Under the pieces are notes generated by a model, which did no database searches, was not told the DNA's origin, and saw nothing but the letters and a program-made list of their open reading frames with translations. This document shows positions 1-64,000 of a stretch of DNA of 64,000 nt, in pieces. Both the position numbers and the translations under genes were made by a program. The stretch is from a virus, in the IMG/VR virus record IMGVR_UViG_3300027856_000008, positions 1 through 64,000 of that record. The stretch is one strand, 5' to 3'. The stretch's first letter is position 1. Each line of letters opens with the position of its first letter.

Positions 1-102
1 CGCAGGGGTGGAGGTGATACCCATTTTTTCGCTCAGGAATTTGGCGCTAAAAATATAAAAATGAAGCAAATTGCTTATGTTGATTTAATTGGGAGAATAT
101 AA
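1..102 (+). CDS. C-terminal end of a gene cut by the window start
   Basis: Frame 1 is open from the first base to a TAA at 100-102 and gives a 33-residue tail containing GGGDTHFF. The next gene starts two bases later with its ribosome binding site inside this tail, which supports a real gene end. The GGGDTHFF string recalls the end of some GT-A glycosyltransferases, which would fit the sugar-modification genes at the other end of the window. This match is weak. Confidence 0.45.
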   Translation, partial: RRGGGDTHFFAQEFGAKNIKMKQIAYVDLIGRI

Positions 103-103
103 A

Positions 104-295
104 ATGCTGTTACGCGACAGAGTTAAAATGCAAGAATTGATGTTAAGAGAATACCACGACCAAATTAGTCTACTTACTTCTTATTTGAGAAGTTCAAAGT
201 TTAGTGAAGATACCACAGTTCAGACGAGTGATGTGTTACTCAGAATTACAGAAATGGTTGATGCGGTTTATCTAATTGAATGTGAATCAAGTTAA
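104..295 (+). CDS. small hypothetical protein, 63 aa
   Basis: ATG at 104 is preferred to an upstream TTG because GGGAGAAT lies seven bases before it. The protein is mostly helical, charged, and ends in a short acidic tail. No family was recognised. It follows the partial upstream gene by one base, so the two are probably co-transcribed. Confidence 0.55.
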   Translation: MLLRDRVKMQELMLREYHDQISLLTSYLRSSKFSEDTTVQTSDVLLRITEMVDAVYLIECESS

Positions 296-339
296 AAAAA
301 TAGCATCAGCCATAAACTAGAACAAATAACTATTATTTA

Positions 340-364
340 CTAAACTCATTTGATAAAATGAAAC
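340..364 (+). promoter_or_regulatory. TGATAA-type operator upstream of parA
   Basis: The non-coding gap before the ParA gene contains TGATAA-AA-TGAAAC at 351-364. This is one copy of the bipartite motif (TGATAA, two bases, TGAWAA) that recurs in front of many transcription units in this window. Regulation of the partition operon by the cognate protein is inferred. Confidence 0.5.
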
Positions 365-389
365 TTTGAAAATCAGCGGAGATAAAAAA

Positions 390-1037
390 ATGTCAATACC
401 AGAAATTATAGCAATGGCGAATCAAAAGGGTGGCGCAGGTAAAACCACAATAGCAGTAAATGTTGCGGCATGTTTAACAATGAGAAATAAAAAGGTTTTG
501 CTGGTGGATGCCGATACTCAGCACTCGGGCGCAGATTGGTACGATGTTAAAGATCCTGATTACTGCGACTTTGATATTATGGAATTTCCAAGGGGCGAAA
601 TTGATGTTGAATTGAAGCGCAAAGAATACAACGAGTATGATTATATCGTTATTGATTCACGCCCTGACGTTGACAATTTCATGGCTAGAATTATTCGATG
701 TGCCGACCTAATTTGTATGCCGATTGTTACTTCACCCACTGATGTATGGTCAACAAGGGAAATGGTTGATCTAGTCCAGCGAAGTGAAGAATCAAAAGGC
801 GGGAAATTAAAATCTAAAATCATTATGAATAGTAATATTCAAGGCGCAAAACTAACTGAAAAAGTCGAATATGCATTGATTGAGATTGGCGCAGAACGAT
901 TTGAAACTATCATTGATGTTAGGGTTTCATATAGAGATACATTCGGAGAGGGGCGAACTGTAATACATAGCGAAGATAAAAAGGCAATGTCAGAGATAGA
1001 ACGATTAACCACAGAAATTTTATTGGAGCTTAAATAA
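390..1037 (+). CDS. parA: ParA-family partition ATPase
   Basis: ParA-family ATPases bind DNA when loaded with ATP and move plasmids or plasmid-prophages to daughter cells with a partner protein. The 215-residue product has the deviant Walker A motif KGGAGKTT at residues 13-20, the A' motif VLLVDAD at 36-42, and a Walker B-like VIDSRPD near 87-93. This is the short ParA form without an N-terminal HTH. ATG 390 is chosen over a TTG at 366 because GCGGAG lies just upstream. The stop overlaps the start of a ribbon-helix-helix gene (TAATG), the usual order for a type Ib-like partition pair. In a phage this suggests extrachromosomal maintenance, although lone ParA genes also occur in lytic phages. 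Confidence 0.85.
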   Translation: MSIPEIIAMANQKGGAGKTTIAVNVAACLTMRNKKVLLVDADTQHSGADWYDVKDPDYCDFDIMEFPRGEIDVELKRKEYNEYDYIVIDSRPDVDNFMARIIRCADLICMPIVTSPTDVWSTREMVDLVQRSEESKGGKLKSKIIMNSNIQGAKLTEKVEYALIEIGAERFETIIDVRVSYRDTFGEGRTVIHSEDKKAMSEIERLTTEILLELK

Positions 1038-1252
1038 TGGCTGTTAAATTACCATCAAATAGAGATCACAAAAGTAAAGCTACAGATCTTCAAACTCAAG
1101 ATCTTGTAAGGCTTAATATCGAAATCCCATCGAAGTTAAGAAAAGAGTTAAAGCAATTTTGTACTAATAACGATACATCCATGCGTGAGCTTGTAACGGG
1201 GATCTTAACCCTATCTATGAAAGACAAGCACAAGCTAAGTTTAATTCAATGA
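1037..1252 (+). CDS. ribbon-helix-helix partition partner (ParG/ParB-like)
   Basis: This 71-residue protein has a basic, flexible N-terminus followed by a ribbon-helix-helix pattern: a strand around VRLNIEIP, then helices through LRKELKQFC and SMRELVTGIL. That architecture matches ParG/omega-type centromere-binding proteins that pair with short ParA ATPases. Translation is coupled to parA by a one-base overlap. A centromere-like repeat was not identified with confidence. The role is inferred from fold and neighbour. Confidence 0.65.
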   Translation: MAVKLPSNRDHKSKATDLQTQDLVRLNIEIPSKLRKELKQFCTNNDTSMRELVTGILTLSMKDKHKLSLIQ

Positions 1253-1557
1253 GACCATACCAGCATTATAGGCTTAGACATAGAAAACCTAAGCCTTGTT
1301 CATTAATAGAGTGGACTGAATCATTTAATTGTTACAACAGGTATATAAGGCAAACACATTTACCAAATTACCATGTAAGCACTGTTTTTTTAGGCTTAGA
1401 GCATATAGGTGGTATGTTTGAAACGATTATCTTTAGTAAGCTAGATAATGATCTTGATGGTTATATAATACGGTCAGAAACGCATAGGGGAGCTTTAAAA
1501 AACCATTTAGATTTTAAAAAAATGATTAAATTAAAAACGAAGATAAATCAACATTAA
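1249..1557 (+). CDS. conserved phage protein, 102 aa
   Basis: The start overlaps the preceding stop (ATGA). The segment STVFLGLEHIGGMFETIIF resembles a widespread small phage protein family that typically reads TVFLGLDH...LFETMVFGG and then a short track ending in a GH-like helix. I know no function for that family. Conservation of this core argues that the ORF is real. Confidence 0.7.
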   Translation: MRPYQHYRLRHRKPKPCSLIEWTESFNCYNRYIRQTHLPNYHVSTVFLGLEHIGGMFETIIFSKLDNDLDGYIIRSETHRGALKNHLDFKKMIKLKTKINQH

Positions 1558-1574
1558 ACAAAAAGGGTTAGAAA

Positions 1575-1880
1575 ATGAAAAAAGTAATATTAAGCACAAT
1601 CGCAGTATTGGCATTATCTGGTTGTGCGGTTCAAAAAAATTGGGCTGGTTCTGGCGGCTCAAAATCTGATGGTATCGTTAAAATGTCTTATACATATGGC
1701 TATATGGAGGCACCCAAAACAGACGCAGCACAGGGGCTTAAAAAAGCCGTGGCACGTTGTAAAAATTGGGGTTACCAATCAGCCGTGGCTTTTGAGTTTG
1801 TTAATAAAAAATGCAATGTCTTTAGCGTACAATACGGGTGTACCGAGCATGTTGTAACTCAAGAATACCAATGCGAATAA
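1575..1880 (+). CDS. YecR-like lipoprotein
   Basis: The 101-residue product begins with a lipoprotein signal peptide and lipobox LSGC with the lipidated cysteine at residue 17. The mature part contains CKNWGY and closely spaced cysteines ending in EYQC, which resembles the YecR lipoprotein family of enterobacteria (function poorly known). AAAAAGGGTT precedes the ATG. It is expected in the outer or inner membrane facing the periplasm. Phage lipoproteins of this size often block the phage's own receptor, so a superinfection-exclusion role is possible but only inferred. Confidence 0.7.
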   Translation: MKKVILSTIAVLALSGCAVQKNWAGSGGSKSDGIVKMSYTYGYMEAPKTDAAQGLKKAVARCKNWGYQSAVAFEFVNKKCNVFSVQYGCTEHVVTQEYQCE

Positions 1881-1979
1881 TTAAAAATATTGTAATTTTT
1901 AAGTTTTAATTCTATACCTAAACACTCAATATAATTAATTTAACCAATTGATAATTTGAAAAAATGAAGGGGTTTAAAG

Positions 1980-2318
1980 GTGAAACTTTTAATATTAGTT
2001 TTAGCAACAGGTGTATTAATATTAGGTTGTGCGGCTAATATAGAAAAGAAAGATCCTATTAAACCAAATAAAAGCTTGGTAAGTGTTAATTATGATATTC
2101 GATCAAGTGAATCAATAGAGAAATACCATGCACTTTCACAGATGAAAGCAAACGAAGTCTGTAAAACATGGGGCAATTTCTCCGGTGTTCGATTAGGTAT
2201 ACCAAAAATTAAATGTTTAAAGTTTGGTTTTGATAGATGCCAAATTATGAATGTAACACAGCGTTATGAATGTAAATCATTAAAGGACACTTATGAAGAT
2301 TTTATGCGAGACTTGTAA
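1980..2318 (+). CDS. second YecR-like lipoprotein
   Basis: A GTG start at 1980 follows a purine-rich GAAGGGG site. The signal peptide ends in ILGC with cysteine at residue 17. The mature protein repeats the pattern of its neighbour at 1575: CKTWG, then paired cysteines and a C-terminal RYEC. The two genes therefore look like diverged tandem paralogues. A TGATAATTTGAAAA operator-like motif at 1949-1962 lies directly upstream, so this copy may have its own promoter. Confidence 0.65.
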   Translation: MKLLILVLATGVLILGCAANIEKKDPIKPNKSLVSVNYDIRSSESIEKYHALSQMKANEVCKTWGNFSGVRLGIPKIKCLKFGFDRCQIMNVTQRYECKSLKDTYEDFMRDL

Positions 2319-2481
2319 GGTGGAAACCGAGCATACTATTGAAACAAAGCAAGAGCCGTGGATGAATGAAGATATTCAAGACGAGGATCTAAGTGATAGC
2401 CAAATGATCGCTCGTATGAATCGAGATAATATAACCATAACAACTTGCACAGAATGTTTTTCAGAAGTCGAAGAAATGTAA
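2293..2481 (+). CDS. small zinc-ribbon-like protein
   Basis: The 62-residue product starts 26 bases inside the end of the preceding lipoprotein gene, after AAAGGACAC. It has CETC near the N-terminus and CTEC near the C-terminus, the spacing of a two-knuckle zinc site. Function is unknown. It is the last gene before a strong terminator. Confidence 0.55.
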   Translation: MKILCETCKVETEHTIETKQEPWMNEDIQDEDLSDSQMIARMNRDNITITTCTECFSEVEEM

Positions 2482-2504
2482 TACAGATTTTCCTTGTCCT
2501 TACT

Positions 2505-2526
2505 AAGCCCCTAACGGGGCTTTTTT
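2505..2526 (+). terminator. rho-independent terminator
   Basis: AGCCCC and GGGGCT pair across a four-base loop and are followed by six T residues. It closes the partition/lipoprotein operon before the terminase genes. Confidence 0.85.
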
Positions 2527-2542
2527 ATGCCCAAAATTTTAA

Positions 2543-2583
2543 TTGTCTATACTTATCTTACTTTTCATTTTTTCAAATTATCA
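2543..2583 (+). promoter_or_regulatory. late-type promoter with adjacent operator motif
   Basis: TTGTCTATACTT at 2543-2554 matches the recurring late motif GACTATACTT. Just downstream, 2570-2583 carries TGATAATTTGAAAA on the minus strand. The site precedes the terminase genes by about 35 bases. Confidence 0.5.
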
Positions 2584-2587
2584 TTTT

Positions 2588-3049
2588 ATGAGTATAACAT
2601 TATCGAAAAATCGCCTTGCTACTATGGAGCAGCGGGGCATAAAAGTGGGTAGACCTACAAAGTACACAAAGCATATCGCTAAGATCTTGCCGTATATGTT
2701 TATTAATGGCGAAAGTGTTGCCGAGGTTTGCGTTCAGTTGGGTATTTGTAAAGATACTTTTTATAATTGGCGAAAGGAACATAAGGAATTTTCGGACTCC
2801 TATAAAAGAGGTTTAACGTATTCCGAAGCATGGTGGACTGTACTTGGTAGGCTTGGCGCAGCAGGAAAAGAGGATATAAATGCGGCTACTTGGATCTTTA
2901 ATATGAAAAATAGATTCAATTGGCTTGATAAAGTCGAGTCGAAAATTGAGGTTTCACAGTTACCAGAAATACAGGTGATTATGCCAGTGGGATTTGTGCC
3001 AGAAACCGAAGAAGAATATCAAGAAAAGAAAACTGATATTGACGAGTAA
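2588..3049 (+). CDS. terS: terminase small subunit
   Basis: The small terminase subunit recognises phage DNA for packaging. The protein carries GRPTKYT followed by a helix-turn-helix (GESVAEVCVQLGICKDTFYNWRKE split over two helices), the typical N-terminal domain of many TerS proteins, and a C-terminal acidic tail. ATG 2588 fits the distance from the late promoter; ATG 2624 is an alternative, and neither has a good ribosome binding site. It ends five bases before the large subunit. Confidence 0.75.
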   Translation: MSITLSKNRLATMEQRGIKVGRPTKYTKHIAKILPYMFINGESVAEVCVQLGICKDTFYNWRKEHKEFSDSYKRGLTYSEAWWTVLGRLGAAGKEDINAATWIFNMKNRFNWLDKVESKIEVSQLPEIQVIMPVGFVPETEEEYQEKKTDIDE

Positions 3050-3054
3050 AAGCT

Positions 3055-4299
3055 ATGGCAATTCAAATACTGCCGTCTATGTCACAGGCAAGCTTTATCA
3101 ATTCACTGGCTACGTTTCCTTTGTTTGTTGGTGGCTATGGTAGCGGTAAAACATGGGCGGGAACATTAAGGGCTTTAATACTTAAATTAAAATGTCCTAA
3201 TCAGAATATTGGCTATTACTTGCCGACTTATGATCTGGTAAATCAGATCGGCTATCCGAGATTTGTTGAGCTATTAGAATTATATGGGTTGCCTTATGAC
3301 TTGAATAAACAAAATCACGTTATAAAAATAAGGGGCGCGGGATCAATAATATTTAGGAACATGGATAATCCCGATAGAATAATAGGCTATGAACACGCAC
3401 ACGCAATAACTGATGAAATAGATACCTTAAAACTTGAAAAAGCAAAAGCATGTTGGAATAAAATTGTAGCCCGTAATAGGCAAAAATGCCCTGTTAAAAA
3501 TACGATCGCCAGCGTTACCACACCAGAAGGGTTTAATTTTACTTATGAAAGATGGGGTAAAACCCAAAGTCTCAAATACCGCTATTATAGAGCGTCCACA
3601 TACGAAAATTTAGCAAACTTGCCCGATGATTATATTGAAAATATGCGTGAAACATACGAGCCACAGTTGCTCGATGCTTATCTCAGGGGGTTATGGGTTA
3701 ACCTAAAATCAGGTCGCGTTTATTATAATTTTGATAGGATGTTAAATCACAGCAATAGAACCCTAAAGCCAAATGAACCAGTACACATAGGAATGGATTT
3801 TAACGTTGAACGTATGGCGGCAGTAATACACGTTATAGAGCGTGGTTTCCCGATAGCCGTGGACGAGATACATCATGCTTTTGATACAAGGGCCATAATA
3901 TTAATTATCAAGCAAAGATTTCACGGGCATCCCATAACTATATATCCCGATGCTAGTAGCCAAAATAGGCACTCAGCAAACGCAAGCGAGACAGACTTAC
4001 AAATGCTTAGGTTGGCTGGATTCAACGTTAAACACAATTACAGAAACCCATTTATTCAAGATAGAGTTAATTCTATGAATTCTATGTTTTTGAATGACTT
4101 TGGCGATAGACGTTATTTAGTTAATACTAATACATGCTCCCATTATACCAGCCTATTAGAACAGCAAGCATATGATAAAAACGGTTTACCAGAAAAAGAT
4201 GGTAGAGAAGATCCCCTCGATGCCGCAGGTTACTTTATAACTACTGAATACCCTATCTTAAAACCTGCTACTGGCACTCATGGCGTAAGGTTAATTTAA
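3055..4299 (+). CDS. terL: terminase large subunit (packaging ATPase/nuclease)
   Basis: The motor protein of DNA packaging, 414 aa. The ATPase domain shows Walker A GGYGSGKT at 26-33 and a Walker B-like ITDEID with D120/E121. The C-terminal RNase H-like nuclease shows acidic residues in GMDFN (D248), YPDAS (D299) and DPLDA (D389). All key residues are present and the length is normal. The portal gene, normally next, lies 6.6 kb away because an accessory island follows. Confidence 0.93.
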   Translation: MAIQILPSMSQASFINSLATFPLFVGGYGSGKTWAGTLRALILKLKCPNQNIGYYLPTYDLVNQIGYPRFVELLELYGLPYDLNKQNHVIKIRGAGSIIFRNMDNPDRIIGYEHAHAITDEIDTLKLEKAKACWNKIVARNRQKCPVKNTIASVTTPEGFNFTYERWGKTQSLKYRYYRASTYENLANLPDDYIENMRETYEPQLLDAYLRGLWVNLKSGRVYYNFDRMLNHSNRTLKPNEPVHIGMDFNVERMAAVIHVIERGFPIAVDEIHHAFDTRAIILIIKQRFHGHPITIYPDASSQNRHSANASETDLQMLRLAGFNVKHNYRNPFIQDRVNSMNSMFLNDFGDRRYLVNTNTCSHYTSLLEQQAYDKNGLPEKDGREDPLDAAGYFITTEYPILKPATGTHGVRLI

Positions 4300-4318
4300 A
4301 ATAAGTAATACTTTTATG

Positions 4319-4397
4319 TTGACTTCAAATGATAAAGTGATAATATGAACCCATCAGAAAGAGATACCCAAAATAAATTTAAATAAGCGAGAATAAA
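4319..4397 (+). promoter_or_regulatory. early promoter/leader cassette, copy 1
   Basis: TTGACT at 4319-4324 and TAATAT at 4341-4346 are 16 bases apart. The spacer holds TGATAA-AG-TGATAA (4330-4343), so a repressor bound there would cover the promoter. The leader continues CCATCAGAAAGAG, ACCCAAA and ends AAGCGAGAATAAA at the start codon. The same layout recurs at about eight other places. Confidence 0.7.
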
Positions 4398-4559
4398 ATG
4401 ACTGAATCACAAATCACTCAAGCAATGGCAGAAAGCGGTAAAATGACACAGCGGGATCTAATGGGTTCGATGAAAGCAAGGCATTTAGGTAAGTATGATC
4501 TGAAACTTGCCAGATCAATTGCCAAACGTTTAGTTCAAGAAATGAAAGCTTATATTTAA
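4398..4559 (+). CDS. small hypothetical protein, 53 aa
   Basis: ATG 4398 follows AAGCGAGAATAAA directly at the end of an early promoter cassette. The basic C-terminal half (SIAKRLVQEMKAYI) is helical. No family was recognised. The next gene begins after AAGGGGATC with an 11-base gap. Confidence 0.6.
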   Translation: MTESQITQAMAESGKMTQRDLMGSMKARHLGKYDLKLARSIAKRLVQEMKAYI

Positions 4560-4569
4560 GGGGATCAAG

Positions 4570-4908
4570 ATGGACACCATGCAAGATTTTATTAAAGATT
4601 TAGAGAATACAATTATTATTGCTAAAAAGCGTATTGAATCAGCTAAAAAAGCTATAGTTGAATACTCAAATGACGGAATGTTTGAATTAGTCCACCAGCA
4701 ATCACAGGTAGTAATGGATCTAAATGAAGTTTTAGATCATTGTCAGGAGGCACTATTAAAAAAAGATGATGAACAGCATTTACTAGTTCATTGCCTCAGT
4801 AAAATTGAACGTAGATTATTCATGGATAATTCAAATAGAACATCAGAATCAAAATTATTTCAAAGTTGGTATGTGGATTTAACCAACATCATAGTTAAGA
4901 AATTTTAA
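4570..4908 (+). CDS. helical hypothetical protein, 112 aa
   Basis: A clear AAGGGGATCAAG site precedes ATG 4570. The protein is almost wholly helical with heptad-like spacing in its first 60 residues, which suggests a coiled coil. No known domain was seen. It is part of a run of small genes led by the cassette at 4319. Confidence 0.6.
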   Translation: MDTMQDFIKDLENTIIIAKKRIESAKKAIVEYSNDGMFELVHQQSQVVMDLNEVLDHCQEALLKKDDEQHLLVHCLSKIERRLFMDNSNRTSESKLFQSWYVDLTNIIVKKF

Positions 4909-4919
4909 GCGAGGGTAAT

Positions 4920-5168
4920 ATGAGCATTTTAATAGAACGTCTAACTAATAAAATAATTCAAGATACATTAAATTGCTGGTGGGCTGGTAAACATGAAGTG
5001 ATCAACTTTACTGGCATTAAGAATTTACAGCAAATGGAAAACACAGCGTATATAAGCGTTATATTTCTTCATAATGGTGAAGAATTCAAAGACGATTTTA
5101 TGATCTGTATCGAGCCAAATAACACTTTGTCTATATGGGGCAACGTATCGAGTGCTAGAGCAAAATAA
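4920..5168 (+). CDS. small hypothetical protein, 82 aa
   Basis: AAGCGAGGGTAAT precedes ATG 4920. The protein alternates strands and short helices and ends in a basic SSARAK. No family was recognised. It closes the first small operon of this island, with a hairpin just downstream. Confidence 0.6.
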   Translation: MSILIERLTNKIIQDTLNCWWAGKHEVINFTGIKNLQQMENTAYISVIFLHNGEEFKDDFMICIEPNNTLSIWGNVSSARAK

Positions 5169-5175
5169 TTAATGT

Positions 5176-5196
5176 ATGCGGTTGAATAAACCGCAT
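5176..5196 (+). terminator. hairpin, possible weak terminator
   Basis: ATGCGGTT and AACCGCAT form an 8-bp stem with a five-base loop in the gap between two small genes. There is no T run after it, so termination is uncertain. Confidence 0.4.
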
Positions 5197-5248
5197 TATC
5201 CAGCTAATGTAAATATTCAGTTGTATTTTAATCCAAAGCGAAGATTAA

Positions 5249-5602
5249 ATGAAAAAGTTTTTAATTAAAGATAATGCCACTATAATTTCACTTGTTTTAA
5301 GTTTGTTATGTTTGAACGCTGCTAATAATGCCTATCAGTCAGGTGATAATTTTATATTAGCTCTTAATTCATTCGGGCTTGGAATAAATTTAGCCGCTGG
5401 TTTTTATATGTGGTTATTGAATAGGGCCGAAAAAAGAAACGAGGATCTTTTTAATAGATCTAAACATCTTGCAGAAACAACCGAAAATATATTTTGTGAT
5501 ATGTTTGAAACTATAAATAAACAACAAATACACATTAGAGATCTACATATAATTTTAGAGCGTATGGAGAAAAACGAAAATGATAAAAGCAAAGTTGGGT
5601 AA
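5249..5602 (+). CDS. small inner-membrane protein
   Basis: The 117-residue product has two hydrophobic segments (about residues 9-28 and 36-56) and a charged, coiled-coil-like C-terminal half. GCGAAG precedes the start. The topology suggests an inner-membrane hairpin with a cytoplasmic helical tail. No family was recognised; membrane-acting exclusion proteins of phages can look like this. Confidence 0.6.
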   Translation: MKKFLIKDNATIISLVLSLLCLNAANNAYQSGDNFILALNSFGLGINLAAGFYMWLLNRAEKRNEDLFNRSKHLAETTENIFCDMFETINKQQIHIRDLHIILERMEKNENDKSKVG

Positions 5603-5777
5603 TGGCGGGATCTTGCTCGGGTTAAGTAATGAAAATATTAAACGGTTAAAGCGGGGTATGCCAATAAAAATAAACCTTTCAGAATTGGGTTTAGAACCAA
5701 GGGAGCTTTATATTGTCCACGGTAAAACTGAAAAAGATATTATGAAAGATTTAAGAAATGGGAAGTCAGTTCACTAA
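5580..5777 (+). CDS. conserved small phage protein, 65 aa
   Basis: The start lies 23 bases inside the preceding gene. The core GLSNENIKRLKRGMPIKI, then LG and a GKTEKDI motif near the end, matches a small protein family seen in many phages (L.GL...N...L..G.PI then GeTE..I). Its function is not known to me. Confidence 0.65.
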   Translation: MIKAKLGNGGILLGLSNENIKRLKRGMPIKINLSELGLEPRELYIVHGKTEKDIMKDLRNGKSVH

Positions 5778-5794
5778 TAAAAAGGTAATAAAAA

Positions 5795-6148
5795 ATGAGC
5801 GAAGAAAAAGGGTACAAAGTAACAGAATTGTTTGGGTTTTTTGCTATTGATAAAGACGGTGACGAGGGCATTATGGCAGCACAAATGGGCGATATGATGA
5901 TGCCATTAGTCGGGGCTGATAGAACAAGGATAAAGCAGTTCGGTGCTTTAGCGTTATCTATAGCCAGTGATCACAATATGAAAGTTAAACTAAAACGCTT
6001 TAGCTATATCGAAGATTTAGACATAAAAGAATTTTTAAACGAAAAACCAAAATCAATAATTTGTCCTAAATGTAAAATTGAAAGTCATAATCAGGGTGAT
6101 GTTGATCACAAATTCTGTGTCAAATGTGGGTGGCATGACGAACTATAA
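5795..6148 (+). CDS. hypothetical protein with C-terminal zinc ribbon
   Basis: AAAAAGGTAAT precedes ATG 5795. The N-terminal two thirds have no recognised domain. The last 30 residues contain CPKC and CVKCGWH, a zinc-ribbon pattern with four cysteines and a nearby histidine. Nucleic-acid or protein binding is possible; the role is unknown. Confidence 0.6.
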   Translation: MSEEKGYKVTELFGFFAIDKDGDEGIMAAQMGDMMMPLVGADRTRIKQFGALALSIASDHNMKVKLKRFSYIEDLDIKEFLNEKPKSIICPKCKIESHNQGDVDHKFCVKCGWHDEL

Positions 6149-6158
6149 AGGAATTAAT

Positions 6159-6413
6159 ATGGCAAATGCTAAACAAGAAGATCAGATCAGGGAACTTGGC
6201 GAATTTTTAAATGGTGTCCTTACAGAACTATATGGCGTAAAAATGGGGTTCTTTCTTAATGTAACGCCATTTAATAGTGATGTTGGTGTATGCGATTATA
6301 TTAGCAATATAAGCCGAGAGACAGCCGTAGAGTTAATGAAGGAGACAATCCAAAACTTTGAAAATGATCAAGTGATCCCCGCAGCAATAAAGGGGCAAAA
6401 AAGTGAGCATTGA
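6159..6413 (+). CDS. conserved phage protein with YG.KMGFFLNVTPF core
   Basis: ATG 6159 is used because AAAGGAATTAAT precedes it; the longer upstream frame overlaps a zinc-ribbon gene. The core GVKMGFFLNVTPF followed by DYISNISRE is shared with the gene at 14515 in this window and with a small phage protein family of the form MGFaLlvFPF...YVSN..R. The two copies are paralogues in separate accessory islands. Confidence 0.65.
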   Translation: MANAKQEDQIRELGEFLNGVLTELYGVKMGFFLNVTPFNSDVGVCDYISNISRETAVELMKETIQNFENDQVIPAAIKGQKSEH

Positions 6414-6690
6414 ACACCAGAAAAGTTTTAAGTTACACAATATAGATGCCTCGATAATATTTAGTGTTTTTGACAATAAGCTATTATTTATTCATTCACA
6501 GTTTACCTCGACACAATTTGCTTTAGATGAATTTGGTATACGGGTCGAGAAATACGATGATTTTGCACAGGTTGCTTTAATGTTTAAAGGTGGTGAGAAT
6601 TATCTATCATTATTATTTAATGGTGATGAATTCGATTCACTTGTTAAATACTTTAGAGTGTTATGCTATCCAGTACCAGTAATGTTTTAG
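6403..6690 (+). CDS. hypothetical protein, 95 aa
   Basis: A GTG start at 6403 follows AAGGGGCAAAAAA and overlaps the previous gene by 11 bases. The protein is strand-rich. No family was recognised. Confidence 0.55.
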   Translation: MSIEHQKSFKLHNIDASIIFSVFDNKLLFIHSQFTSTQFALDEFGIRVEKYDDFAQVALMFKGGENYLSLLFNGDEFDSLVKYFRVLCYPVPVMF

Positions 6691-6703
6691 TTAAGGAAAT
6701 ATA

Positions 6704-7030
6704 ATGGCACATGAAACTTGTTACGGCTCAGTAAATGATTTATTAGAAAGTTCTGGTATGACGGAATTAGATAAGGTTGGTGTTATGCTCTTATGCGACA
6801 GAATAAGAGATCAGAGCCAGTTAGACCGAAATAAAATCCTTATGTTTATAATTGAATCATCTACGCTACAACATTCCGAAACATTAGATGTTACCGCATC
6901 AGTAGCGATAACAGCGTTGGCGCAAAATTTCCCGCACCAAAGAAAATTATTAGCTAAATATATCGAGGGGATTATGAAAGGCGTGGATCATCTGGAACAA
7001 AGAATAGAAAAGGGTCCAGATAAAAAGTAA
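6704..7030 (+). CDS. hypothetical helical protein, 108 aa
   Basis: TAAGGAAATATA precedes ATG 6704. The protein is predicted mostly helical with a charged C-terminus. It is 13 bases downstream of its neighbour and probably in the same operon. No family was recognised. Confidence 0.6.
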   Translation: MAHETCYGSVNDLLESSGMTELDKVGVMLLCDRIRDQSQLDRNKILMFIIESSTLQHSETLDVTASVAITALAQNFPHQRKLLAKYIEGIMKGVDHLEQRIEKGPDKK

Positions 7031-7073
7031 CAGCTATAATTATTATATTGTTTTTGTTTATAAGAAAATCAAT

Positions 7074-7286
7074 ATGAAAAATGAAATGTTGTTAACCCTG
7101 CTTTGTTCGGATATAGATAATATGTGCAAAGCAGCCAAATCCTACCCAAAACATTCATGCGATTTTTTAAATAAGCTTCAAGAAATGAAGGACAAACTTT
7201 TAAATGATGAAAAATTCCTTGAACTAAGATATAAATCAACGTGTTGGTTAGAAGATAATAAAATAACAAAGGACTTTAAACAATGA
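7074..7286 (+). CDS. small hypothetical protein, 70 aa
   Basis: The product is helical and carries three cysteines (CSDIDNMC and HSC). Its stop overlaps the next start (ATGA). The ribosome binding site is weak. A 66-residue ORF on the opposite strand covers the same bases but lacks coupling, so the plus-strand gene is preferred. Confidence 0.5.
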   Translation: MKNEMLLTLLCSDIDNMCKAAKSYPKHSCDFLNKLQEMKDKLLNDEKFLELRYKSTCWLEDNKITKDFKQ

Positions 7287-7567
7287 AAAATACAATAAGC
7301 GAAGATGGGAAAATATCAAACGAGCCTAAATGCTCTAATACTGAATGCGGTAGGGTGTTGGATGGTTTTACAGGTATAGGTGATAAAGGAAAACCAGCGT
7401 CAGGGGATCTAACAATTTGTCTATATTGTGCCGAGATAATGGTATTTAATGATGATTTAAATCTTGAATCGCTATCTATTGAAGAATATAAATCATTGCC
7501 TAAACATATTAGGTTTAAGATAGACAGCGCACAGAGCGCGATTGCATACCGTATAAATTCAAAATAG
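7283..7567 (+). CDS. zinc-finger-like hypothetical protein, 94 aa
   Basis: Translationally coupled to the preceding gene. CSNTEC and CLYC in the first half give a four-cysteine zinc-binding pattern; the C-terminal half is acidic and then helical. Function unknown. Confidence 0.6.
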   Translation: MKNTISEDGKISNEPKCSNTECGRVLDGFTGIGDKGKPASGDLTICLYCAEIMVFNDDLNLESLSIEEYKSLPKHIRFKIDSAQSAIAYRINSK

Positions 7568-7608
7568 GTATATATTTAAAAGTAGCTTTAATCTTAAGGG
7601 CTTTACTT

Positions 7609-7767
7609 ATGGTTTATAATATCGAAGAAGAATTGGAAGGTATATTGGAAGAAATAGAAGCGAAGTATAGAAGCTTGCCTGATGATAAACAGTTGTTGGC
7701 AAACTCACATATTATTTATTTTTTAAACCAGTTGGACGATAAAATAAATGAGTTGCTAGAAGAATAA
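7609..7767 (+). CDS. very small acidic helical protein, 52 aa
   Basis: CTTAAGGGCTTTACTT precedes ATG 7609. The product is rich in Glu and Leu (EEELEGILEEIEAKY, then NELLEE) and looks like a coiled coil. It ends just before a terminator. Confidence 0.5.
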   Translation: MVYNIEEELEGILEEIEAKYRSLPDDKQLLANSHIIYFLNQLDDKINELLEE

Positions 7768-7788
7768 AAAGCAAACTTACACTGCCTT

Positions 7789-7815
7789 AAAAAAAGCCTT
7801 TAATCGGGCTTTTTT
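7789..7815 (+). terminator. rho-independent terminator
   Basis: AAAAAGCC and GGCTTTTT form the stem around an eight-base loop, ending in a T run. Confidence 0.75.
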
Positions 7816-7827
7816 ATTGCCTGTAAT

Positions 7828-7872
7828 TTATCATTTGAAATAGTGATAAATTATCATATGAAATAGTGATAA
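7828..7872 (+). repeat. two tandem palindromic operators
   Basis: Two 22-bp units, TTATCAttTGAAATAGTGATAA (7828-7849) and its near-copy (7851-7872), lie 23 bases apart and differ at one base. Each is a TTATCA...TGATAA inverted repeat. They sit about 30 bases upstream of a TTTACA/TATACT promoter and are probably binding sites for the same regulator as the dispersed TGATAA motifs. Confidence 0.7.
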
Positions 7873-7889
7873 TAATTAATTTAAAGAAA

Positions 7890-7979
7890 GTAATAAAAAA
7901 AGGTTTACAAGTAATAAGTGAAGGTATACTATGAGTACATCAAAAAGAGAAACGCTAAATAAAATTAAGCGAGATAAAA
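7890..7979 (+). promoter_or_regulatory. early promoter/leader cassette, copy 2
   Basis: A GTAATAAAAAAAGG tract leads into TTTACA (7904-7909) and TATACT (7925-7930). The leader carries GTACATCAAAAAGAGAAACGC and ends AAGCGAGATAAA before the ATG at 7980. This copy lacks TGATAA in the spacer, but two operators lie upstream. Confidence 0.65.
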
Positions 7980-8135
7980 ATGAAATTACAATATAACGAA
8001 TTTTGGCAAACTAAAGCGAGAGGTTCAAATGATACAGAATATCAGCTTTATTTAGAACTTGCTGACGATGGGAAAGGAATTGACTTCACAACAGGTAAAC
8101 CGTTAAAAACTTATGACGAATGGTTAAATTCATAA
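7980..8135 (+). CDS. small hypothetical protein, 51 aa
   Basis: ATG 7980 directly follows the cassette leader AAGCGAGATAAA. The sequence includes WQTKARGSNDTEYQLYLEL. The stop is followed by a second AAGCGAGATAAA, which serves the next gene, so the leader element is reused inside the operon. Confidence 0.6.
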   Translation: MKLQYNEFWQTKARGSNDTEYQLYLELADDGKGIDFTTGKPLKTYDEWLNS

Positions 8136-8152
8136 TATTAAGCGAGATAAAA

Positions 8153-8863
8153 ATGAATAAAATTAAAGAAAAAATCCAAAAATTAATGGCACTTGCCGAG
8201 GGCGCAACAAATGAGCATGAAGCAGCCAGCGCAATGTCAAAAGCTATTGGCTTAATGCAGAAATACCAGATTGAACATACTGATTTAAATAAGCCTGTAA
8301 TTGTCACAGTTGAAACAAAACATACAAAACAAAAATTCAGTTCTTCGGATGCGAATCTTTGGGGTTATATAACACGCGCAATAGGGGTTTATTATGTTTA
8401 TCGACAGGGTGGCAATGGTGATAAAGGTATTAATTATTTAACGGGCTTAGAATGTGATATAGAGCTTTGTATTTATATTTATGAGGTCATAATGCGCCAG
8501 ATAAATAATAAAACAGCAGCTTATAAAAAACAAAAGTGTTTAACAACGAGACAGGCAAATTCATACAGATTGGGTTTAGTTTATGGTTTTGGTCAAAGAT
8601 TTGTTGAGCAGAACAAAGAAGCGCAACAAAATGCCCCAATTCAAATAAGCAGCACAGGGCAAGCAACTGGCTTAGTGTCTATTTCGACAAAGATTAAACA
8701 AGCCGAAGATTTTTTCTTGTTAGATAATGAAGAACCAGAAACATCGAGCAGGCGTAGCAATGGGGCTGGTTATGGTTCAGCAGGGGTTAGGGATAGTTCA
8801 GATATTAGCTATAACAAAGGCGTAAAAGGCTCTGGACAGCAAAAGCAGGTAGGGGGTTACTAA
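8153..8863 (+). CDS. DUF2786-domain protein
   Basis: ATG 8153 is preferred over ATG 8120 because AAGCGAGATAAAA lies immediately before it. The N-terminal 40 residues (KIQKLMALAEGATNEHEA, then KAIGLMQKY) match DUF2786, a helical domain common in phages and plasmids with unknown biochemical role. The C-terminus is Gly/Ser-rich and disordered. The stop overlaps the next start (TAATG). Confidence 0.75.
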   Translation: MNKIKEKIQKLMALAEGATNEHEAASAMSKAIGLMQKYQIEHTDLNKPVIVTVETKHTKQKFSSSDANLWGYITRAIGVYYVYRQGGNGDKGINYLTGLECDIELCIYIYEVIMRQINNKTAAYKKQKCLTTRQANSYRLGLVYGFGQRFVEQNKEAQQNAPIQISSTGQATGLVSISTKIKQAEDFFLLDNEEPETSSRRSNGAGYGSAGVRDSSDISYNKGVKGSGQQKQVGGY

Positions 8864-9012
8864 TGATTGAATTTTCTTATCTATGCGAACATTGGGTCAC
8901 ATACAATAAAAAAACACAGGTTTTGACATTGGATGGTGAAGAAAAAGACATAACCAAATGCTCAAGATTGTTATTGAGAGATATTATTTACTGGCTATCG
9001 GTCGAGGAATAG
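8863..9012 (+). CDS. 49-aa protein directly upstream of the radical SAM gene
   Basis: ATG 8863 overlaps the DUF2786 stop. The ORF ends at 9012, two bases before the radical SAM start, and its last codons contain that gene's GAGGAAT ribosome binding site. The peptide has two cysteines and a WLSVEE end. It could be a small partner or substrate of the radical SAM enzyme; only position supports this. Confidence 0.55.
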   Translation: MIEFSYLCEHWVTYNKKTQVLTLDGEEKDITKCSRLLLRDIIYWLSVEE

Positions 9013-9014
9013 AA

Positions 9015-9788
9015 ATGTTATTAAGAATAACTGATCACTGTAAAATGGCGTGTAATCATTGTTTTATTAATGCTACGCCCAAGGGTAAACATATGGAGTT
9101 TTCAACCTTTATGAACTCCGTTAAATTGGCAAATAAACTAGGGGCTAAGGTGTTGCTTTTATCTGGTGGAGAGCCAACAGATAACCCAAATTTTATAAAG
9201 TTTTTAAATTTTGCTACTTTGAATTTTAGCGGGATCATAACTGTTATTTCTCATGGTGCTTATATTGAAGATAAGGAGCTATGCGATAAATATTTTGGTG
9301 ATTTTCCAAAGGTTCAATATCAAATAACAAATGATAAAAGATACTACCCAAAAAGGTTGAATAGGATCAGGGCTGGTAATGTTGAACGGAAATATAAAAA
9401 CGTTATGTTTTGTTGGGAAATAGGGGGGGAGATATTCCCACAGGGCAGAGCCAGAAAGCATATGAAGATAACCGAAATAAATGCCAAGGTTTTGGGGCCG
9501 AGGTGCTTTAATTTAAGAAGCTTTATTCACCACCCTATGATCCCCGACATAAGCCATGCTATACAGCAACTAGAAAAGGCAGGGAAATTTTGCACACCGT
9601 CTGTAAATATAAATGGCAGTATAGCAATGGGTGAAAGTAACCAATGCCAAGAGACAATGAATATAAAAGATTCTATCTTTGATTTGACTGAAAAGGTTAA
9701 AAATTCAAACTGTAATGATTGCGGTATGTTATCTAAATTATCTGAAACACACCACAGGGCTATAAACTTTAAATGTGAAGGGGTTTAA
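9015..9788 (+). CDS. radical SAM enzyme with SPASM/twitch-like C-terminal cysteines
   Basis: Radical SAM enzymes use a [4Fe-4S] cluster to cleave S-adenosylmethionine and start radical chemistry. The cluster motif CKMACNHC gives C9, C13 and C16 (CX3CX2C) near the N-terminus, followed by LLLSGGEPT, the usual GGEP motif that contacts the SAM amino group. The C-terminal part has further cysteines (FCTPSVNINGSIAMG, then SNQCQ, then SNCNDCG), as in SPASM/twitch auxiliary-cluster domains of peptide-modifying enzymes. ATG 9015 with GAGGAAT is chosen over an ATG at 8958 that lies within another frame. The 257-aa product looks intact. In phages such enzymes are known from base hypermodification pathways; a peptide substrate is the alternative. 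Confidence 0.85.
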   Translation: MLLRITDHCKMACNHCFINATPKGKHMEFSTFMNSVKLANKLGAKVLLLSGGEPTDNPNFIKFLNFATLNFSGIITVISHGAYIEDKELCDKYFGDFPKVQYQITNDKRYYPKRLNRIRAGNVERKYKNVMFCWEIGGEIFPQGRARKHMKITEINAKVLGPRCFNLRSFIHHPMIPDISHAIQQLEKAGKFCTPSVNINGSIAMGESNQCQETMNIKDSIFDLTEKVKNSNCNDCGMLSKLSETHHRAINFKCEGV

Positions 9789-9790
9789 AA

Positions 9791-9976
9791 ATGCAAACAG
9801 AATTATTAATAGATTTTATTAAGCGTGAATATGGTACACAACAAGCCTTTGCTGACGCAGAGGGAACGACAAAGCAAGCCATTAATAAAATGGTTGTTGC
9901 TGGTTATATTGTCGTTGATGGTGCGTTATACAGTAAGCGGAGGGATCTAAACCACCAGCCAGCTAATGTAATTTAA
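9791..9976 (+). CDS. Cro-like helix-turn-helix regulator
   Basis: The 61-residue product reads as a small HTH: REYGTQQAFADAEGTTKQAINKMV split over the two HTH helices, then a hairpin GYIVVDGALYSKRR. Size and pattern resemble Cro proteins. GAAGGGGTTT precedes the ATG and the gene follows radical SAM by two bases. It is a candidate for binding the TGATAA operators, which is untested. Confidence 0.65.
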   Translation: MQTELLIDFIKREYGTQQAFADAEGTTKQAINKMVVAGYIVVDGALYSKRRDLNHQPANVI

Positions 9977-9983
9977 TTTAAGA

Positions 9984-10070
9984 AAGTAATAAAAAAAGGT
10001 TGACTGTGTTTCATGGTTTGGTAATATGGGTACATCAAAACGCAGCAACCTAATCTTAAGCGAGATAAAA
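9984..10070 (+). promoter_or_regulatory. early promoter/leader cassette, copy 3 (no TGATAA)
   Basis: AAGTAATAAAAAAAGG leads into TTGACT (10000-10005) and TAATAT (10022-10027), 16 bases apart. The leader carries GTACATCAAAACGCAGCAACC and ends CTTAAGCGAGATAAAA. The spacer lacks the TGATAA half-sites of the other copies, so this copy may escape the common regulator. Confidence 0.7.
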
Positions 10071-10601
10071 ATGAAATTAGCTACTTTAGCAAAACAAGCC
10101 CTTAATTATTTAGCAAGCCTTAAACAGCCGTTGCCAGAAGAAAGCGAAATTAGATGGTACCAGCAAAATGAAAAAGATTATCAAGCTTTACTTACTTTGA
10201 ATAAGCAAGGGTTAGGCGCGACAATAGAAGAATTAACAGAAGTTGCCAACCCTAAAAAAGTAAGAATCACGAAAGAAACTAGTTTAAATATCAGCTTTGA
10301 AGTTATGGAAAATGGCAAGGTTATTGAAAAAGATTTTATGGATGCCACCATATTTTGGGCTTATGTCTCGACAGAGCAACTTGTATATCTTGGAACTAAA
10401 GCAAATATTGCAGATGTTAAAAAAGAATTTAGAAATAACAGTTCATACCAAAGTGATCAGCCATTCTGGTATAAAATGCAAAAGATAAATTGCATGAAAG
10501 AAACGCTATCATGGTATTTAAGTAATCAATTAATTACAGAAGAACAGGCAGAAAAGCTTGAAGATTTTATTTACTGTAAAGAAGAAAGGATCACATTATG
10601 A
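10071..10601 (+). CDS. hypothetical protein, 176 aa
   Basis: ATG 10071 follows AAGCGAGATAAAA; the longer frame from 10026 lies within the leader. The N-terminal helix is amphipathic, the middle is strand-rich, and the C-terminus is helical. No family was recognised. Its stop overlaps the next start. Confidence 0.65.
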   Translation: MKLATLAKQALNYLASLKQPLPEESEIRWYQQNEKDYQALLTLNKQGLGATIEELTEVANPKKVRITKETSLNISFEVMENGKVIEKDFMDATIFWAYVSTEQLVYLGTKANIADVKKEFRNNSSYQSDQPFWYKMQKINCMKETLSWYLSNQLITEEQAEKLEDFIYCKEERITL

Positions 10602-10807
10602 ACCAAAACGAATTGATAGAGTTTTTTAACTGGTGTAATGATAACTTGTTGAACTTTGAAAACCAGCATTGCGATGAATCTCAACACTACTATTTAAACG
10701 ATGTAATGATCGGGGGTTGGGCTGGTGATACTTGCCGATACTTTTACGAGCAAAATGATGAACTAGCGGGGGCAATAAGAATGATGGATGCCAGCAAGCA
10801 AGTTTGA
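10598..10807 (+). CDS. small hypothetical protein, 69 aa
   Basis: Coupled to the previous gene by ATGA. It is acidic and aromatic-rich (FFNWCNDN, then YYLNDVMIGGW). Its TGA stop is the first half of a TGATAA operator motif, so coding and regulatory sequence overlap by three bases. Confidence 0.55.
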   Translation: MNQNELIEFFNWCNDNLLNFENQHCDESQHYYLNDVMIGGWAGDTCRYFYEQNDELAGAIRMMDASKQV

Positions 10808-10858
10808 TAATTTGAAATAATGATAAGTTATCACTTTTTCAAGTGATAACTAATTAAT
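10805..10858 (+). promoter_or_regulatory. cluster of TGATAA half-sites with hairpin potential
   Basis: TGATAA occurs at 10805, 10821 and 10844 and its complement TTATCA at 10828. AGTTATCACTT and AAGTGATAACT also form an 11-bp hairpin around a short T-rich loop. The cluster lies between the last accessory gene and the terminator before the portal gene. Confidence 0.6.
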
Positions 10859-10866
10859 AATAAATA

Positions 10867-10894
10867 GGGTTGCTATCTAGCAGCCCTTTTTTTT
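10867..10894 (+). terminator. rho-independent terminator
   Basis: GGGTTGCT pairs with AGCAGCCC (one G-T pair) across ATCT and is followed by eight T residues. It separates the accessory island from the head genes. Confidence 0.8.
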
Positions 10895-10908
10895 CGTTAA
10901 TTTTATTT

Positions 10909-10920
10909 GTGTCTATACTT
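10909..10920 (+). promoter_or_regulatory. late-type promoter motif before portal
   Basis: GTGTCTATACTT followed by TAACCAGT is nearly identical to the motif before the connector gene at 24113 (GACTATACTTTAACCAAGT). It lies about 30 bases before the portal start. Confidence 0.55.
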
Positions 10921-10946
10921 TAACCAGTTACTAAAAGGTAAAGATC

Positions 10947-12476
10947 ATGGCTAAAGTTAACACGTTACACCCGCTTTATAAACAGAACATAACAGCTTGG
11001 AATAGAGTTCGTGACTGTGTTCAAGGCTCGATAGCCATTAAGGGTAAAGATACTTTGTATTTGCCTATGCCTAGTGGCATGGTTGATGCCCCACCAACAG
11101 CCTTAAATCAAACTTCTTTTGGTTCACGCGAAGAATACCCATTAAGAACAGGTGATCAGGATTTTCAACGACCAACTTGGTCTGGAACAAAAGCCTACGA
11201 GAATTATAAAATAAGGGCTCATTTCCCTGACCTAACTAGTGATACATTGCGTGGCTTAATGGGTGTCGCTTCAAATAAAAACCCGACTTTTATCTTGCCT
11301 AGCAGAATGGAATATTTAAGAGAAAATTCAACTAATGATGGTTTAACCTTACTTCAATTATATTTTAAATTGATTGAGGACGTATTGCAGACAGGACGAA
11401 TTGCTTTAGGTATCGACATTGATGTTGATACGGGGAATTTAGTCTTTCTAACTTATTCAGCCGAGAGTTTTATTAACTGGAAAAATTCTAGCAAAACTAA
11501 TCTATTCACACTCGGAGTATTTAAAGAAACAAACCCTACAAACCCTACAAACGAGGATATGTTTGATCAGTCTATGACTGAAAAGAAAAGGGTTTTATTT
11601 TTAGATGAAAACGGTATTTATACCACGGCAGTTTGGGTTGATGGTGAACAGATAGCGGATAGTTTAATTCAGCCAACCTTACAAGGCAGAGCATTTAATA
11701 AAGTGCCAATCGTGGCTATTGGCTCGACTAATCAAGATCCTGATCCAGATAAGATCCCATTACTTGGCATATCAGATGTTAGCGTACAGATTTACATGAA
11801 AAATGCCGACCTAAATAATGCTGAATTCTTAACTTGTAACCCGACTCTTGTTTTAACTGGCGCAGACTCAAATGAGATCCCGAGTGCTATGGGTTCTACA
11901 GTTGCCCTAACGCTTGCCAATCCTCAAGCAAATGTTTTCTATACCCAAACAGATACAAGCGGTTTAAATCACTGTAAAGAGCATATAAAGGATTTAAAAG
12001 ACGAGGCGCAAATGTATGGCTCTGCAATACTTGGCGATAGTGCTGGTGGTGTTGAAAGTGCCGAGGCATTGAGAGTTAAGCAGGCAAGCCGACAAGCAAG
12101 CTTAATGAGTATTGTTAGAAGTGTTTCAGAAGGGTTACAGACGGGTTTAAATTTAATTGGTGAATGGATGGGTATCGACTCCGATGAAATAACCGTAGAG
12201 ACACCAGATAGGTTCGCAGAAACACTATTAAGTGATAGCGAAAGGCAGCAACTTGTTAGCGAGTGGCAAAATGGAGCAATTTCAATGTCTATCTGGCGGC
12301 ATAACTTGCGTAAAGGTGGAATTATTCCAGACACAGTTGAAGATCAAGCGATAGAGGATGAATTTGATCAAGGCGTATCTGCAATTACAGGGGATCAGAT
12401 AGATGAATCAGAAGATAAACCAAACGTTGATCAGCAGGGAGCTAATGCCCCATCCGGATCGGAAGAAGAAACCTAG
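10947..12476 (+). CDS. portal protein (DUF4055 family)
   Basis: The portal forms the ring through which DNA enters the head and to which the tail attaches. The 509-residue protein begins HPLYKQNITAWNRVRD, and has YLPMPSGM near residue 38, which match the DUF4055 portal family. Its C-terminal 35 residues are acidic and low-complexity. It lies directly before a MuF-like gene, the expected order. GTAAAGATC precedes the ATG. Confidence 0.85.
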   Translation: MAKVNTLHPLYKQNITAWNRVRDCVQGSIAIKGKDTLYLPMPSGMVDAPPTALNQTSFGSREEYPLRTGDQDFQRPTWSGTKAYENYKIRAHFPDLTSDTLRGLMGVASNKNPTFILPSRMEYLRENSTNDGLTLLQLYFKLIEDVLQTGRIALGIDIDVDTGNLVFLTYSAESFINWKNSSKTNLFTLGVFKETNPTNPTNEDMFDQSMTEKKRVLFLDENGIYTTAVWVDGEQIADSLIQPTLQGRAFNKVPIVAIGSTNQDPDPDKIPLLGISDVSVQIYMKNADLNNAEFLTCNPTLVLTGADSNEIPSAMGSTVALTLANPQANVFYTQTDTSGLNHCKEHIKDLKDEAQMYGSAILGDSAGGVESAEALRVKQASRQASLMSIVRSVSEGLQTGLNLIGEWMGIDSDEITVETPDRFAETLLSDSERQQLVSEWQNGAISMSIWRHNLRKGGIIPDTVEDQAIEDEFDQGVSAITGDQIDESEDKPNVDQQGANAPSGSEEET

Positions 12477-12546
12477 TAAACCTAAATCTAGTAAGCAGAA
12501 AAAAGATAAGCCAAAGTCGAATAGGAAGAAAATGAAAAGTGGCTAA
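12445..12546 (+). CDS. possible 33-aa lysine-rich protein overlapping portal and MuF genes
   Basis: ATG 12445 has a good CAGGGAGC site and opens a frame that overlaps the end of the portal and the start of the MuF gene. The product is very basic, with repeated KKP, KPKS and KKDKPKS runs, and no hydrophobic core. It may be a DNA-binding peptide packaged with the head, or a chance ORF. Confidence 0.35.
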   Translation: MPHPDRKKKPSKPKSSKQKKDKPKSNRKKMKSG

Positions 12547-14506
12547 TTATACCGAAGCTGTATTGCGTCATGCGAGTTTTGTTATCCAGACTCAGAACGG
12601 TGAAGCAGCAGCAATGCAACCTTTTATTAATAGGCATATTAAAACTATTCGTAAATGGTTTAGGCAGGGTGAGTTATCGAAATTCACCTTGCAGCGTTTG
12701 GAACAACAATTAAAAATCCTTACCAAAGATATTTCTGCAACAAACCAAGATCTAATTAGCACTGTTAATAGTGATATGGCAGAGGTCGCTATTAACGAAA
12801 TTGCTTTTGAACAGAAGTTATTAAATACAGCTTTTGTTACTGATTTTGTGAGTCCTGCAAAAAACCAAGTTTTAGCCGCAGTTATTGATCAGCCGTTTAA
12901 TGGTCTTGTATTAAAAAAGCACATGGATAAATGGGATCGTCAAACAAAAAGCATTGTTAATACCACTATTAAAGATGGATATGTTGCAGGGCTTAGTAAT
13001 CAGCAGATACAAAAGAAAGTGTTAGGTGATTTGGTTACAAGTAAAAACAAGCCTCCATTTTTTAAAGGTGGTGTGATTAATTCTAAAGTTAGGGCTGATA
13101 TTCGGACGATTGTTAGGTCTGCCACTAATCATACAAGTAATACTGCCAGAGGTGAGGTTTGGAAAGAAAATAATGATGTAATAGCTAGGGTTCAATGGTT
13201 ATCAACTTTTGATAATAGAACGACAACTATTTGTATTTCTTTACATGGTCAGTCATGGACTTTAGCAGAATTACACCCTGTACCACCAGCGCACATGAAT
13301 TGTAGATCTTCTTTGATTGCTATTACGGCAGATGGAGTTGATCCGACTGAGGAAAGATCCGCAAAGGTCGGTATTGCTGGTGGAGAGGATAAAAAGGATC
13401 GTGCTAGAAAACCTAGATCGGCAAGTAGTAAAAAAGCCAGAACAACAGGGGCAGTTGTAAATGCCGATACACCATTCGATAAATTTATATTGTCTCAGCC
13501 TGTATGGTACCAAGAGGATCTTTTAGGTAAACAAAGGGCTTTACTATTAAGACAGGGCAAACTTGATGTTAGAAGCTTGTTCGATTGGAAAAGGAATAAC
13601 GTTAGGACTGTCCAAGGGCTTAAGCGTGTTAGTCAAAAGCCATTAAGTGATGTAAGACCAGATCCACTTAAAGAGATAACGGAAAATCACATTGAACCTA
13701 TAAGAAAGAATAATAAAAACCTAAAGCTGTTGAATAAAAATAAATCTGATTTGAATAAACGATATAAATCAGAGGCGAAAAAAGCACAGGATTTGATCGG
13801 GTTGGTTAACTTAGGAAAAGCGACAGAAAAACAATTGCTTGAACAGGAGCAAAAAGTTAATAATATCGTTGATGAAATTCAGAGTTCATTCAAAGAAATT
13901 GATGCTGCGTCAGCTATTGTAAAAGATGATTTTGCTAATTTGAAAAGGGCAATAATATCGCATCAAAATATTAGCGAGGAACAGCTTGATAAAGCCATTG
14001 ATAAATTGAATTTTAGGCGTGTACCGAGAGATCGAGAAAAGATAGAAAAGGTTTTAAGGGATGTAATGCGTTTTACTGGCTTAAAAGGTTCTAGGGGTGA
14101 GATACCGTTATTAACAGTTCAGAGGTCGAGCGATAGAGCGTTTGCAGACGATATTAATAATATTCTTAATGTTGGTAAGGGTGTCGTACCTAAAACGATA
14201 TGGCATGAGTATGGTCATTTTATCGAATTTAATAGTGGTGATATAAAAAAAGATGCCAATCAATTTATAAACGATACTCGCAAAACAACTAGGCTTGAAT
14301 GGTTGGGCAAGCCCTATGCTATGAGTGAAAGAGCATTTAAGAATGAATGGATCAGCCCGTATGTCGGCAAAATATATCCTGATGGTTTCACAGAGGTTAC
14401 GAGCATGGGGGTTGAAAGGTTTGTAACGGTACAATCAATGATGTCATTTTTTAATAATGATGAAAGGCATTTTTTAAAAATAATTGAGTGGTTATTAAAG
14501 GAATAG
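12539..14506 (+). CDS. MuF-like minor head protein with C-terminal HExxH metallopeptidase-like domain
   Basis: The N-terminal 280 residues carry the Mu gpF/SPP1 gp7 head-morphogenesis pattern, including STFDNRTTTIC, then HPVPPAHMNCRSS. Such proteins sit inside the capsid and may be ejected with DNA. After a basic linker and coiled coil, the C-terminus has HEYGH (H556-H560) and, 60 residues on, TEVTSMGVERF (E619, E626), which read as the zinc-binding HExxH helix and a downstream glutamate of a metallopeptidase. Length is 655 aa, much longer than a bare MuF protein. The GTG start at 12539 follows AGGAAG. MuF proteins often carry variable toxin or enzyme tails; processing of head proteins is another possible role. 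Confidence 0.8.
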   Translation: MANYTEAVLRHASFVIQTQNGEAAAMQPFINRHIKTIRKWFRQGELSKFTLQRLEQQLKILTKDISATNQDLISTVNSDMAEVAINEIAFEQKLLNTAFVTDFVSPAKNQVLAAVIDQPFNGLVLKKHMDKWDRQTKSIVNTTIKDGYVAGLSNQQIQKKVLGDLVTSKNKPPFFKGGVINSKVRADIRTIVRSATNHTSNTARGEVWKENNDVIARVQWLSTFDNRTTTICISLHGQSWTLAELHPVPPAHMNCRSSLIAITADGVDPTEERSAKVGIAGGEDKKDRARKPRSASSKKARTTGAVVNADTPFDKFILSQPVWYQEDLLGKQRALLLRQGKLDVRSLFDWKRNNVRTVQGLKRVSQKPLSDVRPDPLKEITENHIEPIRKNNKNLKLLNKNKSDLNKRYKSEAKKAQDLIGLVNLGKATEKQLLEQEQKVNNIVDEIQSSFKEIDAASAIVKDDFANLKRAIISHQNISEEQLDKAIDKLNFRRVPRDREKIEKVLRDVMRFTGLKGSRGEIPLLTVQRSSDRAFADDINNILNVGKGVVPKTIWHEYGHFIEFNSGDIKKDANQFINDTRKTTRLEWLGKPYAMSERAFKNEWISPYVGKIYPDGFTEVTSMGVERFVTVQSMMSFFNNDERHFLKIIEWLLKE

Positions 14507-14514
14507 GTGAAATT

Positions 14515-14751
14515 ATGCAAAGTGAAAAATTAGATACCGAAGTTAACGTTTTAGCGAAAGATCTGGAAAGTAAAGTAAATGAAATTTATGGTACAGATAT
14601 GGGTTTTTTTCTAATGGTGATCCCCTTTGAAGGCCAAAATAATGGCGAATGTATCACTAATATAGATAGGATTTCATTACCTGACTTATTAGAAAAAGCC
14701 GTAAATACCTATAAGGGTGATACGATTGGCGAAACGCTTGGAAATGCTTAA
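14515..14751 (+). CDS. conserved phage protein, paralogue of the 6159 gene
   Basis: ATG 14515 follows AAAGGAATAGGTG. The core IYGTDMGFFLMVIPF followed by CITNIDR matches the gene at 6159. It is the first gene of a small island between MuF and the scaffold. Function unknown. Confidence 0.65.
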   Translation: MQSEKLDTEVNVLAKDLESKVNEIYGTDMGFFLMVIPFEGQNNGECITNIDRISLPDLLEKAVNTYKGDTIGETLGNA

Positions 14752-14756
14752 ATTGC

Positions 14757-14778
14757 TTATCACTTGATAATATGATAA
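14757..14778 (+). promoter_or_regulatory. TGATAA operator cluster
   Basis: TTATCA at 14757 and TGATAA-TA-TGATAA at 14765-14778 lie in the gap before the 14810 gene, and TGATAATGTG can serve as an extended -10 region. This is the same bipartite motif as in the early cassettes. Confidence 0.6.
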
Positions 14779-14809
14779 TGTGCGAATACAAGTATTAATA
14801 GAGTAAATT

Positions 14810-15082
14810 ATGATTAAATTTGAAATGATCGGTTTTGGTACGATCATAATGCACACGAATGATCCCAATAAGTTTGTTAAACCTGATCTATCTGGATTAA
14901 CTGAAAACGCAAAGGATATATTCCGACCTGACTCTGGCGCTTTTGGGCATGAAATAGATCTAAATGATGAAACAACGGCATCAGATATTCAGGTTTATTT
15001 AAGTAACTTTGGCATTGATCCAATTATTACTAGCCAGAATAAAATAGAAACGAGAACAGTACCGAGGAACTTAAAAACGTAA
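14810..15082 (+). CDS. hypothetical protein, 90 aa
   Basis: The start lies about 30 bases after the operator cluster, with GAGTAAATT before it. The protein has no recognised domain; it opens strand-rich (FEMIGFGTIIM) and ends basic. It is a separate small transcription unit. Confidence 0.55.
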   Translation: MIKFEMIGFGTIIMHTNDPNKFVKPDLSGLTENAKDIFRPDSGAFGHEIDLNDETTASDIQVYLSNFGIDPIITSQNKIETRTVPRNLKT

Positions 15083-15085
15083 GCG

Positions 15086-15119
15086 TTGACTATCATTTAT
15101 TCAATTGATAAAATGAAAT
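15086..15119 (+). promoter_or_regulatory. TTGACT promoter with TGATAA operator
   Basis: TTGACT (15086-15091) is followed by TGATAA-AA-TGAAAT (15106-15119). The arrangement matches the early cassettes, but the conserved leader is missing. Confidence 0.55.
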
Positions 15120-15150
15120 TATGAAAATTAAAATAGCGCAGGAGGTTATT

Positions 15151-15354
15151 ATGTTTCATGTATTTCATAAATCAAAATACTCAGATGGTGCGGTTTTAAA
15201 CCTTATCACCAATTCAAAAAACTTTGATACTTTCTTATTTTCTGATATTGAAGCAAAAGAATTTATCACTTTATCAAATGGCAATGCCATATCAAAAAAC
15301 CTTTCTATTCGTTATAGCAAAGTAAAAGCTGTTCTTGCTCAAGACGCAGCTTAA
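15151..15354 (+). CDS. small hypothetical protein, 67 aa
   Basis: ATG 15151 has the strongest Shine-Dalgarno sequence in the region (AGGAGG six bases before it) and is preferred over ATG 15121. The protein resembles no family known to me. A terminator follows at once. Confidence 0.6.
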   Translation: MFHVFHKSKYSDGAVLNLITNSKNFDTFLFSDIEAKEFITLSNGNAISKNLSIRYSKVKAVLAQDAA

Positions 15355-15381
15355 AAAAGCCACTTTCATAGTGGCTTTTTC
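15353..15381 (+). terminator. rho-independent terminator
   Basis: AAAAGCCACT and AGTGGCTTTTT form a perfect 10-bp stem around TTCAT. Confidence 0.85.
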
Positions 15382-15396
15382 ACTACCGTCAATTTT

Positions 15397-15445
15397 TTGA
15401 CTATACTTAATTCCAGTTTCATAATTTCAATTGATAAAATGAAAA
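15397..15445 (+). promoter_or_regulatory. late-type promoter and TGATAA operator before scaffold
   Basis: TTGACTATACTT at 15397-15408 matches the late motif. TGATAA-AA-TGAAAA at 15432-15445 lies between it and the scaffold start. Confidence 0.55.
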
Positions 15446-15455
15446 GGGTTTTAAA

Positions 15456-16280
15456 ATGGGTAGAACATTTCTAAGGTGGCAGCAGCCGCATATTAAGTAT
15501 TTAGACGAAAATAATGGTGACGGTGGCGATTCTGGTGGTGGCTCTGGTGGTGGCTCTGGTGGCGAAGGTGAAGGAGATCAAACAAAGACCTACACACAAG
15601 CAGAAGTTGACGCATTAAATAGCTCAATATCTAAATTAGAAACTAAAAATAAAACTATTCTTGATGAAAAAAAAGGTGTCCAAGATAAATTAAAAATTTG
15701 GGATGGGATGGATCACGGCAAACTGAAAATCCTACAAGACAAATATGAAAATGATGAAGATTTAAAATTAATCGCAGACGGTAAACACGATGAATTAATT
15801 GAAAAGAAAACCGAGCGAATGAGGGCAACCCATAAAAGCGAATTAGAAACGCTTACTACAAGTAATGCTGAGTTACTTACAACGAATGAAAAGCTACAAG
15901 GTCAGATTGATAGGGGCTTAATACAAAGCAATGTTCGTGCTGCCTTTGATAAATCGGATTGTAAGGTAACAGCCTTTGATGATCTATTACTTAGAGCTGT
16001 TAATTTCTTCAAGGTTGAAGAAGGTCAACTCGTTGCGCGTGATGGGTCGGGGGAGTTAATCCGAGGTAAAGATGGAGCTATTACACCCGAGGAATATATT
16101 GAATCACTCAGGGAAAAAGCACCTCATTGGTGGGGAGATTCAGAAAGCGGTGGTTTAGGCGGCAGCAATAAAAAAACAGGCGGCAAAGATATTGATTCGC
16201 AAATGGCAGAAGCAGCCGAAGCAAACGATATGGATCTATACCGAAAATTAAGAGCAGAAAAGAACAAACAATCAGCTTAA
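15456..16280 (+). CDS. capsid scaffolding protein
   Basis: Position directly before the major capsid protein, a Gly/Ser-rich N-terminal stretch (residues about 24-42), a long central coiled coil and a charged helical C-terminus (MAEAAEANDMDLYRKLRAEK) are typical of phage scaffolding proteins, which guide procapsid assembly and are then released. Length 274 aa is normal. AAAAGGGTTTTAAA precedes the start. Confidence 0.75.
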   Translation: MGRTFLRWQQPHIKYLDENNGDGGDSGGGSGGGSGGEGEGDQTKTYTQAEVDALNSSISKLETKNKTILDEKKGVQDKLKIWDGMDHGKLKILQDKYENDEDLKLIADGKHDELIEKKTERMRATHKSELETLTTSNAELLTTNEKLQGQIDRGLIQSNVRAAFDKSDCKVTAFDDLLLRAVNFFKVEEGQLVARDGSGELIRGKDGAITPEEYIESLREKAPHWWGDSESGGLGGSNKKTGGKDIDSQMAEAAEANDMDLYRKLRAEKNKQSA

Positions 16281-16298
16281 ACGTGACTGTACTACATC

Positions 16299-16323
16299 AG
16301 CCCCTTTTTTTAGGGGCTTTTTT
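16299..16323 (+). terminator. rho-independent terminator
   Basis: AGCCCC and AGGGGCT form the stem around a T-rich loop and are followed by six T residues. It separates scaffold from coat, so the coat gene probably has its own promoter or relies on read-through. Confidence 0.8.
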
Positions 16324-16331
16324 ATGTCATT

Positions 16332-16475
16332 TGATAATTTGAAAATATAGACAATACTATTAAGTGAAAGATCGTTAGTTGCGCTAACGATGCCCCAAAG
16401 TTTGCGACAGAAGGGAATTTATTAATTTTTGCCAGCGGCAAGAATCCTTTTGTTATAAATTCTTTGGGGGCTAAC
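16332..16475 (+). promoter_or_regulatory. structured leader of the major capsid gene
   Basis: The region starts with TGATAATTTGAAAA (16332-16345) and a late-like GACAATACTA. Two hairpins follow: ATCGTTAG/CTAACGAT (8-bp stem, about 16371-16391) and TTGCC/GGCAA (about 16428-16440). GGGGG lies just before the start codon. The hairpins may stabilise a highly expressed message; this is inferred. Confidence 0.5.
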
Positions 16476-17618
16476 ATGGCTAACTCATATTTAACTGTAT
16501 CGCAAATTGCGGCAGAATCATTAACCGTATTAGAAGATAGTCTTGTTGCTGGTAATCTTCTATATAGAGATAAAACATCAGATTTCGGTCTTGCCAAAAA
16601 TGGCTATAAAGTCGGTGACACTGTTCGGGTTCGCCAAGGAACTGAATTTGCAGTAAACGATTTTACTAGCACAATCACAAAACAAGATATTCGCCAATCA
16701 GAACGTAACATGACTATCGAGCGCCATATGGACGTTTCAGTAGGTATTGGTGCGCGTGAAATGTCTTTAGATCTTGATCACTTCTCAACCGAAGTTATTG
16801 TGCCAGCAATGGTATCAATAGCCGAAGAAATAGACACTTTCTTATTAACCAAAATTGTTCAAGCCACCAGCCTTTATGCAAGTGCTGATTTATTTGCAAG
16901 TGTGGGTGATATGGCAAACGCAAACAGAGTTGCCAATGAAGCGCAGATCCCAAAAGCGGGTCGCATTGGTTTAGTTAATTCCTCACTTGAAGCAAAACTA
17001 TTAGGCTCTGATTTCTTCCATAGTGCCGATATTCGTGATGGTGAAAGTTTACAAGCTTTGCGTGATGCTCGTATGGGTCGTGTTATGGGTACAGATTGGG
17101 TAGCAAGTGTAAATATGCCAGTGGCAGGACACACTAACTCAAGCGGTACTACAACCACAGATAACACGGTTGCTACTGATAACTTGATCGGCAATTCAAC
17201 TCTTGTTGTTGATTCAATCGTAGGTGGCTTTACAGCTGGTGATCGTATTCGCATTGCTGGTGTTCGCAGACCATTAATTGTTGAAACAACTGTTGCAGCA
17301 ACTGGTTTAGCAATTGTATTAACTGATCCAATCACTGAGATTATTCCAGATGGGGCAGCGGTAACAGTAGAGGGCGGCAATGCCAGCGTTTTAGATTTCC
17401 AAGGCATTATCACTAACCCTAATGCTTTTGCTTTTGCGACACCCCCGCTTGAATTGCCAGCGAGTGTTGAAGCATCTGTGCAAAATGCTAACGGGTTTAG
17501 TATTCGTGTTGTAAGAGATTATGACGTTGATACCAAATCAACAACGCTAAGTTTTGATCTATTACTTGGCGCATTAGCATATGATCCTCGTCTAGCGGTT
17601 CTATTAGCTGATTTCTAA
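16476..17618 (+). CDS. major capsid protein, P22 coat-like
   Basis: The 380-residue protein forms the icosahedral shell. Its N-terminal region (VLEDSLVAGNLLYRD, then GYKVGDTVRVRQ) and the central DVSVGIGAREMSLDLDHFS segment match the P22 coat protein family (PF11651-type, HK97 fold). A Thr/Ser/Asn-rich insertion around residues 220-310 would correspond to the accessory I-domain. ATG 16476 after a GGGGG site is used, not the upstream TTG. A strong terminator follows. Confidence 0.85.
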   Translation: MANSYLTVSQIAAESLTVLEDSLVAGNLLYRDKTSDFGLAKNGYKVGDTVRVRQGTEFAVNDFTSTITKQDIRQSERNMTIERHMDVSVGIGAREMSLDLDHFSTEVIVPAMVSIAEEIDTFLLTKIVQATSLYASADLFASVGDMANANRVANEAQIPKAGRIGLVNSSLEAKLLGSDFFHSADIRDGESLQALRDARMGRVMGTDWVASVNMPVAGHTNSSGTTTTDNTVATDNLIGNSTLVVDSIVGGFTAGDRIRIAGVRRPLIVETTVAATGLAIVLTDPITEIIPDGAAVTVEGGNASVLDFQGIITNPNAFAFATPPLELPASVEASVQNANGFSIRVVRDYDVDTKSTTLSFDLLLGALAYDPRLAVLLADF

Positions 17619-17626
17619 CCCATATC

Positions 17627-17650
17627 GGGGGGTTAACAGCCCCCCCTTTT
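17627..17650 (+). terminator. rho-independent terminator after the coat gene
   Basis: Six G and six to seven C residues pair across TTAACAG and are followed by T residues. It is placed so that coat transcripts end before the downstream head genes. Confidence 0.75.
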
Positions 17651-17668
17651 TAAGTGGAGATTAAGACA

Positions 17669-17842
17669 ATGGAATTATACACACCGAAAGGGGATCTTTG
17701 CCTTTGTGACGAATCCCAAGTTATCCAACTATTAGAAGCTGGTTACACTAAAGAAAAACCAAAGCCAAAATCCAAAGCGAAACCAGCATCAAAAAAAGCT
17801 GAAATTAAAAGCAAAGATCAAGCTGATAATGAAAGCGAATAG
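17669..17842 (+). CDS. small Lys-rich head-region protein, 57 aa
   Basis: ATG 17669 follows GTGGAGATT. The first 25 residues form a compact sequence (LYTPKGDLCLCDESQ) and the rest is a Lys/Pro/Ala-rich tail (KPKPKSKAKPASKKA). Small genes in this position often encode head-completion or decoration factors. Role inferred. Confidence 0.55.
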   Translation: MELYTPKGDLCLCDESQVIQLLEAGYTKEKPKPKSKAKPASKKAEIKSKDQADNESE

Positions 17843-17851
17843 GGGTTTATC

Positions 17852-18178
17852 ATGGCTAATAATGTAAATCGAACAGTTGAATATCCAGCGGGTGTTGGTG
17901 TTAAAGATTGGATGATCTTAGATGCTAATCCGTTTGGCAATACTGCCTATGTTTTAGAGATTACAGGAACAGTAACGGCAACATTACAAGTTACTTTAGT
18001 AAGAGTTAAAACCGAAACAGAAGTTGTACCAGCCTCGCAAGTTGTTGATGTTTTAAACGCAACAGATTTAACAATAAGCCAAGGTGGTGTGATTCAAAAC
18101 ACACCGTTATCAGCAGTTAGAATAAATCAAACTGTGGGTACTGGATCAGTTAAGTTAACTACTGTATCAGGTGCTTAA
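17852..18178 (+). CDS. putative head decoration or structural protein, 108 aa
   Basis: AGGGGTTTATC precedes the ATG. The protein is strand-rich with many Val/Thr residues and no charged helices, as expected for a beta-sandwich decoration protein. It sits in the head gene cluster. No specific family was recognised. Confidence 0.5.
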   Translation: MANNVNRTVEYPAGVGVKDWMILDANPFGNTAYVLEITGTVTATLQVTLVRVKTETEVVPASQVVDVLNATDLTISQGGVIQNTPLSAVRINQTVGTGSVKLTTVSGA

Positions 18179-18391
18179 ATGGCTGACGAACGCGCAATAA
18201 AATCATTACCAATTGAATCTTTGGCAATAGAATCATTACCAATTGAGTCTTTGCCAAGGGGCGAATTATCCAATTGGATTTTAGCCGATGGAACTTGGAA
18301 CGATATTAAGTTTTGGGATGATACCGATTTCTGGTTAGATGGTCCAGTAGCGCAAGGTTTCGCCACAGGTTTCGATGATGGATTTGAGTAA
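18179..18391 (+). CDS. small protein with SLPIE repeats
   Basis: It begins directly after the preceding stop. Residues 8-26 repeat SLPIE/SLAIE three to four times in near-perfect five-residue steps, also visible as DNA repeats, and the second half is Trp/Asp-rich (WNDIKFWDDTDFW). It may be a short virion linker or fibre protein. Confidence 0.5.
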   Translation: MADERAIKSLPIESLAIESLPIESLPRGELSNWILADGTWNDIKFWDDTDFWLDGPVAQGFATGFDDGFE

Positions 18392-18401
18392 GGGGTAAAT
18401 C

Positions 18402-19850
18402 ATGGCTACAAAAGATCCAGTTCTTGACGGTGATAGCGGTTTAGTTGCCAGAACTAAAATTAATGACGGCATGGCTGGTGAAGCTTTTAATATTTCAGAA
18501 GTTGGTAGTTTTCATAGAATTACATTTAACCCAACAGATAAATGGATGCTGATAATAAGTAATCTATCTATGTTTTTCCTTGAAATTCCATTCCCTGATA
18601 GTTTAACTGACTTTACAGGTGTAGATTTTACGTTTGTTGCAACTCTTGAGGTTAGACCAGCAAACGGTGTTGGAGGTGATCCGAAACATAGCTTTACAAT
18701 GAAAATATCAGCAGATCTATCTGGTACTGGTGGGCAGAGAGAAACTAAGTTTTCGATAGAAGGATTTGTTGATTCAGATAAAACAAATATTGCCGCAACA
18801 GCAACAACATTGCCAGCTTCACAACCAGCAACAGCGTATAAAATACAAATTGGCGCATCAGGTAGTGGTCTTGCGGAATGTGTTGTTCTTTTAACGTCAG
18901 TTGAATACTTTCAAAATTCCAACAGTAGCACTCCAATAAACCCAAATAGCGCTGAGATACAAGCAGCACTTATAGGGATAACCAATGCTGGATTTCAAGT
19001 TAATTTACCTATTCAGTATTTGAATAATGGTTATATGGGTCATGGAACAACAGCGAATAGACCTGTAGATAGTATTGGCGAAGGTGCAAGATATTACGAT
19101 ACAGACTTAGGCAGTTATATAACACATGATGGTTCAGATTGGGTTGAGCCAGCAAGTGGGGCAGCGCCAGCGTTTATAAAATTAGAAAATGGAACTTTAC
19201 GCTCAAGATTGATATTTAACCCAACAGAAATATGGGCGTTTGACGGTAATGGCATAAGCATGGTTTTTATTGAGATCCCATTCCCTGACAACCTTAGTGC
19301 CTTTACAGCTGTGGATATGACATTTATTTTAGTATTTGAAATTACAAGTTCTAAGGAAAATCTCATTGATACTAATTGTACCGTTACTGTCAGGGGTGAT
19401 ATGGACGGTACGGGAGGGCAGGGTGAAACTCAATTTTCAGTTGAGGGTTTTGTTCATTCAGACGAGGGTAAACTTGCTATTACAGCAGCGTCAATACCAG
19501 CTTCACAAGGCTCAACTTTAATGTATCAATTACAGGTTGGTGGAAGTTTTGAGGGTCTTGATGGATCAATGATCTCTATAACATCATTGGAATATTTTTC
19601 TACTGATAATGTCGCTTTTGATGATGTAAAGGTAGCAGCACAAGCAGCAAAAATAAATGTTAAAAACGCAGGTTTCTTTTCTGATTTAGCAGTTCAATAT
19701 TTAAATTTTGGTTATATGGGTCATGGTACAACAGCGAATAGACCAACTACATCAAGGGGTGTCGGTGCTAGATATTTTGACACTACATTAGACCAGTGGA
19801 TCACATGGAACGGCACAAACTGGATAGCACCTACAGAAAGCACAGTTTAA
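18402..19850 (+). CDS. duplicated-domain virion protein (head fibre-like)
   Basis: The 482 residues consist of two copies of a roughly 220-residue domain. Each ends with GYMGHGTTANRP followed by GARYYDT or GARYFDT and a W-rich strand, the type of segment found in phage fibre proteins. Position between coat and connector genes suggests a head fibre or appendage rather than a tail fibre. AGGGGTAAATC precedes the start. Confidence 0.6.
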   Translation: MATKDPVLDGDSGLVARTKINDGMAGEAFNISEVGSFHRITFNPTDKWMLIISNLSMFFLEIPFPDSLTDFTGVDFTFVATLEVRPANGVGGDPKHSFTMKISADLSGTGGQRETKFSIEGFVDSDKTNIAATATTLPASQPATAYKIQIGASGSGLAECVVLLTSVEYFQNSNSSTPINPNSAEIQAALIGITNAGFQVNLPIQYLNNGYMGHGTTANRPVDSIGEGARYYDTDLGSYITHDGSDWVEPASGAAPAFIKLENGTLRSRLIFNPTEIWAFDGNGISMVFIEIPFPDNLSAFTAVDMTFILVFEITSSKENLIDTNCTVTVRGDMDGTGGQGETQFSVEGFVHSDEGKLAITAASIPASQGSTLMYQLQVGGSFEGLDGSMISITSLEYFSTDNVAFDDVKVAAQAAKINVKNAGFFSDLAVQYLNFGYMGHGTTANRPTTSRGVGARYFDTTLDQWITWNGTNWIAPTESTV

Positions 19851-19894
19851 TTTATGAACTAGAATTAAATTAAATATTTAATGAGGGTTTTAAC

Positions 19895-21382
19895 ATGGCA
19901 GCAAAAAGCAAGCCGGATCTAAGGACACAAATAACGTCCGATTTTCCTGACAATACAACAGGGTTAATTACCCCCGCTATTTTGCGAGCTTATTTAACAG
20001 ATAATGTTGATTCTAGTTTAGCGTTTCAAGTTGAAAGGCTCACATCTTCACCTGTTACATTAAATGTTTTAACTGATCTAGTCGTCTTTGAAGCTGGCAC
20101 AAGTATTGTTAATTTAGTCGATGTAACAGCTTACATAGATAGAACACTTATATTTGTTAATAATAGCGGTGTTGATGTAACTGTAAATGCCGATACAGGT
20201 TTTCCAGATACAATAGATGGTTTAGCTAGTACGGTATTAGTTGACGAGGGTTATGCAATTCTAACATCAGATGCGGCAAATAATAACTGGATAATATCAT
20301 TTGATTCCAAAGGTATCTTTATTGACAGTTTAGTCGATGTTGATACCACCACAGTTGCCCCAATTGCTACAGATTTTTTATCTTTTGATGGTGTAGATTG
20401 GGTTCCAGTAGCAGCACCAGCGGCAGGGGTAGCGGTTCTTGATGATTTAACCGATGTTGATACCACAACATTAACACCAGCGGCAGGTCATTTTTTAAAA
20501 TTCGATGGTGCTGGTTGGGTTAACTTTGTTCCAATAGCAGCGGCAATATCTGACTTTGAAAGTGCGGTTACCGCTAATACATCAGTTGCCGCCAATACAG
20601 CCAAGATAACAAATGCTACGCATACAGGCGAGGTTACAGGCTCAACAAGTTTAACAGTTGATAAAACATCTATTAGCAATAAAACACTGGTTACAGCGGT
20701 CGGAGCAGACCATATTTTAATTGGTGATGCGTCAGACACCGACAACTTAAAAAAAGCTTTGGTTAGTGATTTATTGACAGATAATGATGCTATACATGAT
20801 AACGTTAATAGTGAAATTTCAGCTATTACAGAAAAAGTAACACCTATTGCCGCAGACTTAATAATAATCGAAGATAGCGAAGCAACTAATGCGAAGAAAA
20901 GAGTCCAAATAGGTAATTTGCCAGCACCAAGTTTAGGCAGCATTGATGATCACACAGATGTTGATACAACCACCAGCGCACCAGTAACAGGGCAAGTCCT
21001 TGAATGGGATAGTTCAAATTGGGTTCCAGCAGCACATAAAGTTAGATACGCTATTCCTTTTGCTAAAAATGGTAATTTAACCGAAGGAGGTCATTTAAAA
21101 TTTGGTGATGTTACGACAACAAATCCACATGGCGCAGTAGTACCGCAAGACGGAATAATTGAAGTGGTTTCTGTTTCTCGTACAGATTCAGACGCAGCGG
21201 ATATTGAAATTCTAGTCGAGGGTGTTCTTCAAGTTACAGTGGCAACGGCAGCATTAAGCGTTGTTGATACAAGTATGTCATTTGCTGTAACAGCGGGTGA
21301 TATGATTTCTGTTAGGAACAAGAGTGGCGGTAATACAATTTCTAATACAATCGTAATGGTAATTATCGAGTCCGAGTGCTAA
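19895..21382 (+). CDS. repeat-containing virion fibre-like protein
   Basis: The 495-residue protein has three copies of the module DDLTDVDTTTLTP followed by LKFDGAGWV (near residues 145, 183 and 350), also found twice in the tail fibre at 37301. The C-terminal 100 residues form a likely beta-domain. GAGGGTTTTAAC precedes the ATG. Placement again suggests a head appendage; an adhesin role is inferred. Confidence 0.6.
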   Translation: MAAKSKPDLRTQITSDFPDNTTGLITPAILRAYLTDNVDSSLAFQVERLTSSPVTLNVLTDLVVFEAGTSIVNLVDVTAYIDRTLIFVNNSGVDVTVNADTGFPDTIDGLASTVLVDEGYAILTSDAANNNWIISFDSKGIFIDSLVDVDTTTVAPIATDFLSFDGVDWVPVAAPAAGVAVLDDLTDVDTTTLTPAAGHFLKFDGAGWVNFVPIAAAISDFESAVTANTSVAANTAKITNATHTGEVTGSTSLTVDKTSISNKTLVTAVGADHILIGDASDTDNLKKALVSDLLTDNDAIHDNVNSEISAITEKVTPIAADLIIIEDSEATNAKKRVQIGNLPAPSLGSIDDHTDVDTTTSAPVTGQVLEWDSSNWVPAAHKVRYAIPFAKNGNLTEGGHLKFGDVTTTNPHGAVVPQDGIIEVVSVSRTDSDAADIEILVEGVLQVTVATAALSVVDTSMSFAVTAGDMISVRNKSGGNTISNTIVMVIIESEC

Positions 21383-21729
21383 TGAATGAAATTAAGATCA
21401 CAAACAAGGGGTTAACCTATACAGCAGCCTTGTTTGTGGTCTTAGCTGGTATCTCAAGCTCGTTTATGATTGGTTATAACTGGCACTTTGAAAACTTCAC
21501 GAAAAAAACTTCATTTGAAAATTTGAAAAAGGATCAAAGCCTCCTATATTTGGAATTGCGAATAGTAGATAGTGAAAATTGGCTAAGTTACTATGAAAAG
21601 CAGATAGAGGTCGGGAACCCGTTAACGGCTTGGGAGCAAAGACGTTATGATCTGTTAAAGGCAAGCATTACTGAAATGCTTAAACAGAAACAGGAACTAA
21701 TGAGCTATGCGAAACCAAGTAATAGTTAG
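21382..21729 (+). CDS. single-pass membrane protein with coiled coil
   Basis: ATG 21382 overlaps the fibre stop (TAATG). One membrane segment (about residues 12-30) is followed by a charged helical domain (EKQIEVGNPLTAWEQRRYDLL). The next gene starts 23 bases inside its end in another frame and is also membrane-anchored. The pair resembles the overlapping inner/outer spanin layout, but the second protein lacks a lipobox, so this is tentative. Confidence 0.5.
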   Translation: MNEIKITNKGLTYTAALFVVLAGISSSFMIGYNWHFENFTKKTSFENLKKDQSLLYLELRIVDSENWLSYYEKQIEVGNPLTAWEQRRYDLLKASITEMLKQKQELMSYAKPSNS

Positions 21730-21997
21730 ATCACTTGTTTATATATTCCTTTCTATTATAGCTTTAGGTATTTATTCAAGTGCTGGTGGATTTATAGATT
21801 ATCGTTTAAAAGTTGTCTCGATAAATACAGATAGATTAATAGTTCAGATTGAAAATCGTAGTAACACTGGCGTTGCTTGTATGATAAACACTTCAAATGA
21901 TAAATCATATTTCTTTGATTTAAGAAAGAAAAAAACATCTAGATCTTATTCAGTTCGACTCCCTGTTAAGTGGATCGATTTTGGCTGTAAAAATTAG
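21707..21997 (+). CDS. small membrane-anchored or exported protein
   Basis: The 96-residue product has an N-terminal hydrophobic segment (VYIFLSIIALGIYSSAGG) and a strand-rich extracytoplasmic part with two cysteines (GVACM and FGCKN). It overlaps the preceding gene. Function unknown. Confidence 0.5.
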   Translation: MRNQVIVRSLVYIFLSIIALGIYSSAGGFIDYRLKVVSINTDRLIVQIENRSNTGVACMINTSNDKSYFFDLRKKKTSRSYSVRLPVKWIDFGCKN

Positions 21998-22045
21998 TAA
22001 TTAGATCCTACCTGATAAAACCCTTATAAAATAAATCGCATTTAG

Positions 22046-22132
22046 TAATAAAAAAAGGTTGACGTAGTTTGATAATTTGATAATATGAACACACGCAAAC
22101 AGAGCTACCAAATAAAACAAGCGAGATAAAAA
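22046..22132 (+). promoter_or_regulatory. early promoter/leader cassette, copy 4
   Basis: AGTAATAAAAAAAGG leads into TTGACG (22059-22064) and TAATAT (22081-22086), 16 bases apart. The spacer and -10 hold TGATAA-TT-TGATAA (22070-22083), the cleanest copy of the operator. The leader carries ACACACGCAAACAGAGCTACC and ends AAGCGAGATAAAAA. Confidence 0.75.
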
Positions 22133-22519
22133 ATGTCTGATTTAACAAGATTCAATTTTAAAAAAGAAGGTTTCACAGTTGATTTTTTTGAGGGTAATCA
22201 TGTTCATAATGGTAAGGGTGAATGTGGCGAACCTTTTGAAGTGCCAGAAACGTTTATCACTTTATTTGATGGAGAGTTTTATTATATCTTGCCTTATATC
22301 TTTTTAGGCGAATATGTTTGGGGCGAACATTTTGAGGGTGTTGTAAAAGGCAGCGAAAAAGCACAAATCATAATTGATAAAATTAATGCGAAAGGTTTAG
22401 TAGATTTAACTAAATGGTTGGTTCAATCACAATTTGATGAAAGATTCGGTTATGGTGAATACTTAGCAAGCCACCTAGACGAACCTGACGATGGTTATGA
22501 TATGGATAGATACTACTAA
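22133..22519 (+). CDS. hypothetical acidic protein, 128 aa
   Basis: Directly after the cassette leader. The protein is acidic and aromatic-rich with no recognised family. It leads the small island between the head and connector genes. Confidence 0.6.
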   Translation: MSDLTRFNFKKEGFTVDFFEGNHVHNGKGECGEPFEVPETFITLFDGEFYYILPYIFLGEYVWGEHFEGVVKGSEKAQIIIDKINAKGLVDLTKWLVQSQFDERFGYGEYLASHLDEPDDGYDMDRYY

Positions 22520-22541
22520 GCAAAATATACTTAAAAAGCCC

Positions 22542-22573
22542 TTAGATTAGATTCTAGGGGTGTTCTAATCTAA
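22542..22573 (+). terminator. hairpin in the gap after the 22133 gene
   Basis: TTAGATTAGA and TCTAATCTAA form a 10-bp stem around a 12-base loop. A T run is missing, so it may be an attenuator or processing site. Confidence 0.45.
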
Positions 22574-22593
22574 TTTAATAAGCGAGGTAAGAA

Positions 22594-22779
22594 ATGCAAG
22601 CAGCAATTGAAAAAATGGCAATAGTAACCGCAATAAGAGAGGCAGAAAAAAAGTTAGGCGATATTGATAATGAATTCATTTGTTCGACAGCAATAAATAT
22701 TTTAGGTTTTGCCCAAGATAGTAAAGAATCGGTTAAGGTAATAAATGTTTATTCAAAATTAATTGGTGGCTGGAAATGA
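22594..22779 (+). CDS. small hypothetical protein, 61 aa
   Basis: AAGCGAGGTAAG precedes the ATG. The protein is helical and its stop overlaps the next start (ATGA). No family was recognised. Confidence 0.55.
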   Translation: MQAAIEKMAIVTAIREAEKKLGDIDNEFICSTAINILGFAQDSKESVKVINVYSKLIGGWK

Positions 22780-23012
22780 GCAAATATAATAACAATAGTG
22801 TTGTTGTAACTTTGAATATGTTCCCTACAGAATCAGATTTAAAAGGGTTTGGTTTGACGTATTTAGATATGGAAATTATTTTTGAAAATGGTACCACTAT
22901 AACGGCAGATGAAATATCGAATAATTCAAATGGTGTTAATTGTGTTTGGTTTGGTGGTTTTGCCATACCTTTTGAGTGGTTCAAAATTATAGAAATTAAA
23001 GGAGAGTTTTAA
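22776..23012 (+). CDS. small hypothetical protein, 78 aa
   Basis: Coupled to the preceding gene. It is strand-rich with a C-terminal FGGFAIPFEWFKIIEI segment. A minus-strand ORF over the same bases is regarded as a shadow. Confidence 0.55.
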   Translation: MSKYNNNSVVVTLNMFPTESDLKGFGLTYLDMEIIFENGTTITADEISNNSNGVNCVWFGGFAIPFEWFKIIEIKGEF

Positions 23013-23014
23013 CA

Positions 23015-23251
23015 ATGAAAAATAAAATATACGGTACGATTTGTTTCACGGAGGAAGAATTACAACTTTTAAGGGGTTCAGTATCACAAGCAAGAAACAG
23101 ATGTTTTGAAAAGCGGGGGCGAGGGGGGATCAGTGGTCCAGAAAAGTCTTTTTATTGTAATCTAGTTACACAGTATGATTTACTGGCAGCGAAGCTTGAA
23201 AAGCCGTTTGAGGATGATACAAGCCAAGACGGTGAAAGCAAATTTGAATAA
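23015..23251 (+). CDS. small hypothetical protein, 78 aa
   Basis: A good GGAGAG site lies just inside the end of the preceding gene. The protein is helical (TEEELQLLRGSVSQARNR), with a basic Gly/Arg loop and an acidic tail. Function unknown. Confidence 0.55.
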   Translation: MKNKIYGTICFTEEELQLLRGSVSQARNRCFEKRGRGGISGPEKSFYCNLVTQYDLLAAKLEKPFEDDTSQDGESKFE

Positions 23252-23275
23252 ATGAAGTAAGGATAACTTTATCAA

Positions 23276-23800
23276 ATGAAAAAAAAGCGAAGTAAAAAAT
23301 ATAATCCCATTAAAACCCTTATCACAAACAACGAGCGTATCCTTAAGGGGTACGCAGTTGCTTATGTCTATTCACCTTTTAAAGAAAAACAGATGTTAAA
23401 GATCCTCGTTAATATGCGGGGTGATGTGATCCCCGTTACTCAAATAATGTCGGATGCCTTAACAAAGGTTCGCTATAAATGGTCTGTTTATATTTCTACA
23501 TTTGGGCATGATTCAAATGGGGAGGCATATCATAAGTCGGAAGAATTATTTTTCAAGGATAGATATTTACAGGAAGAATTAGTCCACCAGCTTAATGATC
23601 GTCATGGTAAACAAACTAAAAATTTTAATGAAAATCATTATTGCGGGGCAGGGTGGATAGCAAGCCCAACTGGTAATGACTTCACCGAAGAACATGCCTT
23701 TAAAATCTTTGAAATACTAGGTGGTTTTGATATAACACAGGCACAACATTTTGAAAATATGCAAATCAAAGAACTTAAAAAACAAATGGAAAAGGTTTAA
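23276..23800 (+). CDS. hypothetical protein, 174 aa
   Basis: AAGGATAAC precedes the ATG. The N-terminus is strongly basic (KKKRSKKYNP) and the middle strand-rich. Residues GYAVAYVYSPF and a C-terminal helical segment suggest a compact domain, but no family was recognised. Confidence 0.6.
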   Translation: MKKKRSKKYNPIKTLITNNERILKGYAVAYVYSPFKEKQMLKILVNMRGDVIPVTQIMSDALTKVRYKWSVYISTFGHDSNGEAYHKSEELFFKDRYLQEELVHQLNDRHGKQTKNFNENHYCGAGWIASPTGNDFTEEHAFKIFEILGGFDITQAQHFENMQIKELKKQMEKV

Positions 23801-23802
23801 TT

Positions 23803-24045
23803 ATGATTACAAATAATGTGAAAATAACGATTGCCCAAAGTATTGATGAAGCACCTACATATGGAGAGGAAACAATACCGCTTGTAATAGAGAAATGTAT
23901 TATTGTTAAGGACGGTATGGTGAGTGGGAAACCATCTGTTGATCTTCAAATGGTAGATCCAGAGGGTAAAAAATATTTAGTAATGGCAACAGGCAGCATA
24001 TTGGAAATGGTTGCTCAAACCATAAGAAGTGTAAAACATAACTAA
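23803..24045 (+). CDS. hypothetical protein, 80 aa
   Basis: Starts two bases after the previous stop. Strand-rich with DLQMVDPEGKKYLVMATGSILEM near the end. It closes the island; a late-type promoter follows. Confidence 0.55.
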   Translation: MITNNVKITIAQSIDEAPTYGEETIPLVIEKCIIVKDGMVSGKPSVDLQMVDPEGKKYLVMATGSILEMVAQTIRSVKHN

Positions 24046-24073
24046 ATAAACCCTAAAAGCCCAATCTGAATAT

Positions 24074-24085
24074 TTGACTATACTT
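24074..24085 (+). promoter_or_regulatory. late-type promoter motif before connector genes
   Basis: TTGACTATACTT followed by TAACCAAGT lies about 28 bases before the connector start. It is the closest match to the site before the portal. Confidence 0.6.
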
Positions 24086-24112
24086 TAACCAAGTATTCAG
24101 AGGGGCTTTGTC

Positions 24113-24661
24113 ATGGCACTTGTAACAGATTTCACCTTACCTACCTTCAATAGTTATGCCACAGAAGCAGAAAGCGATTTAATAGCGCAAAAATACGGTT
24201 CTATGTTTTCCAGTGCCGATTGGGTTGGATTAACTACGCAAGAAAAAGAAGATCGTTTATTACAGACAGCCACAGAAGCAAATCTAAATAAGTGGCTAGG
24301 TCGATTGATCCCCGAAGTAATAAGCTTTGAAAGTGGCTCGATGCAATTTCCTCGTTTAGCTTTAACAGCCCCAAATGGTTTAACTTTTGAGTCGAATATT
24401 ATTCCTGAGTTTATAAAAGAATATCAGGTCGTAAGAGCGTTAGAATTAATTGCTTCACCGTCACAGGTTAAAACTGGTGCGACTGATAATAAGCAACTCA
24501 AATCACAAAAGATTTCTACTTTGAGACAGGAATTTTTTGAACCAAATCCCACGGCAGGAACAACCACAAATAAAAATGAATTAGTGAGCTACAACATTAT
24601 CGAGCCATATTTAACATTAAATTCTAGGGTAGGCGGCAGTAGCTTTATTGTGAGGGCTTAA
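24113..24661 (+). CDS. head-tail connector (DnaT-like/gp6-type adaptor)
   Basis: Adaptors of this type bind below the portal. The 182-residue helical protein, with LLQTATEANLNKWLG early on, resembles the DnaT-like connector proteins that precede the gp10-type genes in many siphoviruses. GAGGGG precedes the ATG. Identification rests on length, pattern and gene order. Confidence 0.6.
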   Translation: MALVTDFTLPTFNSYATEAESDLIAQKYGSMFSSADWVGLTTQEKEDRLLQTATEANLNKWLGRLIPEVISFESGSMQFPRLALTAPNGLTFESNIIPEFIKEYQVVRALELIASPSQVKTGATDNKQLKSQKISTLRQEFFEPNPTAGTTTNKNELVSYNIIEPYLTLNSRVGGSSFIVRA

Positions 24662-24664
24662 AGA

Positions 24665-25027
24665 ATGAGTGTTCGATCTGATTTAGTAGCCGATTTCAAA
24701 GCAGCAGCGTTAAGCATGTTTGATGATATGGTCGAAAATACTGGTGAAAAGTTTGTTGAAAAAACTACGCTGGATGCTGTATCAGGAGCACCAACAGCGG
24801 GGGCAGAGCATATTGTAAGAATGCTGCGGGATAGTTTAGAAGAATTTGAAAATTTACCAGATGAAACAGAGATCGGTGATGTTGTCTTTACTCTATTACA
24901 AGATGAATTGCCTATAACGCCTTTAAAGTCTGGATTAGTGGTATATGACGGCATTACATATAAAATCGTTGGTTTTATTGTTGATCCCGCAGATGTTCTT
25001 TGGCAGATAGTTGGTCGGAGGGCATAA
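24665..25027 (+). CDS. head-closure/neck-type protein, 120 aa
   Basis: Lies between the adaptor and the HK97 gp10-like gene, where the stopper or head-closure protein is normally encoded. The C-terminal DGITYKIVGFIVDPADVLWQIVGRR is a typical beta-barrel end of such proteins. The function is inferred from order and size. Confidence 0.6.
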   Translation: MSVRSDLVADFKAAALSMFDDMVENTGEKFVEKTTLDAVSGAPTAGAEHIVRMLRDSLEEFENLPDETEIGDVVFTLLQDELPITPLKSGLVVYDGITYKIVGFIVDPADVLWQIVGRRA

Positions 25028-25028
25028 C

Positions 25029-25430
25029 ATGGGCGTTAAAATATCTGGTATCGAACAAGCAATAGACACTGTTGAGAATGCCCCGTATCAGCAGGGGCTT
25101 AAATTAATGATTGATATTGATAGAAGGTTAGTTCAAATCACACCCCGAGATACAGGGCGTTTAGCTAATAACTGGATAGCAAGTTTCAATAAGCCGTTAG
25201 ATACTTCATTCCCGTTTAGTGATGATAATAAAAGACCAGAAAACCTTTCACCTACTGGCGTATATCCTCCAAAAAAACCAAGAAATATATTCGATCATGT
25301 TTTGTATTTAACCAACAATATTATTTATGCGGAAGTAAGAAACGAAAAAGGCGGGAAAGGTGGACAGCCACCAGCAAGATGGGTTGAGAGAAGCGTTACT
25401 GCTGCGGTTAACTTTGCTTTGAGGAATTAA
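25029..25430 (+). CDS. HK97 gp10-like tail-completion protein
   Basis: ATG 25029 is used. The pattern ISGIEQAIDTVENA, then VQITPRDTGRLANNW matches the HK97 gp10 family (P.dTG.L..s motif), which acts in head-tail joining or tail completion. It is 133 aa, a normal length, and ends one base before the next start. Confidence 0.75.
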   Translation: MGVKISGIEQAIDTVENAPYQQGLKLMIDIDRRLVQITPRDTGRLANNWIASFNKPLDTSFPFSDDNKRPENLSPTGVYPPKKPRNIFDHVLYLTNNIIYAEVRNEKGGKGGQPPARWVERSVTAAVNFALRN

Positions 25431-25431
25431 C

Positions 25432-25836
25432 ATGGCTTTTGTTAGAAAAACGTTCACAGCGTCAATTAGACAAAGAATTTTAGATAATTTGCCAGCAGTT
25501 TTAAATGCTGCTACTCAAGTCAAGTGGGATAACCAGCCTTTCGATAGATTGAATGATGAACCTTATATACGAGTTCAAATAATTTTTAGCGAAAGAGATC
25601 GGGCAGATTTGGGATCTGATTTTTTTACTAACGATGGTCAGGTTTTGATAATGGTTCATAGTCCTAAAGATACTCATACCGTTGACCATGAAGATCTTGT
25701 CGATGAAATAGCCGCGATATTTGACGAGTTTACACAGCCTGATCACCGCTTTGATCAAAGCGAAGTAAAAACAGCGGGTACAGTGGATGAATTTTTCAGA
25801 AGTGACGTTATGAACGATTTCACAGTTTATGAATAG
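25432..25836 (+). CDS. tail terminator protein
   Basis: The 134-residue protein follows the gp10-like gene and precedes the tail tube, the usual site of the tail terminator (lambda gpU-like). It opens RIRQRILDNLP-like (SIRQRILDNLPAVL) and has mixed strands, as in that fold. Identified by order and pattern. Confidence 0.65.
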   Translation: MAFVRKTFTASIRQRILDNLPAVLNAATQVKWDNQPFDRLNDEPYIRVQIIFSERDRADLGSDFFTNDGQVLIMVHSPKDTHTVDHEDLVDEIAAIFDEFTQPDHRFDQSEVKTAGTVDEFFRSDVMNDFTVYE

Positions 25837-25849
25837 TTAGACTAAACTT
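25837..25849 (+). promoter_or_regulatory. late-type promoter motif before tail tube
   Basis: TTAGACTAAACTT is a variant of the late motif and lies about 30 bases before the tail tube start. Confidence 0.4.
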
Positions 25850-25877
25850 TATACAATATTAATAGAGGATTAAGACC

Positions 25878-27077
25878 ATGACCGCATCAGTAATTCGCCC
25901 CCCTGTTGGTGGGGAACGTCAGACATTTGTAGCCGTTGAGCTAGTTAATGGAACTACACCAGTGGCAGCAACTTGGTATGAACTCCCAAATAATGGTGGT
26001 GCTGGTGTCGCAGAAGAAATAGACACTACAGAAAGCGAGGAATTAACCCCGTTTTTAGGTACTAATGACATTATCAAAGTACAGACTAACGGATCGTTTA
26101 ATTATGATTTTGAAATGTTCCGTGACGATGCCGTTGGTAGTCATACTCTATTTTTTGAATCCTTGTTATCGAATAAATTTGCTGGATCTGTTTTAACTAA
26201 TGGCACAGATGATAGTGAAACACTCGTTATTGAAGATGGGATCGCTTCAACACAAAACTTTATTCATGTTAATTCAGCTTATGCTACTGCGTTTAGTTTA
26301 TCCGTTAGTAATGGTGAAATAGCGACAGGTAGTTGGGAAGGTACAGGAACACCTAGTTTAAGTCCTGTTACGATTGTTGTTGGTGTGGCAGATGTAACCT
26401 TTACAGCCCCGAACTCAATTGATTTAGGTGTCGGTAATTTACCCGCTACGGTTGTTGCTGGAAATTACATACTGGTTGAAGGTGCGGCAGATACTAGTAA
26501 TAACGGATATTATAAAATAGCTTCATTAGGTGGGGCCGATGAAGTCTTGGTCGATGGTGTTATTGCTTTATCAGCTACAGACAGTCCGACAATGACATTC
26601 TCAGGCCAAACCGTTATTGATGGTGGAGCAACTAAAACACCAAATGCTAAACACCCCAAAATGAAAGCTGGCGATTTTATCACAGCTACCATTGACGGAT
26701 TCGATGTTTTAGATTTTGGTTTACGCTTCACAAACGCGACAATAAATATTGCCAGAACCAGAGAAGATCTATTCGAGATCACAGTAGATAAAAGTTTTGC
26801 ATCTGCGGCAACTGAATTTACTTCAACGGTTGAGTTTGAATGGCATCAAATTAATGATGATTTGATTAGACGTTTAGAAAATGAAACGGAACATGCGCTA
26901 ATTATTAAACTTAATTCTATTGATGGTCGGTCTATTCAATTTGAATTCCCAAGGGGCAAGTTTAGTGCTGGCGCTTTTGGCTCTGCAAGTAAAACTGCTG
27001 TTTTAGCTGGTACATCAACTTATACCGCCTTATTAAATACGAGCAATGAAATGGTAAAAATAACTTATGCACCATAA
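25878..27077 (+). CDS. major tail tube protein
   Basis: The 399-residue protein makes the hollow tail tube. Gene order (terminator, tube, G/GT chaperones, tape measure) is decisive. The N-terminus VELVNGTTPVAATWYELPNNGG and a segment EIDTTESEEL followed by a beta-sandwich, plus an Ig-like insertion in the middle, fit the family. AGAGGATTAAGACC precedes the ATG. Confidence 0.75.
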   Translation: MTASVIRPPVGGERQTFVAVELVNGTTPVAATWYELPNNGGAGVAEEIDTTESEELTPFLGTNDIIKVQTNGSFNYDFEMFRDDAVGSHTLFFESLLSNKFAGSVLTNGTDDSETLVIEDGIASTQNFIHVNSAYATAFSLSVSNGEIATGSWEGTGTPSLSPVTIVVGVADVTFTAPNSIDLGVGNLPATVVAGNYILVEGAADTSNNGYYKIASLGGADEVLVDGVIALSATDSPTMTFSGQTVIDGGATKTPNAKHPKMKAGDFITATIDGFDVLDFGLRFTNATINIARTREDLFEITVDKSFASAATEFTSTVEFEWHQINDDLIRRLENETEHALIIKLNSIDGRSIQFEFPRGKFSAGAFGSASKTAVLAGTSTYTALLNTSNEMVKITYAP

Positions 27078-27139
27078 TTCATGTTGAAATGGATTATATA
27101 CACTATATTTTTAGTTAAAATAACAAATGGGTTAGAAAG

Positions 27140-27511
27140 ATGGGATTAGAAGCATATAAGCGTGATAAAAGCGCAGTTGAAAAAGGTGTTTGGATCACAC
27201 TAAACAATGGCGTTAAAGTATTGTTAAAAGAGTGGGGAACACCTGAGTTTTGGGCTTCATATCTTTTAAATGCTAATTTTGAGGGTGATAATATCACCAC
27301 AGAAGAAGATGTGAAAGCAACCGGATTGGCTATTGCTAATTCTATCGTTATGAAGATTGATAATGACGGTACTATGATCGAGGGTGCTATTGCGGTAAGC
27401 GAGATCATAAATGATCCTGCTTATTGGGAATTAAAATCAGAAATTATTTTAGAGTCGAAGAAAACAGAATTATTCCGCATTAAAAAATCTGAAAAAACAA
27501 AAAAGCCTTAG
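27140..27511 (+). CDS. tail assembly chaperone, G-type (0-frame product)
   Basis: The 123-residue protein lies directly before the tape measure gene, the position of lambda gpG. It ends at TAG 27509-27511, just after the heptamer A-AAA-AAG. A minority of ribosomes are expected to shift to the -1 frame there and add a T-like domain. Such chaperones coat the tape measure during tail assembly and are absent from the virion. Confidence 0.8.
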   Translation: MGLEAYKRDKSAVEKGVWITLNNGVKVLLKEWGTPEFWASYLLNANFEGDNITTEEDVKATGLAIANSIVMKIDNDGTMIEGAIAVSEIINDPAYWELKSEIILESKKTELFRIKKSEKTKKP

Positions 27512-27834
27512 TCACTCACAGCAAAAATGTTACCGATTGGATCTCAGTCTATGGGATTAATGGAAAACAGCCAGATGTTGAGTGGCATAAAAGAACATCG
27601 AGAGATATAGGCAAGTTAACACCTTGCCTTGTTGATATGCCAAATGTTAAACCGTGGATGAATCCTTATTTACGGGCTTATTCCCTCCTTACCCACTCAA
27701 GACGCGCTAACGGTCTAATTCCAATATCTGACATAGTAAGCTTACATAACGCTGCTTACAGTTCGTTAGAGCTAGAAACATTTATAGAGATTGTGATCTT
27801 GATGAATGAACAGGCAATAACAGCAAATCAATAA
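27493..27834 (+). CDS. T-type extension of the tail chaperone, expressed by -1 frameshift
   Basis: The -1 frame is open from 27493 to 27834 and reads on from the slippery site as KKALVTHSKNVTDWISVYG. It contains a long C-terminal helix pair (PYLRAYSLLTHSR, then ALETF-like LELETFIEIV). It has no start with a ribosome binding site, so the fusion route is much more likely than independent expression. The fusion would be about 233 aa. Confidence 0.7.
   Translation, partial: KNKKALVTHSKNVTDWISVYGINGKQPDVEWHKRTSRDIGKLTPCLVDMPNVKPWMNPYLRAYSLLTHSRRANGLIPISDIVSLHNAAYSSLELETFIEIVILMNEQAITANQ
27499..27505 (+). other. -1 ribosomal frameshift heptamer A AAA AAG
   Basis: In the G frame the codons read ACA AAA AAG, giving A-AAA-AAG, the efficient dnaX-type slippery sequence of Escherichia coli. 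The 0-frame stop is two codons further and the -1 frame is open into the T-like domain. Confidence 0.75.
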
Positions 27835-27836
27835 AC

Positions 27837-27848
27837 CGACTATAATTT
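27837..27848 (+). promoter_or_regulatory. late-type promoter motif before tape measure
   Basis: CGACTATAATTT, a variant of GACTATACTT, lies about 30 bases before the tape measure start. Confidence 0.45.
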
Positions 27849-27875
27849 AAACAAATAAATTTTTCGGTGATCGTT

Positions 27876-30440
27876 ATGGTTGATAAGGTTGGTATTGAGG
27901 TAACAGCAAAAACCGCTGGCGCAGATGGGCCGATCAAAAAAACAAAAAAAGAGATTCAAGATCTTTGTAATACAGTAGCCACGACAGATAAAAAAGTTGA
28001 TAACTTAGAAAAAGACTTCAACAAAGATTTGCCAAATGCCCTTAAAAAATCAGAAAAACAAGCGAAGAAAACAACTAAACAAATAACCAGTTTAGGTACA
28101 CAATCAGCGTTAACGGGAAAGAGTGTTAATGGTTTATCTAGTAGCTTTAAAGGTTTAGGACTTGCGATAGTAGCGGCAGGGGCAGCGGCAGGGGTGCAGG
28201 TATTTGTTACTGCGGCTGATAATTTCCAATCATTAGAAGCCAGAGTGAAAGATGCCACCAGATCAACAGGTGATTTCAAAGAGATTTTCCAAGATTTACA
28301 AGATGTTTCTTTACAAACAGGAACGAGTTTAAAAGAAAATGTTAGTTTATTTCAGAGGTTATCATCAGCATCAAAAACATTAGGCGCAAGTAATAAAGAA
28401 CTTATTGGAGTAACAAAAACATTAGGTGATTTAGCTTTAATATCAGGGGCAAGCTCGGAAGAACAAGCAAACTCATTTAGGCAATTAGCGCAAGGTTTAG
28501 GTGCTGGCACTTTAAGAGCAGAAGAATTTAATTCAGTACAAGAACAAACTCCCACAGTAATACAAGCTATAGCAGATAATATAGATCGTTTTGGTGGCAG
28601 CATTGGAAAATTCAGAGAGGAAATAAAGAAAACAGGTACACCTAGTATTGATATTTTAAGGGCATTACAAAAAGCGGCAGACGATGCCGCAGAAAGAGCC
28701 GCAGCAATACCGAAAACAGCAGCGCAAGGATTTATATCCTTATCAACTATATTGGGCAAAACAGCAAGTGAATTTGATAAGCAAATAGGTTTAACAGATA
28801 AATTTGCCAAAAGTATGTCGGATGCCGCCAAAGCCTTAAATGATTTTTTAAAAGATAATGATAATGTAACCGATGTTATTAATGGACTTTCAAATGCTCT
28901 TCAAGTTGTTGGAGTATTATTATCAGTTACTTTAGCGGGTAAAGCTATAAAAGCAGCAAGAATAGGTTTTACGGCTTTATCAGCAGACGTAGTTAAAACC
29001 ACTATAACAGGGCAAGCTTATGGTCAGGTTATAACTAAAACAACAACACTTACAGGTGCGGCAGCGGTAGCAACTAGGGTATTTGGAACGGCATTAAGGT
29101 TTGCTGGTGGGCCATTAGGATTAATCGTTACTTTGCTTGGTTTAGCCGCAGTCGGTATGTCTGACTTTGGGGAAAAAACCAAAAGAACAGCAGCAGAAAA
29201 TATAGCGTTAGCTGACGCATTAAAAAGACGAGCAGAAGCGGCTAAAAACGCAGCGGTTCTAACGGATGCACAGAAACTTGAAATTTCAGCTAAAAGAGCG
29301 AAAGAAGCTAAGATCCAAATAGATGCTCTAAGTACAGCTTTAGAAACACTTATTCAAGCTGGTGGTGATCCTGCTGGCGAAAAGCAATTACAAGCACTTA
29401 TCAAAGAACAAGAAAAATTATTAAAAGTAGAACAGGCAAGGGTTGATCAACCACAAGTACTCAAAGAAAGGGAGGAGGCGTTAGTAACAGAATTTAATAG
29501 AATTGGTGAACTGGTAATAGCAAATGGAAATTTAAGAGAAGCACAAGCGAGATTTTCAGAGCAATTTTTAAGTGATAAAGAAAAAGAAGAACTAGCACTT
29601 AAAAGACAAGTTGATAGTTTAGCGGGTTTAGCGATTGCCGCAGGGGAAAACCCAGAAAAAGTTGCCAAAGTAAGAGCCGATGCGATAGCACAAAGCGAAG
29701 CAGCAGCAGCAGAAAAAAAGAAAACAGCAGACGCGAATCAAGTTATAGCTGATAAAAAGAAAAATGACGAAATAGCAGAAGATGAAAAAGACGCAGCAAC
29801 GTCCCGTTTAGCAGCACAAGGGCAATTAGCTGGTGATCTATTAGGCATAGTTAAAACATTCGGTGCGGAAAATACAGCACTAGGAAAGGCTCTGGCATTG
29901 ACGCAAATAGGTATTAATACAGCAGTTGCTTTAACAAAAGGGTTTGCAGATCTTGGGCCTATAGGTGGAGCTATAGCATCTGGTGTAACAATAGCGGCAG
30001 GGGCAGCGGCAGCGGCTCAAGTTCTGGCATCGAAAAAAGGGAATGTTTTTTCTGGTGGCAACGTTGTTCCATTTCAAAGGGGTGGTGTTGTCAGTAAACC
30101 CACTACATTCCCCCTCAGTGGTGGCAGAACGGGTTTAATGGGTGAAGCAGGGGCAGAAGCAGTCCTCCCCCTTAAACGGGCCGCAAATGGCGATTTAGGG
30201 GTTCAGACTAATGTCGGTGGTTCTGGTGGTGGCGTAGGTGGAACAGTAATCAATATAAATAACCTATCAGGCGCAAGTGTTGACGTTAGATCCGAACAGA
30301 TTGGCAATAGGGAGGTAATTAATATCGCTGTTAGTGAAGCAAGGGCGGCTGTTCAGAATGACTTTAAACGATCACTTCAAACAGGTTACGGTGATTTTGC
30401 CGAGGGTGTTCAATCTAACTTTAATGTCGAGCGCAGATAA
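27876..30440 (+). CDS. tail tape measure protein
   Basis: The tape measure sets tail length and crosses the host envelope during DNA entry. The 854-residue protein has an N-terminal coiled region, a tape-measure domain with LEARVKDATRSTGDFKEIF, then LRAEEFNSVQEQTPTVIQAIAD, several hydrophobic segments (about residues 96-113, 395-415 and 680-710), Ala-rich coiled coils, and a C-terminal GRTGLMGEAGAEAVLPL motif. ATG 27876 is preferred to the GTG three codons upstream. At about 1 nm per seven residues, the tail would be near 125 nm, a rough estimate. Confidence 0.9.
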   Translation: MVDKVGIEVTAKTAGADGPIKKTKKEIQDLCNTVATTDKKVDNLEKDFNKDLPNALKKSEKQAKKTTKQITSLGTQSALTGKSVNGLSSSFKGLGLAIVAAGAAAGVQVFVTAADNFQSLEARVKDATRSTGDFKEIFQDLQDVSLQTGTSLKENVSLFQRLSSASKTLGASNKELIGVTKTLGDLALISGASSEEQANSFRQLAQGLGAGTLRAEEFNSVQEQTPTVIQAIADNIDRFGGSIGKFREEIKKTGTPSIDILRALQKAADDAAERAAAIPKTAAQGFISLSTILGKTASEFDKQIGLTDKFAKSMSDAAKALNDFLKDNDNVTDVINGLSNALQVVGVLLSVTLAGKAIKAARIGFTALSADVVKTTITGQAYGQVITKTTTLTGAAAVATRVFGTALRFAGGPLGLIVTLLGLAAVGMSDFGEKTKRTAAENIALADALKRRAEAAKNAAVLTDAQKLEISAKRAKEAKIQIDALSTALETLIQAGGDPAGEKQLQALIKEQEKLLKVEQARVDQPQVLKEREEALVTEFNRIGELVIANGNLREAQARFSEQFLSDKEKEELALKRQVDSLAGLAIAAGENPEKVAKVRADAIAQSEAAAAEKKKTADANQVIADKKKNDEIAEDEKDAATSRLAAQGQLAGDLLGIVKTFGAENTALGKALALTQIGINTAVALTKGFADLGPIGGAIASGVTIAAGAAAAAQVLASKKGNVFSGGNVVPFQRGGVVSKPTTFPLSGGRTGLMGEAGAEAVLPLKRAANGDLGVQTNVGGSGGGVGGTVININNLSGASVDVRSEQIGNREVINIAVSEARAAVQNDFKRSLQTGYGDFAEGVQSNFNVERR

Positions 30441-30874
30441 TGACCGTAGCAATAACTTTTAGGCATGACGAGTTAGATTTTCCACAAAGATCTGTTTATA
30501 AAGATGAACGGACAGGCAGGGTTTTAACATCTGATATTGTGAAAGGTCAGCCCAATTCCCGTTTATTCAATCCTAATGCTGAAAATATTTTATCAATTGG
30601 TTTTATTTGGTCAGCATCTCAGTTGCAGATATTTGAATTCAAGTACATTCAAAATTATAAAAGTGGCGAAGAACGAATAATTTTAACCGTTATGAATGGT
30701 GGGGAACAGCAAGAGGTAATAGGTTTTTTTGGTGGTGGCTATAAAGCAACATACATCGGTACAAATTTATTTAATGTAACTATGCCTTTCTTTGTTGAAA
30801 CGTCAGCCACATTGCCTGTGGGCGGCTTTAGTGCTGGTTTTTCTGGTGCGTTTAATTTGGATTTTGGGGGTTAA
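30440..30874 (+). CDS. tail protein downstream of tape measure, 144 aa
   Basis: One-base overlap with the tape measure gene. The product is strand-rich and follows the position of lambda M/L-type or DUF2460-type distal tail proteins. No specific family was recognised. Confidence 0.6.
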   Translation: MTVAITFRHDELDFPQRSVYKDERTGRVLTSDIVKGQPNSRLFNPNAENILSIGFIWSASQLQIFEFKYIQNYKSGEERIILTVMNGGEQQEVIGFFGGGYKATYIGTNLFNVTMPFFVETSATLPVGGFSAGFSGAFNLDFGG

Positions 30875-30877
30875 GTC

Positions 30878-31261
30878 ATGCCAGCTTGGAATCACTCACA
30901 ATTAGGGTTCCCGTTAAAGCAGGGTTATTCATTTGAATTTACCCAAAAGTTAAAGGCTTTTAATGTCTCCGGTGGTGGTACAAGGTTTCGCGAGTTCGAT
31001 GTTTTTGCCCCGTATATTGTGACACTTCAATTTAATTTCAGTGAATCTCAATTTATAGCTTTTGAAACGTTTTATAAAACCACTTTGAACAAAGGTACAT
31101 TGCCATTTGATATAACGATTTTAACAGGGGTGGGCTTTGTTCAACAGGTGGCAAATTTTTCTGATGGTTACTCGTATGTCAAAGTTGGTAACGATACCAG
31201 AGTCAGTACCAAGTTTTTAGTTAAACGTGATCTTAGTTTGGTTATTGATCCTTTGGCTTAA
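30878..31261 (+). CDS. minor tail protein, paralogue of the 33295 gene
   Basis: The 127-residue protein begins PAWNHSQLGFPLKQGYSFEF and has FIAFETFY, then YVKVGNDTRVSTKFLVKRDL near its end. These segments recur in the gene at 33295, so the two are paralogues separated by the replication insertion. Probably distal tail proteins. Confidence 0.65.
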   Translation: MPAWNHSQLGFPLKQGYSFEFTQKLKAFNVSGGGTRFREFDVFAPYIVTLQFNFSESQFIAFETFYKTTLNKGTLPFDITILTGVGFVQQVANFSDGYSYVKVGNDTRVSTKFLVKRDLSLVIDPLA

Positions 31262-31695
31262 TTAAAAAGGTCGCTCAACTACAGGTATTTTTTGCTACGC
31301 AAAACCGCATTTATTTATTATTCATAAGTCCTGTAAAACCAAAAGACGTTTAACAAAACTTATAAACAAAAAATAAACACTATCACCCGTAGTCACTCCC
31401 TAAATTATTAATAATATTTTTGATCTTAAAAAAGCTTAAAAGAATAATATTTAATGATAAGTAAGAACTAAGAAGGGATCACGCTACAGCCTTTTAAAAA
31501 TAAGGGGTGTTTTTCCGAAATAGGTACTGGCAGTATCAGTATAGGTGATCCATAGTATTAATAAATTGATACGCTCAGTATTATAATTCGGACTGTAAAG
31601 CTCATATAGTTAAGATTTTGAGTATTAATTAATTGACACTGTTAGTCTGGTTTGTAATACTGAGCGTATCAACTAACTGATACTGGCTTAATAAA
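31262..31695 (+). other. AT-rich non-coding region, putative replication origin
   Basis: About 430 bp without a supported gene lies between a tail gene and the RepL-like gene. It is AT-rich, with a long run of A/T tracts (31290-31480) and then a repeat-rich part (31524-31690) that carries CAGTAT-type inverted repeats. Promoter-like TTGACACT at about 31634 and TAATAC at 31655 lie just before the initiator gene. Features match an iteron or initiator-binding origin. No direct evidence of function. Confidence 0.5.
31568..31670. repeat. perfect 16-bp inverted repeat within nested repeats
   Basis: GATACGCTCAGTATTA (31568-31583) and its exact reverse complement TAATACTGAGCGTATC (31655-31670) lie 71 bases apart. 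An outer pair, CAGTATCAGT (about 31530) and ACTGATACTG (about 31676), is arranged the same way. The common core is CAGTAT. The sites flank the presumed initiator promoter, so the initiator may bind both origin and its own promoter. Confidence 0.75.
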
Positions 31696-32211
31696 ATGAC
31701 TGACTTAGCAACAAGACATAGTAAAAACCCTTTCGTAGAAAATCTAATGATCCCAATAGGCGGAAAAAACATATCAATCAATACGTTAGGTAAAGATAAT
31801 AATGTATTGGTTAATCAAAATACAGGAGAAATAACGGGTACTCATGTTGTAGCAAGAAAGCGAGTCGATAAAGAATCTTTTGTAAAAGTTTTTGCTAACC
31901 ATATGTCATATACCTTTGATTTAACGAAAGCTGGTAACAAGGCTTTGCGTGTTGTTATGTGGTTAATGCAGCGTTCAAGTATTGATAAAGACACTGTTCG
32001 CCTTGATAAATATGGTTTAGAAGAATTCTTGGAATATTATGAAACCGAAGATCTAGCTTTGAGTTTGCCAACATTTAAAAGAGGTATACAGGAATTAGAA
32101 AAGGCGAAGATAATAGCTAAAACTAAGCGTTTATCAGTATATTATATAAACCCAAGCTGTATTTTTAATGGCGATAGAATTGCGTTTACGACATTAATTG
32201 AGAGTGAATAA
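31696..32211 (+). CDS. RepL-like replication initiator
   Basis: The 171-residue protein has a winged-helix layout: FVKVFANHMSYTFDL, then LSLPTFKRGIQELEKAKIIAK and the end YYINPSCIFNGDRIAF. The last segment is characteristic of RepL-type plasmid replication proteins (PF05732-like). It lies directly after the inverted-repeat region, as initiators often do next to their origin. It is the only replication gene inside the tail module. No ribosome binding site stands out before ATG 31696. Confidence 0.7.
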   Translation: MTDLATRHSKNPFVENLMIPIGGKNISINTLGKDNNVLVNQNTGEITGTHVVARKRVDKESFVKVFANHMSYTFDLTKAGNKALRVVMWLMQRSSIDKDTVRLDKYGLEEFLEYYETEDLALSLPTFKRGIQELEKAKIIAKTKRLSVYYINPSCIFNGDRIAFTTLIESE

Positions 32212-32227
32212 ATTAAATAGGTGATTC

Positions 32228-32513
32228 ATGGGGCATTATTTATATAAATATGAAGATCAGCAAAATAACCTTTTATATGTTGGTGAGACAAAAGATCCAA
32301 AAGGGCGGTAGCAAGTCAGGTGGAACATCGGCTCACCTTTTAGCGGGATTAAGCCGTGAAATTAATAATAAAAGTTTTAGTATAACTTTTAGGGATGAAA
32401 ATTTTACTTATCTAAATAGCGGTGATGTTGATAATTATAATTCAATTGAATATATGATATATAGATTCTATAAAGCTATAGGAATTAAGCTTAATACTAT
32501 TTTAAACGTTTAA
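32228..32513 (+). pseudogene. GIY-YIG-like protein split by a +1 frameshift
   Basis: ATG 32228 follows TAGGTGAT and reads HYLYKYEDQQNNLLYVGETKDPKGR, a GIY-YIG-type start when broken at the two strands, but stops at TAG 32309-32311. The +1 frame continues without a stop (SKSGGTSAHLL, then NSIEYMIYRFYKAIG and KLNTIL) to 32513, which supplies the expected later Glu and Asn of the fold. The frame-2 start at 32250 lacks a ribosome binding site. The likely cause is a frameshift mutation, a sequencing indel, or programmed +1 shifting. Confidence 0.55.
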
Positions 32514-32575
32514 TAATGTGACAAATAACCCCGTTTTATCTATGATTGTCTATTAAATAATCTTAAGGTGATGAT

Positions 32576-32899
32576 ATGAAAGACGAGAAGTTAATTAAAA
32601 AATTACTTTCAAGCAAATGTTTTTATCGTGCCGAAGATGGGCGTTTGATAATAAAGATCACAAGCTCAAGTCAATCTGGTGGACAGTGCCAATCTATAGG
32701 GGGTCATTTATTACGGGCTATCTCCGCTGGTGAAACTGATTTTATTATTGATTTACCAGCCAATGTATCTGTTACAGCTATGCAAATAATAAACGGGGCG
32801 ATAAAAGCATTGAGGTGTAAAATTGAGTTAACAGGGTTCGGGCTTGCTGAATATAATAGGCGATATTGGAACTTGAATGATGCCGTTAAAATGGCATGA
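32576..32899 (+). CDS. hypothetical protein, 107 aa
   Basis: TTAAGGTGATGAT precedes the ATG. The product mixes strands and helices and has a Gly/Ser/Gln loop (SSSQSGGQCQSIGG). No family was recognised. Its stop overlaps the next start. Confidence 0.6.
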   Translation: MKDEKLIKKLLSSKCFYRAEDGRLIIKITSSSQSGGQCQSIGGHLLRAISAGETDFIIDLPANVSVTAMQIINGAIKALRCKIELTGFGLAEYNRRYWNLNDAVKMA

Positions 32900-33234
32900 G
32901 TTTATCTTGTGAGCATGAGGCATTAGTTTTAGAGCGTGATCAGGAAATATTAAAACTAAAACAAAAAATAAGAGATCTTGAATATAGCGTTCATAATCTT
33001 AAAACAAAAAGGGCTTATGCAGGGGATCATGATTTGCCCTATGGTATTTTTGAAACGTATAATACGGTTATCAGAAAGGGCAAAGAATACACCTATACAA
33101 TGATTAGGGCTTGTGCCAAAGATAAACACGGCAAACGCAGATTTTTTATTAGGAACTTTGGTAAATGTCGCACAAGGGAACAGGCCGTTAAACTGGCAAC
33201 TGATTGGCAAAAATCTATGATTAAAAATGGCTAA
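32896..33234 (+). CDS. AP2-like small DNA-binding candidate, paralogue group copy 1
   Basis: Coupled by ATGA. After an N-terminal coiled coil, it has DLPYGIFETYN, then KEYTYTMIRACA, and GKRRFFIRNFGKCRTREQAVKLATDW. The strand-strand-strand-helix pattern with R/K-rich strands resembles phage AP2-type DNA-binding domains. The genes at 45675 and 45935 share the same pattern. Confidence 0.55.
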   Translation: MSLSCEHEALVLERDQEILKLKQKIRDLEYSVHNLKTKRAYAGDHDLPYGIFETYNTVIRKGKEYTYTMIRACAKDKHGKRRFFIRNFGKCRTREQAVKLATDWQKSMIKNG

Positions 33235-33294
33235 AATCCACTAGCAAAACCATGAACTATAATTACCCGATATAAATACAAATTGTATCGAATT

Positions 33295-33795
33295 ATGCCA
33301 AGTTGGAATCATAGCGTTCTAGGAAACGCTCTAAGCAAGTCTTACAGTTTTGAATACTCTGACAGATTAAAAACATTTGCTGTCGCTGGTGGTGTTCGTA
33401 GGCTGCGAGAATTCGATATTCTTAACCCTTACCTGTTAAATCTGCAATGGAACTTTAAACCGAGCCAATTTATAGCATTTGAAACCTTTTTTATTAATGA
33501 ATTGGGTCAGGGTGAATTATTGTTCGATATGGATCTGTTAACTGGTGTCGGGTTCCAATCTCAAGAGTGCTTATTTTTAGACGGCTATACTTATGTTAAG
33601 GTCGGAAATGATACTAGGGTCACAGCTAAGATGATTGTTAAGCGGGATTTTAATTTAATTCGGTTGCCTGATCTCGGTGAGTTTTACGACATAATAGATG
33701 CCCGTACAAGCTCAAATCCAGCAATAGATATTATTGATTCGATATTATCAGCCGTTGATATTGTAGACGGTGGCAAGTCTAAGGATTATTTATAA
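33295..33795 (+). CDS. minor tail protein, paralogue of the 30878 gene
   Basis: ATG 33295 is preferred to the TTG at 33283. The first 120 residues match the gene at 30878 (PSWNHSVLGNALSKSYSFEY, then FIAFETFF and YVKVGNDTRVTAKMIVKRDF), followed by about 45 extra residues with two DIID repeats. A late-type GAACTATAATTA motif lies upstream at 33254-33265. It resumes the tail operon after the replication insertion. Confidence 0.65.
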   Translation: MPSWNHSVLGNALSKSYSFEYSDRLKTFAVAGGVRRLREFDILNPYLLNLQWNFKPSQFIAFETFFINELGQGELLFDMDLLTGVGFQSQECLFLDGYTYVKVGNDTRVTAKMIVKRDFNLIRLPDLGEFYDIIDARTSSNPAIDIIDSILSAVDIVDGGKSKDYL

Positions 33796-34304
33796 TGGCA
33801 TTATCAGATCGCATTAAACGATGGTTTTCAAGTAATACAAGCGGTGGTGTTTTATTCTATGTATTGCACTTTTCACATAGTTCATTTGGTGATTTCTGGT
33901 TAAATGATCTTGGTGATGATGTGACGGTGATCCTCGAGGACACATTCACTAATGAGCTAACAACTTTCATTCCTTTTAAATTGAGCTTTTCACCTATTAA
34001 AAATTCAACATTGCAGGAAATAAAAGTAAATATTGATAATGTTGATAACACTATTTATAACGCGATTAGGGCTATTCCCTTAATTGATATGAATGAATTG
34101 ATCCAAGTAGAGATCAGATTCTATTTAAATGATGATTTAGGCACACCGCAAACAGATGTACCCATTAGGTTAGAAGTTGAAAAGGTCGATGCGAAAGGCA
34201 CTTCATTACAAATTGGTTTAGTTGCCCCGAATCTGCGTGATGTTAAAAAGTTTTTAAGATATAACCCGAACAGATTTCCAACCCTATACACGTTATTTAG
34301 GTAA
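33795..34304 (+). CDS. minor tail protein, DUF1833-like
   Basis: One-base overlap with the preceding gene. The 169-residue protein (ITVEDT-like VTVILEDTF, then IPFKLSFSPIKNSTLQEIKVNIDN) and the order before an NlpC/P60 gene and a J-like gene match DUF1833 minor tail proteins of siphoviruses. Confidence 0.65.
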   Translation: MALSDRIKRWFSSNTSGGVLFYVLHFSHSSFGDFWLNDLGDDVTVILEDTFTNELTTFIPFKLSFSPIKNSTLQEIKVNIDNVDNTIYNAIRAIPLIDMNELIQVEIRFYLNDDLGTPQTDVPIRLEVEKVDAKGTSLQIGLVAPNLRDVKKFLRYNPNRFPTLYTLFR

Positions 34305-34309
34305 ATACT

Positions 34310-34741
34310 ATGGTATATACAGCCCCCTACATCAAATACATGGACATTAAATATAATTTATACGGAAATAGTGTTCGGGATGGTTTTAATTGTTGGACTT
34401 TTGCGCGTTATTATCTGAAACAAGAATACGATTTAAATATTAATGATTATATTGAATTCGAGCTAGATAATATTATCACTTCATCTGTTATTCATACGAC
34501 CAGAGCTATTAAAACTCATTGCGAAAACCAAACTAAAATAGTTAGAACTTATGATCCCGCTGATGGTGACATTTGTTTTATGGGTTGTGGCTCAAGATTA
34601 ACTCATATAGGCGTTATTACTTCAAATGGGGTGGTACATTGCCATAGAGGGCATTCGGGCATTGGGATGGTTATATTCACCCCATTTGAGCGTTTAAATA
34701 GTTTGTTTTCAAAAAGTGAGTTTTACACATGGCGACAATAA
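34310..34741 (+). CDS. NlpC/P60-type peptidase, tail assembly (K-like)
   Basis: The 143-residue protein has the nucleophile in FNCWTFAR (C28) and the histidine in LTHIGVI, followed by VVHCHRG, the order of NlpC/P60 cysteine peptidases. Tail-tip proteins of this type cut peptidoglycan cross-links or act in tail assembly. Overlaps the next gene by 13 bases. Confidence 0.8.
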   Translation: MVYTAPYIKYMDIKYNLYGNSVRDGFNCWTFARYYLKQEYDLNINDYIEFELDNIITSSVIHTTRAIKTHCENQTKIVRTYDPADGDICFMGCGSRLTHIGVITSNGVVHCHRGHSGIGMVIFTPFERLNSLFSKSEFYTWRQ

Positions 34742-37266
34742 TTTTTAGAAATAATTTACTTAAGCAAAACGAATACGATATTGTTGAAGTAGAGACAGGC
34801 GGATATCTTATTGATCACTTAATGGATTATTGGATCGATAAAGCACCTAAAAATTTAGAAGTCTATGAAGGTCTGATAACCGAAGCATCTAAATTATCAT
34901 TTGAACAATTATCACATTATCAAATGAAAAAGGACGATGTTATACATGCTATCTCATGCCCCGCTGATGCCGCAACGGTAGGTTTTGTGGTTCTAGGTTT
35001 GATTATTGGGGTTCTTGGTGCTGCGTTAATACCAGAGCCAAAATTATCGCAAAGATCTTCGCCTAACCCATCGAGAACAATTAGCGGTCAGACTAATATT
35101 GCTAGGCCGAATCAACGAGTACCAGAAATATTTGGTAAAAATGTCATTTATCCTGACTTAGCGGCAAATTCCATTAGTGAATATAGAAATCAGATCCAGT
35201 ATGTAACCGAATTATTAGTTGTTGGTGTTGGGTTTTACGAAGTGGATATATTAGATACATTCACGCCCACAAAAAATAACTTAAGATCTGGTACAACCTT
35301 GCTTGATGATATGGCAGAAGCAACATATGAAATTTTTGATCCTGCTGATGAAATAGTCGATTTGCTTGATGTGCGCGATATGAACGAGGTCGATGGTCAA
35401 GAGATAGTTGGTCAAAATACGGCATCTGGAACAATAAGAAACTTGGCATCTATGCGTTGGTTAGGGAGTAGTTTTGAAGTAAGCACAGCAGATGGTAATT
35501 GGATTGATGATCATTTTAGTGCCAGTGATCCGCTTGAAATATTAGAAGGGCCAAACATAGGTACTTTTACGTTTTTAAGTATTTCTTTTGAGCCAGAACT
35601 AGGTAAGGCAATTGTTGATGTGACGGAGTTACCAGCCGTATCTGGTACGCAGTTCAATATAGATATTTCAACAGATGCTGCGACACCTAATTTTATAGGG
35701 CCATTAACGTTACCAACTATAGCCGAACAGATCTGGATAGATTTAAAATTGCCGAGGGGTTTATCTGCTAATGATGCGGATTCGACTGTTACTTTGACTT
35801 TTCAATTTAATCTAATTAACCAGACCACAGGGGCGGTATTGGAAACGATAAATTTCAGTCAGTTGATAACAGAAAATACTTATGACGAGTTAAACTTTAC
35901 ATTTAAATTTTTCGCAAGGCAGAAGTTTATAGACGAGGGAGCAACTACGATACCGAATTTAGAAGATTTTTATTCGGTGAAGATAACTAATAATACTGCG
36001 GATAGTCCTAATTCAGCCAATCCAGACACTGTTCAATGGAGTAGGGCGGCATCGGTTACAAGAATTATTGATGAAGGTGAGCTATTCAGAACGTTCCCTG
36101 ATACGACATTGATTAGGTTGGAGACTAGGGCAACAGCTTTTGCTAGTTCGTTAAAAGAGCGACAGTTTAACGGGGTATTTACCCGCAAGTTACCTGTTTA
36201 TAATCCTATTACAAATACATTTGGTGTAACACCTGTTGCGACTCGGCAAATGATGGATGCTTTTTTGTATATGGCAACAAATGATTTTGGGGCAGGGTTC
36301 GCGTTAACCGATATTGATGGGGTCGGTATTGATGCGATACAGGATAAGTTAAATTTAATTGATATTATCGCACCTAAGACAAGAGGGAATCAGGGCGAAT
36401 GTAATCTAATTTTAAGTGAGCTTACAAGTCCAGATCAGGATTTGATCACGATTGCTAATACTTGCCGTTGCTTTGTATTTCGTGAAGGGCAGATCTTAAA
36501 ATTAACTCTTGATGAAAAAGACAAAACACCTACCGCTTTATTCAATAGAAGAAATAAAACGGTTAATGAGACAAAAACTTTTGAGTTTAGCCAATCAACA
36601 ACACCCGATGGTATTAAATTAACGTTTGTAGACGAGACAGAGAACTACATTGAGCGCATTTATGAGATACCCATAAATAGAACAGCTAAACAGCCCTTAG
36701 AATTGCAGATAGACGGTATCACGAATTGGGAACAGGCATATAGAAGGGGTCGTTTTGAATTTAATCGACTCCAACTTCAAAATATACAGGCTAGTATCGA
36801 AACAACTTATGATGGGCGTGTAATTGGTCTTAATGATTTGATCTTGAATGTTGATGCTATTGGTATCAAGCTCGATGATGGTAACGTTGTTGACGCAATA
36901 GGAACGACTTTAATTATTAGTAACGAATTTGTTTTTGCTGCCAGCACATATACGATTACTTTAAGAGATCCACTAGGTACTGAAATATTTCAAACATCAG
37001 TGATAGATGGAGCAGGAGCGAACAGGGTTATTATTGGTAGTTTGCCACCGTTTGAAATTGTTCCCGCTGGAACGAATAATGAAGTTGGAACTTTATATTC
37101 AATAATCGATGATACCGATTCTAATGTCGATAGATACCTTGTAACTGGAATTACACCAAGTGATGATTTGACAAAAATCACGTTAACAAATTTCGATGAA
37201 GGTATTTATGCCAATGATTCACCGTTTGCGGTACCCGATAAAAATACAGAATTAAATATCAACTAA
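34729..37266 (+). CDS. central tail-tip protein, J-like (receptor-binding baseplate hub)
   Basis: The 845-residue protein has a lambda-I-like N-terminal domain, a hydrophobic segment (about residues 84-101), then a J-like domain with NQRVPEIFGKNVIYPD. It follows the NlpC/P60 gene as in lambda-type phages. The fused I-plus-J layout is common in marine siphoviruses. It probably forms the tail tip and contacts the fibre encoded downstream. Confidence 0.8.
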   Translation: MATIIFRNNLLKQNEYDIVEVETGGYLIDHLMDYWIDKAPKNLEVYEGLITEASKLSFEQLSHYQMKKDDVIHAISCPADAATVGFVVLGLIIGVLGAALIPEPKLSQRSSPNPSRTISGQTNIARPNQRVPEIFGKNVIYPDLAANSISEYRNQIQYVTELLVVGVGFYEVDILDTFTPTKNNLRSGTTLLDDMAEATYEIFDPADEIVDLLDVRDMNEVDGQEIVGQNTASGTIRNLASMRWLGSSFEVSTADGNWIDDHFSASDPLEILEGPNIGTFTFLSISFEPELGKAIVDVTELPAVSGTQFNIDISTDAATPNFIGPLTLPTIAEQIWIDLKLPRGLSANDADSTVTLTFQFNLINQTTGAVLETINFSQLITENTYDELNFTFKFFARQKFIDEGATTIPNLEDFYSVKITNNTADSPNSANPDTVQWSRAASVTRIIDEGELFRTFPDTTLIRLETRATAFASSLKERQFNGVFTRKLPVYNPITNTFGVTPVATRQMMDAFLYMATNDFGAGFALTDIDGVGIDAIQDKLNLIDIIAPKTRGNQGECNLILSELTSPDQDLITIANTCRCFVFREGQILKLTLDEKDKTPTALFNRRNKTVNETKTFEFSQSTTPDGIKLTFVDETENYIERIYEIPINRTAKQPLELQIDGITNWEQAYRRGRFEFNRLQLQNIQASIETTYDGRVIGLNDLILNVDAIGIKLDDGNVVDAIGTTLIISNEFVFAASTYTITLRDPLGTEIFQTSVIDGAGANRVIIGSLPPFEIVPAGTNNEVGTLYSIIDDTDSNVDRYLVTGITPSDDLTKITLTNFDEGIYANDSPFAVPDKNTELNIN

Positions 37267-37300
37267 ACTTATGTAAAGATTTTTTATTTAAGAGTTGACC

Positions 37301-40300
37301 ATGACTACAGAAAATAAGCGTATGCAACAATTGCGTGATACAAGCGTAAATTGGGCAGCGAATAACCCTGTTTTATTAGATGGGGAAATAGCATGGTCAA
37401 CCAATACAGCGGTAATGAAAATCGGGGATGGAGTTTTAACCTATAACGCATTGCCAGAGTTTACACCTGTTGCGACAGTTGCCTTGATTGGCGATATTGG
37501 TAATGTTGTGATCACCGCACCTACCACAACCCAATTTTTAAGATTTAATGGCGTTAATTGGATTAACTCAGATACAGATCTAGATGCCCTTTCAGATGTA
37601 GATACCACAGGCGCAATATCAGGCGATTCATTAGTCTTTGATGGTTTTAACTGGAAACCTGTTCTTGTTACAACTGGTGGTGCTGGTGCGGTTGAATTAG
37701 ATGATCTGATCGATGTTGATACAACAACAGTTGCCCCTATATCTGGCAATCATTTAATATTTAATGGTGCTGTTTGGACACCAGAACAAGGCAATCAATT
37801 TACAACCATTGATTATACCCCGATAGCACAGCCAGCATTTTTAGAGGGTCGTACTTTTTACGATAGTTCGGAAGATGGTTTTTTCTATTTTAATAATGAT
37901 TCAACTGTCGCTTTTGAGTATAGCGATTTAATAATTGAAGTTAGAAATAATACTGGCTCAGTAATCAATAGAGGGGCAGCGGTTTATGTAACTGGTACTT
38001 TAGGACAAAGACCGACTATAGCACTGGCACAAGCAGATTCAGTAACCACAGCGAGAGTTGCGGGGATCGTTGCTTCAACTTCAATACCTAATAATTCTAA
38101 TGGTTATATTATGCGAAGTGGCGTTTTAAGAAACGCTAATACAAGTGCTTTTGTTGATGGTGATTTATTGTATTTATCGCCAAGTGTTGCTGGTGGATTT
38201 ACTACAACAAAACCTGTTGCCAGTGATGAAATACCAATTATTTTAGGTAGTATTTTATTTAGTAATCCGTCACAGGGCAAAGCATATGTTCAGATTAGGC
38301 GTGAAATAAATGTACTCGATGATCTGTTAGATGTTGTTGTTTCAAGCCCTAGTGAAAAGCAAAGTTTAGCTTATAACGCAACAACTGGAATATGGGAGAA
38401 TAGAGGGCCAATATTGTGGGGTCTTGATGATAGAGACATTAAGCCGAATGTAGCGCATATAGATCAAGAAATTGATGTTAGAACTTATTTCACATCTTTG
38501 GAGGGTTTAACAGGAACAGCGGGAGTAAATTTTCAAGATTTGTTAGTTATGGACACTTGGAAAGATGCCAGCGGTGGAGATTTAAACGCACTTGCTTTTG
38601 ATAAATCAGAAAAATTATTAAGGCTTTACCAAGCAGCCCCAAGCGCCACAACATGGGGTACACCTTTCACGCTGGCTTTTCTTGAAAAGGCGCAATCATG
38701 GTCAGCATTTCAAACTTTTGATGGTAATATTGATGTTGGTCAAATAAATAATAGCGCTGTAATTGCTTTTTTAAATGGTGGCTTGGCACAAGGTATTAAT
38801 ACAGGTCAGGTATTAATATCAAACTCTTATGCCGATGTATCGTTAGTGCCTACTAATGGCATGTATTCAAAGGGTGTAATTAGGTCGGGTGTAGCTGGTG
38901 GAACAGCCCCTTTTGTTGTTGCCAGTACAACGACAGTTATAAATTTAAGTGCGGATAGATTAGATGATAAAGAGGCGGCAGATTTTATTCTATTTGATCA
39001 ATTAAGTGATCCATCATTATTCCCTAAAGATTGGGTAACAGCTGGGATGATTGCCCCAGCTTTAATCTCAACACAGCATATTGACGCAAGGGGGTGGACT
39101 CAGGAAACAGATTGGACATCAAGTTTGAGGGTTATTGATAGTGATGGTAATTCAACTTATGTTTTTGGAACAAGTACAAACGGGCAGTCGAACAGAGATC
39201 TAACCGAAATGAATCTTACAGATGTTCCCGATTCAGCTATACAAGTTTCAACTCAAGTGGGCAGGCGTGGAGCATTTTTAGTAGCAACTAATACAACAGT
39301 TAACAGGCAGCATAACCCACCCTTTACATGGGTGTGTACCGCACAAGATATTTTTATGTGTGAAATATCAATGGTTAGAGCGTCTGGAACAGGTCAGTTT
39401 TTCTTTGGTGGCACATCAGCAACAAGTGAAGATGATTTAACACCGATAACGCATGAGGTTTTAGAGTGGAATTTCACAACTAAACAATGGGATGCTAAAG
39501 CAGATTTTGGTAATACTTATTTTTGGTCGGGTTTTACTGTTGGTGCGTGGATCGATGTTAAATCGTATATTGTTGGGCATGAAGTTTTAGCGTCAGATAT
39601 ACCGCCACCATCTTTAATAATAGGTGATGTTGCTCAAGATGCTGGCACTATTCAAGCTATAAGACTCAAAGCAGATAAGCGGTTTGCTTATACTAGATTT
39701 TTAAATTGGGACACCCCAACAGCAAATGGTTATTTTGCTAATCACAGGGTAACAGATATGGCTATGGGGCGCATTTTAGCAACCCATATTCATACCGAAA
39801 ACCTATCGGCTGTATCGGCTAATTTAGGAACAATTAAAGCTGGTAATATATCTATTGAAGATCCAGACGATGCGAGAAATAGAGTTGTTTTAGATCCAGC
39901 ATCAGAAGCGCCATTCGTTATAACTGGTTCGGATGGTACAGCAGGAGCGACCCCAAAAACTGTTTTAAATGTAAGCTATGGTAATGATACAACCGAAGCA
40001 TCATTAACCATAGAAGGCTTTGTTAATGGCACAGCGGGATCGGAGTTTATAAAATCTGGTGGCGCATTTACCGACCAAGCAATAAAAGATATTAACCCTT
40101 GGTTTGCTGGTGGAGGAACGGAGGGCAATACAGGTTCATCTAGTGTAACAACTAATATCCAAGTATCTGCAACAACTGGTGCTGGTGTCACAGATATAAA
40201 TATTACTTTTGATATATTTAATGGTGGTAGTTATAGAGATTTCGCCTCAAGTAGAGGGTGGACATCGCAAAGTGTAAGGGTTCAAATAAGGAAAGGATCA

Positions 40301-40843
40301 GTCGGTGGTTCAATATTATTTGATCAAACATTTAATGGAAGTGCTTCAAATGTTAAAGATACGGAATCTGGTAGTCCGTCATTTGGTTTATGGGATGGTG
40401 ATTACTCAACAGTAGCCAATGGCAGCGTGTCAGATGGAAACGCAACAGAAAGCGCGACCACAACATATTTTATGGTGATAACTGTCACAGGTGGTACGGC
40501 ATCAGGGCAGGATTCGACTTATGCCGTTAACGAGTTTAAAGCATTGCCTATAGGCTGGTTGATGCCTGTTATTTCTTCTGTTCAAAACGGTTATTGGAAA
40601 GATCCGTCAACTGGTATGATAATTCAATGGGGTCAAAGATCTGTCGGTGCCAATGCGACTAGTGGCTTGTTTAATTTGCCTGTTGCGTTTCCTGTTCTAA
40701 ACGCAATAAGTATTGCTGATAGTATGGAGAATAGCGCATCGTCACAACCAGCAATGGTTATAACTAAAACAAAGTCACAAATTAATATTATAAATGGTGC
40801 TGGCAGTACGCAAACATGCCAATTTATAGCGATAGGATTTTAA
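37301..40843 (+). CDS. tail fibre/receptor-binding protein, 1180 aa
   Basis: ATG 37301 follows AAGAGTTGACC; a TTG two codons earlier is less likely. The N-terminus (QLRDTSVNWAANNPVLLDGEIAW, broken at NNP, then KIGDGVLTYNALP) is the trimeric attachment module shared by Mtd-like and other fibres. Two VDTTT...FDG.NW repeats near residues 95-165 match the protein at 19895. The C-terminal third has beta-rich, Gly/Ser-rich repeats typical of adhesive tips. Largest gene in the window; likely the main host-range determinant. Confidence 0.8.
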   Translation: MTTENKRMQQLRDTSVNWAANNPVLLDGEIAWSTNTAVMKIGDGVLTYNALPEFTPVATVALIGDIGNVVITAPTTTQFLRFNGVNWINSDTDLDALSDVDTTGAISGDSLVFDGFNWKPVLVTTGGAGAVELDDLIDVDTTTVAPISGNHLIFNGAVWTPEQGNQFTTIDYTPIAQPAFLEGRTFYDSSEDGFFYFNNDSTVAFEYSDLIIEVRNNTGSVINRGAAVYVTGTLGQRPTIALAQADSVTTARVAGIVASTSIPNNSNGYIMRSGVLRNANTSAFVDGDLLYLSPSVAGGFTTTKPVASDEIPIILGSILFSNPSQGKAYVQIRREINVLDDLLDVVVSSPSEKQSLAYNATTGIWENRGPILWGLDDRDIKPNVAHIDQEIDVRTYFTSLEGLTGTAGVNFQDLLVMDTWKDASGGDLNALAFDKSEKLLRLYQAAPSATTWGTPFTLAFLEKAQSWSAFQTFDGNIDVGQINNSAVIAFLNGGLAQGINTGQVLISNSYADVSLVPTNGMYSKGVIRSGVAGGTAPFVVASTTTVINLSADRLDDKEAADFILFDQLSDPSLFPKDWVTAGMIAPALISTQHIDARGWTQETDWTSSLRVIDSDGNSTYVFGTSTNGQSNRDLTEMNLTDVPDSAIQVSTQVGRRGAFLVATNTTVNRQHNPPFTWVCTAQDIFMCEISMVRASGTGQFFFGGTSATSEDDLTPITHEVLEWNFTTKQWDAKADFGNTYFWSGFTVGAWIDVKSYIVGHEVLASDIPPPSLIIGDVAQDAGTIQAIRLKADKRFAYTRFLNWDTPTANGYFANHRVTDMAMGRILATHIHTENLSAVSANLGTIKAGNISIEDPDDARNRVVLDPASEAPFVITGSDGTAGATPKTVLNVSYGNDTTEASLTIEGFVNGTAGSEFIKSGGAFTDQAIKDINPWFAGGGTEGNTGSSSVTTNIQVSATTGAGVTDINITFDIFNGGSYRDFASSRGWTSQSVRVQIRKGSVGGSILFDQTFNGSASNVKDTESGSPSFGLWDGDYSTVANGSVSDGNATESATTTYFMVITVTGGTASGQDSTYAVNEFKALPIGWLMPVISSVQNGYWKDPSTGMIIQWGQRSVGANATSGLFNLPVAFPVLNAISIADSMENSASSQPAMVITKTKSQINIINGAGSTQTCQFIAIGF

Positions 40844-40847
40844 TGTT

Positions 40848-41240
40848 ATGAGTAAAAAATTTGTTGAATTAGACACAGATAACGAAACGCTATTGGCATA
40901 TTATGATGATAATATAAATGAAACAATACCCGTTGGCGCGTTTGAAATAACACAGATAGAATATGACGATGCTTTGGCAATTAATGCTAATAAATTTATC
41001 GGTGGTTTCTTTGTTTTTGTTGAAAAAGTGTTAACCTGTAGTGAAGAAGCGACACTGGCAAGGGCAAATAGATTAGATGCTTTTCGTACTACAGATAGGA
41101 TATTTTTTGCATGGCAAATAAGTGGTCTATCTATTGATGAACAAGCTTGGCGTGATGCCGTGGCTCAAGTTAAATTAGATTTCCCGATAGAGATAGGGTT
41201 TAATAATGAGGCTTTTTCAAGTGGTTTTGGTTGTGATTAA
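40848..41240 (+). CDS. tail fibre assembly chaperone-like protein
   Basis: Four bases after the fibre gene. The 130-residue product has an acidic N-terminal half and a C-terminal segment (ATLARANRLDAFRTTDRIF, then LSIDEQAWRDAVAQVKLDFP) that resembles phage tail fibre assembly chaperones. Order and pattern agree. Confidence 0.65.
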   Translation: MSKKFVELDTDNETLLAYYDDNINETIPVGAFEITQIEYDDALAINANKFIGGFFVFVEKVLTCSEEATLARANRLDAFRTTDRIFFAWQISGLSIDEQAWRDAVAQVKLDFPIEIGFNNEAFSSGFGCD

Positions 41241-41311
41241 AATTGCATATAACCAATTTAAAATGGTTATATGCTGTATATAAGCGAATATAAAATAAAA
41301 AGGTCGGCTTT

Positions 41312-41491
41312 ATGGCTAGGGAAGAAATAAACAAAAAATTGTTTGGTACTTACAATTCATATTTAATAAAGGATGAACGGGAACCATTAAAAAAAGATGA
41401 TAAGCAAGACAGAATAAAGAGGAAAAAAATACTAGATGATCTGGCAGAAAAGCGGGATATAGAATCCCAAACCAAACAAGCTTGGGATTAA
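41312..41491 (+). CDS. small charged protein, 59 aa
   Basis: AAAAAGGTCGGC precedes ATG 41312. The product is highly charged and helical (KKDDKQDRIKRKKI). It converges with a minus-strand gene that ends six bases away. Function unknown. Confidence 0.5.
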   Translation: MAREEINKKLFGTYNSYLIKDEREPLKKDDKQDRIKRKKILDDLAEKRDIESQTKQAWD

Positions 41492-41496
41492 ATAAC

Positions 41497-41832
41497 TTAT
41501 TTTTTCTTTGTCAAAAGGTGCGGTCTTATCTTCTTGATAACGCGCCTTGCGAGTATTTGTATCTCAGGAATAACAGGGATAAAATCCCCTTCAATACATG
41601 CCACAAGATAACCCGAAGTAAAATCGTGATCTTCAAGTTCATTTAAAAAATGAGTCGCAAGTTTTAGATCCTCAGTTGCGATCAAAACCATTAATACTTT
41701 TTCGTAATAGCTAACGTTACCAGAAAAAACCTTTGCCCGATTATCGCGCAATGTCTTTGCTTGGATTGAATAAAGCGTTTGTGTTTTTGCTGCGGCTCGT
41801 AGAAATAGATTGTCGAGGGTTTTATCTAGCAT
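41497..41832 (-). CDS. leftward hypothetical protein, 111 aa
   Basis: One of only two supported minus-strand genes. The plus strand has no competing ORF here. The protein is helical (LFLRAAAKTQTLYSIQAKTL) with a basic C-terminus KKIRPHLLTKKK. It starts next to the large non-coding region, from which it is probably transcribed. Its orientation suggests a lysogeny- or maintenance-phase gene, which is inferred. Confidence 0.55.
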   Translation of the reverse strand: MLDKTLDNLFLRAAAKTQTLYSIQAKTLRDNRAKVFSGNVSYYEKVLMVLIATEDLKLATHFLNELEDHDFTSGYLVACIEGDFIPVIPEIQILARRVIKKIRPHLLTKKK

Positions 41833-42365
41833 AATATTTGTCCACTTTGATTATTACTTGATCACAAGCGTTCCTACGTTAAATCTAGCCTACAATCACC
41901 CACAAAGTTAGTCAGATTTCACACAGGAGCGCGTGAGTAGTTCAGTATTTAACCAATTAATAGGCACGAAAGGGCTTTTGATCACTTATTGCCATAGATT
42001 AAAAATACAAAAAAGTATAAGGCTTTAATTGCTCTTTTTTTTGATGGTATTAAGGCTTTAAAGTAAATCTAGGACAAACACCCTTAAAATAAACAAAGTT
42101 TGTCATAAACATGATGGTGTTCACCTTGCTCAAACTCAATTTAGTGCCAATTTAACATAATATGTTAATGGTATTTTTTGCATGTCTCTTTTAAATTAAT
42201 GGAAAACCGTAAAGCACTGATAAATAATGTTTGCCTACTTTAAAAAGAACTTGTAAAAGCTAAGTAGATGTTTTAAGATTAGTGTATAATTTAGACAAGT
42301 ATTCAGACAGTGTATTTTCATTGCTCTGGCTAGTGTTGATTAAGAGTTAATGATAAGTAGGAAAA
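41833..42365. other. 533-bp non-coding region with dif-like site
   Basis: No ORF is supported on either strand. It separates the leftward gene from the recombinase and must hold divergent promoters. TATAAT at 42285-42290, after TTAAGATTAGTG, is a good -10 for the recombinase. A dif-like sequence lies at 42143-42170. The region is a plausible attachment or resolution locus. Confidence 0.55.
42143..42170. other. dif/Xer-like recombination site
   Basis: The 28 bases split as an 11-base arm AGTGCCAATTT, a 6-base centre AACATA, and an 11-base arm ATATGTTAATG. Compared with bacterial dif sites as I remember them, 8 of 11 bases match in the right (XerD) arm and about 8 of 11 in the left arm of Vibrio-type dif. 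It also forms a 17-bp hyphenated palindrome, TTAACATA-A-TATGTTAA (42152-42168). It lies about 200 bases from a tyrosine recombinase gene. Confidence 0.45.
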
Positions 42366-42932
42366 ATGACGAAAGTTAGGGCTTTAAAAACCAGAAAACA
42401 GATAAATGATGTTGGTGATTTACTGAATAAACATTATGGCAGGCATTTTTTGCAGATGTGGAGATTTGCTGTCAATGTTGGTTTAAGAATGGGTGATGTT
42501 CTTTCAATTTCCATGGAACAGGCAAAGAAGGGGTTAAAAGATGGTCACATAGAAATAAAGGAACAGAAAAAGAAAAAGTACAATAGATTTGATCTAAACA
42601 TTGTTGCCAAGCAAATAATAGAAGAAAGGGTGAAAGAGAATAAAACTGATCTCTGGCTTTTCCAATCTCATGGGAATAATGCCAAGGCTATGGAAAAGCC
42701 CATAAGCAGAAATGCTGTTTATTTGGCATTGAGGGAAGTCGGGCAAATCTATGGTGTTAAGCTTGGAACACACTCAGCAAGAAAAAGCAGGGCGCGTCTA
42801 ATGTATGAATCAGGTGAAACGCTAGAATCAATAGCAAGTGTTTTAAACCATGATGATATAAAAGATACTATCAAATATATTGATATTACTCAGGACGAAA
42901 AAGACAGAACATATCACGAATATGTGATTTAA
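42366..42932 (+). CDS. small tyrosine recombinase (catalytic domain only)
   Basis: The 188-residue protein has the complete set of tyrosine recombinase residues: R41 in GLRMGD, a lysine in KKKKYNRF (68-71), H136 and R139 in THSAR, H162 in LNHDD and the nucleophile Y171 in IKYID. It lacks the N-terminal core-binding and arm-binding domains of phage integrases (normally 300 aa or more). Such short enzymes resolve plasmid multimers or cooperate with other proteins. AAGTAGGAAAA precedes the ATG. Confidence 0.85.
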   Translation: MTKVRALKTRKQINDVGDLLNKHYGRHFLQMWRFAVNVGLRMGDVLSISMEQAKKGLKDGHIEIKEQKKKKYNRFDLNIVAKQIIEERVKENKTDLWLFQSHGNNAKAMEKPISRNAVYLALREVGQIYGVKLGTHSARKSRARLMYESGETLESIASVLNHDDIKDTIKYIDITQDEKDRTYHEYVI

Positions 42933-42941
42933 GGGCTATTA

Positions 42942-43391
42942 ATGAAATATTATGTTTATAAAATTACTTGTAATGCTGGTGGAAATTATAAAGGCATGGA
43001 ATATATAGGGGTTAAGAAACATATAAACCCACAGAAAGATCCTTACATGGGTGGTGGTGAGCTATTAAACTATTTTAAAGATAAATTAGGCATTGAATAT
43101 TTTACAAAAGAAATCTTGTATATATTGGATTCATCAGCAGAAGCTTATGAAATCGAAAAGTCATTAGTTGATGAATTTTATATAGGCAGAGAAGATACAT
43201 TCAACCTATGCTTGGGTGGCTTGCAAAACCGAAGATATGACTTTGCATGTGAGTGGAAACAAGAACTAAAACAATATTTAAGCGATATAACATTTGCAAA
43301 ATCTATGGTGCTTAAGGAAACAAGGGCAAAAGAATTAAGAGCGATAATTCAACAAAGAGTAAATCAAACTTATATTGATATTGAATTATAG
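42942..43391 (+). CDS. GIY-YIG (Seg-like) homing-type endonuclease
   Basis: The 149-residue protein begins YYVYKITCN, then YIGVKKH and PYMGGGELLNYF, ending the catalytic part with EIEKSLV and FNLCLGG. This is the Seg/GIY-YIG layout of T4-like free-standing homing nucleases. It follows the recombinase by nine bases. Confidence 0.75.
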   Translation: MKYYVYKITCNAGGNYKGMEYIGVKKHINPQKDPYMGGGELLNYFKDKLGIEYFTKEILYILDSSAEAYEIEKSLVDEFYIGREDTFNLCLGGLQNRRYDFACEWKQELKQYLSDITFAKSMVLKETRAKELRAIIQQRVNQTYIDIEL

Positions 43392-43433
43392 AATAATGGC
43401 ATATAGGCTATTTAAACTTAAAAGCGAGGGTAT

Positions 43434-43694
43434 ATGAGAAGTCCAGTTAAAGAATACGAAACAGATCCTAAATTTATTGAAGCTTTAGAGCTTGCAAAAA
43501 TTCTTGTCGAAGAAAAGCAATTTGATTTAGGGGCAGCGAAAAGGATTGCCAGTAAAAAGATAGGTTATAAGCCAATGTCGCATATTGGGGATCGGTTAGA
43601 ACAAATATATAACAATAAAGAAGTGCAAAAACTTTATGTTGACGATTTAAATGATGAATCACAAAAGTATTTTGAAGAATGTTCAGACGAATAG
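43434..43694 (+). CDS. small acidic helical protein, 86 aa
   Basis: AAAAGCGAGGGTAT precedes the ATG. A helix-turn-helix-like stretch (FDLGAAKRIASKKIGYK) is visible near the middle, followed by an acidic tail. DNA binding is possible but weakly supported. Confidence 0.55.
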   Translation: MRSPVKEYETDPKFIEALELAKILVEEKQFDLGAAKRIASKKIGYKPMSHIGDRLEQIYNNKEVQKLYVDDLNDESQKYFEECSDE

Positions 43695-43705
43695 GGATCT
43701 AAATA

Positions 43706-43972
43706 ATGGACTTTAGCCAAAGAATTAATCAATTACAAATAGATAATCCAGATCGTTTATTAATGGTTACTATTTATGATAGGCCGAGAGATTTCCCCAA
43801 ACATTTTATTGCGAGGGCATCTTTAACTGGTAGAAAGGGAATTGAACAAACAGGCTATTTTATAAGGGCTAATACACTTGAAGCGTTACAGGCTAAAATG
43901 TCTAAATTTGGTTTGTATTGGGTTGGTAGGCATGAGCAGGACGAGCCGCATATTGTTGGAGGTTGGATCTAA
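43706..43972 (+). CDS. conserved small phage protein, 88 aa
   Basis: The core VTIYDRPRDFPKHFIAR followed by a hydrophobic strand and YWVGRHEQDEPHIVGGWI matches a small protein family recurrent in gammaproteobacterial phages (YDRP.DfP..fvaR). Function unknown. The stop overlaps the next start. Confidence 0.65.
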   Translation: MDFSQRINQLQIDNPDRLLMVTIYDRPRDFPKHFIARASLTGRKGIEQTGYFIRANTLEALQAKMSKFGLYWVGRHEQDEPHIVGGWI

Positions 43973-44313
43973 TGTTTAAGGTACCGGAACAATACAGGGT
44001 TAAAAATGGGCTCATGGGAAGTGATGAAAGTTACGGGAATAATGGCGCATTTAAAATTAATAAGGCAACAGTTATCGCGTCCGATGGTGAAGGTTGGCAG
44101 CATGTTAGTGTTTCTTTGCCTAATAAAATTCCAAGTTGGGATCTAATGTGCAAAATTAAGATCCTATTTTGGGGCGAGGATGAATATGTGATCCAAATCC
44201 ACCCTCCAAAATCTGAATATGTAAATAATATGAAATTTTGTTTACATCTTTGGAAGCCGATTAATGATGTTCTACCAGTGCCAGATTCAATATTAGTGGG
44301 GTTGAAAAAATGA
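43972..44313 (+). CDS. DUF7694-like phage protein
   Basis: ATG 43972 overlaps the preceding stop and has GGAGG eight bases upstream. The sequence FKVPEQYRV, then ASDGEGWQHVSVSL and WDLMCKIKILFWGEDEYVIQ, broken at FW, is typical of a phage family annotated DUF7694. Function unknown. Confidence 0.7.
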   Translation: MFKVPEQYRVKNGLMGSDESYGNNGAFKINKATVIASDGEGWQHVSVSLPNKIPSWDLMCKIKILFWGEDEYVIQIHPPKSEYVNNMKFCLHLWKPINDVLPVPDSILVGLKK

Positions 44314-44540
44314 ACCATAAAATAAGAATGGATCAATTAAAATATCTTGAAGATAACCAATTTTATATAGAAGGCACTCTCGATTTTAGCGACTGCGAGA
44401 CTACGGGCGATATTATAGATGCTACATGCCAGATCTTAGTAGAACGATTCGATATAGCGCATGAGAACACTTATATTTGGGAGTTAATACAACAGGCTTG
44501 TTTTGAAAGTGCGGATAGGGGCATAGAAAATGACGAGTAA
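44310..44540 (+). CDS. small hypothetical protein, 76 aa
   Basis: Coupled by ATGA to the DUF7694-like gene. Acidic and helical, with three cysteines. No family recognised. Confidence 0.55.
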   Translation: MNHKIRMDQLKYLEDNQFYIEGTLDFSDCETTGDIIDATCQILVERFDIAHENTYIWELIQQACFESADRGIENDE

Positions 44541-44730
44541 ATATACAGCTTTATACATGGCTATTAAACAAAAGCTATGGTTTATTTATTTTCCAAACGA
44601 GGAAGATTTTACAGAAGAAAAAGCAGAAGAATTAGAAAAAGAAGTTAAGGAATTATACGACTTATTTCTAAAAAGAGGGTTAAGCCCTATTGATGAAAAT
44701 ATACAATATTTCCTTAATAATTGCGTATAA
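44530..44730 (+). CDS. small hypothetical protein, 66 aa
   Basis: Overlaps the previous gene by 11 bases. A helical, Glu/Lys-rich segment (EEDFTEEKAEELEKEVKEL) suggests a coiled coil. Function unknown. Confidence 0.5.
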   Translation: MTSKYTALYMAIKQKLWFIYFPNEEDFTEEKAEELEKEVKELYDLFLKRGLSPIDENIQYFLNNCV

Positions 44731-44760
44731 GCAGTTTCAACTAAAAAGCGAGGGTAAATA

Positions 44761-45297
44761 GTGACTAAGCAAACATTTTTAGAAGCAGTAAACAACACAG
44801 GCGAAGATATAACGTACAGGTTTAAATCGGTTGGGCTACAAAAGCGTAATTGCGCGGCTATGGCATATATCGGATATAAACAGCTACAGCTAAGGGGATT
44901 TGAACCAACAATCTGCTTTGGCAATGCCTTTTTTTCCGTAAATAAAAGTAAGTTCGGGATCATATCTTTTGGGGATCACGAACACAACGAACTGGTAACT
45001 AATGGACAGGTTAAGGGCCATTACTGGTTAGAATATAACGGGAGAATAATTGATTTTACTCTGCTATTTTTACATGACACTGTTAACGAGGTTAATAGGT
45101 TATGCCCTAACGAACCCACAGGACCAGTTAATATATCCACCAGCCCTATTGTATCAAGATTGAAAATAAAACCTTATAAAGAGCTATACAAGGGCAAGCT
45201 AGGCTATTGTTATGATAAGAAGAAAATCAATTGCGAAGAAATAAAAGAACCAAACGGTACATTTAAAGAATTTTTGAAAATGATGGGGGTTTTATAA
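44761..45297 (+). CDS. possible transglutaminase-like protein, 178 aa
   Basis: A GTG start follows AAGCGAGGGTAAATA. The order of a cysteine at the start of a helix (RNCAAMAYIGYKQL), a histidine in GHYWLEY and an aspartate in GRIIDFT fits the Cys-His-Asp triad of transglutaminase-like folds, with the H-W-x-E and D-x-T signature. The assignment is tentative. It overlaps the next start by one base. Confidence 0.45.
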   Translation: MTKQTFLEAVNNTGEDITYRFKSVGLQKRNCAAMAYIGYKQLQLRGFEPTICFGNAFFSVNKSKFGIISFGDHEHNELVTNGQVKGHYWLEYNGRIIDFTLLFLHDTVNEVNRLCPNEPTGPVNISTSPIVSRLKIKPYKELYKGKLGYCYDKKKINCEEIKEPNGTFKEFLKMMGVL

Positions 45298-45569
45298 TGG
45301 AAGAATTTAAACAGAAAGCAGCGATAAAAAAAAGGCAAGACCACTTTTTAGATCTTTTAAGCCAGTTTTGTGATCGCAAAAAAGCAGAGCCAGCGGCATA
45401 TCTGCCAATGAGCGTTTTAGCTTTTGAAGATATGTTCGATATACCAATTATGACAGGTGAGATAGGCGGTATTTTAAATATTGGTAGTCATGTTTTTGCG
45501 TACTGGATGAATGGCAGATGTTATTCAATGGATAAAGCAGACGTTGATAAAATAACATTCTGCAAATAA
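45297..45569 (+). CDS. hypothetical protein, 90 aa
   Basis: Coupled to the preceding gene (TAATG). The N-terminus is basic and helical, the C-terminus strand-rich. No family recognised. A hairpin follows. Confidence 0.55.
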   Translation: MEEFKQKAAIKKRQDHFLDLLSQFCDRKKAEPAAYLPMSVLAFEDMFDIPIMTGEIGGILNIGSHVFAYWMNGRCYSMDKADVDKITFCK

Positions 45570-45578
45570 AAGGGGGTG

Positions 45579-45612
45579 TTAAAACTCGGTGTCCAAATTA
45601 GCCGAGTTTTAA
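45579..45612 (+). terminator. 11-bp hairpin, probable terminator
   Basis: TTAAAACTCGG and CCGAGTTTTAA are perfect complements around a 12-base loop. The T residues lie within the stem, so efficiency is uncertain. Confidence 0.55.
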
Positions 45613-45674
45613 CAAATGATTAGCTCACACATTTAATCACAGGGCTATTGTATATAACAAAAGGAATAAATCAA

Positions 45675-45923
45675 GTGAGGATAGGCAATAATAAAAAAAG
45701 GGCTTGTGCGAAACATCAGGATTTACCCGTTGGTTTATATGAAAGAACATATTTTAATATTAAAAATGGCATTAGATATGATTATGTTGCTATATCGGGG
45801 ATCTGTACTGTTAAAAGTAAAGTAGTATTTTTTTCACGGAACTTTGGCAATAAAAGAACAAGGGAACAAGCCATAAAAGAAGTTGTTGAATGGCGAGAAA
45901 ATAAGTTTATGGAAAATAAATAA
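45675..45923 (+). CDS. AP2-like small protein, paralogue group copy 2
   Basis: GTG 45675 with AAAGGA upstream is preferred to the TTG at 45648. The sequence DLPVGLYERTY, then RYDYVAISGIC, and FFSRNFGNKRTREQAIKEVVEW matches the genes at 32896 and 45935. DNA binding is inferred from the AP2-like pattern. Confidence 0.55.
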   Translation: MRIGNNKKRACAKHQDLPVGLYERTYFNIKNGIRYDYVAISGICTVKSKVVFFSRNFGNKRTREQAIKEVVEWRENKFMENK

Positions 45924-45934
45924 GAGGCGATTTT

Positions 45935-46375
45935 ATGACAGTTACTAAATATAAAAAAATGTGGCTTAGTCATATAGTCGGTATTGATGGTGTGATACAT
46001 CAAAGATTTTTTGATACTGAATACGAGGGGAAAGAATACGAAAGCAGTTTAACACTTTCAGATTTGGACTTTTCTATTTACCAAGAAAACCAAAAGGAAA
46101 ATAAAAATAACGAGCTTAGGCATAAATCAGGTGATTTGCCCGAGGGGTTATATGAAATTAAATTTACGCTTACTAGGCAGGGTAAGCGGTATCACTATGT
46201 AGCTATTAAGGCGGTCTGTATTGTTGATGGAAAGAGGGTCAGTTCAATGAAGAATTTCAACATTAAAGTAAGCAGGGATGAAGCTATAGAAATTGTGAAT
46301 AAATGGCGATTGGATAATATTTCAAAGCATGAGCAAAAAATAAAAAGGAAGAAAAATGCTAAAAAAAATAAATGA
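45935..46375 (+). CDS. AP2-like protein, paralogue group copy 3
   Basis: TAAGAGGCGAT precedes the ATG. The 146-residue protein adds an N-terminal 65-residue domain to the shared unit (DLPEGLYEIKF, then RYHYVAIKAVC and NFNIKVSRDEAIEIVNKWR) and a C-terminal Lys-rich tail. It is a diverged tandem copy of the 45675 gene. Confidence 0.55.
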   Translation: MTVTKYKKMWLSHIVGIDGVIHQRFFDTEYEGKEYESSLTLSDLDFSIYQENQKENKNNELRHKSGDLPEGLYEIKFTLTRQGKRYHYVAIKAVCIVDGKRVSSMKNFNIKVSRDEAIEIVNKWRLDNISKHEQKIKRKKNAKKNK

Positions 46376-46607
46376 ATTCGATAGGTGTTGCGGTACAACA
46401 TGCGATAAAGATAAATTAGCGAAAGATTACTTAGAATTAGAATTAATAATCAATGCGAAGCAGGAAGAAATAGACGAAGTCGATTTAATTAATTTTGAAT
46501 TACAAGAAAAAATAAAAGTGCTTGAATTTACTGTGAAAATATTCAAAGATAGGATAGATCAATTATTAGAAAAATATGAAAACTATTCAACTGAAAGGAA
46601 ACATTAA
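46356..46607 (+). CDS. coiled-coil protein, 83 aa
   Basis: AAAAGGAAGAAAA, inside the previous gene, precedes the ATG. CCGTTC near the N-terminus is followed by a long coiled coil (LELELIINAKQEEID). Function unknown; resembles small phage oligomeric factors. Confidence 0.55.
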   Translation: MLKKINEFDRCCGTTCDKDKLAKDYLELELIINAKQEEIDEVDLINFELQEKIKVLEFTVKIFKDRIDQLLEKYENYSTERKH

Positions 46608-46609
46608 AA

Positions 46610-47575
46610 ATGACTGTAGCGGAACTAACAAGACAAGAAATATCACAAGAGGTTTTTTTAACTGATCCAAATACTGGTGATCCAGTTTCTTTTGAAAGGG
46701 TCAAAGTTACTAAGCAAATGGCAAAGAAATTCCTATCTAAAAATCATAAAAATAATAGATCACTTAGGCCGAAAGTTGTTAGAAGTTATGCGGAAGTAAT
46801 GAATTCAGGGCTTTGGCAATGCTTTAGTGAGTCAGTGAAGTTTGATAAAAATGGCGTTTTGATAGACGGCGCTCACCGAATTTCTGCGATCATTGAAAGT
46901 AACAAATCTTTTGTTTATATGTCTATTTTGAGAGGCTTACCGCCAGAATCCATCCTTGCTATTGATAATGGGGTTTCGAGATCATTACAGGATAGTTTTG
47001 TTATCAGTGGGCGTAAAATGACCAATATTAGCAGCGTTACAAGCTCGGTTTCTTTACTTTCTAGGCTATCAGATACTTTTAGCAAAGATATAACCTATGC
47101 GACAGTCGAGGGATATTGGGTTAAAAACAATATGGCGGTAATTGAATTTTTTGATACGTTAAAAGGCTTTAAAGAATCAACATTCCGCTTTTTCAAGAAT
47201 TATAAATATACCTATATGAGCCGTAATTTCAGTCTCGGTGTAATGGTTGCCATGCACTATTTATTTGATAATGAAGATCAACTCGATGATGGTGGGAGCG
47301 TTTGCCATTCGTTAATGATGTCATTCGAGTCTGGTATTCCTTTTGATGGACTTGGTACAGAATCCCCTTGTTTTCACGTTATAAACCGTATTAGAAAAAT
47401 AAAAGAAGTTGGCGGCAGATTAAGATTTGAAGATCAGATCCGCTTATTTCTTTGGGCATATCAGCAAACTTTGCTAAATTTAAGACCAAAGCAGTTACCT
47501 CAAAAACAAGATTGGTTATTTGATGATATAACAATTAAATCTATGGGTAACGCAAAGAAAAAATTAATGCAGTAA
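46610..47575 (+). CDS. ParB/Srx-superfamily-like protein, 321 aa
   Basis: The first 120 residues (RPKVVRSYAEVMNSGLW, then VLIDGAHRISAIIES and AIDNGVSRSLQD) match the ParB/sulfiredoxin-like domain seen in many phage and mobile-element proteins, with the LIDGxHR signature. It is distinct from the ParB-like protein at 61586. The C-terminal 200 residues are helical and unassigned. GAAAGGAAAC precedes the ATG. Confidence 0.65.
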   Translation: MTVAELTRQEISQEVFLTDPNTGDPVSFERVKVTKQMAKKFLSKNHKNNRSLRPKVVRSYAEVMNSGLWQCFSESVKFDKNGVLIDGAHRISAIIESNKSFVYMSILRGLPPESILAIDNGVSRSLQDSFVISGRKMTNISSVTSSVSLLSRLSDTFSKDITYATVEGYWVKNNMAVIEFFDTLKGFKESTFRFFKNYKYTYMSRNFSLGVMVAMHYLFDNEDQLDDGGSVCHSLMMSFESGIPFDGLGTESPCFHVINRIRKIKEVGGRLRFEDQIRLFLWAYQQTLLNLRPKQLPQKQDWLFDDITIKSMGNAKKKLMQ

Positions 47576-47593
47576 TGCGTATATAAATCATAT

Positions 47594-47610
47594 GGCGGGG
47601 TTTTCCCGCT
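47594..47610 (+). terminator. hairpin before the HU-like gene
   Basis: GCGGG and CCCGC form a stem around GTTTT, in the gap between two genes. With only a short T stretch it may be an attenuator. Confidence 0.4.
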
Positions 47611-47626
47611 TTACTTAAGGAAGGTT

Positions 47627-48238
47627 ATGAAAACTAATTATAACGATTTACAGACTCTTACAAAGCGTTGTTTAGCTGAAATAATTATGCCGATATCATC
47701 GCTCGATGTTAGAAAATCACAAAGTATAATTGAAAACTTTTTTAATTTTGTTGCCAGTGAGTTAAAGCAGGGCAGACATTTAGCAATAAAAGGTGCTGGC
47801 ACTATGCGGTTGTCAGTTAAGGGCGAAAGACCAGTGCGAAACCCTAAAAATTTAGAAGATTTTACTTTGGCAAAAAGAGCAGCCGTAAAGCTTGGTGTTT
47901 CACATAATAGTAAACTTGATTTAATTAAAAGCACTCAAATAGGTTGTGAAGAATTAAGAACAGCTATTCGTGAAAATACTCATATGACGGCTATGCAATC
48001 TTTGTTGATTCATAAAAAAATATTAGAAGTTATAAAAGAAGTTGCAGAAAATAGAACAAGAATTGAAATAAGATGCTTCGGAACATTCTTCCCTGTAACA
48101 AAAAAAGCTGGCATAGTTAGAAACCCAAAAACAGGCGATAGAGTTAATATGCCAGAAAGAAGCTTTGTTAAATTTAAAATTAGCAAAGCACTTCGAGAAG
48201 ATATTGAAAGCGGTGAATTATTTCAAAGCGTTATTTAG
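47627..48238 (+). CDS. tandem HU/IHF-like DNA-binding protein
   Basis: HU/IHF proteins bend DNA as dimers. This 203-residue chain carries two units: residues about 28-75 with FFNFVASELKQGRHLAIKGAG and RPVRNPKN, and residues about 130-192 with EVIKEVAENRTRIEIRCFGTF and RNPKTGDRVNMP. Each has the beta-arm RNPK motif that intercalates into DNA. A single chain could replace the usual dimer. AAGGAAGG precedes the ATG; the stop overlaps the convergent RHH gene by eight bases. Confidence 0.75.
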   Translation: MKTNYNDLQTLTKRCLAEIIMPISSLDVRKSQSIIENFFNFVASELKQGRHLAIKGAGTMRLSVKGERPVRNPKNLEDFTLAKRAAVKLGVSHNSKLDLIKSTQIGCEELRTAIRENTHMTAMQSLLIHKKILEVIKEVAENRTRIEIRCFGTFFPVTKKAGIVRNPKTGDRVNMPERSFVKFKISKALREDIESGELFQSVI

Positions 48239-48395
48239 GCTTGTAGTGCCAGAGTCCTTTTTCTAATATTTCGGATAGCATTGCGTTAAAAGATCTGTTT
48301 TCTTGTTTTGATAATTCAATCACACGAAAATAGATCTTAGGGCTTAGTTTAAAAGTGCCTTTTTTGATTTTTTCATTATTTCTATTTTTGCTCAT
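48231..48395 (-). CDS. Arc-like ribbon-helix-helix repressor, 54 aa
   Basis: On the minus strand GGAAGGGAATATGTT precedes the start at 48395. The product reads GTFKLSPKIYFRVIELSKQ, then NRSFNAMLSEILEKGLW, the strand-helix-helix pattern of Arc/MetJ-type repressors. It is the second leftward gene and is divergent from the gene at 48463 across a 67-bp gap that holds a TGATAAT motif. It is therefore a candidate controller of the lytic or early region. Confidence 0.65.
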   Translation of the reverse strand: MSKNRNNEKIKKGTFKLSPKIYFRVIELSKQENRSFNAMLSEILEKGLWHYKPK

Positions 48396-48462
48396 AACAT
48401 ATTCCCTTCCAGTTGATAATATAGAGTAAAGCAGAGTTTTTTAATTCTACTAAACTTTATTC

Positions 48463-48669
48463 ATGCAAAAATTTTCAAAAACAAATCTTGTTTGGATCAT
48501 AGCTTGCCAAATGTCTGGTGATGAAATGCCGAAGCAATGGCAAATTATCACAGGGTATAGAGCGTTAGTTCGTAGTATCTTAAGCCGTAAAAGGCTAGGT
48601 TTGCCCGTATATGAACATATGGTCGAATACCGAGAAGCCAAAAAAATCATATTTCCAAATAGCCATTAA
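48463..48669 (+). CDS. small hypothetical protein, 68 aa
   Basis: The start lies directly after ACTAAACTTTATTC, a late-like motif, with no clear ribosome binding site, so translation may be leaderless or start later. The protein has a basic middle (RALVRSILSRKRLG). No family recognised. Confidence 0.45.
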   Translation: MQKFSKTNLVWIIACQMSGDEMPKQWQIITGYRALVRSILSRKRLGLPVYEHMVEYREAKKIIFPNSH

Positions 48670-48684
48670 ATATTTAATTCGTAA

Positions 48685-48776
48685 AAGTAATAAAAAAAGC
48701 TTTACTTCAAATGATAAAGTGATAATATGACACCATCAGAACGAAGCAACGAATTAAAATATTAAGTGAGATTAAA
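48685..48776 (+). promoter_or_regulatory. early promoter/leader cassette, copy 5
   Basis: AAGTAATAAAAAAAGC leads into TTTACT (48701-48706) and TAATAT (48723-48728), 16 bases apart. TGATAA-AG-TGATAA (48712-48725) fills the spacer. The leader holds CACCATCAGAACGAAGCAACG and ends AAGTGAGATTAAA. Confidence 0.75.
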
Positions 48777-48989
48777 ATGAGTATTTCAGAAAAAGCAATT
48801 GAAAATGGTCAGAAAATAACTAACCAGAATATCATTGATGATTTAAAAAATGGTGATTGGGATTGTCTTTATTTTGCCAAAGAAGATCAAATTTACAACC
48901 TTATTGATTGTGGCAAAATTGACGAGGATTTTGGATCTCGTTATGAAGATTATCAAGAAGAATTAAGATGTATGAAAGCTGAGTTTTAA
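48777..48989 (+). CDS. small acidic protein, 70 aa
   Basis: First gene after cassette 5. Acidic (DLKNGDWDCLYFAKEDQIY), no recognised family. The next gene starts two bases after its stop. Confidence 0.55.
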   Translation: MSISEKAIENGQKITNQNIIDDLKNGDWDCLYFAKEDQIYNLIDCGKIDEDFGSRYEDYQEELRCMKAEF

Positions 48990-48991
48990 TA

Positions 48992-49177
48992 ATGAAAATT
49001 GAATTTACCGTTGACGAAATCAAGATACTGCTAGAAGGTTTAGCAGCAGAAAGACAGCGGTTAATTCAATGTATTAAAGCAACAAGAGACGAGAGACAGG
49101 TTATTGATTTGCGGATCAACTTGGCAACGTCAAGAAAGATAACCTTAAAATTAGAAAATGCGAAGATAGGATTTTAA
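48992..49177 (+). CDS. small helical protein, 61 aa
   Basis: Charged helices (LLEGLAAERQRLIQCIKATRD) suggest a two-helix coiled coil. It lies between two closely spaced genes. No function assigned. Confidence 0.55.
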   Translation: MKIEFTVDEIKILLEGLAAERQRLIQCIKATRDERQVIDLRINLATSRKITLKLENAKIGF

Positions 49178-49180
49178 AAG

Positions 49181-49510
49181 ATGAATTTTATACATGGTCA
49201 CGATAGTTGTAATACAGATTTAAACCCCGATGCGATAATGCACCGTAACAAGCCCATAAAGGATTTAATTCTAAATCATGCTGTAGATATTAAGTTTGTA
49301 TTAGATCAGCGTATAGTCGGAATGGGCGTAACAGATTTGGTTTGTTACTTGTTAGATTGCGCTTTGCCACATCACGAACACTTATTACCTAAAGGCTATC
49401 AAGAAAAAGCTTATGAATATTATTATCACGGTGCTTTTAAAAGTATCAGGCGATATTGTAAAGATAAAACACTTGAAGATTTATTAAGGGTTTACAACGC
49501 ACGTTGGTAA
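49181..49510 (+). CDS. hypothetical protein, 109 aa
   Basis: Three bases after the previous gene. Rich in His (GHDSC near the start, PHHEH in the middle) and Cys, which suggests a metal site, but no family was recognised. Confidence 0.55.
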   Translation: MNFIHGHDSCNTDLNPDAIMHRNKPIKDLILNHAVDIKFVLDQRIVGMGVTDLVCYLLDCALPHHEHLLPKGYQEKAYEYYYHGAFKSIRRYCKDKTLEDLLRVYNARW

Positions 49511-49578
49511 TTGTTCCCGATCACATAAATAGAAATAGATACTAAACTCAAATGACTTTTAATTATTTGGGTTTTTTT

Positions 49579-49977
49579 ATGCGTGGATTATCGAGAGTGA
49601 CAATTTTTGGCGAAATAACCGCTATGGAAATAAGCGAGTCGAGTTCTGGTGGTAAGTTTAATGTGGTGGTTAATGTTTTAGAAAACTATTCGATACAAAC
49701 GCCCACAGGGATCATGGACAGGAAAGAATTTCACAGGGTTGTTATTTATGGAGGTGCTGCGAAGCTGGCTAGTAAGTTTTTGAAGGTCGGGTGCGTATTT
49801 TTTACAGAGTCGGGAATGTTAAGAACAACCGAAAACAAATCTGGCAGATTTTCTAGGATCATAACTTATGACATTGAAATTTTAGATCAATATAAAACTA
49901 AGCAGGAAACCACCAGCAGGGCGAAAGATTCAATTTCAAATATTAAACAAAAATTAAATGCCAAGAATAATGAATAA
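49579..49977 (+). CDS. ssb: single-stranded DNA-binding protein
   Basis: SSB coats single-stranded DNA in replication and recombination. ATG 49579 gives the normal SSB start MRGLSRVTIFGEI; an ATG at 49552 is possible. The OB-fold pattern is visible (FNVVVNVLENYSI, then FHRVVIYGGAAKLASKFLKVG and a GRFSRIITYDIEIL end). The C-terminus is short and lacks the acidic DDIPF tip. A strong terminator follows. Confidence 0.8.
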   Translation: MRGLSRVTIFGEITAMEISESSSGGKFNVVVNVLENYSIQTPTGIMDRKEFHRVVIYGGAAKLASKFLKVGCVFFTESGMLRTTENKSGRFSRIITYDIEILDQYKTKQETTSRAKDSISNIKQKLNAKNNE

Positions 49978-50033
49978 ATGATATTTATCAACTACTATGA
50001 AAGTGTCTTGGTATTCCTAAAGTTGAGTACAAT

Positions 50034-50072
50034 CCCACTTATTAATTTATCAGGTTAATAAGTGGGGTTTTT
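50034..50072 (+). terminator. rho-independent terminator after ssb
   Basis: CCCACTTATTAA and TTAATAAGTGGG are a perfect 12-bp stem with a nine-base loop, followed by a T-rich stretch. Confidence 0.85.
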
Positions 50073-50088
50073 AATTGGAGCGAATAAA

Positions 50089-50256
50089 ATGTTTTTATTA
50101 ATGACGCTATTGGTCTTTATATTGGTTAACGTTTTAGTTTTTGCTTTATTAAAATTGTATAACGCTTACACCTTTAATGAATTAGATCTAGAAACAACCG
50201 CTAGTATTTTAATTTTAGTTAATCTATTTACTTTAGGTGCGCTATTCACCATCTAA
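50089..50256 (+). CDS. small two-helix membrane protein, 55 aa
   Basis: ATG 50089 follows TTGGAGCGAATAAA. Two hydrophobic segments (residues about 2-20 and 37-53) flank a short polar loop. It could be a small holin-like or exclusion protein; there is no specific evidence. Confidence 0.55.
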   Translation: MFLLMTLLVFILVNVLVFALLKLYNAYTFNELDLETTASILILVNLFTLGALFTI

Positions 50257-50429
50257 ACCACCCCACTGTATATAAGCCATTTCAACCTCAAAACCAGTGT
50301 ATATATCCTGTTTAAAAAATTAAATTCATTTATTTATCATTTAGTTCTTTACATTATCAAATGATAAAGTGATAATAAGCCCAAGTTAAGCGAACAACAT
50401 AAACCAAACAGATTATTAAGGGCTTTAAA
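50257..50429 (+). promoter_or_regulatory. promoter region of the J-domain gene
   Basis: Two partly repeated stretches containing GTATATA (near 50271 and 50302) lie first. Then come TTTACA (50348-50353), TTATCA (50354), TGATAA-AG-TGATAA (50362-50375), and GATAAT as -10. This resembles the early cassettes, but the leader differs and uses AAGGGCTTTAAA. Confidence 0.55.
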
Positions 50430-50927
50430 ATGGATATTCAAACAGCATTATCATTACTAAACTTAGAAACTGGTACTTACACAAAGAAAGAATTAAAAAA
50501 AGCGTATAAGGCAGTTAGCTTAAAGTTTCACCCTGACAAAAACCCTGCTGGTTCAGAAATGATGCAAGCCATTAATGAAGCATGGGAGGCTGTTAAGGAC
50601 TTGGACGAAGCAACTAAGTCAGAAGATTTAAATAATGGTTATGCCGATATTTTGAATGATGCTTTAAATGCGATTATCGCTTGTGAGGGTTTAGATATTG
50701 AGGTTTGCGGTTCTTGGGTTTGGGTTGGTGGAAACTCTAAAGAACATAAAGAAGCTATTAAGGCAGCAGGGTTTAAGTGGGCTAAGAAGAAATCATTATG
50801 GTATTACCGTCCAGATGCTTTGAAAGCAAGCCGCAAAGGTGGCAAGACTTGGAACATGGATAAGATACGCGAAACACATGGGAGCCAAGCAGTTAAAACT
50901 AAGATGCGTAAGTCCTTAGCAGCCTAA
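50430..50927 (+). CDS. J-domain (DnaJ-like) protein
   Basis: J domains stimulate DnaK-type chaperones. Residues 1-60 show helices with AYKAVSLKFHPDKNP, and the HPD motif is at 34-36. The C-terminal half has SWVWVGGNSKEHKEAIKAAG, a domain seen in other phage J proteins, then a basic end. A phage J protein could direct host DnaK to replication or assembly. Confidence 0.8.
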   Translation: MDIQTALSLLNLETGTYTKKELKKAYKAVSLKFHPDKNPAGSEMMQAINEAWEAVKDLDEATKSEDLNNGYADILNDALNAIIACEGLDIEVCGSWVWVGGNSKEHKEAIKAAGFKWAKKKSLWYYRPDALKASRKGGKTWNMDKIRETHGSQAVKTKMRKSLAA

Positions 50928-50936
50928 TTAATTAAC

Positions 50937-50953
50937 GCCCCGCAAGGGGCTTT
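50937..50953 (+). terminator. hairpin after the J-domain gene
   Basis: GCCCC and GGGGC pair across GCAA, a stable tetraloop, followed by TTT. The next gene's GGAG ribosome binding site follows at once, so it may be an attenuator. Confidence 0.5.
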
Positions 50954-50964
50954 GGAGAAACCTA

Positions 50965-51222
50965 ATGTTAGATCTTAACCTTTCAAATTATCCTGACGAT
51001 ATTAGATCTTATGATAATGATTTTAGAAGTCCATTTTTTACAGAGCCGAAAATTGAGTGTGACGATTGTGGTTATTTTTTTGACGAAGAAGATATAGACA
51101 ACAGCGGTTGTTGCTTGAATTGCTCGACCGAAGTTAAGTGTAAAAAATGCCTTGAATACTATGATAATGGTGATGTTAATTCAGATGGTATTTGTTGCGA
51201 TTGCACATACGAGGACATATAG
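50965..51222 (+). CDS. double zinc-ribbon protein, 85 aa
   Basis: TTTGGAGAAACC precedes the ATG. Eleven cysteines occur as CDDCG, CCLNC, CKKC and CCDC, giving at least two zinc sites. The protein is very acidic between them. Function unknown; may bind nucleic acid or a protein partner. Confidence 0.6.
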   Translation: MLDLNLSNYPDDIRSYDNDFRSPFFTEPKIECDDCGYFFDEEDIDNSGCCLNCSTEVKCKKCLEYYDNGDVNSDGICCDCTYEDI

Positions 51223-51459
51223 GGCATTTCACTTTAATTAGTTTGGTATATATTCGCTTTTAACTTAAAAAACACTGTATATACGGACAGTAAAACTATC
51301 TTATCAATTGAATCTTTGATAAAATAAAGGCAATAAAAAGCCCACTTTGCGGGTGGGCTTTTCTTAAGCGAAGATAAAAAATCTAAAGGGCTAAACATTT
51401 TTTGAGGATGTTTGAAGATAAAGATTTTTATCTAAACCGAATAATACAAGGGGTTAGTT
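51223..51459 (+). other. non-coding gap with terminator (51336-51363)
   Basis: A gap of about 240 bases without a gene. It holds TTATCAATTGA at 51301 and TGATAAAATAAAGG at 51317, then the terminator GCCCAC/GTGGGC flanked by A and T runs at 51336-51363. A following AAGCGAAGATAAAA looks like a leader element without a gene. Confidence 0.6.
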
Positions 51460-52686
51460 ATGAAAGCAACTACCATAGACAGAAAATTAAGAAGTTTAAA
51501 AACTGGTGAGCGTTTCACTTTACCTGCAACACAGCTAAGTAACGAAGAATATCATAAGGTTAAGGCAGTATCGAGCAGCCGATTAAAAGATCTAATGAAA
51601 GTTCATCCAGCGTATGTTTATGCTAAGTATTTCAAACAACAGATCCCCCGCAAGGTTACCGAGGCTTTTTTAATTGGTGGCGCGACTCATAAGCTTATTT
51701 TAGAAACTAGATCTTTCGGTAAAGAATATATCGTTTTACCAGAAAATAAAAAGCGCCCCACAGAAAAAGGCTTTAATGATTTAAATGGCTATGTCGAAAA
51801 GGCTAATGAAGCAAAAGCAAACGAGCTTTATTGGTTTGAGTTAGATCACCATAACGATAATGTTGAATTGGCAGGGGAGTTAGCAGGGCATAAAAAAGTA
51901 ACTCCCGCACAAGTAAAAATAGTTAGCGAAGCCGAGGATCTTAAAAAGCAATTAGAAGCAGAAGATCGGGAGCCAAAAAAGGCAGAGCAAAACCGTTTAA
52001 ATAAAGCAGAAGAAATAAAAGACAATATTAGCTGGTGGAATAGATATACGGCAAGCATCCGTATACCAGAAGAAGGTAAAAAAAGACCAACAGCATCTTC
52101 AACAAAGGCTATTGAAAAAGGATTAGAAGCAAAAGAAACAATTAATTTTTGGTCTGATTTTGATAAGCAGGCAAAGGGTAAAGAGTGTTTAACAAGGGAA
52201 CAGTATAACGAGGTTGATGGATATAGAAACGCAGTACGAGCGCACCCACAAGCTAACAATCTTTTGAAGGGTGGAGATCCAGAAGTTTCTACTTTTTGGC
52301 GTGACGAAGAAACAGGACTTTTGTGTAAAGCCAGAGCCGATTACAAACAGGGTGATATTTTACTCGATGTGAAAAGTACCGCAGATAACAGCCCCGATGC
52401 CTTTGCTAGACAATGTGCGAACTTGCTTTATAACTTACAACAGGCAATGTATATGGACGGTTTCAGAGCCACAAACTTTGCTTTTGTAGCTGTAGAAAAA
52501 AGCAAGGACTGTCCATTTGTTGAGGTCTATACGATGGACGATGATTTTTTTGATATTGGCAATATAATTTATAGGGATGCTTTAACCCTATATAAAAAGT
52601 GCTTAGATACAGGCGTTTGGAATTCATATAATGATGGAATCGGAACATTAAAAGCACCTAATTGGTTTTCATATAAATATAAATAA
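51460..52686 (+). CDS. RecE/exoVIII-like PD-(D/E)XK exonuclease
   Basis: Phage exonucleases of this type resect double-stranded DNA ends for the annealing protein encoded next. The N-terminal LSNEEYHKVKAVSSSRLKDL and FLIGGATHKLILE, and the catalytic KARAD (D294), then LLDVKST (D303, K305) and NLLYNLQQAMYMDG, match the RecE C-terminal/DUF3799 family. At 408 aa it is longer than usual because of a charged helical insertion around residues 100-235. AAGGGGTTAGTT precedes the ATG. Confidence 0.85.
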   Translation: MKATTIDRKLRSLKTGERFTLPATQLSNEEYHKVKAVSSSRLKDLMKVHPAYVYAKYFKQQIPRKVTEAFLIGGATHKLILETRSFGKEYIVLPENKKRPTEKGFNDLNGYVEKANEAKANELYWFELDHHNDNVELAGELAGHKKVTPAQVKIVSEAEDLKKQLEAEDREPKKAEQNRLNKAEEIKDNISWWNRYTASIRIPEEGKKRPTASSTKAIEKGLEAKETINFWSDFDKQAKGKECLTREQYNEVDGYRNAVRAHPQANNLLKGGDPEVSTFWRDEETGLLCKARADYKQGDILLDVKSTADNSPDAFARQCANLLYNLQQAMYMDGFRATNFAFVAVEKSKDCPFVEVYTMDDDFFDIGNIIYRDALTLYKKCLDTGVWNSYNDGIGTLKAPNWFSYKYK

Positions 52687-52696
52687 GTGTTTCATA

Positions 52697-52716
52697 TTAT
52701 CAATTGATAATGATAT
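52697..52716 (+). promoter_or_regulatory. TTATCAATTGATAA palindromic operator
   Basis: A perfect 14-bp palindrome (52697-52710), followed by TGATATAATC, which contains TATAAT. It lies about 55 bases before the recT start and would allow separate control of recT. Confidence 0.65.
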
Positions 52717-52763
52717 AATCACCATGATTAAGCGAATAGATTAACTAAAAAAAGGGTTATAAG

Positions 52764-53642
52764 ATGAATACAGAATTAACTACAAAGACAACTTTTGATT
52801 TAACACCAACGACTTTACAAGAAGCAATGGATCAGGCTCACATGCTTGCTGGTTCAGCCATAATTCCTAAGCAGTTTCAGAATAAACCTCAGGATATTTT
52901 AGTTGCTGTTCAAATGGGCTTAGAAGTTGGTTTAAAGCCTTTACAGGCACTAAAAAATATAGCCGTTATAAATGGAACTCCCACAATTTGGGGGGATGCT
53001 GCCATTGCTATTGTTAGAAAATCCCCCTTATGCGAATCAATAGTTGAAACGATTGATTATAGAAAAATAGGGGATCGGGATATTTTAGTTGCGACCTGTA
53101 CCGTGAAGCGTAGAGGTGAAGAACCACAAACAAGAATATTCGACCAGATAGACGCAGAGACAGCAAAACTATGGGGTCGTAATGTTTGGGCTAGTTATCC
53201 GAAACGTATGCTTCAAATGCGAGCGAGGGGCTTTGCTTTGCGTGATGTATTTCCCGATGTATTAGGTGGCTTGGATATAGCCGAGGAACAACAGGACAAG
53301 GAAGAACGAGACATAACAAATCGTGGTACCGAACAAACTCAAGATCAAAGAAAATCTTCATTGAATGATTTGGCATCTGGAAAGAAACCTAAACCGAAGA
53401 AACAGCCAAAACCTGATCCGGTGATCACAGTTGATCAAGATGGAACTACATTCACACAAAATGAAGCGAATGAATATTTAAACGAGTCGATTTGTGAAAT
53501 GCGAAATTGTTATAGTTACCCTGATTTACAGAAAATCTTTGGTCCGAGTTGGTCTAAGTTAAAACAAACTGGATATAAAGATCTTGCTGAAAAATTAGAG
53601 TCAGAATATCAAGTTTTAAAAGCTGACTTATTGAACGAATAA
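52764..53642 (+). CDS. recT: RecT-like single-strand annealing protein
   Basis: RecT-type proteins anneal complementary strands after exonuclease resection. The core GLEVGLKPLQALKNIAVING, then TIWGDAAIAIVRKSPL and a W-x-x-Y-P-x-R-M-L-x-x-R-A segment (YPKRMLQMRARGFALRD) match the phage RecT family. The C-terminal 100 residues have a Lys/Pro-rich linker and a helical tail. Upstream lies the exonuclease; SSB is encoded 3 kb away. AAAAGGGTTATAAG precedes the ATG. Confidence 0.85.
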   Translation: MNTELTTKTTFDLTPTTLQEAMDQAHMLAGSAIIPKQFQNKPQDILVAVQMGLEVGLKPLQALKNIAVINGTPTIWGDAAIAIVRKSPLCESIVETIDYRKIGDRDILVATCTVKRRGEEPQTRIFDQIDAETAKLWGRNVWASYPKRMLQMRARGFALRDVFPDVLGGLDIAEEQQDKEERDITNRGTEQTQDQRKSSLNDLASGKKPKPKKQPKPDPVITVDQDGTTFTQNEANEYLNESICEMRNCYSYPDLQKIFGPSWSKLKQTGYKDLAEKLESEYQVLKADLLNE

Positions 53643-53666
53643 TATAAATAATTCTTAATGTTATCC

Positions 53667-53693
53667 AAAGCCCATTTTAAAGTGGGCTTTTTT
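53667..53693 (+). terminator. rho-independent terminator
   Basis: AAAGCCCA and TGGGCTTT pair across an eight-base loop and end in T residues. It isolates the recombination genes from the curli-like cassette. Confidence 0.8.
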
Positions 53694-53765
53694 ATGTCAA
53701 AAATTTGACAATAGGAGAAACTATACGAAAATTAGGTTTGTCTGCTTTGTGCTATGGGTTAGCAC

Positions 53766-54176
53766 ATGAAATATATTATTTACTTGCTATTACTTATTGT
53801 AATGGCATATGTACCGCAAGCTATTTCTAATGGTTGGTTAGAAAATAGATCTTATCAATTCACATCTACCGATGCACGTTACCTGTTTATCCTTCAAGCA
53901 CAGCAAAAAGAAATTTCCCAAGGTGGTGGATATAATTCTACAGTTAATTTTAATGGCGATATTGGTCAGTTTGGGGATCAATATAACGCTGATCATCAAA
54001 TCTTTAATAATTCTACTTCAATCGGCAATTTAAGTTCTGTTGATGTTTCTGGCGATAATAATTCTGTTAATGGTAACCAAGACAATAATCAGGGTTCTAA
54101 TACTTCGATAGGTCAAACTTTAGATCCTTTCGTTGGCAAAATTGGTGATTCAATTTCATTTGGGAACGGGGGCTAA
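53766..54176 (+). CDS. exported Asn/Gln/Gly-rich protein of the CsgG cassette
   Basis: The N-terminal 20 residues form a Sec signal peptide (IIYLLLLIVMAYVPQAISNG). The mature 115 residues are rich in Asn, Gly, Ser and Gln, with NNSTSIGN and SNTSIGQ, motifs also found in the 55099 product (NTAASIGN). Such composition and repeats recall curlin-type amyloid subunits. It is the first gene of a three-gene operon with the CsgG channel, so it is probably a secreted minor subunit. A late-like AACTATACGA lies at 53719. No match to CsgE or CsgF was seen. Confidence 0.65.
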   Translation: MKYIIYLLLLIVMAYVPQAISNGWLENRSYQFTSTDARYLFILQAQQKEISQGGGYNSTVNFNGDIGQFGDQYNADHQIFNNSTSIGNLSSVDVSGDNNSVNGNQDNNQGSNTSIGQTLDPFVGKIGDSISFGNGG

Positions 54177-54178
54177 CG

Positions 54179-55102
54179 ATGCAAAGCAGACACTTAATTC
54201 ATGCCCTCGTTTCCACCCTTATTTTAGCAACGGGCTGTAATACTATAACGTCAGATATGCTTGATGGTGTTAATAGTGACGCAGCATACAAGAAAACCTA
54301 TGTTAGTAAATATTCTCAGCCACCAGCATTAGTTGATACACCTTTCACGGAGGTTTTACAGTGCTTAGGATCGGACGCTGAAACTGGTGTTTCTGGTGCG
54401 AATTATTTAAATAAATTTAGGTATTCGATTAGCGTTGGAAAGATCGCAGACTTAACAGGCAAGATGAATATTAATTCTAGTATTGGCTCACCTGTTAGTA
54501 ATGGCGCTCAGAACATGCTTACAAGCGCGATAATGTTATCTAATGGCTTTAGGCTGATTAATAGAACTGATACAGCCATAAGTGATTTAGAACGGCATTT
54601 AACAAGTAAGAAGCTTATAAAAGAATATGACCAGAACGATGCTCAAAGGTTGAGATCATTAAGTGCTGGCGAGGTAACGGGGAGTGATTATTATATTTAC
54701 GGCTCGGTTACATCATTTGATTACAATATCGCTAGTGGTGGCTCAGAGGCTATTGTGGCTGGAATAGGTTTAAGAGGTCGTTATTTTGTGGCATCGGCAA
54801 CGATAGATTTGTTCTTGGTGAATACTAGAAGCACAGAAATTTTAAAGTCAGTCTCATTACATAAACAGCTTGTTGGTCGTGAAGTAAAAGCCAACCTGTT
54901 TAGTTTTGATTGGCTTGATAATGAATTCCTCGATTTAAGTTCGGGAATAAAAGAAAGTGAAGCCGCAGGGATCGCATTACGCGCCATGCTTGAAAAATCA
55001 GCTATAGAATTTACTGGTTTTTTATATGATTGGTCGAATGTGCCTGATCGCTGTAAATTTTTATATGCGTCAGCAAATTTAAAAAGAGTGATTGAAGAAT
55101 GA
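54179..55102 (+). CDS. CsgG-like outer-membrane secretion channel lipoprotein
   Basis: CsgG forms a nonameric pore in the outer membrane that exports curli subunits. The 307-residue protein has a lipoprotein signal ending ATGC with cysteine at residue 20. The conserved body is easily followed: FRLINRTD, SDYYIYGSVTSFDYNIASGG, GIGLRGRYFVASATIDLFLVN broken across strands, then SFDWLDNEFLDLSSG and ESEAAGIALRAMLEKSAIEFTGFLYDW, matching the periplasmic fold and membrane hairpins. Length equals host CsgG. GAACGGGGGCTAAC precedes the ATG. It lies between two exported proteins, which fits a dedicated channel. Confidence 0.88.
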   Translation: MQSRHLIHALVSTLILATGCNTITSDMLDGVNSDAAYKKTYVSKYSQPPALVDTPFTEVLQCLGSDAETGVSGANYLNKFRYSISVGKIADLTGKMNINSSIGSPVSNGAQNMLTSAIMLSNGFRLINRTDTAISDLERHLTSKKLIKEYDQNDAQRLRSLSAGEVTGSDYYIYGSVTSFDYNIASGGSEAIVAGIGLRGRYFVASATIDLFLVNTRSTEILKSVSLHKQLVGREVKANLFSFDWLDNEFLDLSSGIKESEAAGIALRAMLEKSAIEFTGFLYDWSNVPDRCKFLYASANLKRVIEE

Positions 55103-55596
55103 AAAAATTAATTTTATTGGGTTTATTTTTGGGTGCGTTTGGTGCTAGTGCGGCAAATGTTAATCTTGGTCAAGCAAACGCAAGTGGTGTTTTAGATTCC
55201 GTTGCGCTGGTTGGTGCGGTTGCTGTTGGTGATGATCTATTAAACACAGGCGCATCTATTGGCAATACTGGCGCTATTACTATTGATGCCACCGCAGCAG
55301 TTGGTTCACTTCAAGCAAACGCAGTTGGTTTTCAGTCTGCCGATGCTCATGTTCGTTGGGCTGGTGTTGATGGTGTTATTGAAAATACAGCGGCAAGTAT
55401 TGGTAATAACTTAACGGTTGATATTGACGAGTGCGGTGCGTGTAGTGACTCTGCGAGTGTGGTTAACTCAGCGCAGTTAAATGCGACTTTGAGCAATACC
55501 GCATTTGCTAGTGTTGGTCTAGCTGGTTTAACTGGCTCGTTGACTAATACAGCGGCAGCAATCGGAAACTCAGCTACAATAACAATTACAAATTAA
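55099..55596 (+). CDS. exported repeat protein, putative curlin-like subunit
   Basis: Overlaps csgG by four bases (ATGA). A signal peptide (KKLILLGLFLGAFGASA) precedes a mature protein of three imperfect repeats with spacing of about 47 and 54 residues. Each contains QANA or QLNA and ends in NTxASIGN (at about 49, 96 and 150) followed by a TITI strand. Such regular strand-turn repeats suggest a beta-solenoid or amyloid fold. Two cysteines (112 and 115) lie between repeats two and three. It is the most likely substrate of the adjacent CsgG channel. Confidence 0.7.
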   Translation: MKKLILLGLFLGAFGASAANVNLGQANASGVLDSVALVGAVAVGDDLLNTGASIGNTGAITIDATAAVGSLQANAVGFQSADAHVRWAGVDGVIENTAASIGNNLTVDIDECGACSDSASVVNSAQLNATLSNTAFASVGLAGLTGSLTNTAAAIGNSATITITN

Positions 55597-55612
55597 TTTG
55601 TGTTTGAGTTCT

Positions 55613-55642
55613 AAAAAAGCCAGTTTAATAGCTGGCTTTTTT
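55613..55642 (+). terminator. rho-independent terminator
   Basis: AAAAGCCAG and CTGGCTTTTT pair around TTTAATAG. It closes the CsgG cassette, so the three genes form a unit with terminators on both sides. Confidence 0.8.
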
Positions 55643-55698
55643 TATGGTTTTAGATAATTGGTCTAATATTAATGAGCGATAAATAAAAGGGTTTGACT

Positions 55699-56151
55699 AT
55701 GACAAGACCTACACTAAGTATCAATAAAGCGGCTTTGAAGAAAAGCCGAGCAGCGAAACAGCAATTAGAAATAAGCACTAGAACACCATCTAAAGCAAAG
55801 AAAATGAGGCGTAAGCAGCAAGAATTAATGATAGAGTTTTTAGGTCGGCATTATCCCCTTGTTTTTAATCTTGATGAACCATTACCGCTTAAGATAGGCA
55901 TATTAAAAGATTTGATCCGCATCACTATTTGCTATGGGTTTAGCGCAATGGACACCCGAAGGGCAATATATTTCTGGACTAACCGATTCGAGTATCATGC
56001 CTGTGTAGCAAATGGCGAGTATAGATTTGATCTTGATGGAGCGCACCATAGCTTAATAACTGATGAACATAAAAGCCATTCTAAAGTGACAGTTGCTAAT
56101 ACTTTGAGAAATAAAAAGAAAAAGCAGCAAGGAAGTAAGAAACGGAAGTAA
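55699..56151 (+). CDS. ProQ/FinO-domain RNA-binding protein
   Basis: ProQ/FinO proteins bind structured RNAs and control plasmid and host mRNAs. After a basic N-terminus, residues 45-115 read FLGRHYPLVFNLDEPLPLKIGILKDL (broken at PLP), then FSAMDTRRAIYFWTNRFEYH, the ProQ domain. The C-terminus is Lys-rich. ATG 55699 follows AAAAGGGTTTG. It could stabilise phage RNAs or act on the host's sRNA network. Confidence 0.8.
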   Translation: MTRPTLSINKAALKKSRAAKQQLEISTRTPSKAKKMRRKQQELMIEFLGRHYPLVFNLDEPLPLKIGILKDLIRITICYGFSAMDTRRAIYFWTNRFEYHACVANGEYRFDLDGAHHSLITDEHKSHSKVTVANTLRNKKKKQQGSKKRK

Positions 56152-56430
56152 TAGTTTATTATCGTTTGATAAAATGATAATATAAGACGGAGTTTTTTAA
56201 ATTAGATATTGATCTTTAAACGTGATTGATATTTAATTCCAGACACAAAAAAACCCGTTTGGAGACGGGTTTATTTGTAAAACTATTATTATTGCAAAAA
56301 CGCTGGCACGAAAAACAATAATGGAACGAAGTATCAAAGCAGTTAAATTATTCCATTACTTGATGATCCTGTCAATCGTTTATTTATATCCGCAATAGTA
56401 ATTCCATTATTTAATTAAGGGGTTATTAAA
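56152..56430 (+). promoter_or_regulatory. regulatory gap with terminator, operator and TTCCATTA repeats
   Basis: TGATAA-AA-TGATAA at 56167-56180 followed by TATAAG is a likely promoter/operator. A terminator, AAACCCGT/ACGGGTTT, lies at 56251-56272. Three TTCCATTA-type copies follow (one inverted near 56320 as TAATGGAA, then near 56350 and 56401), just before the replication gene. They may bind the regulator or initiator encoded next. Confidence 0.55.
56251..56275 (+). terminator. rho-independent terminator
   Basis: AAACCCGT and ACGGGTTT form the stem across TTGGAG, preceded by an A run and followed by TTATTTG. Confidence 0.65.
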
Positions 56431-57417
56431 ATGTCCATAGAATCACATTCGCCTACGGAAATAACAAACGCTGGTTTTCATTACACATCATTACCAACAG
56501 AACTTGGCAGATTAATAGCTGAAAAATACGGTCTTGAAGCAGTCGGGTTGTGGTGGCTTTTTACTGGTATGTCTAAAGATTATGTAATCAATAAACAACA
56601 TGCCTGTGATAAATACCATTTAAGCCCCGCAAGGTTCACAAAAGCAATGAGGGCATTAGAAACGTTCGAGCTTGCTTGGATTGAAGCAAGACCAAGGCAA
56701 ACCAGCGGAAAGCTAGGTGGCAAGAGTTGGACTATCAGCAATTTACCCAAATCAGTAACCGAAGCACTTAATAAAGCCATTGATTTTATGAGGAATATTA
56801 CCGACCCTATAGAAAATGAGGGGGTCGGTAAAACTGATATTAACCGACCCCCCATAAAACCGAGGGGTCAGAAAACCGAGGGGTCAGAAACATGGGGGGA
56901 TATAAGTAAGGATCAATCTTTAAGTAAGGATCAAGAAAGAAGTAGTGATCTGGCAAATCAGAAATTACCACCAGCACTAAGGCCAAAGAAAAAACAAAAA
57001 GCGACTACTGCTGAATTCTTAAATTTTAAAGACGGTTTTGAACAGGCTCCCGTAAAAATTGGATGCCAAACGATAGGGGTTCAAACCGAATGGGATAGTT
57101 TTATAAATCATTACACCTTGAACGGAAGAACTAAAACGCTCTCAAGTTGGATCTCAGCGTGGGAAAGGTGGCTAGTGAAGGGTTTAGAGCATGAGAGTAA
57201 TAAAACGCGCCAGAATAGCGCACAAGAGCTAGAATCTAATAAAATCGATGATACTAAAGAAGCTTTGAACAAGATAATCGATGGTTTGGTTACTAAAAAA
57301 TCTCAAATGACCAATAGCGTCTGGTGCGATATTCAAGAACGAATTCTACATAAGGGCTTTAAAAAACCTGATACCTATAAAAAATTAAGCAGCCTCGGAT
57401 TTGTGGTTTTGCCATGA
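56431..57417 (+). CDS. replication protein, DnaT/O-like
   Basis: The 328-residue protein has an N-terminal winged-helix domain (EKYGLEAVGLWWLF, then CDKYHLSPARFTKAMRALE) as in phage O-type initiators. A linker with repeated SKDQ and RPPIKPRG stretches follows. Residues 230-265 hold the DnaT-like WDSFINHYTLNG and LSSWISAWERWLVKG. Such proteins recruit the host helicase at the phage origin. AAGGGGTTATTAAA precedes the ATG. It gives the genome a second initiator-like gene besides RepL. Confidence 0.65.
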   Translation: MSIESHSPTEITNAGFHYTSLPTELGRLIAEKYGLEAVGLWWLFTGMSKDYVINKQHACDKYHLSPARFTKAMRALETFELAWIEARPRQTSGKLGGKSWTISNLPKSVTEALNKAIDFMRNITDPIENEGVGKTDINRPPIKPRGQKTEGSETWGDISKDQSLSKDQERSSDLANQKLPPALRPKKKQKATTAEFLNFKDGFEQAPVKIGCQTIGVQTEWDSFINHYTLNGRTKTLSSWISAWERWLVKGLEHESNKTRQNSAQELESNKIDDTKEALNKIIDGLVTKKSQMTNSVWCDIQERILHKGFKKPDTYKKLSSLGFVVLP

Positions 57418-57587
57418 GTTTAAATAAACAATTGCTGGTGGATGATCTCAATAGGGATATATTGAAAAAATCTAATGCAAAAAATAAAGCTATTAATCCG
57501 TTTACAAGGATCACATTAAAACGGGAGCTTGCCATACTTTTCAAATTGCGTAATAAAATATTTAGGGGGTTCTATGACCAAGCATAA
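57414..57587 (+). CDS. small hypothetical protein, 57 aa
   Basis: Coupled by ATGA to the replication gene and overlapping the next gene by 14 bases. Basic and helical (TLKRELAILFKLRNKIFRG). It could be a helicase-loader-like partner, but nothing shows this. Confidence 0.55.
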   Translation: MSLNKQLLVDDLNRDILKKSNAKNKAINPFTRITLKRELAILFKLRNKIFRGFYDQA

Positions 57588-57987
57588 ATTTATAGAATCT
57601 AAGCATCAAATAGCGTTAATAGGCTGGTGCAAGGTTGCTAAGATGCCAAAGCACCCAAGAGTGATCCCCAATGCTACTGTGTACGATTATATTCACTCGA
57701 TACCTAATGGCGGTAAGTTGGCAAAGAAAAGCGCAATGATAGCCGTAGCCGAAGGATTGCATAAAGGCGTTAGTGATTTAAAGTTCAGTTTTCCCGCTGG
57801 TGGCTATGGTGGCTTATATATCGAAATGAAGCGACCGCACGTTAAGGGCAAGACCAAAGCTAAAATGTCACCGGAGCAGGAGCGCTGGTTTAAATATCAG
57901 GAGTTAGCGGGTATCAAATGCGTATGCTGTTTTAGTTGGGAAGATGCAAAAAACGAAATTCTAAGCTACCTTAAATTATTAAAATAA
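57574..57987 (+). CDS. VRR-NUC domain nuclease
   Basis: ATG 57574 follows AGGGGGTTCT. The 137-residue protein ends a compact nuclease fold with GVSDLKFSFP, then GGLYIEMKRP and SPEQERWF, the VRR-NUC PD-(D/E)XK signature (D, E and K present). Such stand-alone nucleases of phages act in replication or recombination. It lies next to the replication gene. Confidence 0.8.
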   Translation: MTKHKFIESKHQIALIGWCKVAKMPKHPRVIPNATVYDYIHSIPNGGKLAKKSAMIAVAEGLHKGVSDLKFSFPAGGYGGLYIEMKRPHVKGKTKAKMSPEQERWFKYQELAGIKCVCCFSWEDAKNEILSYLKLLK

Positions 57988-58009
57988 CCACAAATTATCT
58001 AGGTCTAAA

Positions 58010-58174
58010 ATGGAATATGAATGTGATATATGCGAGTGCGAATTTGAACCAAGTGATCATACTTTTGTCGGGCAATTACATGGTCCAATTGATTGCTGTG
58101 AAACAACCGTAATTAATCAGCTTTGTGAAACCTGTTACCAGAAGCATTTAGAAGAAAATTTTTCGGACGATTAA
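58010..58174 (+). CDS. small zinc-finger-like protein, 54 aa
   Basis: Seven cysteines appear as CDICEC, DCCE and CETCYQKH. The AGGTCT before the ATG is a usable site. It ends before a terminator. Function unknown. Confidence 0.55.
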   Translation: MEYECDICECEFEPSDHTFVGQLHGPIDCCETTVINQLCETCYQKHLEENFSDD

Positions 58175-58197
58175 ATAGTTTTATTAGTGGAAGTATC

Positions 58198-58222
58198 AGC
58201 CCTTCATTGCAGGGGCTTTTTT
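58198..58222 (+). terminator. rho-independent terminator
   Basis: AGCCC and GGGCT pair across ten bases and end in T residues. Confidence 0.7.
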
Positions 58223-58274
58223 CATATTGCCACTATCGACACAACATATTGTGGAAATGTAAATTTAAATTAAA

Positions 58275-58357
58275 TAACAAAAAAAGGTTGACTTCATATT
58301 ATCAAATGATAAAGTAGCACCACTGAAACGAATTAACCAAACTTAAGCGAGATAAAG
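58275..58357 (+). promoter_or_regulatory. early promoter/leader cassette, copy 6
   Basis: AATAACAAAAAAAGG leads into TTGACT (58288-58293). TTATCA (58299) and TGATAA (58307) form a near-palindrome, and the -10 position reads TAAAGT, weaker than in the other copies. The leader carries CACCACTGAAACG and ends CTTAAGCGAGATAAAG. Confidence 0.65.
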
Positions 58358-58891
58358 ATGAAAAATTATTCACTGGTAGATGTATTAAATGGTTCAACAC
58401 GTTGCCTACAACAAGTATCAGAAAGATTAACAACTTTAACTACGATAAGGCATAACGTTAGTTTATTGATTGGTGAGCTTAAAGAAGTAATGAAGCATGA
58501 AAGGTATATTTCTTTTGAACCAGAATTAACTATAGCTTTGGTTCACCTTGCTGCCGTAAGTCACTCATGGCGCTTTTCAGAGGCGAAGGATAATCTTGAA
58601 ATAGCAACAGGGTTATTAAGGAAAGTTTTTGATGAAGCAAAAGCAATAAGAATTGAAGATAGAAGAATAGAAAAAATAGAATTATTTAAAAATGTCTTGG
58701 TTGTTGGTGCGGTATTTGTTGATGCTTGGGAAGAAGATCCAGAATATAAATCAACAATAGTAATAAAAGAAATTACCGAAAAATTTGGTTTGATTTGTGA
58801 AGAAACATATTTAGATGAAACAGAAACAGTAGAATTATTTTGGCAAGATTTCACAGCTAATAAAAACCGCTGGATATTACAGGTACAATAA
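58358..58891 (+). CDS. hypothetical helical protein, 177 aa
   Basis: First gene after cassette 6. The protein is mostly helical with an acidic C-terminus. A minus-strand ORF covers part of it but is regarded as a shadow. No family recognised. Confidence 0.6.
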   Translation: MKNYSLVDVLNGSTRCLQQVSERLTTLTTIRHNVSLLIGELKEVMKHERYISFEPELTIALVHLAAVSHSWRFSEAKDNLEIATGLLRKVFDEAKAIRIEDRRIEKIELFKNVLVVGAVFVDAWEEDPEYKSTIVIKEITEKFGLICEETYLDETETVELFWQDFTANKNRWILQVQ

Positions 58892-58983
58892 AAAGTAATA
58901 AAAAAAGCTTTACTTCAAATGATAAAGTGATAATATAGCTACATCGAAACAAGTTACCCAAATAATCTTAAGCGAGATAAAAA
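58892..58983 (+). promoter_or_regulatory. early promoter/leader cassette, copy 7
   Basis: AAAAGTAATAAAAAAAGC leads into TTTACT (58909-58914), TGATAA-AG-TGATAA (58920-58933) and TAATAT (58931-58936). From 58894 to 58936 it is almost identical to cassette 5. The leader holds TACATCGAAACAAGTTACC and ends CTTAAGCGAGATAAAAA. Confidence 0.75.
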
Positions 58984-59733
58984 ATGACTGATTTAAACCA
59001 AGCAATCTTAAAAGTAAAATCTGTAATCTTAAGCGTATCTGATAAAACACTAAAAATTAAAGATATTCAAAGCCTAGCTTTAAAAGCTTTGTTCACATGG
59101 CAAGATGCTGGAAAGGTACTTGTTAAGCTTGATAGAATCGACCAGCCTTTAAATTCTAAAATACATAATGCCTTGGTAGATACTAAAGAATCTAGCCGCA
59201 GAGTAACAATGCTTAAAAATTTAAATCTTGCTTTAGAATTAATGGAGGGGATCACACCAGATGAAGATCCAGAACTTGAAATTCCAAATGATGGTGTCGA
59301 TAGAGCAGATTTAATAATAAAAATTATTGCCCTTGAAATTGAAATTGAGAATTCACCATATACCATTGAAGAATCAGAACAGGCTAAAAAAGAATTTAAT
59401 AGTTATGATATTTTAGAAGTGTTTAAGGGTGTAGATAAGGATTCCGAAGAAGCTGATAAAATCAGGGAAAAATTCAGCACCCTTGCAGAAGTAAGTAAAT
59501 TATCAAGCGATACTGAAACACTTGGCTGGTACATGAAAACAATGAAAAGCCGATTGATGAAAGTGGAAACAAGATATATAGCCACCAGCGAAAGGTTATT
59601 CAGTCCGTCAGGATTCCACCCCGATGATAGAGTATTTCTTCAAACGACAGTGGCTATACATTCAGATATACCGATCACTAAAAATAATACAAACTTTCCT
59701 AAACTGTATGTTGCAGATATGCAAGATTTATAA
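58984..59733 (+). CDS. hypothetical helical protein, 249 aa
   Basis: Directly after cassette 7. Helical with several acidic segments and a C-terminal strand-rich end. No family recognised. It precedes the TGTCATATGACA operator array. Confidence 0.6.
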   Translation: MTDLNQAILKVKSVILSVSDKTLKIKDIQSLALKALFTWQDAGKVLVKLDRIDQPLNSKIHNALVDTKESSRRVTMLKNLNLALELMEGITPDEDPELEIPNDGVDRADLIIKIIALEIEIENSPYTIEESEQAKKEFNSYDILEVFKGVDKDSEEADKIREKFSTLAEVSKLSSDTETLGWYMKTMKSRLMKVETRYIATSERLFSPSGFHPDDRVFLQTTVAIHSDIPITKNNTNFPKLYVADMQDL

Positions 59734-59744
59734 GTAAAAGGTTC

Positions 59745-59795
59745 ATCATATATGATAAGGGTTCTGTCATATGACAAGCCCCCTGTCATATGACA
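59745..59795. promoter_or_regulatory. array of three palindromic operators
   Basis: ATCATATATGAT (59745-59756) and two identical copies of TGTCATATGACA (59765-59776 and 59784-59795) have centres 20 and 19 bases apart, about two helical turns. The array fills the gap before the 59824 gene. The motif differs from TGATAA and was not seen elsewhere in the window, so a separate regulator is likely. Confidence 0.75.
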
Positions 59796-59823
59796 AGTAT
59801 TAAAGATAAGCGAGGTAAAAATT

Positions 59824-60051
59824 ATGCTTAAAGTTGGCGATAAATTATTTGGAAGTTTTAATTATTATAGTGAAGAAGATCCATTCAACTCTTGTTGGGA
59901 ATCGGTGGAGGTAACAGAAGTCAGTAAGAAGTTTTTTAAAATCGACAGGGTAAATGGAAACTTTAGAATTGAAGATCTAAAGCATGTTGAATACCCTATA
60001 ACACTTTATACAAAAGATCAGATGAAAAACTTAGGTTTTAGTTGTGAATAA
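59824..60051 (+). CDS. small hypothetical protein, 75 aa
   Basis: AAGCGAGGTAAAAATT precedes the ATG. Strand-rich start (VGDKLFGSFNYY) then acidic. It lies directly downstream of the palindromic array. Confidence 0.55.
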   Translation: MLKVGDKLFGSFNYYSEEDPFNSCWESVEVTEVSKKFFKIDRVNGNFRIEDLKHVEYPITLYTKDQMKNLGFSCE

Positions 60052-60064
60052 TTGGAGAGTTACA

Positions 60065-60427
60065 GTGCATATAATAGATATATTAAACGATAACATTGCA
60101 TCTATCAGCAAAGCGGTAGGAAGCCATTGCCAAAACTTAATGGATAGGGTTCAAGATGAAGATTTTCAAATCAATATAATTGAGCAGCAAGATAGTTTTA
60201 AAAGCTTAGGTTTATATCTTGAAAAAGAAAACGCTAAACTAGAATGGTTATCAGATCTTCATAACTATTTTTCTGATCGTAGAAATTCAAGCACAGGAGA
60301 TAAGCAGGGTATAATGAAAATGTATTTAACGTTAAACCAAAAAGATACAGAGTCATTATTTGATTTTAAGAAATATATTATTAAGCAGCTTTTAAGTCAG
60401 TGTATCAAAACCGATTGGGAGCATTAG
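60065..60427 (+). CDS. hypothetical protein, 120 aa
   Basis: GTG 60065 with TTGGAGAGTTACA is preferred to the GTG at 60044. Helical, with a charged middle. No family recognised. Confidence 0.5.
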   Translation: MHIIDILNDNIASISKAVGSHCQNLMDRVQDEDFQINIIEQQDSFKSLGLYLEKENAKLEWLSDLHNYFSDRRNSSTGDKQGIMKMYLTLNQKDTESLFDFKKYIIKQLLSQCIKTDWEH

Positions 60428-60430
60428 GAA

Positions 60431-60685
60431 ATGAAAAATAACGAGCCATGTAATTGTGATCAAGCTTTAGAGCTTCAAAAGACATTAAACAAAATGCCTG
60501 ATGAAATAAGGAATCATGTTCAGCAGATGTTTAATGCGCCCGAAACATTAGAGGAAATATACGAGGTATATTCTAAGGGGCCAGAAAGGGCATTGGCGGC
60601 AATCGTAGCTGGTCGGGCTTATAACTTAGGCTTAAAACATGCCGCATTAATCGTTGCTGGAAAAATAGATGAAAACAAAAAATAA
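60431..60685 (+). CDS. hypothetical protein, 84 aa
   Basis: TTAGGAA precedes the ATG. CNCD near the start, then a helical domain with GPERALAAIVAGRAYN. No function assigned. It ends before a terminator. Confidence 0.55.
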   Translation: MKNNEPCNCDQALELQKTLNKMPDEIRNHVQQMFNAPETLEEIYEVYSKGPERALAAIVAGRAYNLGLKHAALIVAGKIDENKK

Positions 60686-60711
60686 CAGGTCAAATTTTTA
60701 CTAACTCCACC

Positions 60712-60734
60712 AGCCCTTTTTAAGGGCTTTTTTT
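60712..60734 (+). terminator. rho-independent terminator
   Basis: AGCCCTT and AAGGGCT pair across TTT and are followed by seven T residues. Confidence 0.85.
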
Positions 60735-60748
60735 ATGCCTGTAATAAA

Positions 60749-60760
60749 TTGAACTAAACT
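60749..60760 (+). promoter_or_regulatory. late-type promoter motif before holin
   Basis: TTGAACTAAACT is a variant of the late motif, about 30 bases before the holin start. It fits late expression of lysis genes. Confidence 0.45.
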
Positions 60761-60789
60761 AATAATGGGTTATCAATTGAGTATTTAAT

Positions 60790-61149
60790 ATGGGTTTACT
60801 AACATCGTTAGGATCTTTTTTTGGATCGTCAGGTTTTGCCAATACAGCAAATGACGCAATTCGAAAGGTTGGGGGGTTAGACGATTTAAACGGCAAAGAG
60901 CGAATAGATAAATTTATTGAAGTTTTGAAAGTTACACAACAGCAATCCCCCGCTAGAAGAATGATCGCTTTTGTTGTTGCTGGTATATGGGCGCTTTTAG
61001 TTGTTTGTTGGTTGCTTATGATTGGTTTGAACCAGTTTGCCGCAGCAATGGCAATAAAAGAGTTTATGAAAGAAACGGTAACAGAACCTTTCAACTATAT
61101 CATCGCGTTTTATTTTGTATCTGCAATATTATCGGGGATCAAAAAATGA
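60790..61149 (+). CDS. putative holin
   Basis: The 119-residue protein has an amphipathic N-terminus (LTSLGSFFGSSGFANTAND), then two membrane segments (about residues 58-80 and 98-116). Size, topology and overlap with a lysin-like gene (ATGA) fit a holin, which opens the inner membrane at the end of infection. No specific holin family was recognised. Confidence 0.65.
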   Translation: MGLLTSLGSFFGSSGFANTANDAIRKVGGLDDLNGKERIDKFIEVLKVTQQQSPARRMIAFVVAGIWALLVVCWLLMIGLNQFAAAMAIKEFMKETVTEPFNYIIAFYFVSAILSGIKK

Positions 61150-61586
61150 ATGATTTCAGTTTAGTTTTACAATCAGTATGTTTGAAAACACACACAGTCG
61201 GTAAGTTATTTATTTGTCATGTGGGGAAAGATCCAGAATTCTTTTGTTTTACTCTTGAGCGTCCGTGGCTCGGCAATAAGGCGCATATCTCTTGCATCCC
61301 ATATGGTGAATATGTTTTGAAAAGCCACAAAAGCCCGAAGTTTGGCAGATGCTATTATTTACAATCTCGTATCTCTGGTGTTGTGGGTTTAAATTATGGA
61401 GCTAGAACGCACATTCTAATCCATCCAGCGAACAGGGCTAGTGAATTGCATGGGTGTATTGCTTTGGGTTCAATGGACGGCATTTTAAGTGGAGAATTCG
61501 CTATTTTGAATAGTAGAAAAACCGTTAATAAGTTACATGAATTGCTTGGCGGTAGAGATACGCTGATAACAATAATGGAACGTTAA
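61146..61586 (+). CDS. DUF5675-like putative lysin
   Basis: ATG 61146 overlaps the holin stop. The 146-residue protein has FTLERPWLGN, then CIPYGEYVLKSHKSPKFG and ILIHPANRASELHGCIALG, matching DUF5675, which resembles L,D-transpeptidase-like folds with the H...GC.xxG signature. Placement after a holin suggests peptidoglycan degradation, but enzymatic activity of the family is unproven as far as I know. Confidence 0.65.
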   Translation: MNDFSLVLQSVCLKTHTVGKLFICHVGKDPEFFCFTLERPWLGNKAHISCIPYGEYVLKSHKSPKFGRCYYLQSRISGVVGLNYGARTHILIHPANRASELHGCIALGSMDGILSGEFAILNSRKTVNKLHELLGGRDTLITIMER

Positions 61587-62368
61587 TGAAAAATCCAGAA
61601 TTCCATACCTATAAAATTGTAGATATTAATTCTTTGATCCCGTATGTGACTAATGCAAGAACGCATGAACAATGGCAGATAGCACAAATCAGGGGAAGTA
61701 TAAAAGAGTTTGGATTTACGAACCCTGTTCTTATTGAGCCAGACGGTTCGATAATTGCGGGGCATGGTCGAGTTCTGGCAGCATTAGATCTAGGTTTTGA
61801 AGAATTACCCGCTATAGAAATAAAAGGGCTCACTAAGGCTAAAAAGGCCAAATTAGTTATAGCGGATAATCAATTTGCTCTTAATGCTGGTTGGGATCTT
61901 GGTATTTTAAAATCAGAGTTAGAATTTATACAAGAAGCTGGCGAGGACATTGGTGAACTGGGTTTCGATGATAAATTTTTAAATGATTTATTTGAACGTG
62001 GTGACGATGATAGTTCGTATACCAAAAAAATAGATGCCCCGTTATATGAACCTACAGGCGAAAAGCCAGATATTATAAAAGTCTATAATACAGAAAAAAC
62101 AGATCAGCTACTTAGTGAAATAAAAGGTTCAGACTTGCCAGATGGTGTAAGGGATTTCTTGATCGCTGCCGCATACCGACATACTAAATTTAATTATGAA
62201 CAGATTGCAGAATTTTATGCTCAATCAAATGCGGATATTCAAGAACTAATGGAGAGTAGCGCACTTGTTATAATTGATTTCGATAGAGCTATTGCAGATG
62301 GTTATGTTCGATTAAATGATGCGGTCACAGAGCTATACCAGCGTGAAAATGGCGAAGCTGATGAATGA
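61586..62368 (+). CDS. ParB-like nuclease-domain protein of the DNA-modification cluster
   Basis: The ParB/Srx N-terminal domain is clear: NARTHEQWQIAQIRGSIKEFG (broken at SIKEFG), IIAGHGRVLAALDLG with GHGR at 59-62, and IADNQFALNAGWDLGIL. In modification systems this domain often guides a DNA methyltransferase or glycosyltransferase. The C-terminal 120 residues include RHTKFNYEQIAEFYAQ and ALVIIDFDRAI. The glycosyltransferase gene overlaps its end. It differs from a plasmid ParB and has no HTH. Confidence 0.8.
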   Translation: MKNPEFHTYKIVDINSLIPYVTNARTHEQWQIAQIRGSIKEFGFTNPVLIEPDGSIIAGHGRVLAALDLGFEELPAIEIKGLTKAKKAKLVIADNQFALNAGWDLGILKSELEFIQEAGEDIGELGFDDKFLNDLFERGDDDSSYTKKIDAPLYEPTGEKPDIIKVYNTEKTDQLLSEIKGSDLPDGVRDFLIAAAYRHTKFNYEQIAEFYAQSNADIQELMESSALVIIDFDRAIADGYVRLNDAVTELYQRENGEADE

Positions 62369-63236
62369 TGGTTTCGCTGTTTTTATATTAACCAATAGAA
62401 GGTCTGAAAAGGTTTATACATATAAGACTTTAAAGCGTGGAGGGTATACGGGGGCCGTATATTTACTTGTTGATGATGAAGATCCAGAAAAAGATAATTA
62501 CTTGAAAAAATATAAAGACGAAGTGATCATTTTTAATAAACAAGATGCTGTAAAAATGACGGATTCAGGTAATAACTTTGGCAAAACAAATTCTGTTGTC
62601 TTTGCTAGAAATATAAACTTTATTATTGCCAAAGAAATGGGGCTTAAATACTTTTTACAGTTAGATGATGATTACAGCGATTTTGGATATGTGACCGATG
62701 GGAAAGGTAATTACGTCACAAAAAATACCCGCACTAAAAAGTTAGACGATATTTTTAAACACACCTTAAAATTTCTTGAAGATTCGGGCGCAAGCTCAGT
62801 TGCTTTTAGTCAGGGAGGCGATTTTATTGGTGGCAAAAAAGGTAATGGAGTCAGAAAAGCCGTAGAGGGTAAATTCTTAAGAAAAGCCATGAACAGTTTT
62901 TTTATTTCTACAGCAAGACCTTTTAAATTTGTCGGCATGATGAACGATGATGTTAATACGTTTATATCACTTAGCAAAACAGGCAATCTCTTTTGTACTT
63001 TTTTACCTTTTAGGCTCTGGCAAAGACCAACACAATCAAACGAAGGTGGGTTAACGGAAATGTATCTGGAAATGGGAACATACGTTAAATCATTCTATAC
63101 CGTAATGTATGAACCATCATGTACGACAGTCGTTGAAATGGGGTCTGTAAATAGACGCTTGCACCATAAAACATCTTGGAAATATGCCGCGCCAGTAATA
63201 CTAGATGAAAAGTTTAAAAAGGTGTCTAAATGTTGA
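62349..63236 (+). CDS. TET/JBP-associated-type glycosyltransferase
   Basis: Enzymes of this family add sugars to hydroxymethylated bases in phage DNA. The 295-residue protein starts inside the ParB-like gene; ATG 62361 is an alternative. Key segments are VVFARNINFIIAKEMGLKYF (broken at the helix end), FLQLDDDY with D106-D108 as metal ligands, SQGGDFIGG, KAMNSFFIST, MNDDVNTFI and EMGTYVKSFYTVMYEPS, all typical of the TAGT/GREB1-type group as I know it. The sugar donor may be made by the epimerase encoded next. Confidence 0.85.
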   Translation: MAKLMNDGFAVFILTNRRSEKVYTYKTLKRGGYTGAVYLLVDDEDPEKDNYLKKYKDEVIIFNKQDAVKMTDSGNNFGKTNSVVFARNINFIIAKEMGLKYFLQLDDDYSDFGYVTDGKGNYVTKNTRTKKLDDIFKHTLKFLEDSGASSVAFSQGGDFIGGKKGNGVRKAVEGKFLRKAMNSFFISTARPFKFVGMMNDDVNTFISLSKTGNLFCTFLPFRLWQRPTQSNEGGLTEMYLEMGTYVKSFYTVMYEPSCTTVVEMGSVNRRLHHKTSWKYAAPVILDEKFKKVSKC

Positions 63237-64000
63237 ATGTCTTGGTAACTGGTGGCGCAGGGTTTATTGGTAGCAACTTATGCAAAATACTTGTTGAGAA
63301 TAATTACAAGGTCACATCACTTGATAATTACTCGACAGGGTTGGTAGCAAATCATATAGATGGTGTTGAATATATTAATTATGATTGCTGCGATATAGGT
63401 CTGCTTTCACCAAAGTTTGATACGATATTTCATCTAGGAGAATACGCAAGGGTCGAGTCGAGTTTTACCGATATAGATTTAGTTTTTGAAAAGAATTTAA
63501 GTAATCTATATCAAGTATTGAAATTCACTAAAAACTGTTCAGCTAAATTAATCTATGCGGGATCTAGCACTAAGTTTGCCAAATACTGTAATGGTGATAT
63601 TGAATCACCATATGCGTTTATTAAAACAAAATGCACTGAGATAGTAGGGCAGTATTCAAAGTGGGCAGGGATTAATTACGCAATCACATATTTTTATAAT
63701 GTCTACGGCCCAAACGAGATAGGTCGGGGTAAATATGCGACAGTTGTTGAGAAGTTTTTAACACTTTTCGATGATGGGGCAACGTCTGTTCCGGTGACAT
63801 TGCCAGGTTTACAAGAGCGAAATTTTACGCATGTGCTTGATATTGTTGAAGGATTAATTTTAGTTGCGGAAAAAGGGCAGGGCGATAATTTCTGTATTGG
63901 ATCAGATGAAAGATTATCCATTATTAAGCTGGCGAATCTTATTGGCTTGAGTCCTGACCTTATGCCAGAAAAAATAGGTAATAGGGTCAGCGCAAGGCTT
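63230..64000 (+). CDS. NAD-dependent sugar epimerase/dehydratase, cut by the window end
   Basis: ATG 63230 overlaps the glycosyltransferase stop by seven bases and the frame stays open to base 64000 (257 codons). The N-terminal LVTGGAGFIGSN is the Rossmann NAD-binding motif, Y128 and K132 form YxxxK, and NVYGPNE is the substrate-binding loop. This is the extended SDR (GalE-like) family, which interconverts nucleotide sugars. Downstream of a base glycosyltransferase it probably supplies an unusual sugar donor. Confidence 0.9.
   Translation, partial: MLNVLVTGGAGFIGSNLCKILVENNYKVTSLDNYSTGLVANHIDGVEYINYDCCDIGLLSPKFDTIFHLGEYARVESSFTDIDLVFEKNLSNLYQVLKFTKNCSAKLIYAGSSTKFAKYCNGDIESPYAFIKTKCTEIVGQYSKWAGINYAITYFYNVYGPNEIGRGKYATVVEKFLTLFDDGATSVPVTLPGLQERNFTHVLDIVEGLILVAEKGQGDNFCIGSDERLSIIKLANLIGLSPDLMPEKIGNRVSARL

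Follow-up and report, generated by a model that had tools for sequence, protein, structure and literature searches.

A probable HfaABD-like module with a CsgG/HfaB-family channel in a phage genome

The stretch of DNA analysed here (the window) comprises 64,000 of the 64,803 bases of an IMG/VR virus record, and no terminal direct repeat of 15-399 bases was found in it. Three co-directional genes, A, B and D, make up a compact unit at 53766-55596 with an intrinsic terminator on each side, as the first-pass annotation of this DNA had described (Table 1). The start of B lies two bases past the stop of A, and D overlaps B by 4 bases (ATGA). We regard the candidate promoter in front of A as weak, since promoter-like matches in the region occur at chance level (17 found, 15 expected). 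Upstream of the cassette are an exonuclease VIII-like gene (51460-52686) and then a RecT-like gene (52764-53642). Directly downstream is a homologue of the ProQ/FinO-family RNA chaperones (55693-56151; PF04352, 5.7e-21), followed by a gene at 56431-57417 for which only marginal matches were obtained. The structural genes (terminase, portal, capsid, tape measure and tail) occupy about 2.5-41 kb of the window, with A and D outside this block. Matches to the capsid, portal, tail and RecT proteins were all distant and came from mixed hosts.

Table 1. Features of the A-B-D cassette, in window positions.
Feature	Position	Strand	Basis
Intrinsic terminator, left cassette edge; ends upstream exonuclease/RecT unit	53667..53690	+	10-pair stem with T-run
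Possible sigma-70 promoter of cassette, TTGACA-16-GAAAAT (weak)	53705..53732	+	10/12 consensus positions
Gene A: secreted N/G/S-rich protein, 136 aa, probable HfaA-like partner	53766..54176	+	Signal peptide by eye, profiles
Shared-motif copy in A, NSTSIGNLSS	54009..54038	+	Motif scan
Gene B: CsgG/HfaB-family outer-membrane export channel, 307 aa, probable lipoprotein	54179..55102	+	PF03783, NF037935
Gene D: secreted three-repeat beta protein, 165 aa, HfaD-like partner	55099..55596	+	Profiles, AlphaFold2 model
D repeat 1, core of NTGASIGN	55243..55265	+	23-nt repeat
D repeat 2, core of NTAASIGN	55384..55406	+	23-nt repeat
D repeat 3, core of NTAAAIGN	55546..55568	+	23-nt repeat
Intrinsic terminator, right cassette edge	55613..55642	+	13-pair stem with T-run

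Elsewhere in the window we observed two adjoining genes for YecR-like lipoproteins (1575-1880 and 1980-2318; PF13992, 7.7e-23 and 8.5e-5) and, near the structural genes, one for a radical SAM protein (8958-9788; PF04055, 5.2e-11). The product of 62316-63236 matches the beta-glucosyl-HMC-alpha-glucosyltransferase family (phrog_842, 5.5e-61), which hints at DNA-base modification.

The middle gene had been proposed to encode a CsgG-like channel, and B does belong to the CsgG superfamily. It matches the Pfam CsgG family PF03783 at E=2.8e-22 (79.5 bits, cut-off 20.8), carries a lipobox-like LILATGC, and can be aligned over residues 84-275 with the solved CsgG channel (PDB 4uv2). Within the superfamily, B is closer to HfaB than to CsgG according to curated models, motifs and a tree. 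The best of all NCBIfam models was that of HfaB (NF037935; 5.2e-47, 160.3 bits under a curated cut-off of 300, covering positions 20-262 of 264), against 46 bits for the curated CsgG model; a further match was to phrog_20175 (1.4e-37). In an alignment B displayed Cys62 and the motifs GSDYYI, DTxxxxxE and KQxxGxE, all typical of HfaB proteins and missing from the two CsgG proteins compared. A 100/100 branch of the 69-row tree separates B, on the HfaB side, from two CsgG proteins. The branch of B itself is very long (5.95), so that the tree places it on the HfaB side as a whole and gives no firm position inside it.

The closest phage relatives of B are found in Brevundimonas and Caulobacter jumbo phages, at about 32-35% identity. 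Single-sequence scans of IMG/VR with B, A or the capsid protein returned no matches; relatives of B were found with alignment queries. Among 369 genomes of the Solimonas class (Gammaproteobacteria), a strong HfaB-like gene was present in Solimonas only. The HfaB-like channels of two metagenomic viruses, L098 (2821-4137) and L110 (4866-6275), end in a C-terminal SPOR domain (PF05036, 4.9e-7 in L098 and 0.0078, below cut-off, in L110), which suggests that these channels are directed to septal or polar peptidoglycan. Contig C16 of Caulobacter OR37 (L097) contains two tandem HfaB paralogues at about 11503-13318 (405 and 427 bits) besides its hfaABD operon. The CsgG relative in a 1.5-kb 'Salmonella phage' record (L007, OR851715), a low-coverage contig marked unverified, is probably host DNA.

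D begins with a Sec signal, recognised by eye (MKKLILLGLFLGAFGASA). A profile of 43 downstream partners matched D at E=7e-7, and an enlarged profile at 2.5e-8 (29.3 bits, whereas none of 5000 shuffles exceeded 11.1 bits). D was also the top match of both bacteria-only half-profiles (E=0.0011 and 0.0065). The HfaD model NF037936 gave no match to D at E<=10. The NCBIfam HfaD model did match the phage D proteins of CcrColossus (1.5e-5) and of the metagenomic virus L073 (3.4e-5), both below cut-off, and this independent model links the D family to HfaD with these two proteins as the bridge. Judged by family profiles, D is homologous to HfaD-like proteins.

The AlphaFold2 model of D is all-beta, with nine strands in three repeats (pLDDT 61, pTM 0.50). 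In a Foldseek search of the PDB with this pLDDT 61 model, the Pseudomonas fibril subunit FapC (9u4u) was the sole match under E=0.001 (E=1.3e-4, prob 1.00, TM 0.35-0.38); a CsgA fibril came next at E=0.11. This favours a repeat-beta and possibly amyloid-like subunit, a reading to be taken cautiously, as one of the five models was far better than the others. For A, prediction yielded no usable model (pLDDT 44, pTM 0.18).

A likewise opens with a Sec signal by eye (MKYIIYLLLLIVMAYVPQA). Neither A nor D had a match in Pfam, or in NCBIfam even at E=10, and A gave none at E<=10 to the HfaA model NF037934. A profile of 11 upstream partners from phages, Nevskiaceae and Alphaproteobacteria matched A at E=1e-10 (37.8 bits, next open reading frame at 0.9), a score equalled by none of 2000 shuffles. 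With a larger, 14-member profile A scored 1e-5, barely over the best shuffle, and it was missed by bacteria-only profiles. Given this mixed outcome, we consider A to be probably homologous to HfaA-like proteins, a likely relationship that draws on one small profile together with genomic context. The sequence after the signal peptide (SYQFTSTDAR...; SFQFRNP... in L073) recalls the CsgF N-terminus. A CsgF-like head on A was nevertheless rejected: a 38-residue profile gave CsgF 5.7 bits and A 6.1 bits, neither significant, shuffles reached up to 12.3 bits, the profile-profile probability was 4.8%, and Pfam CsgF did not match.

The first-pass annotation had drawn attention to a motif of the form NTxSIGN common to the two exported products, and both carry it. 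In D, a 23-nt repeat recurs at intervals of 141 and 162 nt, and its three copies encode TGASIGNT, TAASIGNN and TAAAIGNS; A contains NSTSIGN. There are three matches to the pattern [AS][IVFLM]GN in D and no more than two in A, where a further copy reads SIGQ; of the 70 open frames with 100 codons or more on the + strand of the window, only 3 contain it. Shuffled sequences reached the motif count of the protein in 0.3% of trials for A and 0.015% for D. The same motif, mostly as [S/T]A[I/V]GN, is present in HfaA (GSTAIGNNLT) and HfaD (VSTAVGNNAG and others) of Caulobacter OR37, and in every viral D protein examined. The motif of the window is therefore real and accounted for by the HfaA and HfaD families; by sequence comparison, NTxSIGN represents a diverged form of the repeat [S/T]A[I/V]GN that these two families share. 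The motif of the pair put forward as the new point is therefore no novelty of this phage.

The partnership of the three genes is conserved in other viruses. The A-B-D order, a small secreted gene, the channel and a larger secreted gene, recurs in CcrColossus, CcrPW and Brevundimonas jumbo phages, and in four metagenomic viral contigs (L072, L073, L110 and L111). It is also found in many Alphaproteobacteria, among them Caulobacter, where these genes form the hfaA-hfaB-hfaD operon of the holdfast anchor. The operon of Caulobacter OR37 served as positive control: its products match the NCBIfam HfaA, HfaB and HfaD models above cut-off, with HfaA at 153.7 bits (NF037934). When 63 bacterial loci were tested with two-fold hold-out, an A protein was recovered upstream in 49, a D protein downstream in 35 and both in 31. 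A Vibrio alginolyticus replicon, judged from its gene content to be a phage-plasmid, encodes B and D followed by a likely A (order B-D-A). The same B-D-A arrangement, again with A as a likely assignment, is found on the Photobacterium plasmid pPGC22 (L107, L104). A Loktanella plasmid locus with A and B was not counted as a full module, because the gene downstream is not a D homologue.

Beyond the gene content, the family of B and the homology of D, which these comparisons establish, we consider it likely that the cassette is a phage-borne HfaABD-like module that exports A and D through B for surface anchoring on the carrying cell. As a CsgG/HfaB-family lipoprotein, B would assemble into an outer-membrane channel. 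A and D would reach the periplasm by Sec and, by analogy with HfaA and HfaD of Caulobacter, would then cross B. Outside they may remain as an anchored, beta-rich and possibly amyloid-like assembly, as their Caulobacter counterparts do. Such a module could alter the surface of the carrying cell through adhesion, exopolysaccharide retention or receptor masking, to the presumed benefit of the phage. On this analogy, the module most likely exports a proteinaceous adhesin and anchors it to the surface of the cell that carries the phage.

The first-pass annotation had read the locus as a curli-like cassette. In that reading the module is a reduced type VIII system in which A and D are analogues of CsgB and CsgA; fibres of the curli type, which have been proposed for pelagiphages, would then be made by the phage. 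The superfamily match of B and its alignment with 4uv2 agree with it, as does the weak match of the D model to the CsgA fibril, and complete curli sets do exist in pelagiphages (PMC9599517). However, the pelagiphage sets include CsgF and FecR, and B is much closer to HfaB than to CsgG. Profiles of A and D found nothing above noise in CsgA or CsgB (CsgA at E=0.076 with an enlarged profile), and Pfam detected no curlin repeats in A or D. CsgE and CsgF were without a match in any open reading frame of the window, as had been noted at the outset. Lacking CsgE, CsgF and curlin-repeat substrates, the cassette falls outside curli proper. What stands of the curli-like description is a CsgG-superfamily channel flanked by two exported proteins; its nearest relative is HfaABD and not CsgA, CsgB and CsgG, and we think a reduced curli system unlikely.

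It has also been proposed, for CsgGF of the OM43 phage Melnitz, that such a pore opens or depolarises the outer membrane for lysis (PMC9004378); in the window, A and D would then act as plugs or regulators of B. Against this, the cassette lies between the exonuclease/RecT genes and the ProQ homologue, with its own terminators and not in a late block, and a lysis pore leaves unexplained why two secreted repeat proteins are kept with B across several viral groups. We regard it as improbable. A and D could instead be virion or receptor-binding components whose assembly B assists, with no host surface structure formed. Repeat-rich beta proteins are common in phage tails, and phage structural proteins often go unannotated. 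Yet A and D bear Sec signal peptides by eye, are encoded outside the structural block, and have homologues that adjoin HfaB-like genes in many bacterial genomes, and a virion role seems very improbable to us.

A surface-anchoring module would fit what can be seen of the lifestyle of its carriers. The cassette, a transcription unit complete in itself, lies in the non-structural half of what may be a temperate siphovirus, and its likely use is therefore to modify the surface of the cell that carries it. Also encoded in the window are a ParA-family ATPase (366-1037; phrog_164, 2.4e-43), a tyrosine recombinase (42366-42932) and a ParB-like protein (61586-62368), which point to a possible extrachromosomal, phage-plasmid lifestyle; the recombinase is short, at 188 aa, and lacks the N-terminal region found in phage integrases. 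The subfamily Dolichocephalovirinae, to which the Caulobacter and Brevundimonas carriers belong, is able to persist in the form of episomal pseudolysogens (PMC12195562), and phage phiCbK separately manipulates holdfast regulation via TgrL (PMC10688885). These observations, together with the Vibrio phage-plasmid, are compatible with a role in the carried state. More speculatively, HfaABD-like modules may be recurrent accessory genes of unrelated episomal viruses, in which an anchored amyloid-like adhesin coat changes attachment or susceptibility to other phages; we put this forward tentatively, as an idea that is at present rather doubtful.

CsgG/HfaB genes have already been annotated singly in phages such as CcrPW and CcrColossus, so the novelty lies in the recognition of the complete module, in its spread, and in the very divergent small version described here. 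We found no report of a complete HfaABD-like module in phages in the open-licence literature, including that on CcrColossus or Brevundimonas phage curli, and the main text of the phiCbK/Colossus genome paper makes no mention of csgG, curli or hfa. Phage CsgG has so far been discussed in terms of marine-phage curli, for which hypotheses on fibres, lysis and uptake have been advanced. A second lineage, separate and holdfast-anchor-like, with both substrates and carried by Caulobacter and Brevundimonas jumbo phages, a Vibrio phage-plasmid and several metagenomic viruses, would, if true, mean that phages have repeatedly acquired surface-anchor modules. As module-bearing Caulobacter phages are in culture, the effect on adhesion and phage entry is directly testable. 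D of the window offers a minimal, divergent HfaD-like substrate for structural study of how HfaB-type channels choose and anchor their cargo.

Set against known systems, the three-repeat D model best matches FapC, the fibril subunit of the functional amyloid Fap of Pseudomonas, a likeness confined to the level of fold and drawn from a moderate-confidence model. Fap exports through the FapF channel and not CsgG, whereas the channel of the window is of the CsgG superfamily. The pelagiphage curli cluster, for example in HTVC008M, similarly combines a phage-encoded CsgG-superfamily channel with repeat proteins, but has a true CsgG with CsgF, FecR and adenylate cyclase, and other substrates. The Vibrio phage-plasmid (NZ_CP119337) shows B and D with the same 4-base overlap and a likely A adjoining; it differs in gene order, is a 93-kb circle and has no match to the portal protein of the window. 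Closer in layout are the cassettes of Dolichocephalovirinae (CcrColossus gp241-243, CcrPW, Domovoi, Kabachok and Bambus), which are phage-borne, have the A-B-D order and are annotated only as a CsgG-like or hfaB gene amid hypotheticals. These phages, unlike the virus of the window, are jumbo phages of Caulobacter and Brevundimonas, and their D is about twice as long. Among the genes of the window we recognised none for holdfast synthesis. In Caulobacter, HfaB is needed for the surface targeting of HfaA and HfaD, and HfaA multimers are SDS-resistant (PMC6707917). The window has in common with Caulobacter HfaABD the gene order, a CsgG/HfaB channel between two secreted proteins and [S/T]A[I/V]GN in both of these. 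Its module differs in being phage-borne and in the length of D (165 aa against about 396), and A, B and D lie far under the curated HfaA, HfaB and HfaD cut-offs, so we name the module HfaABD-like rather than HfaABD.
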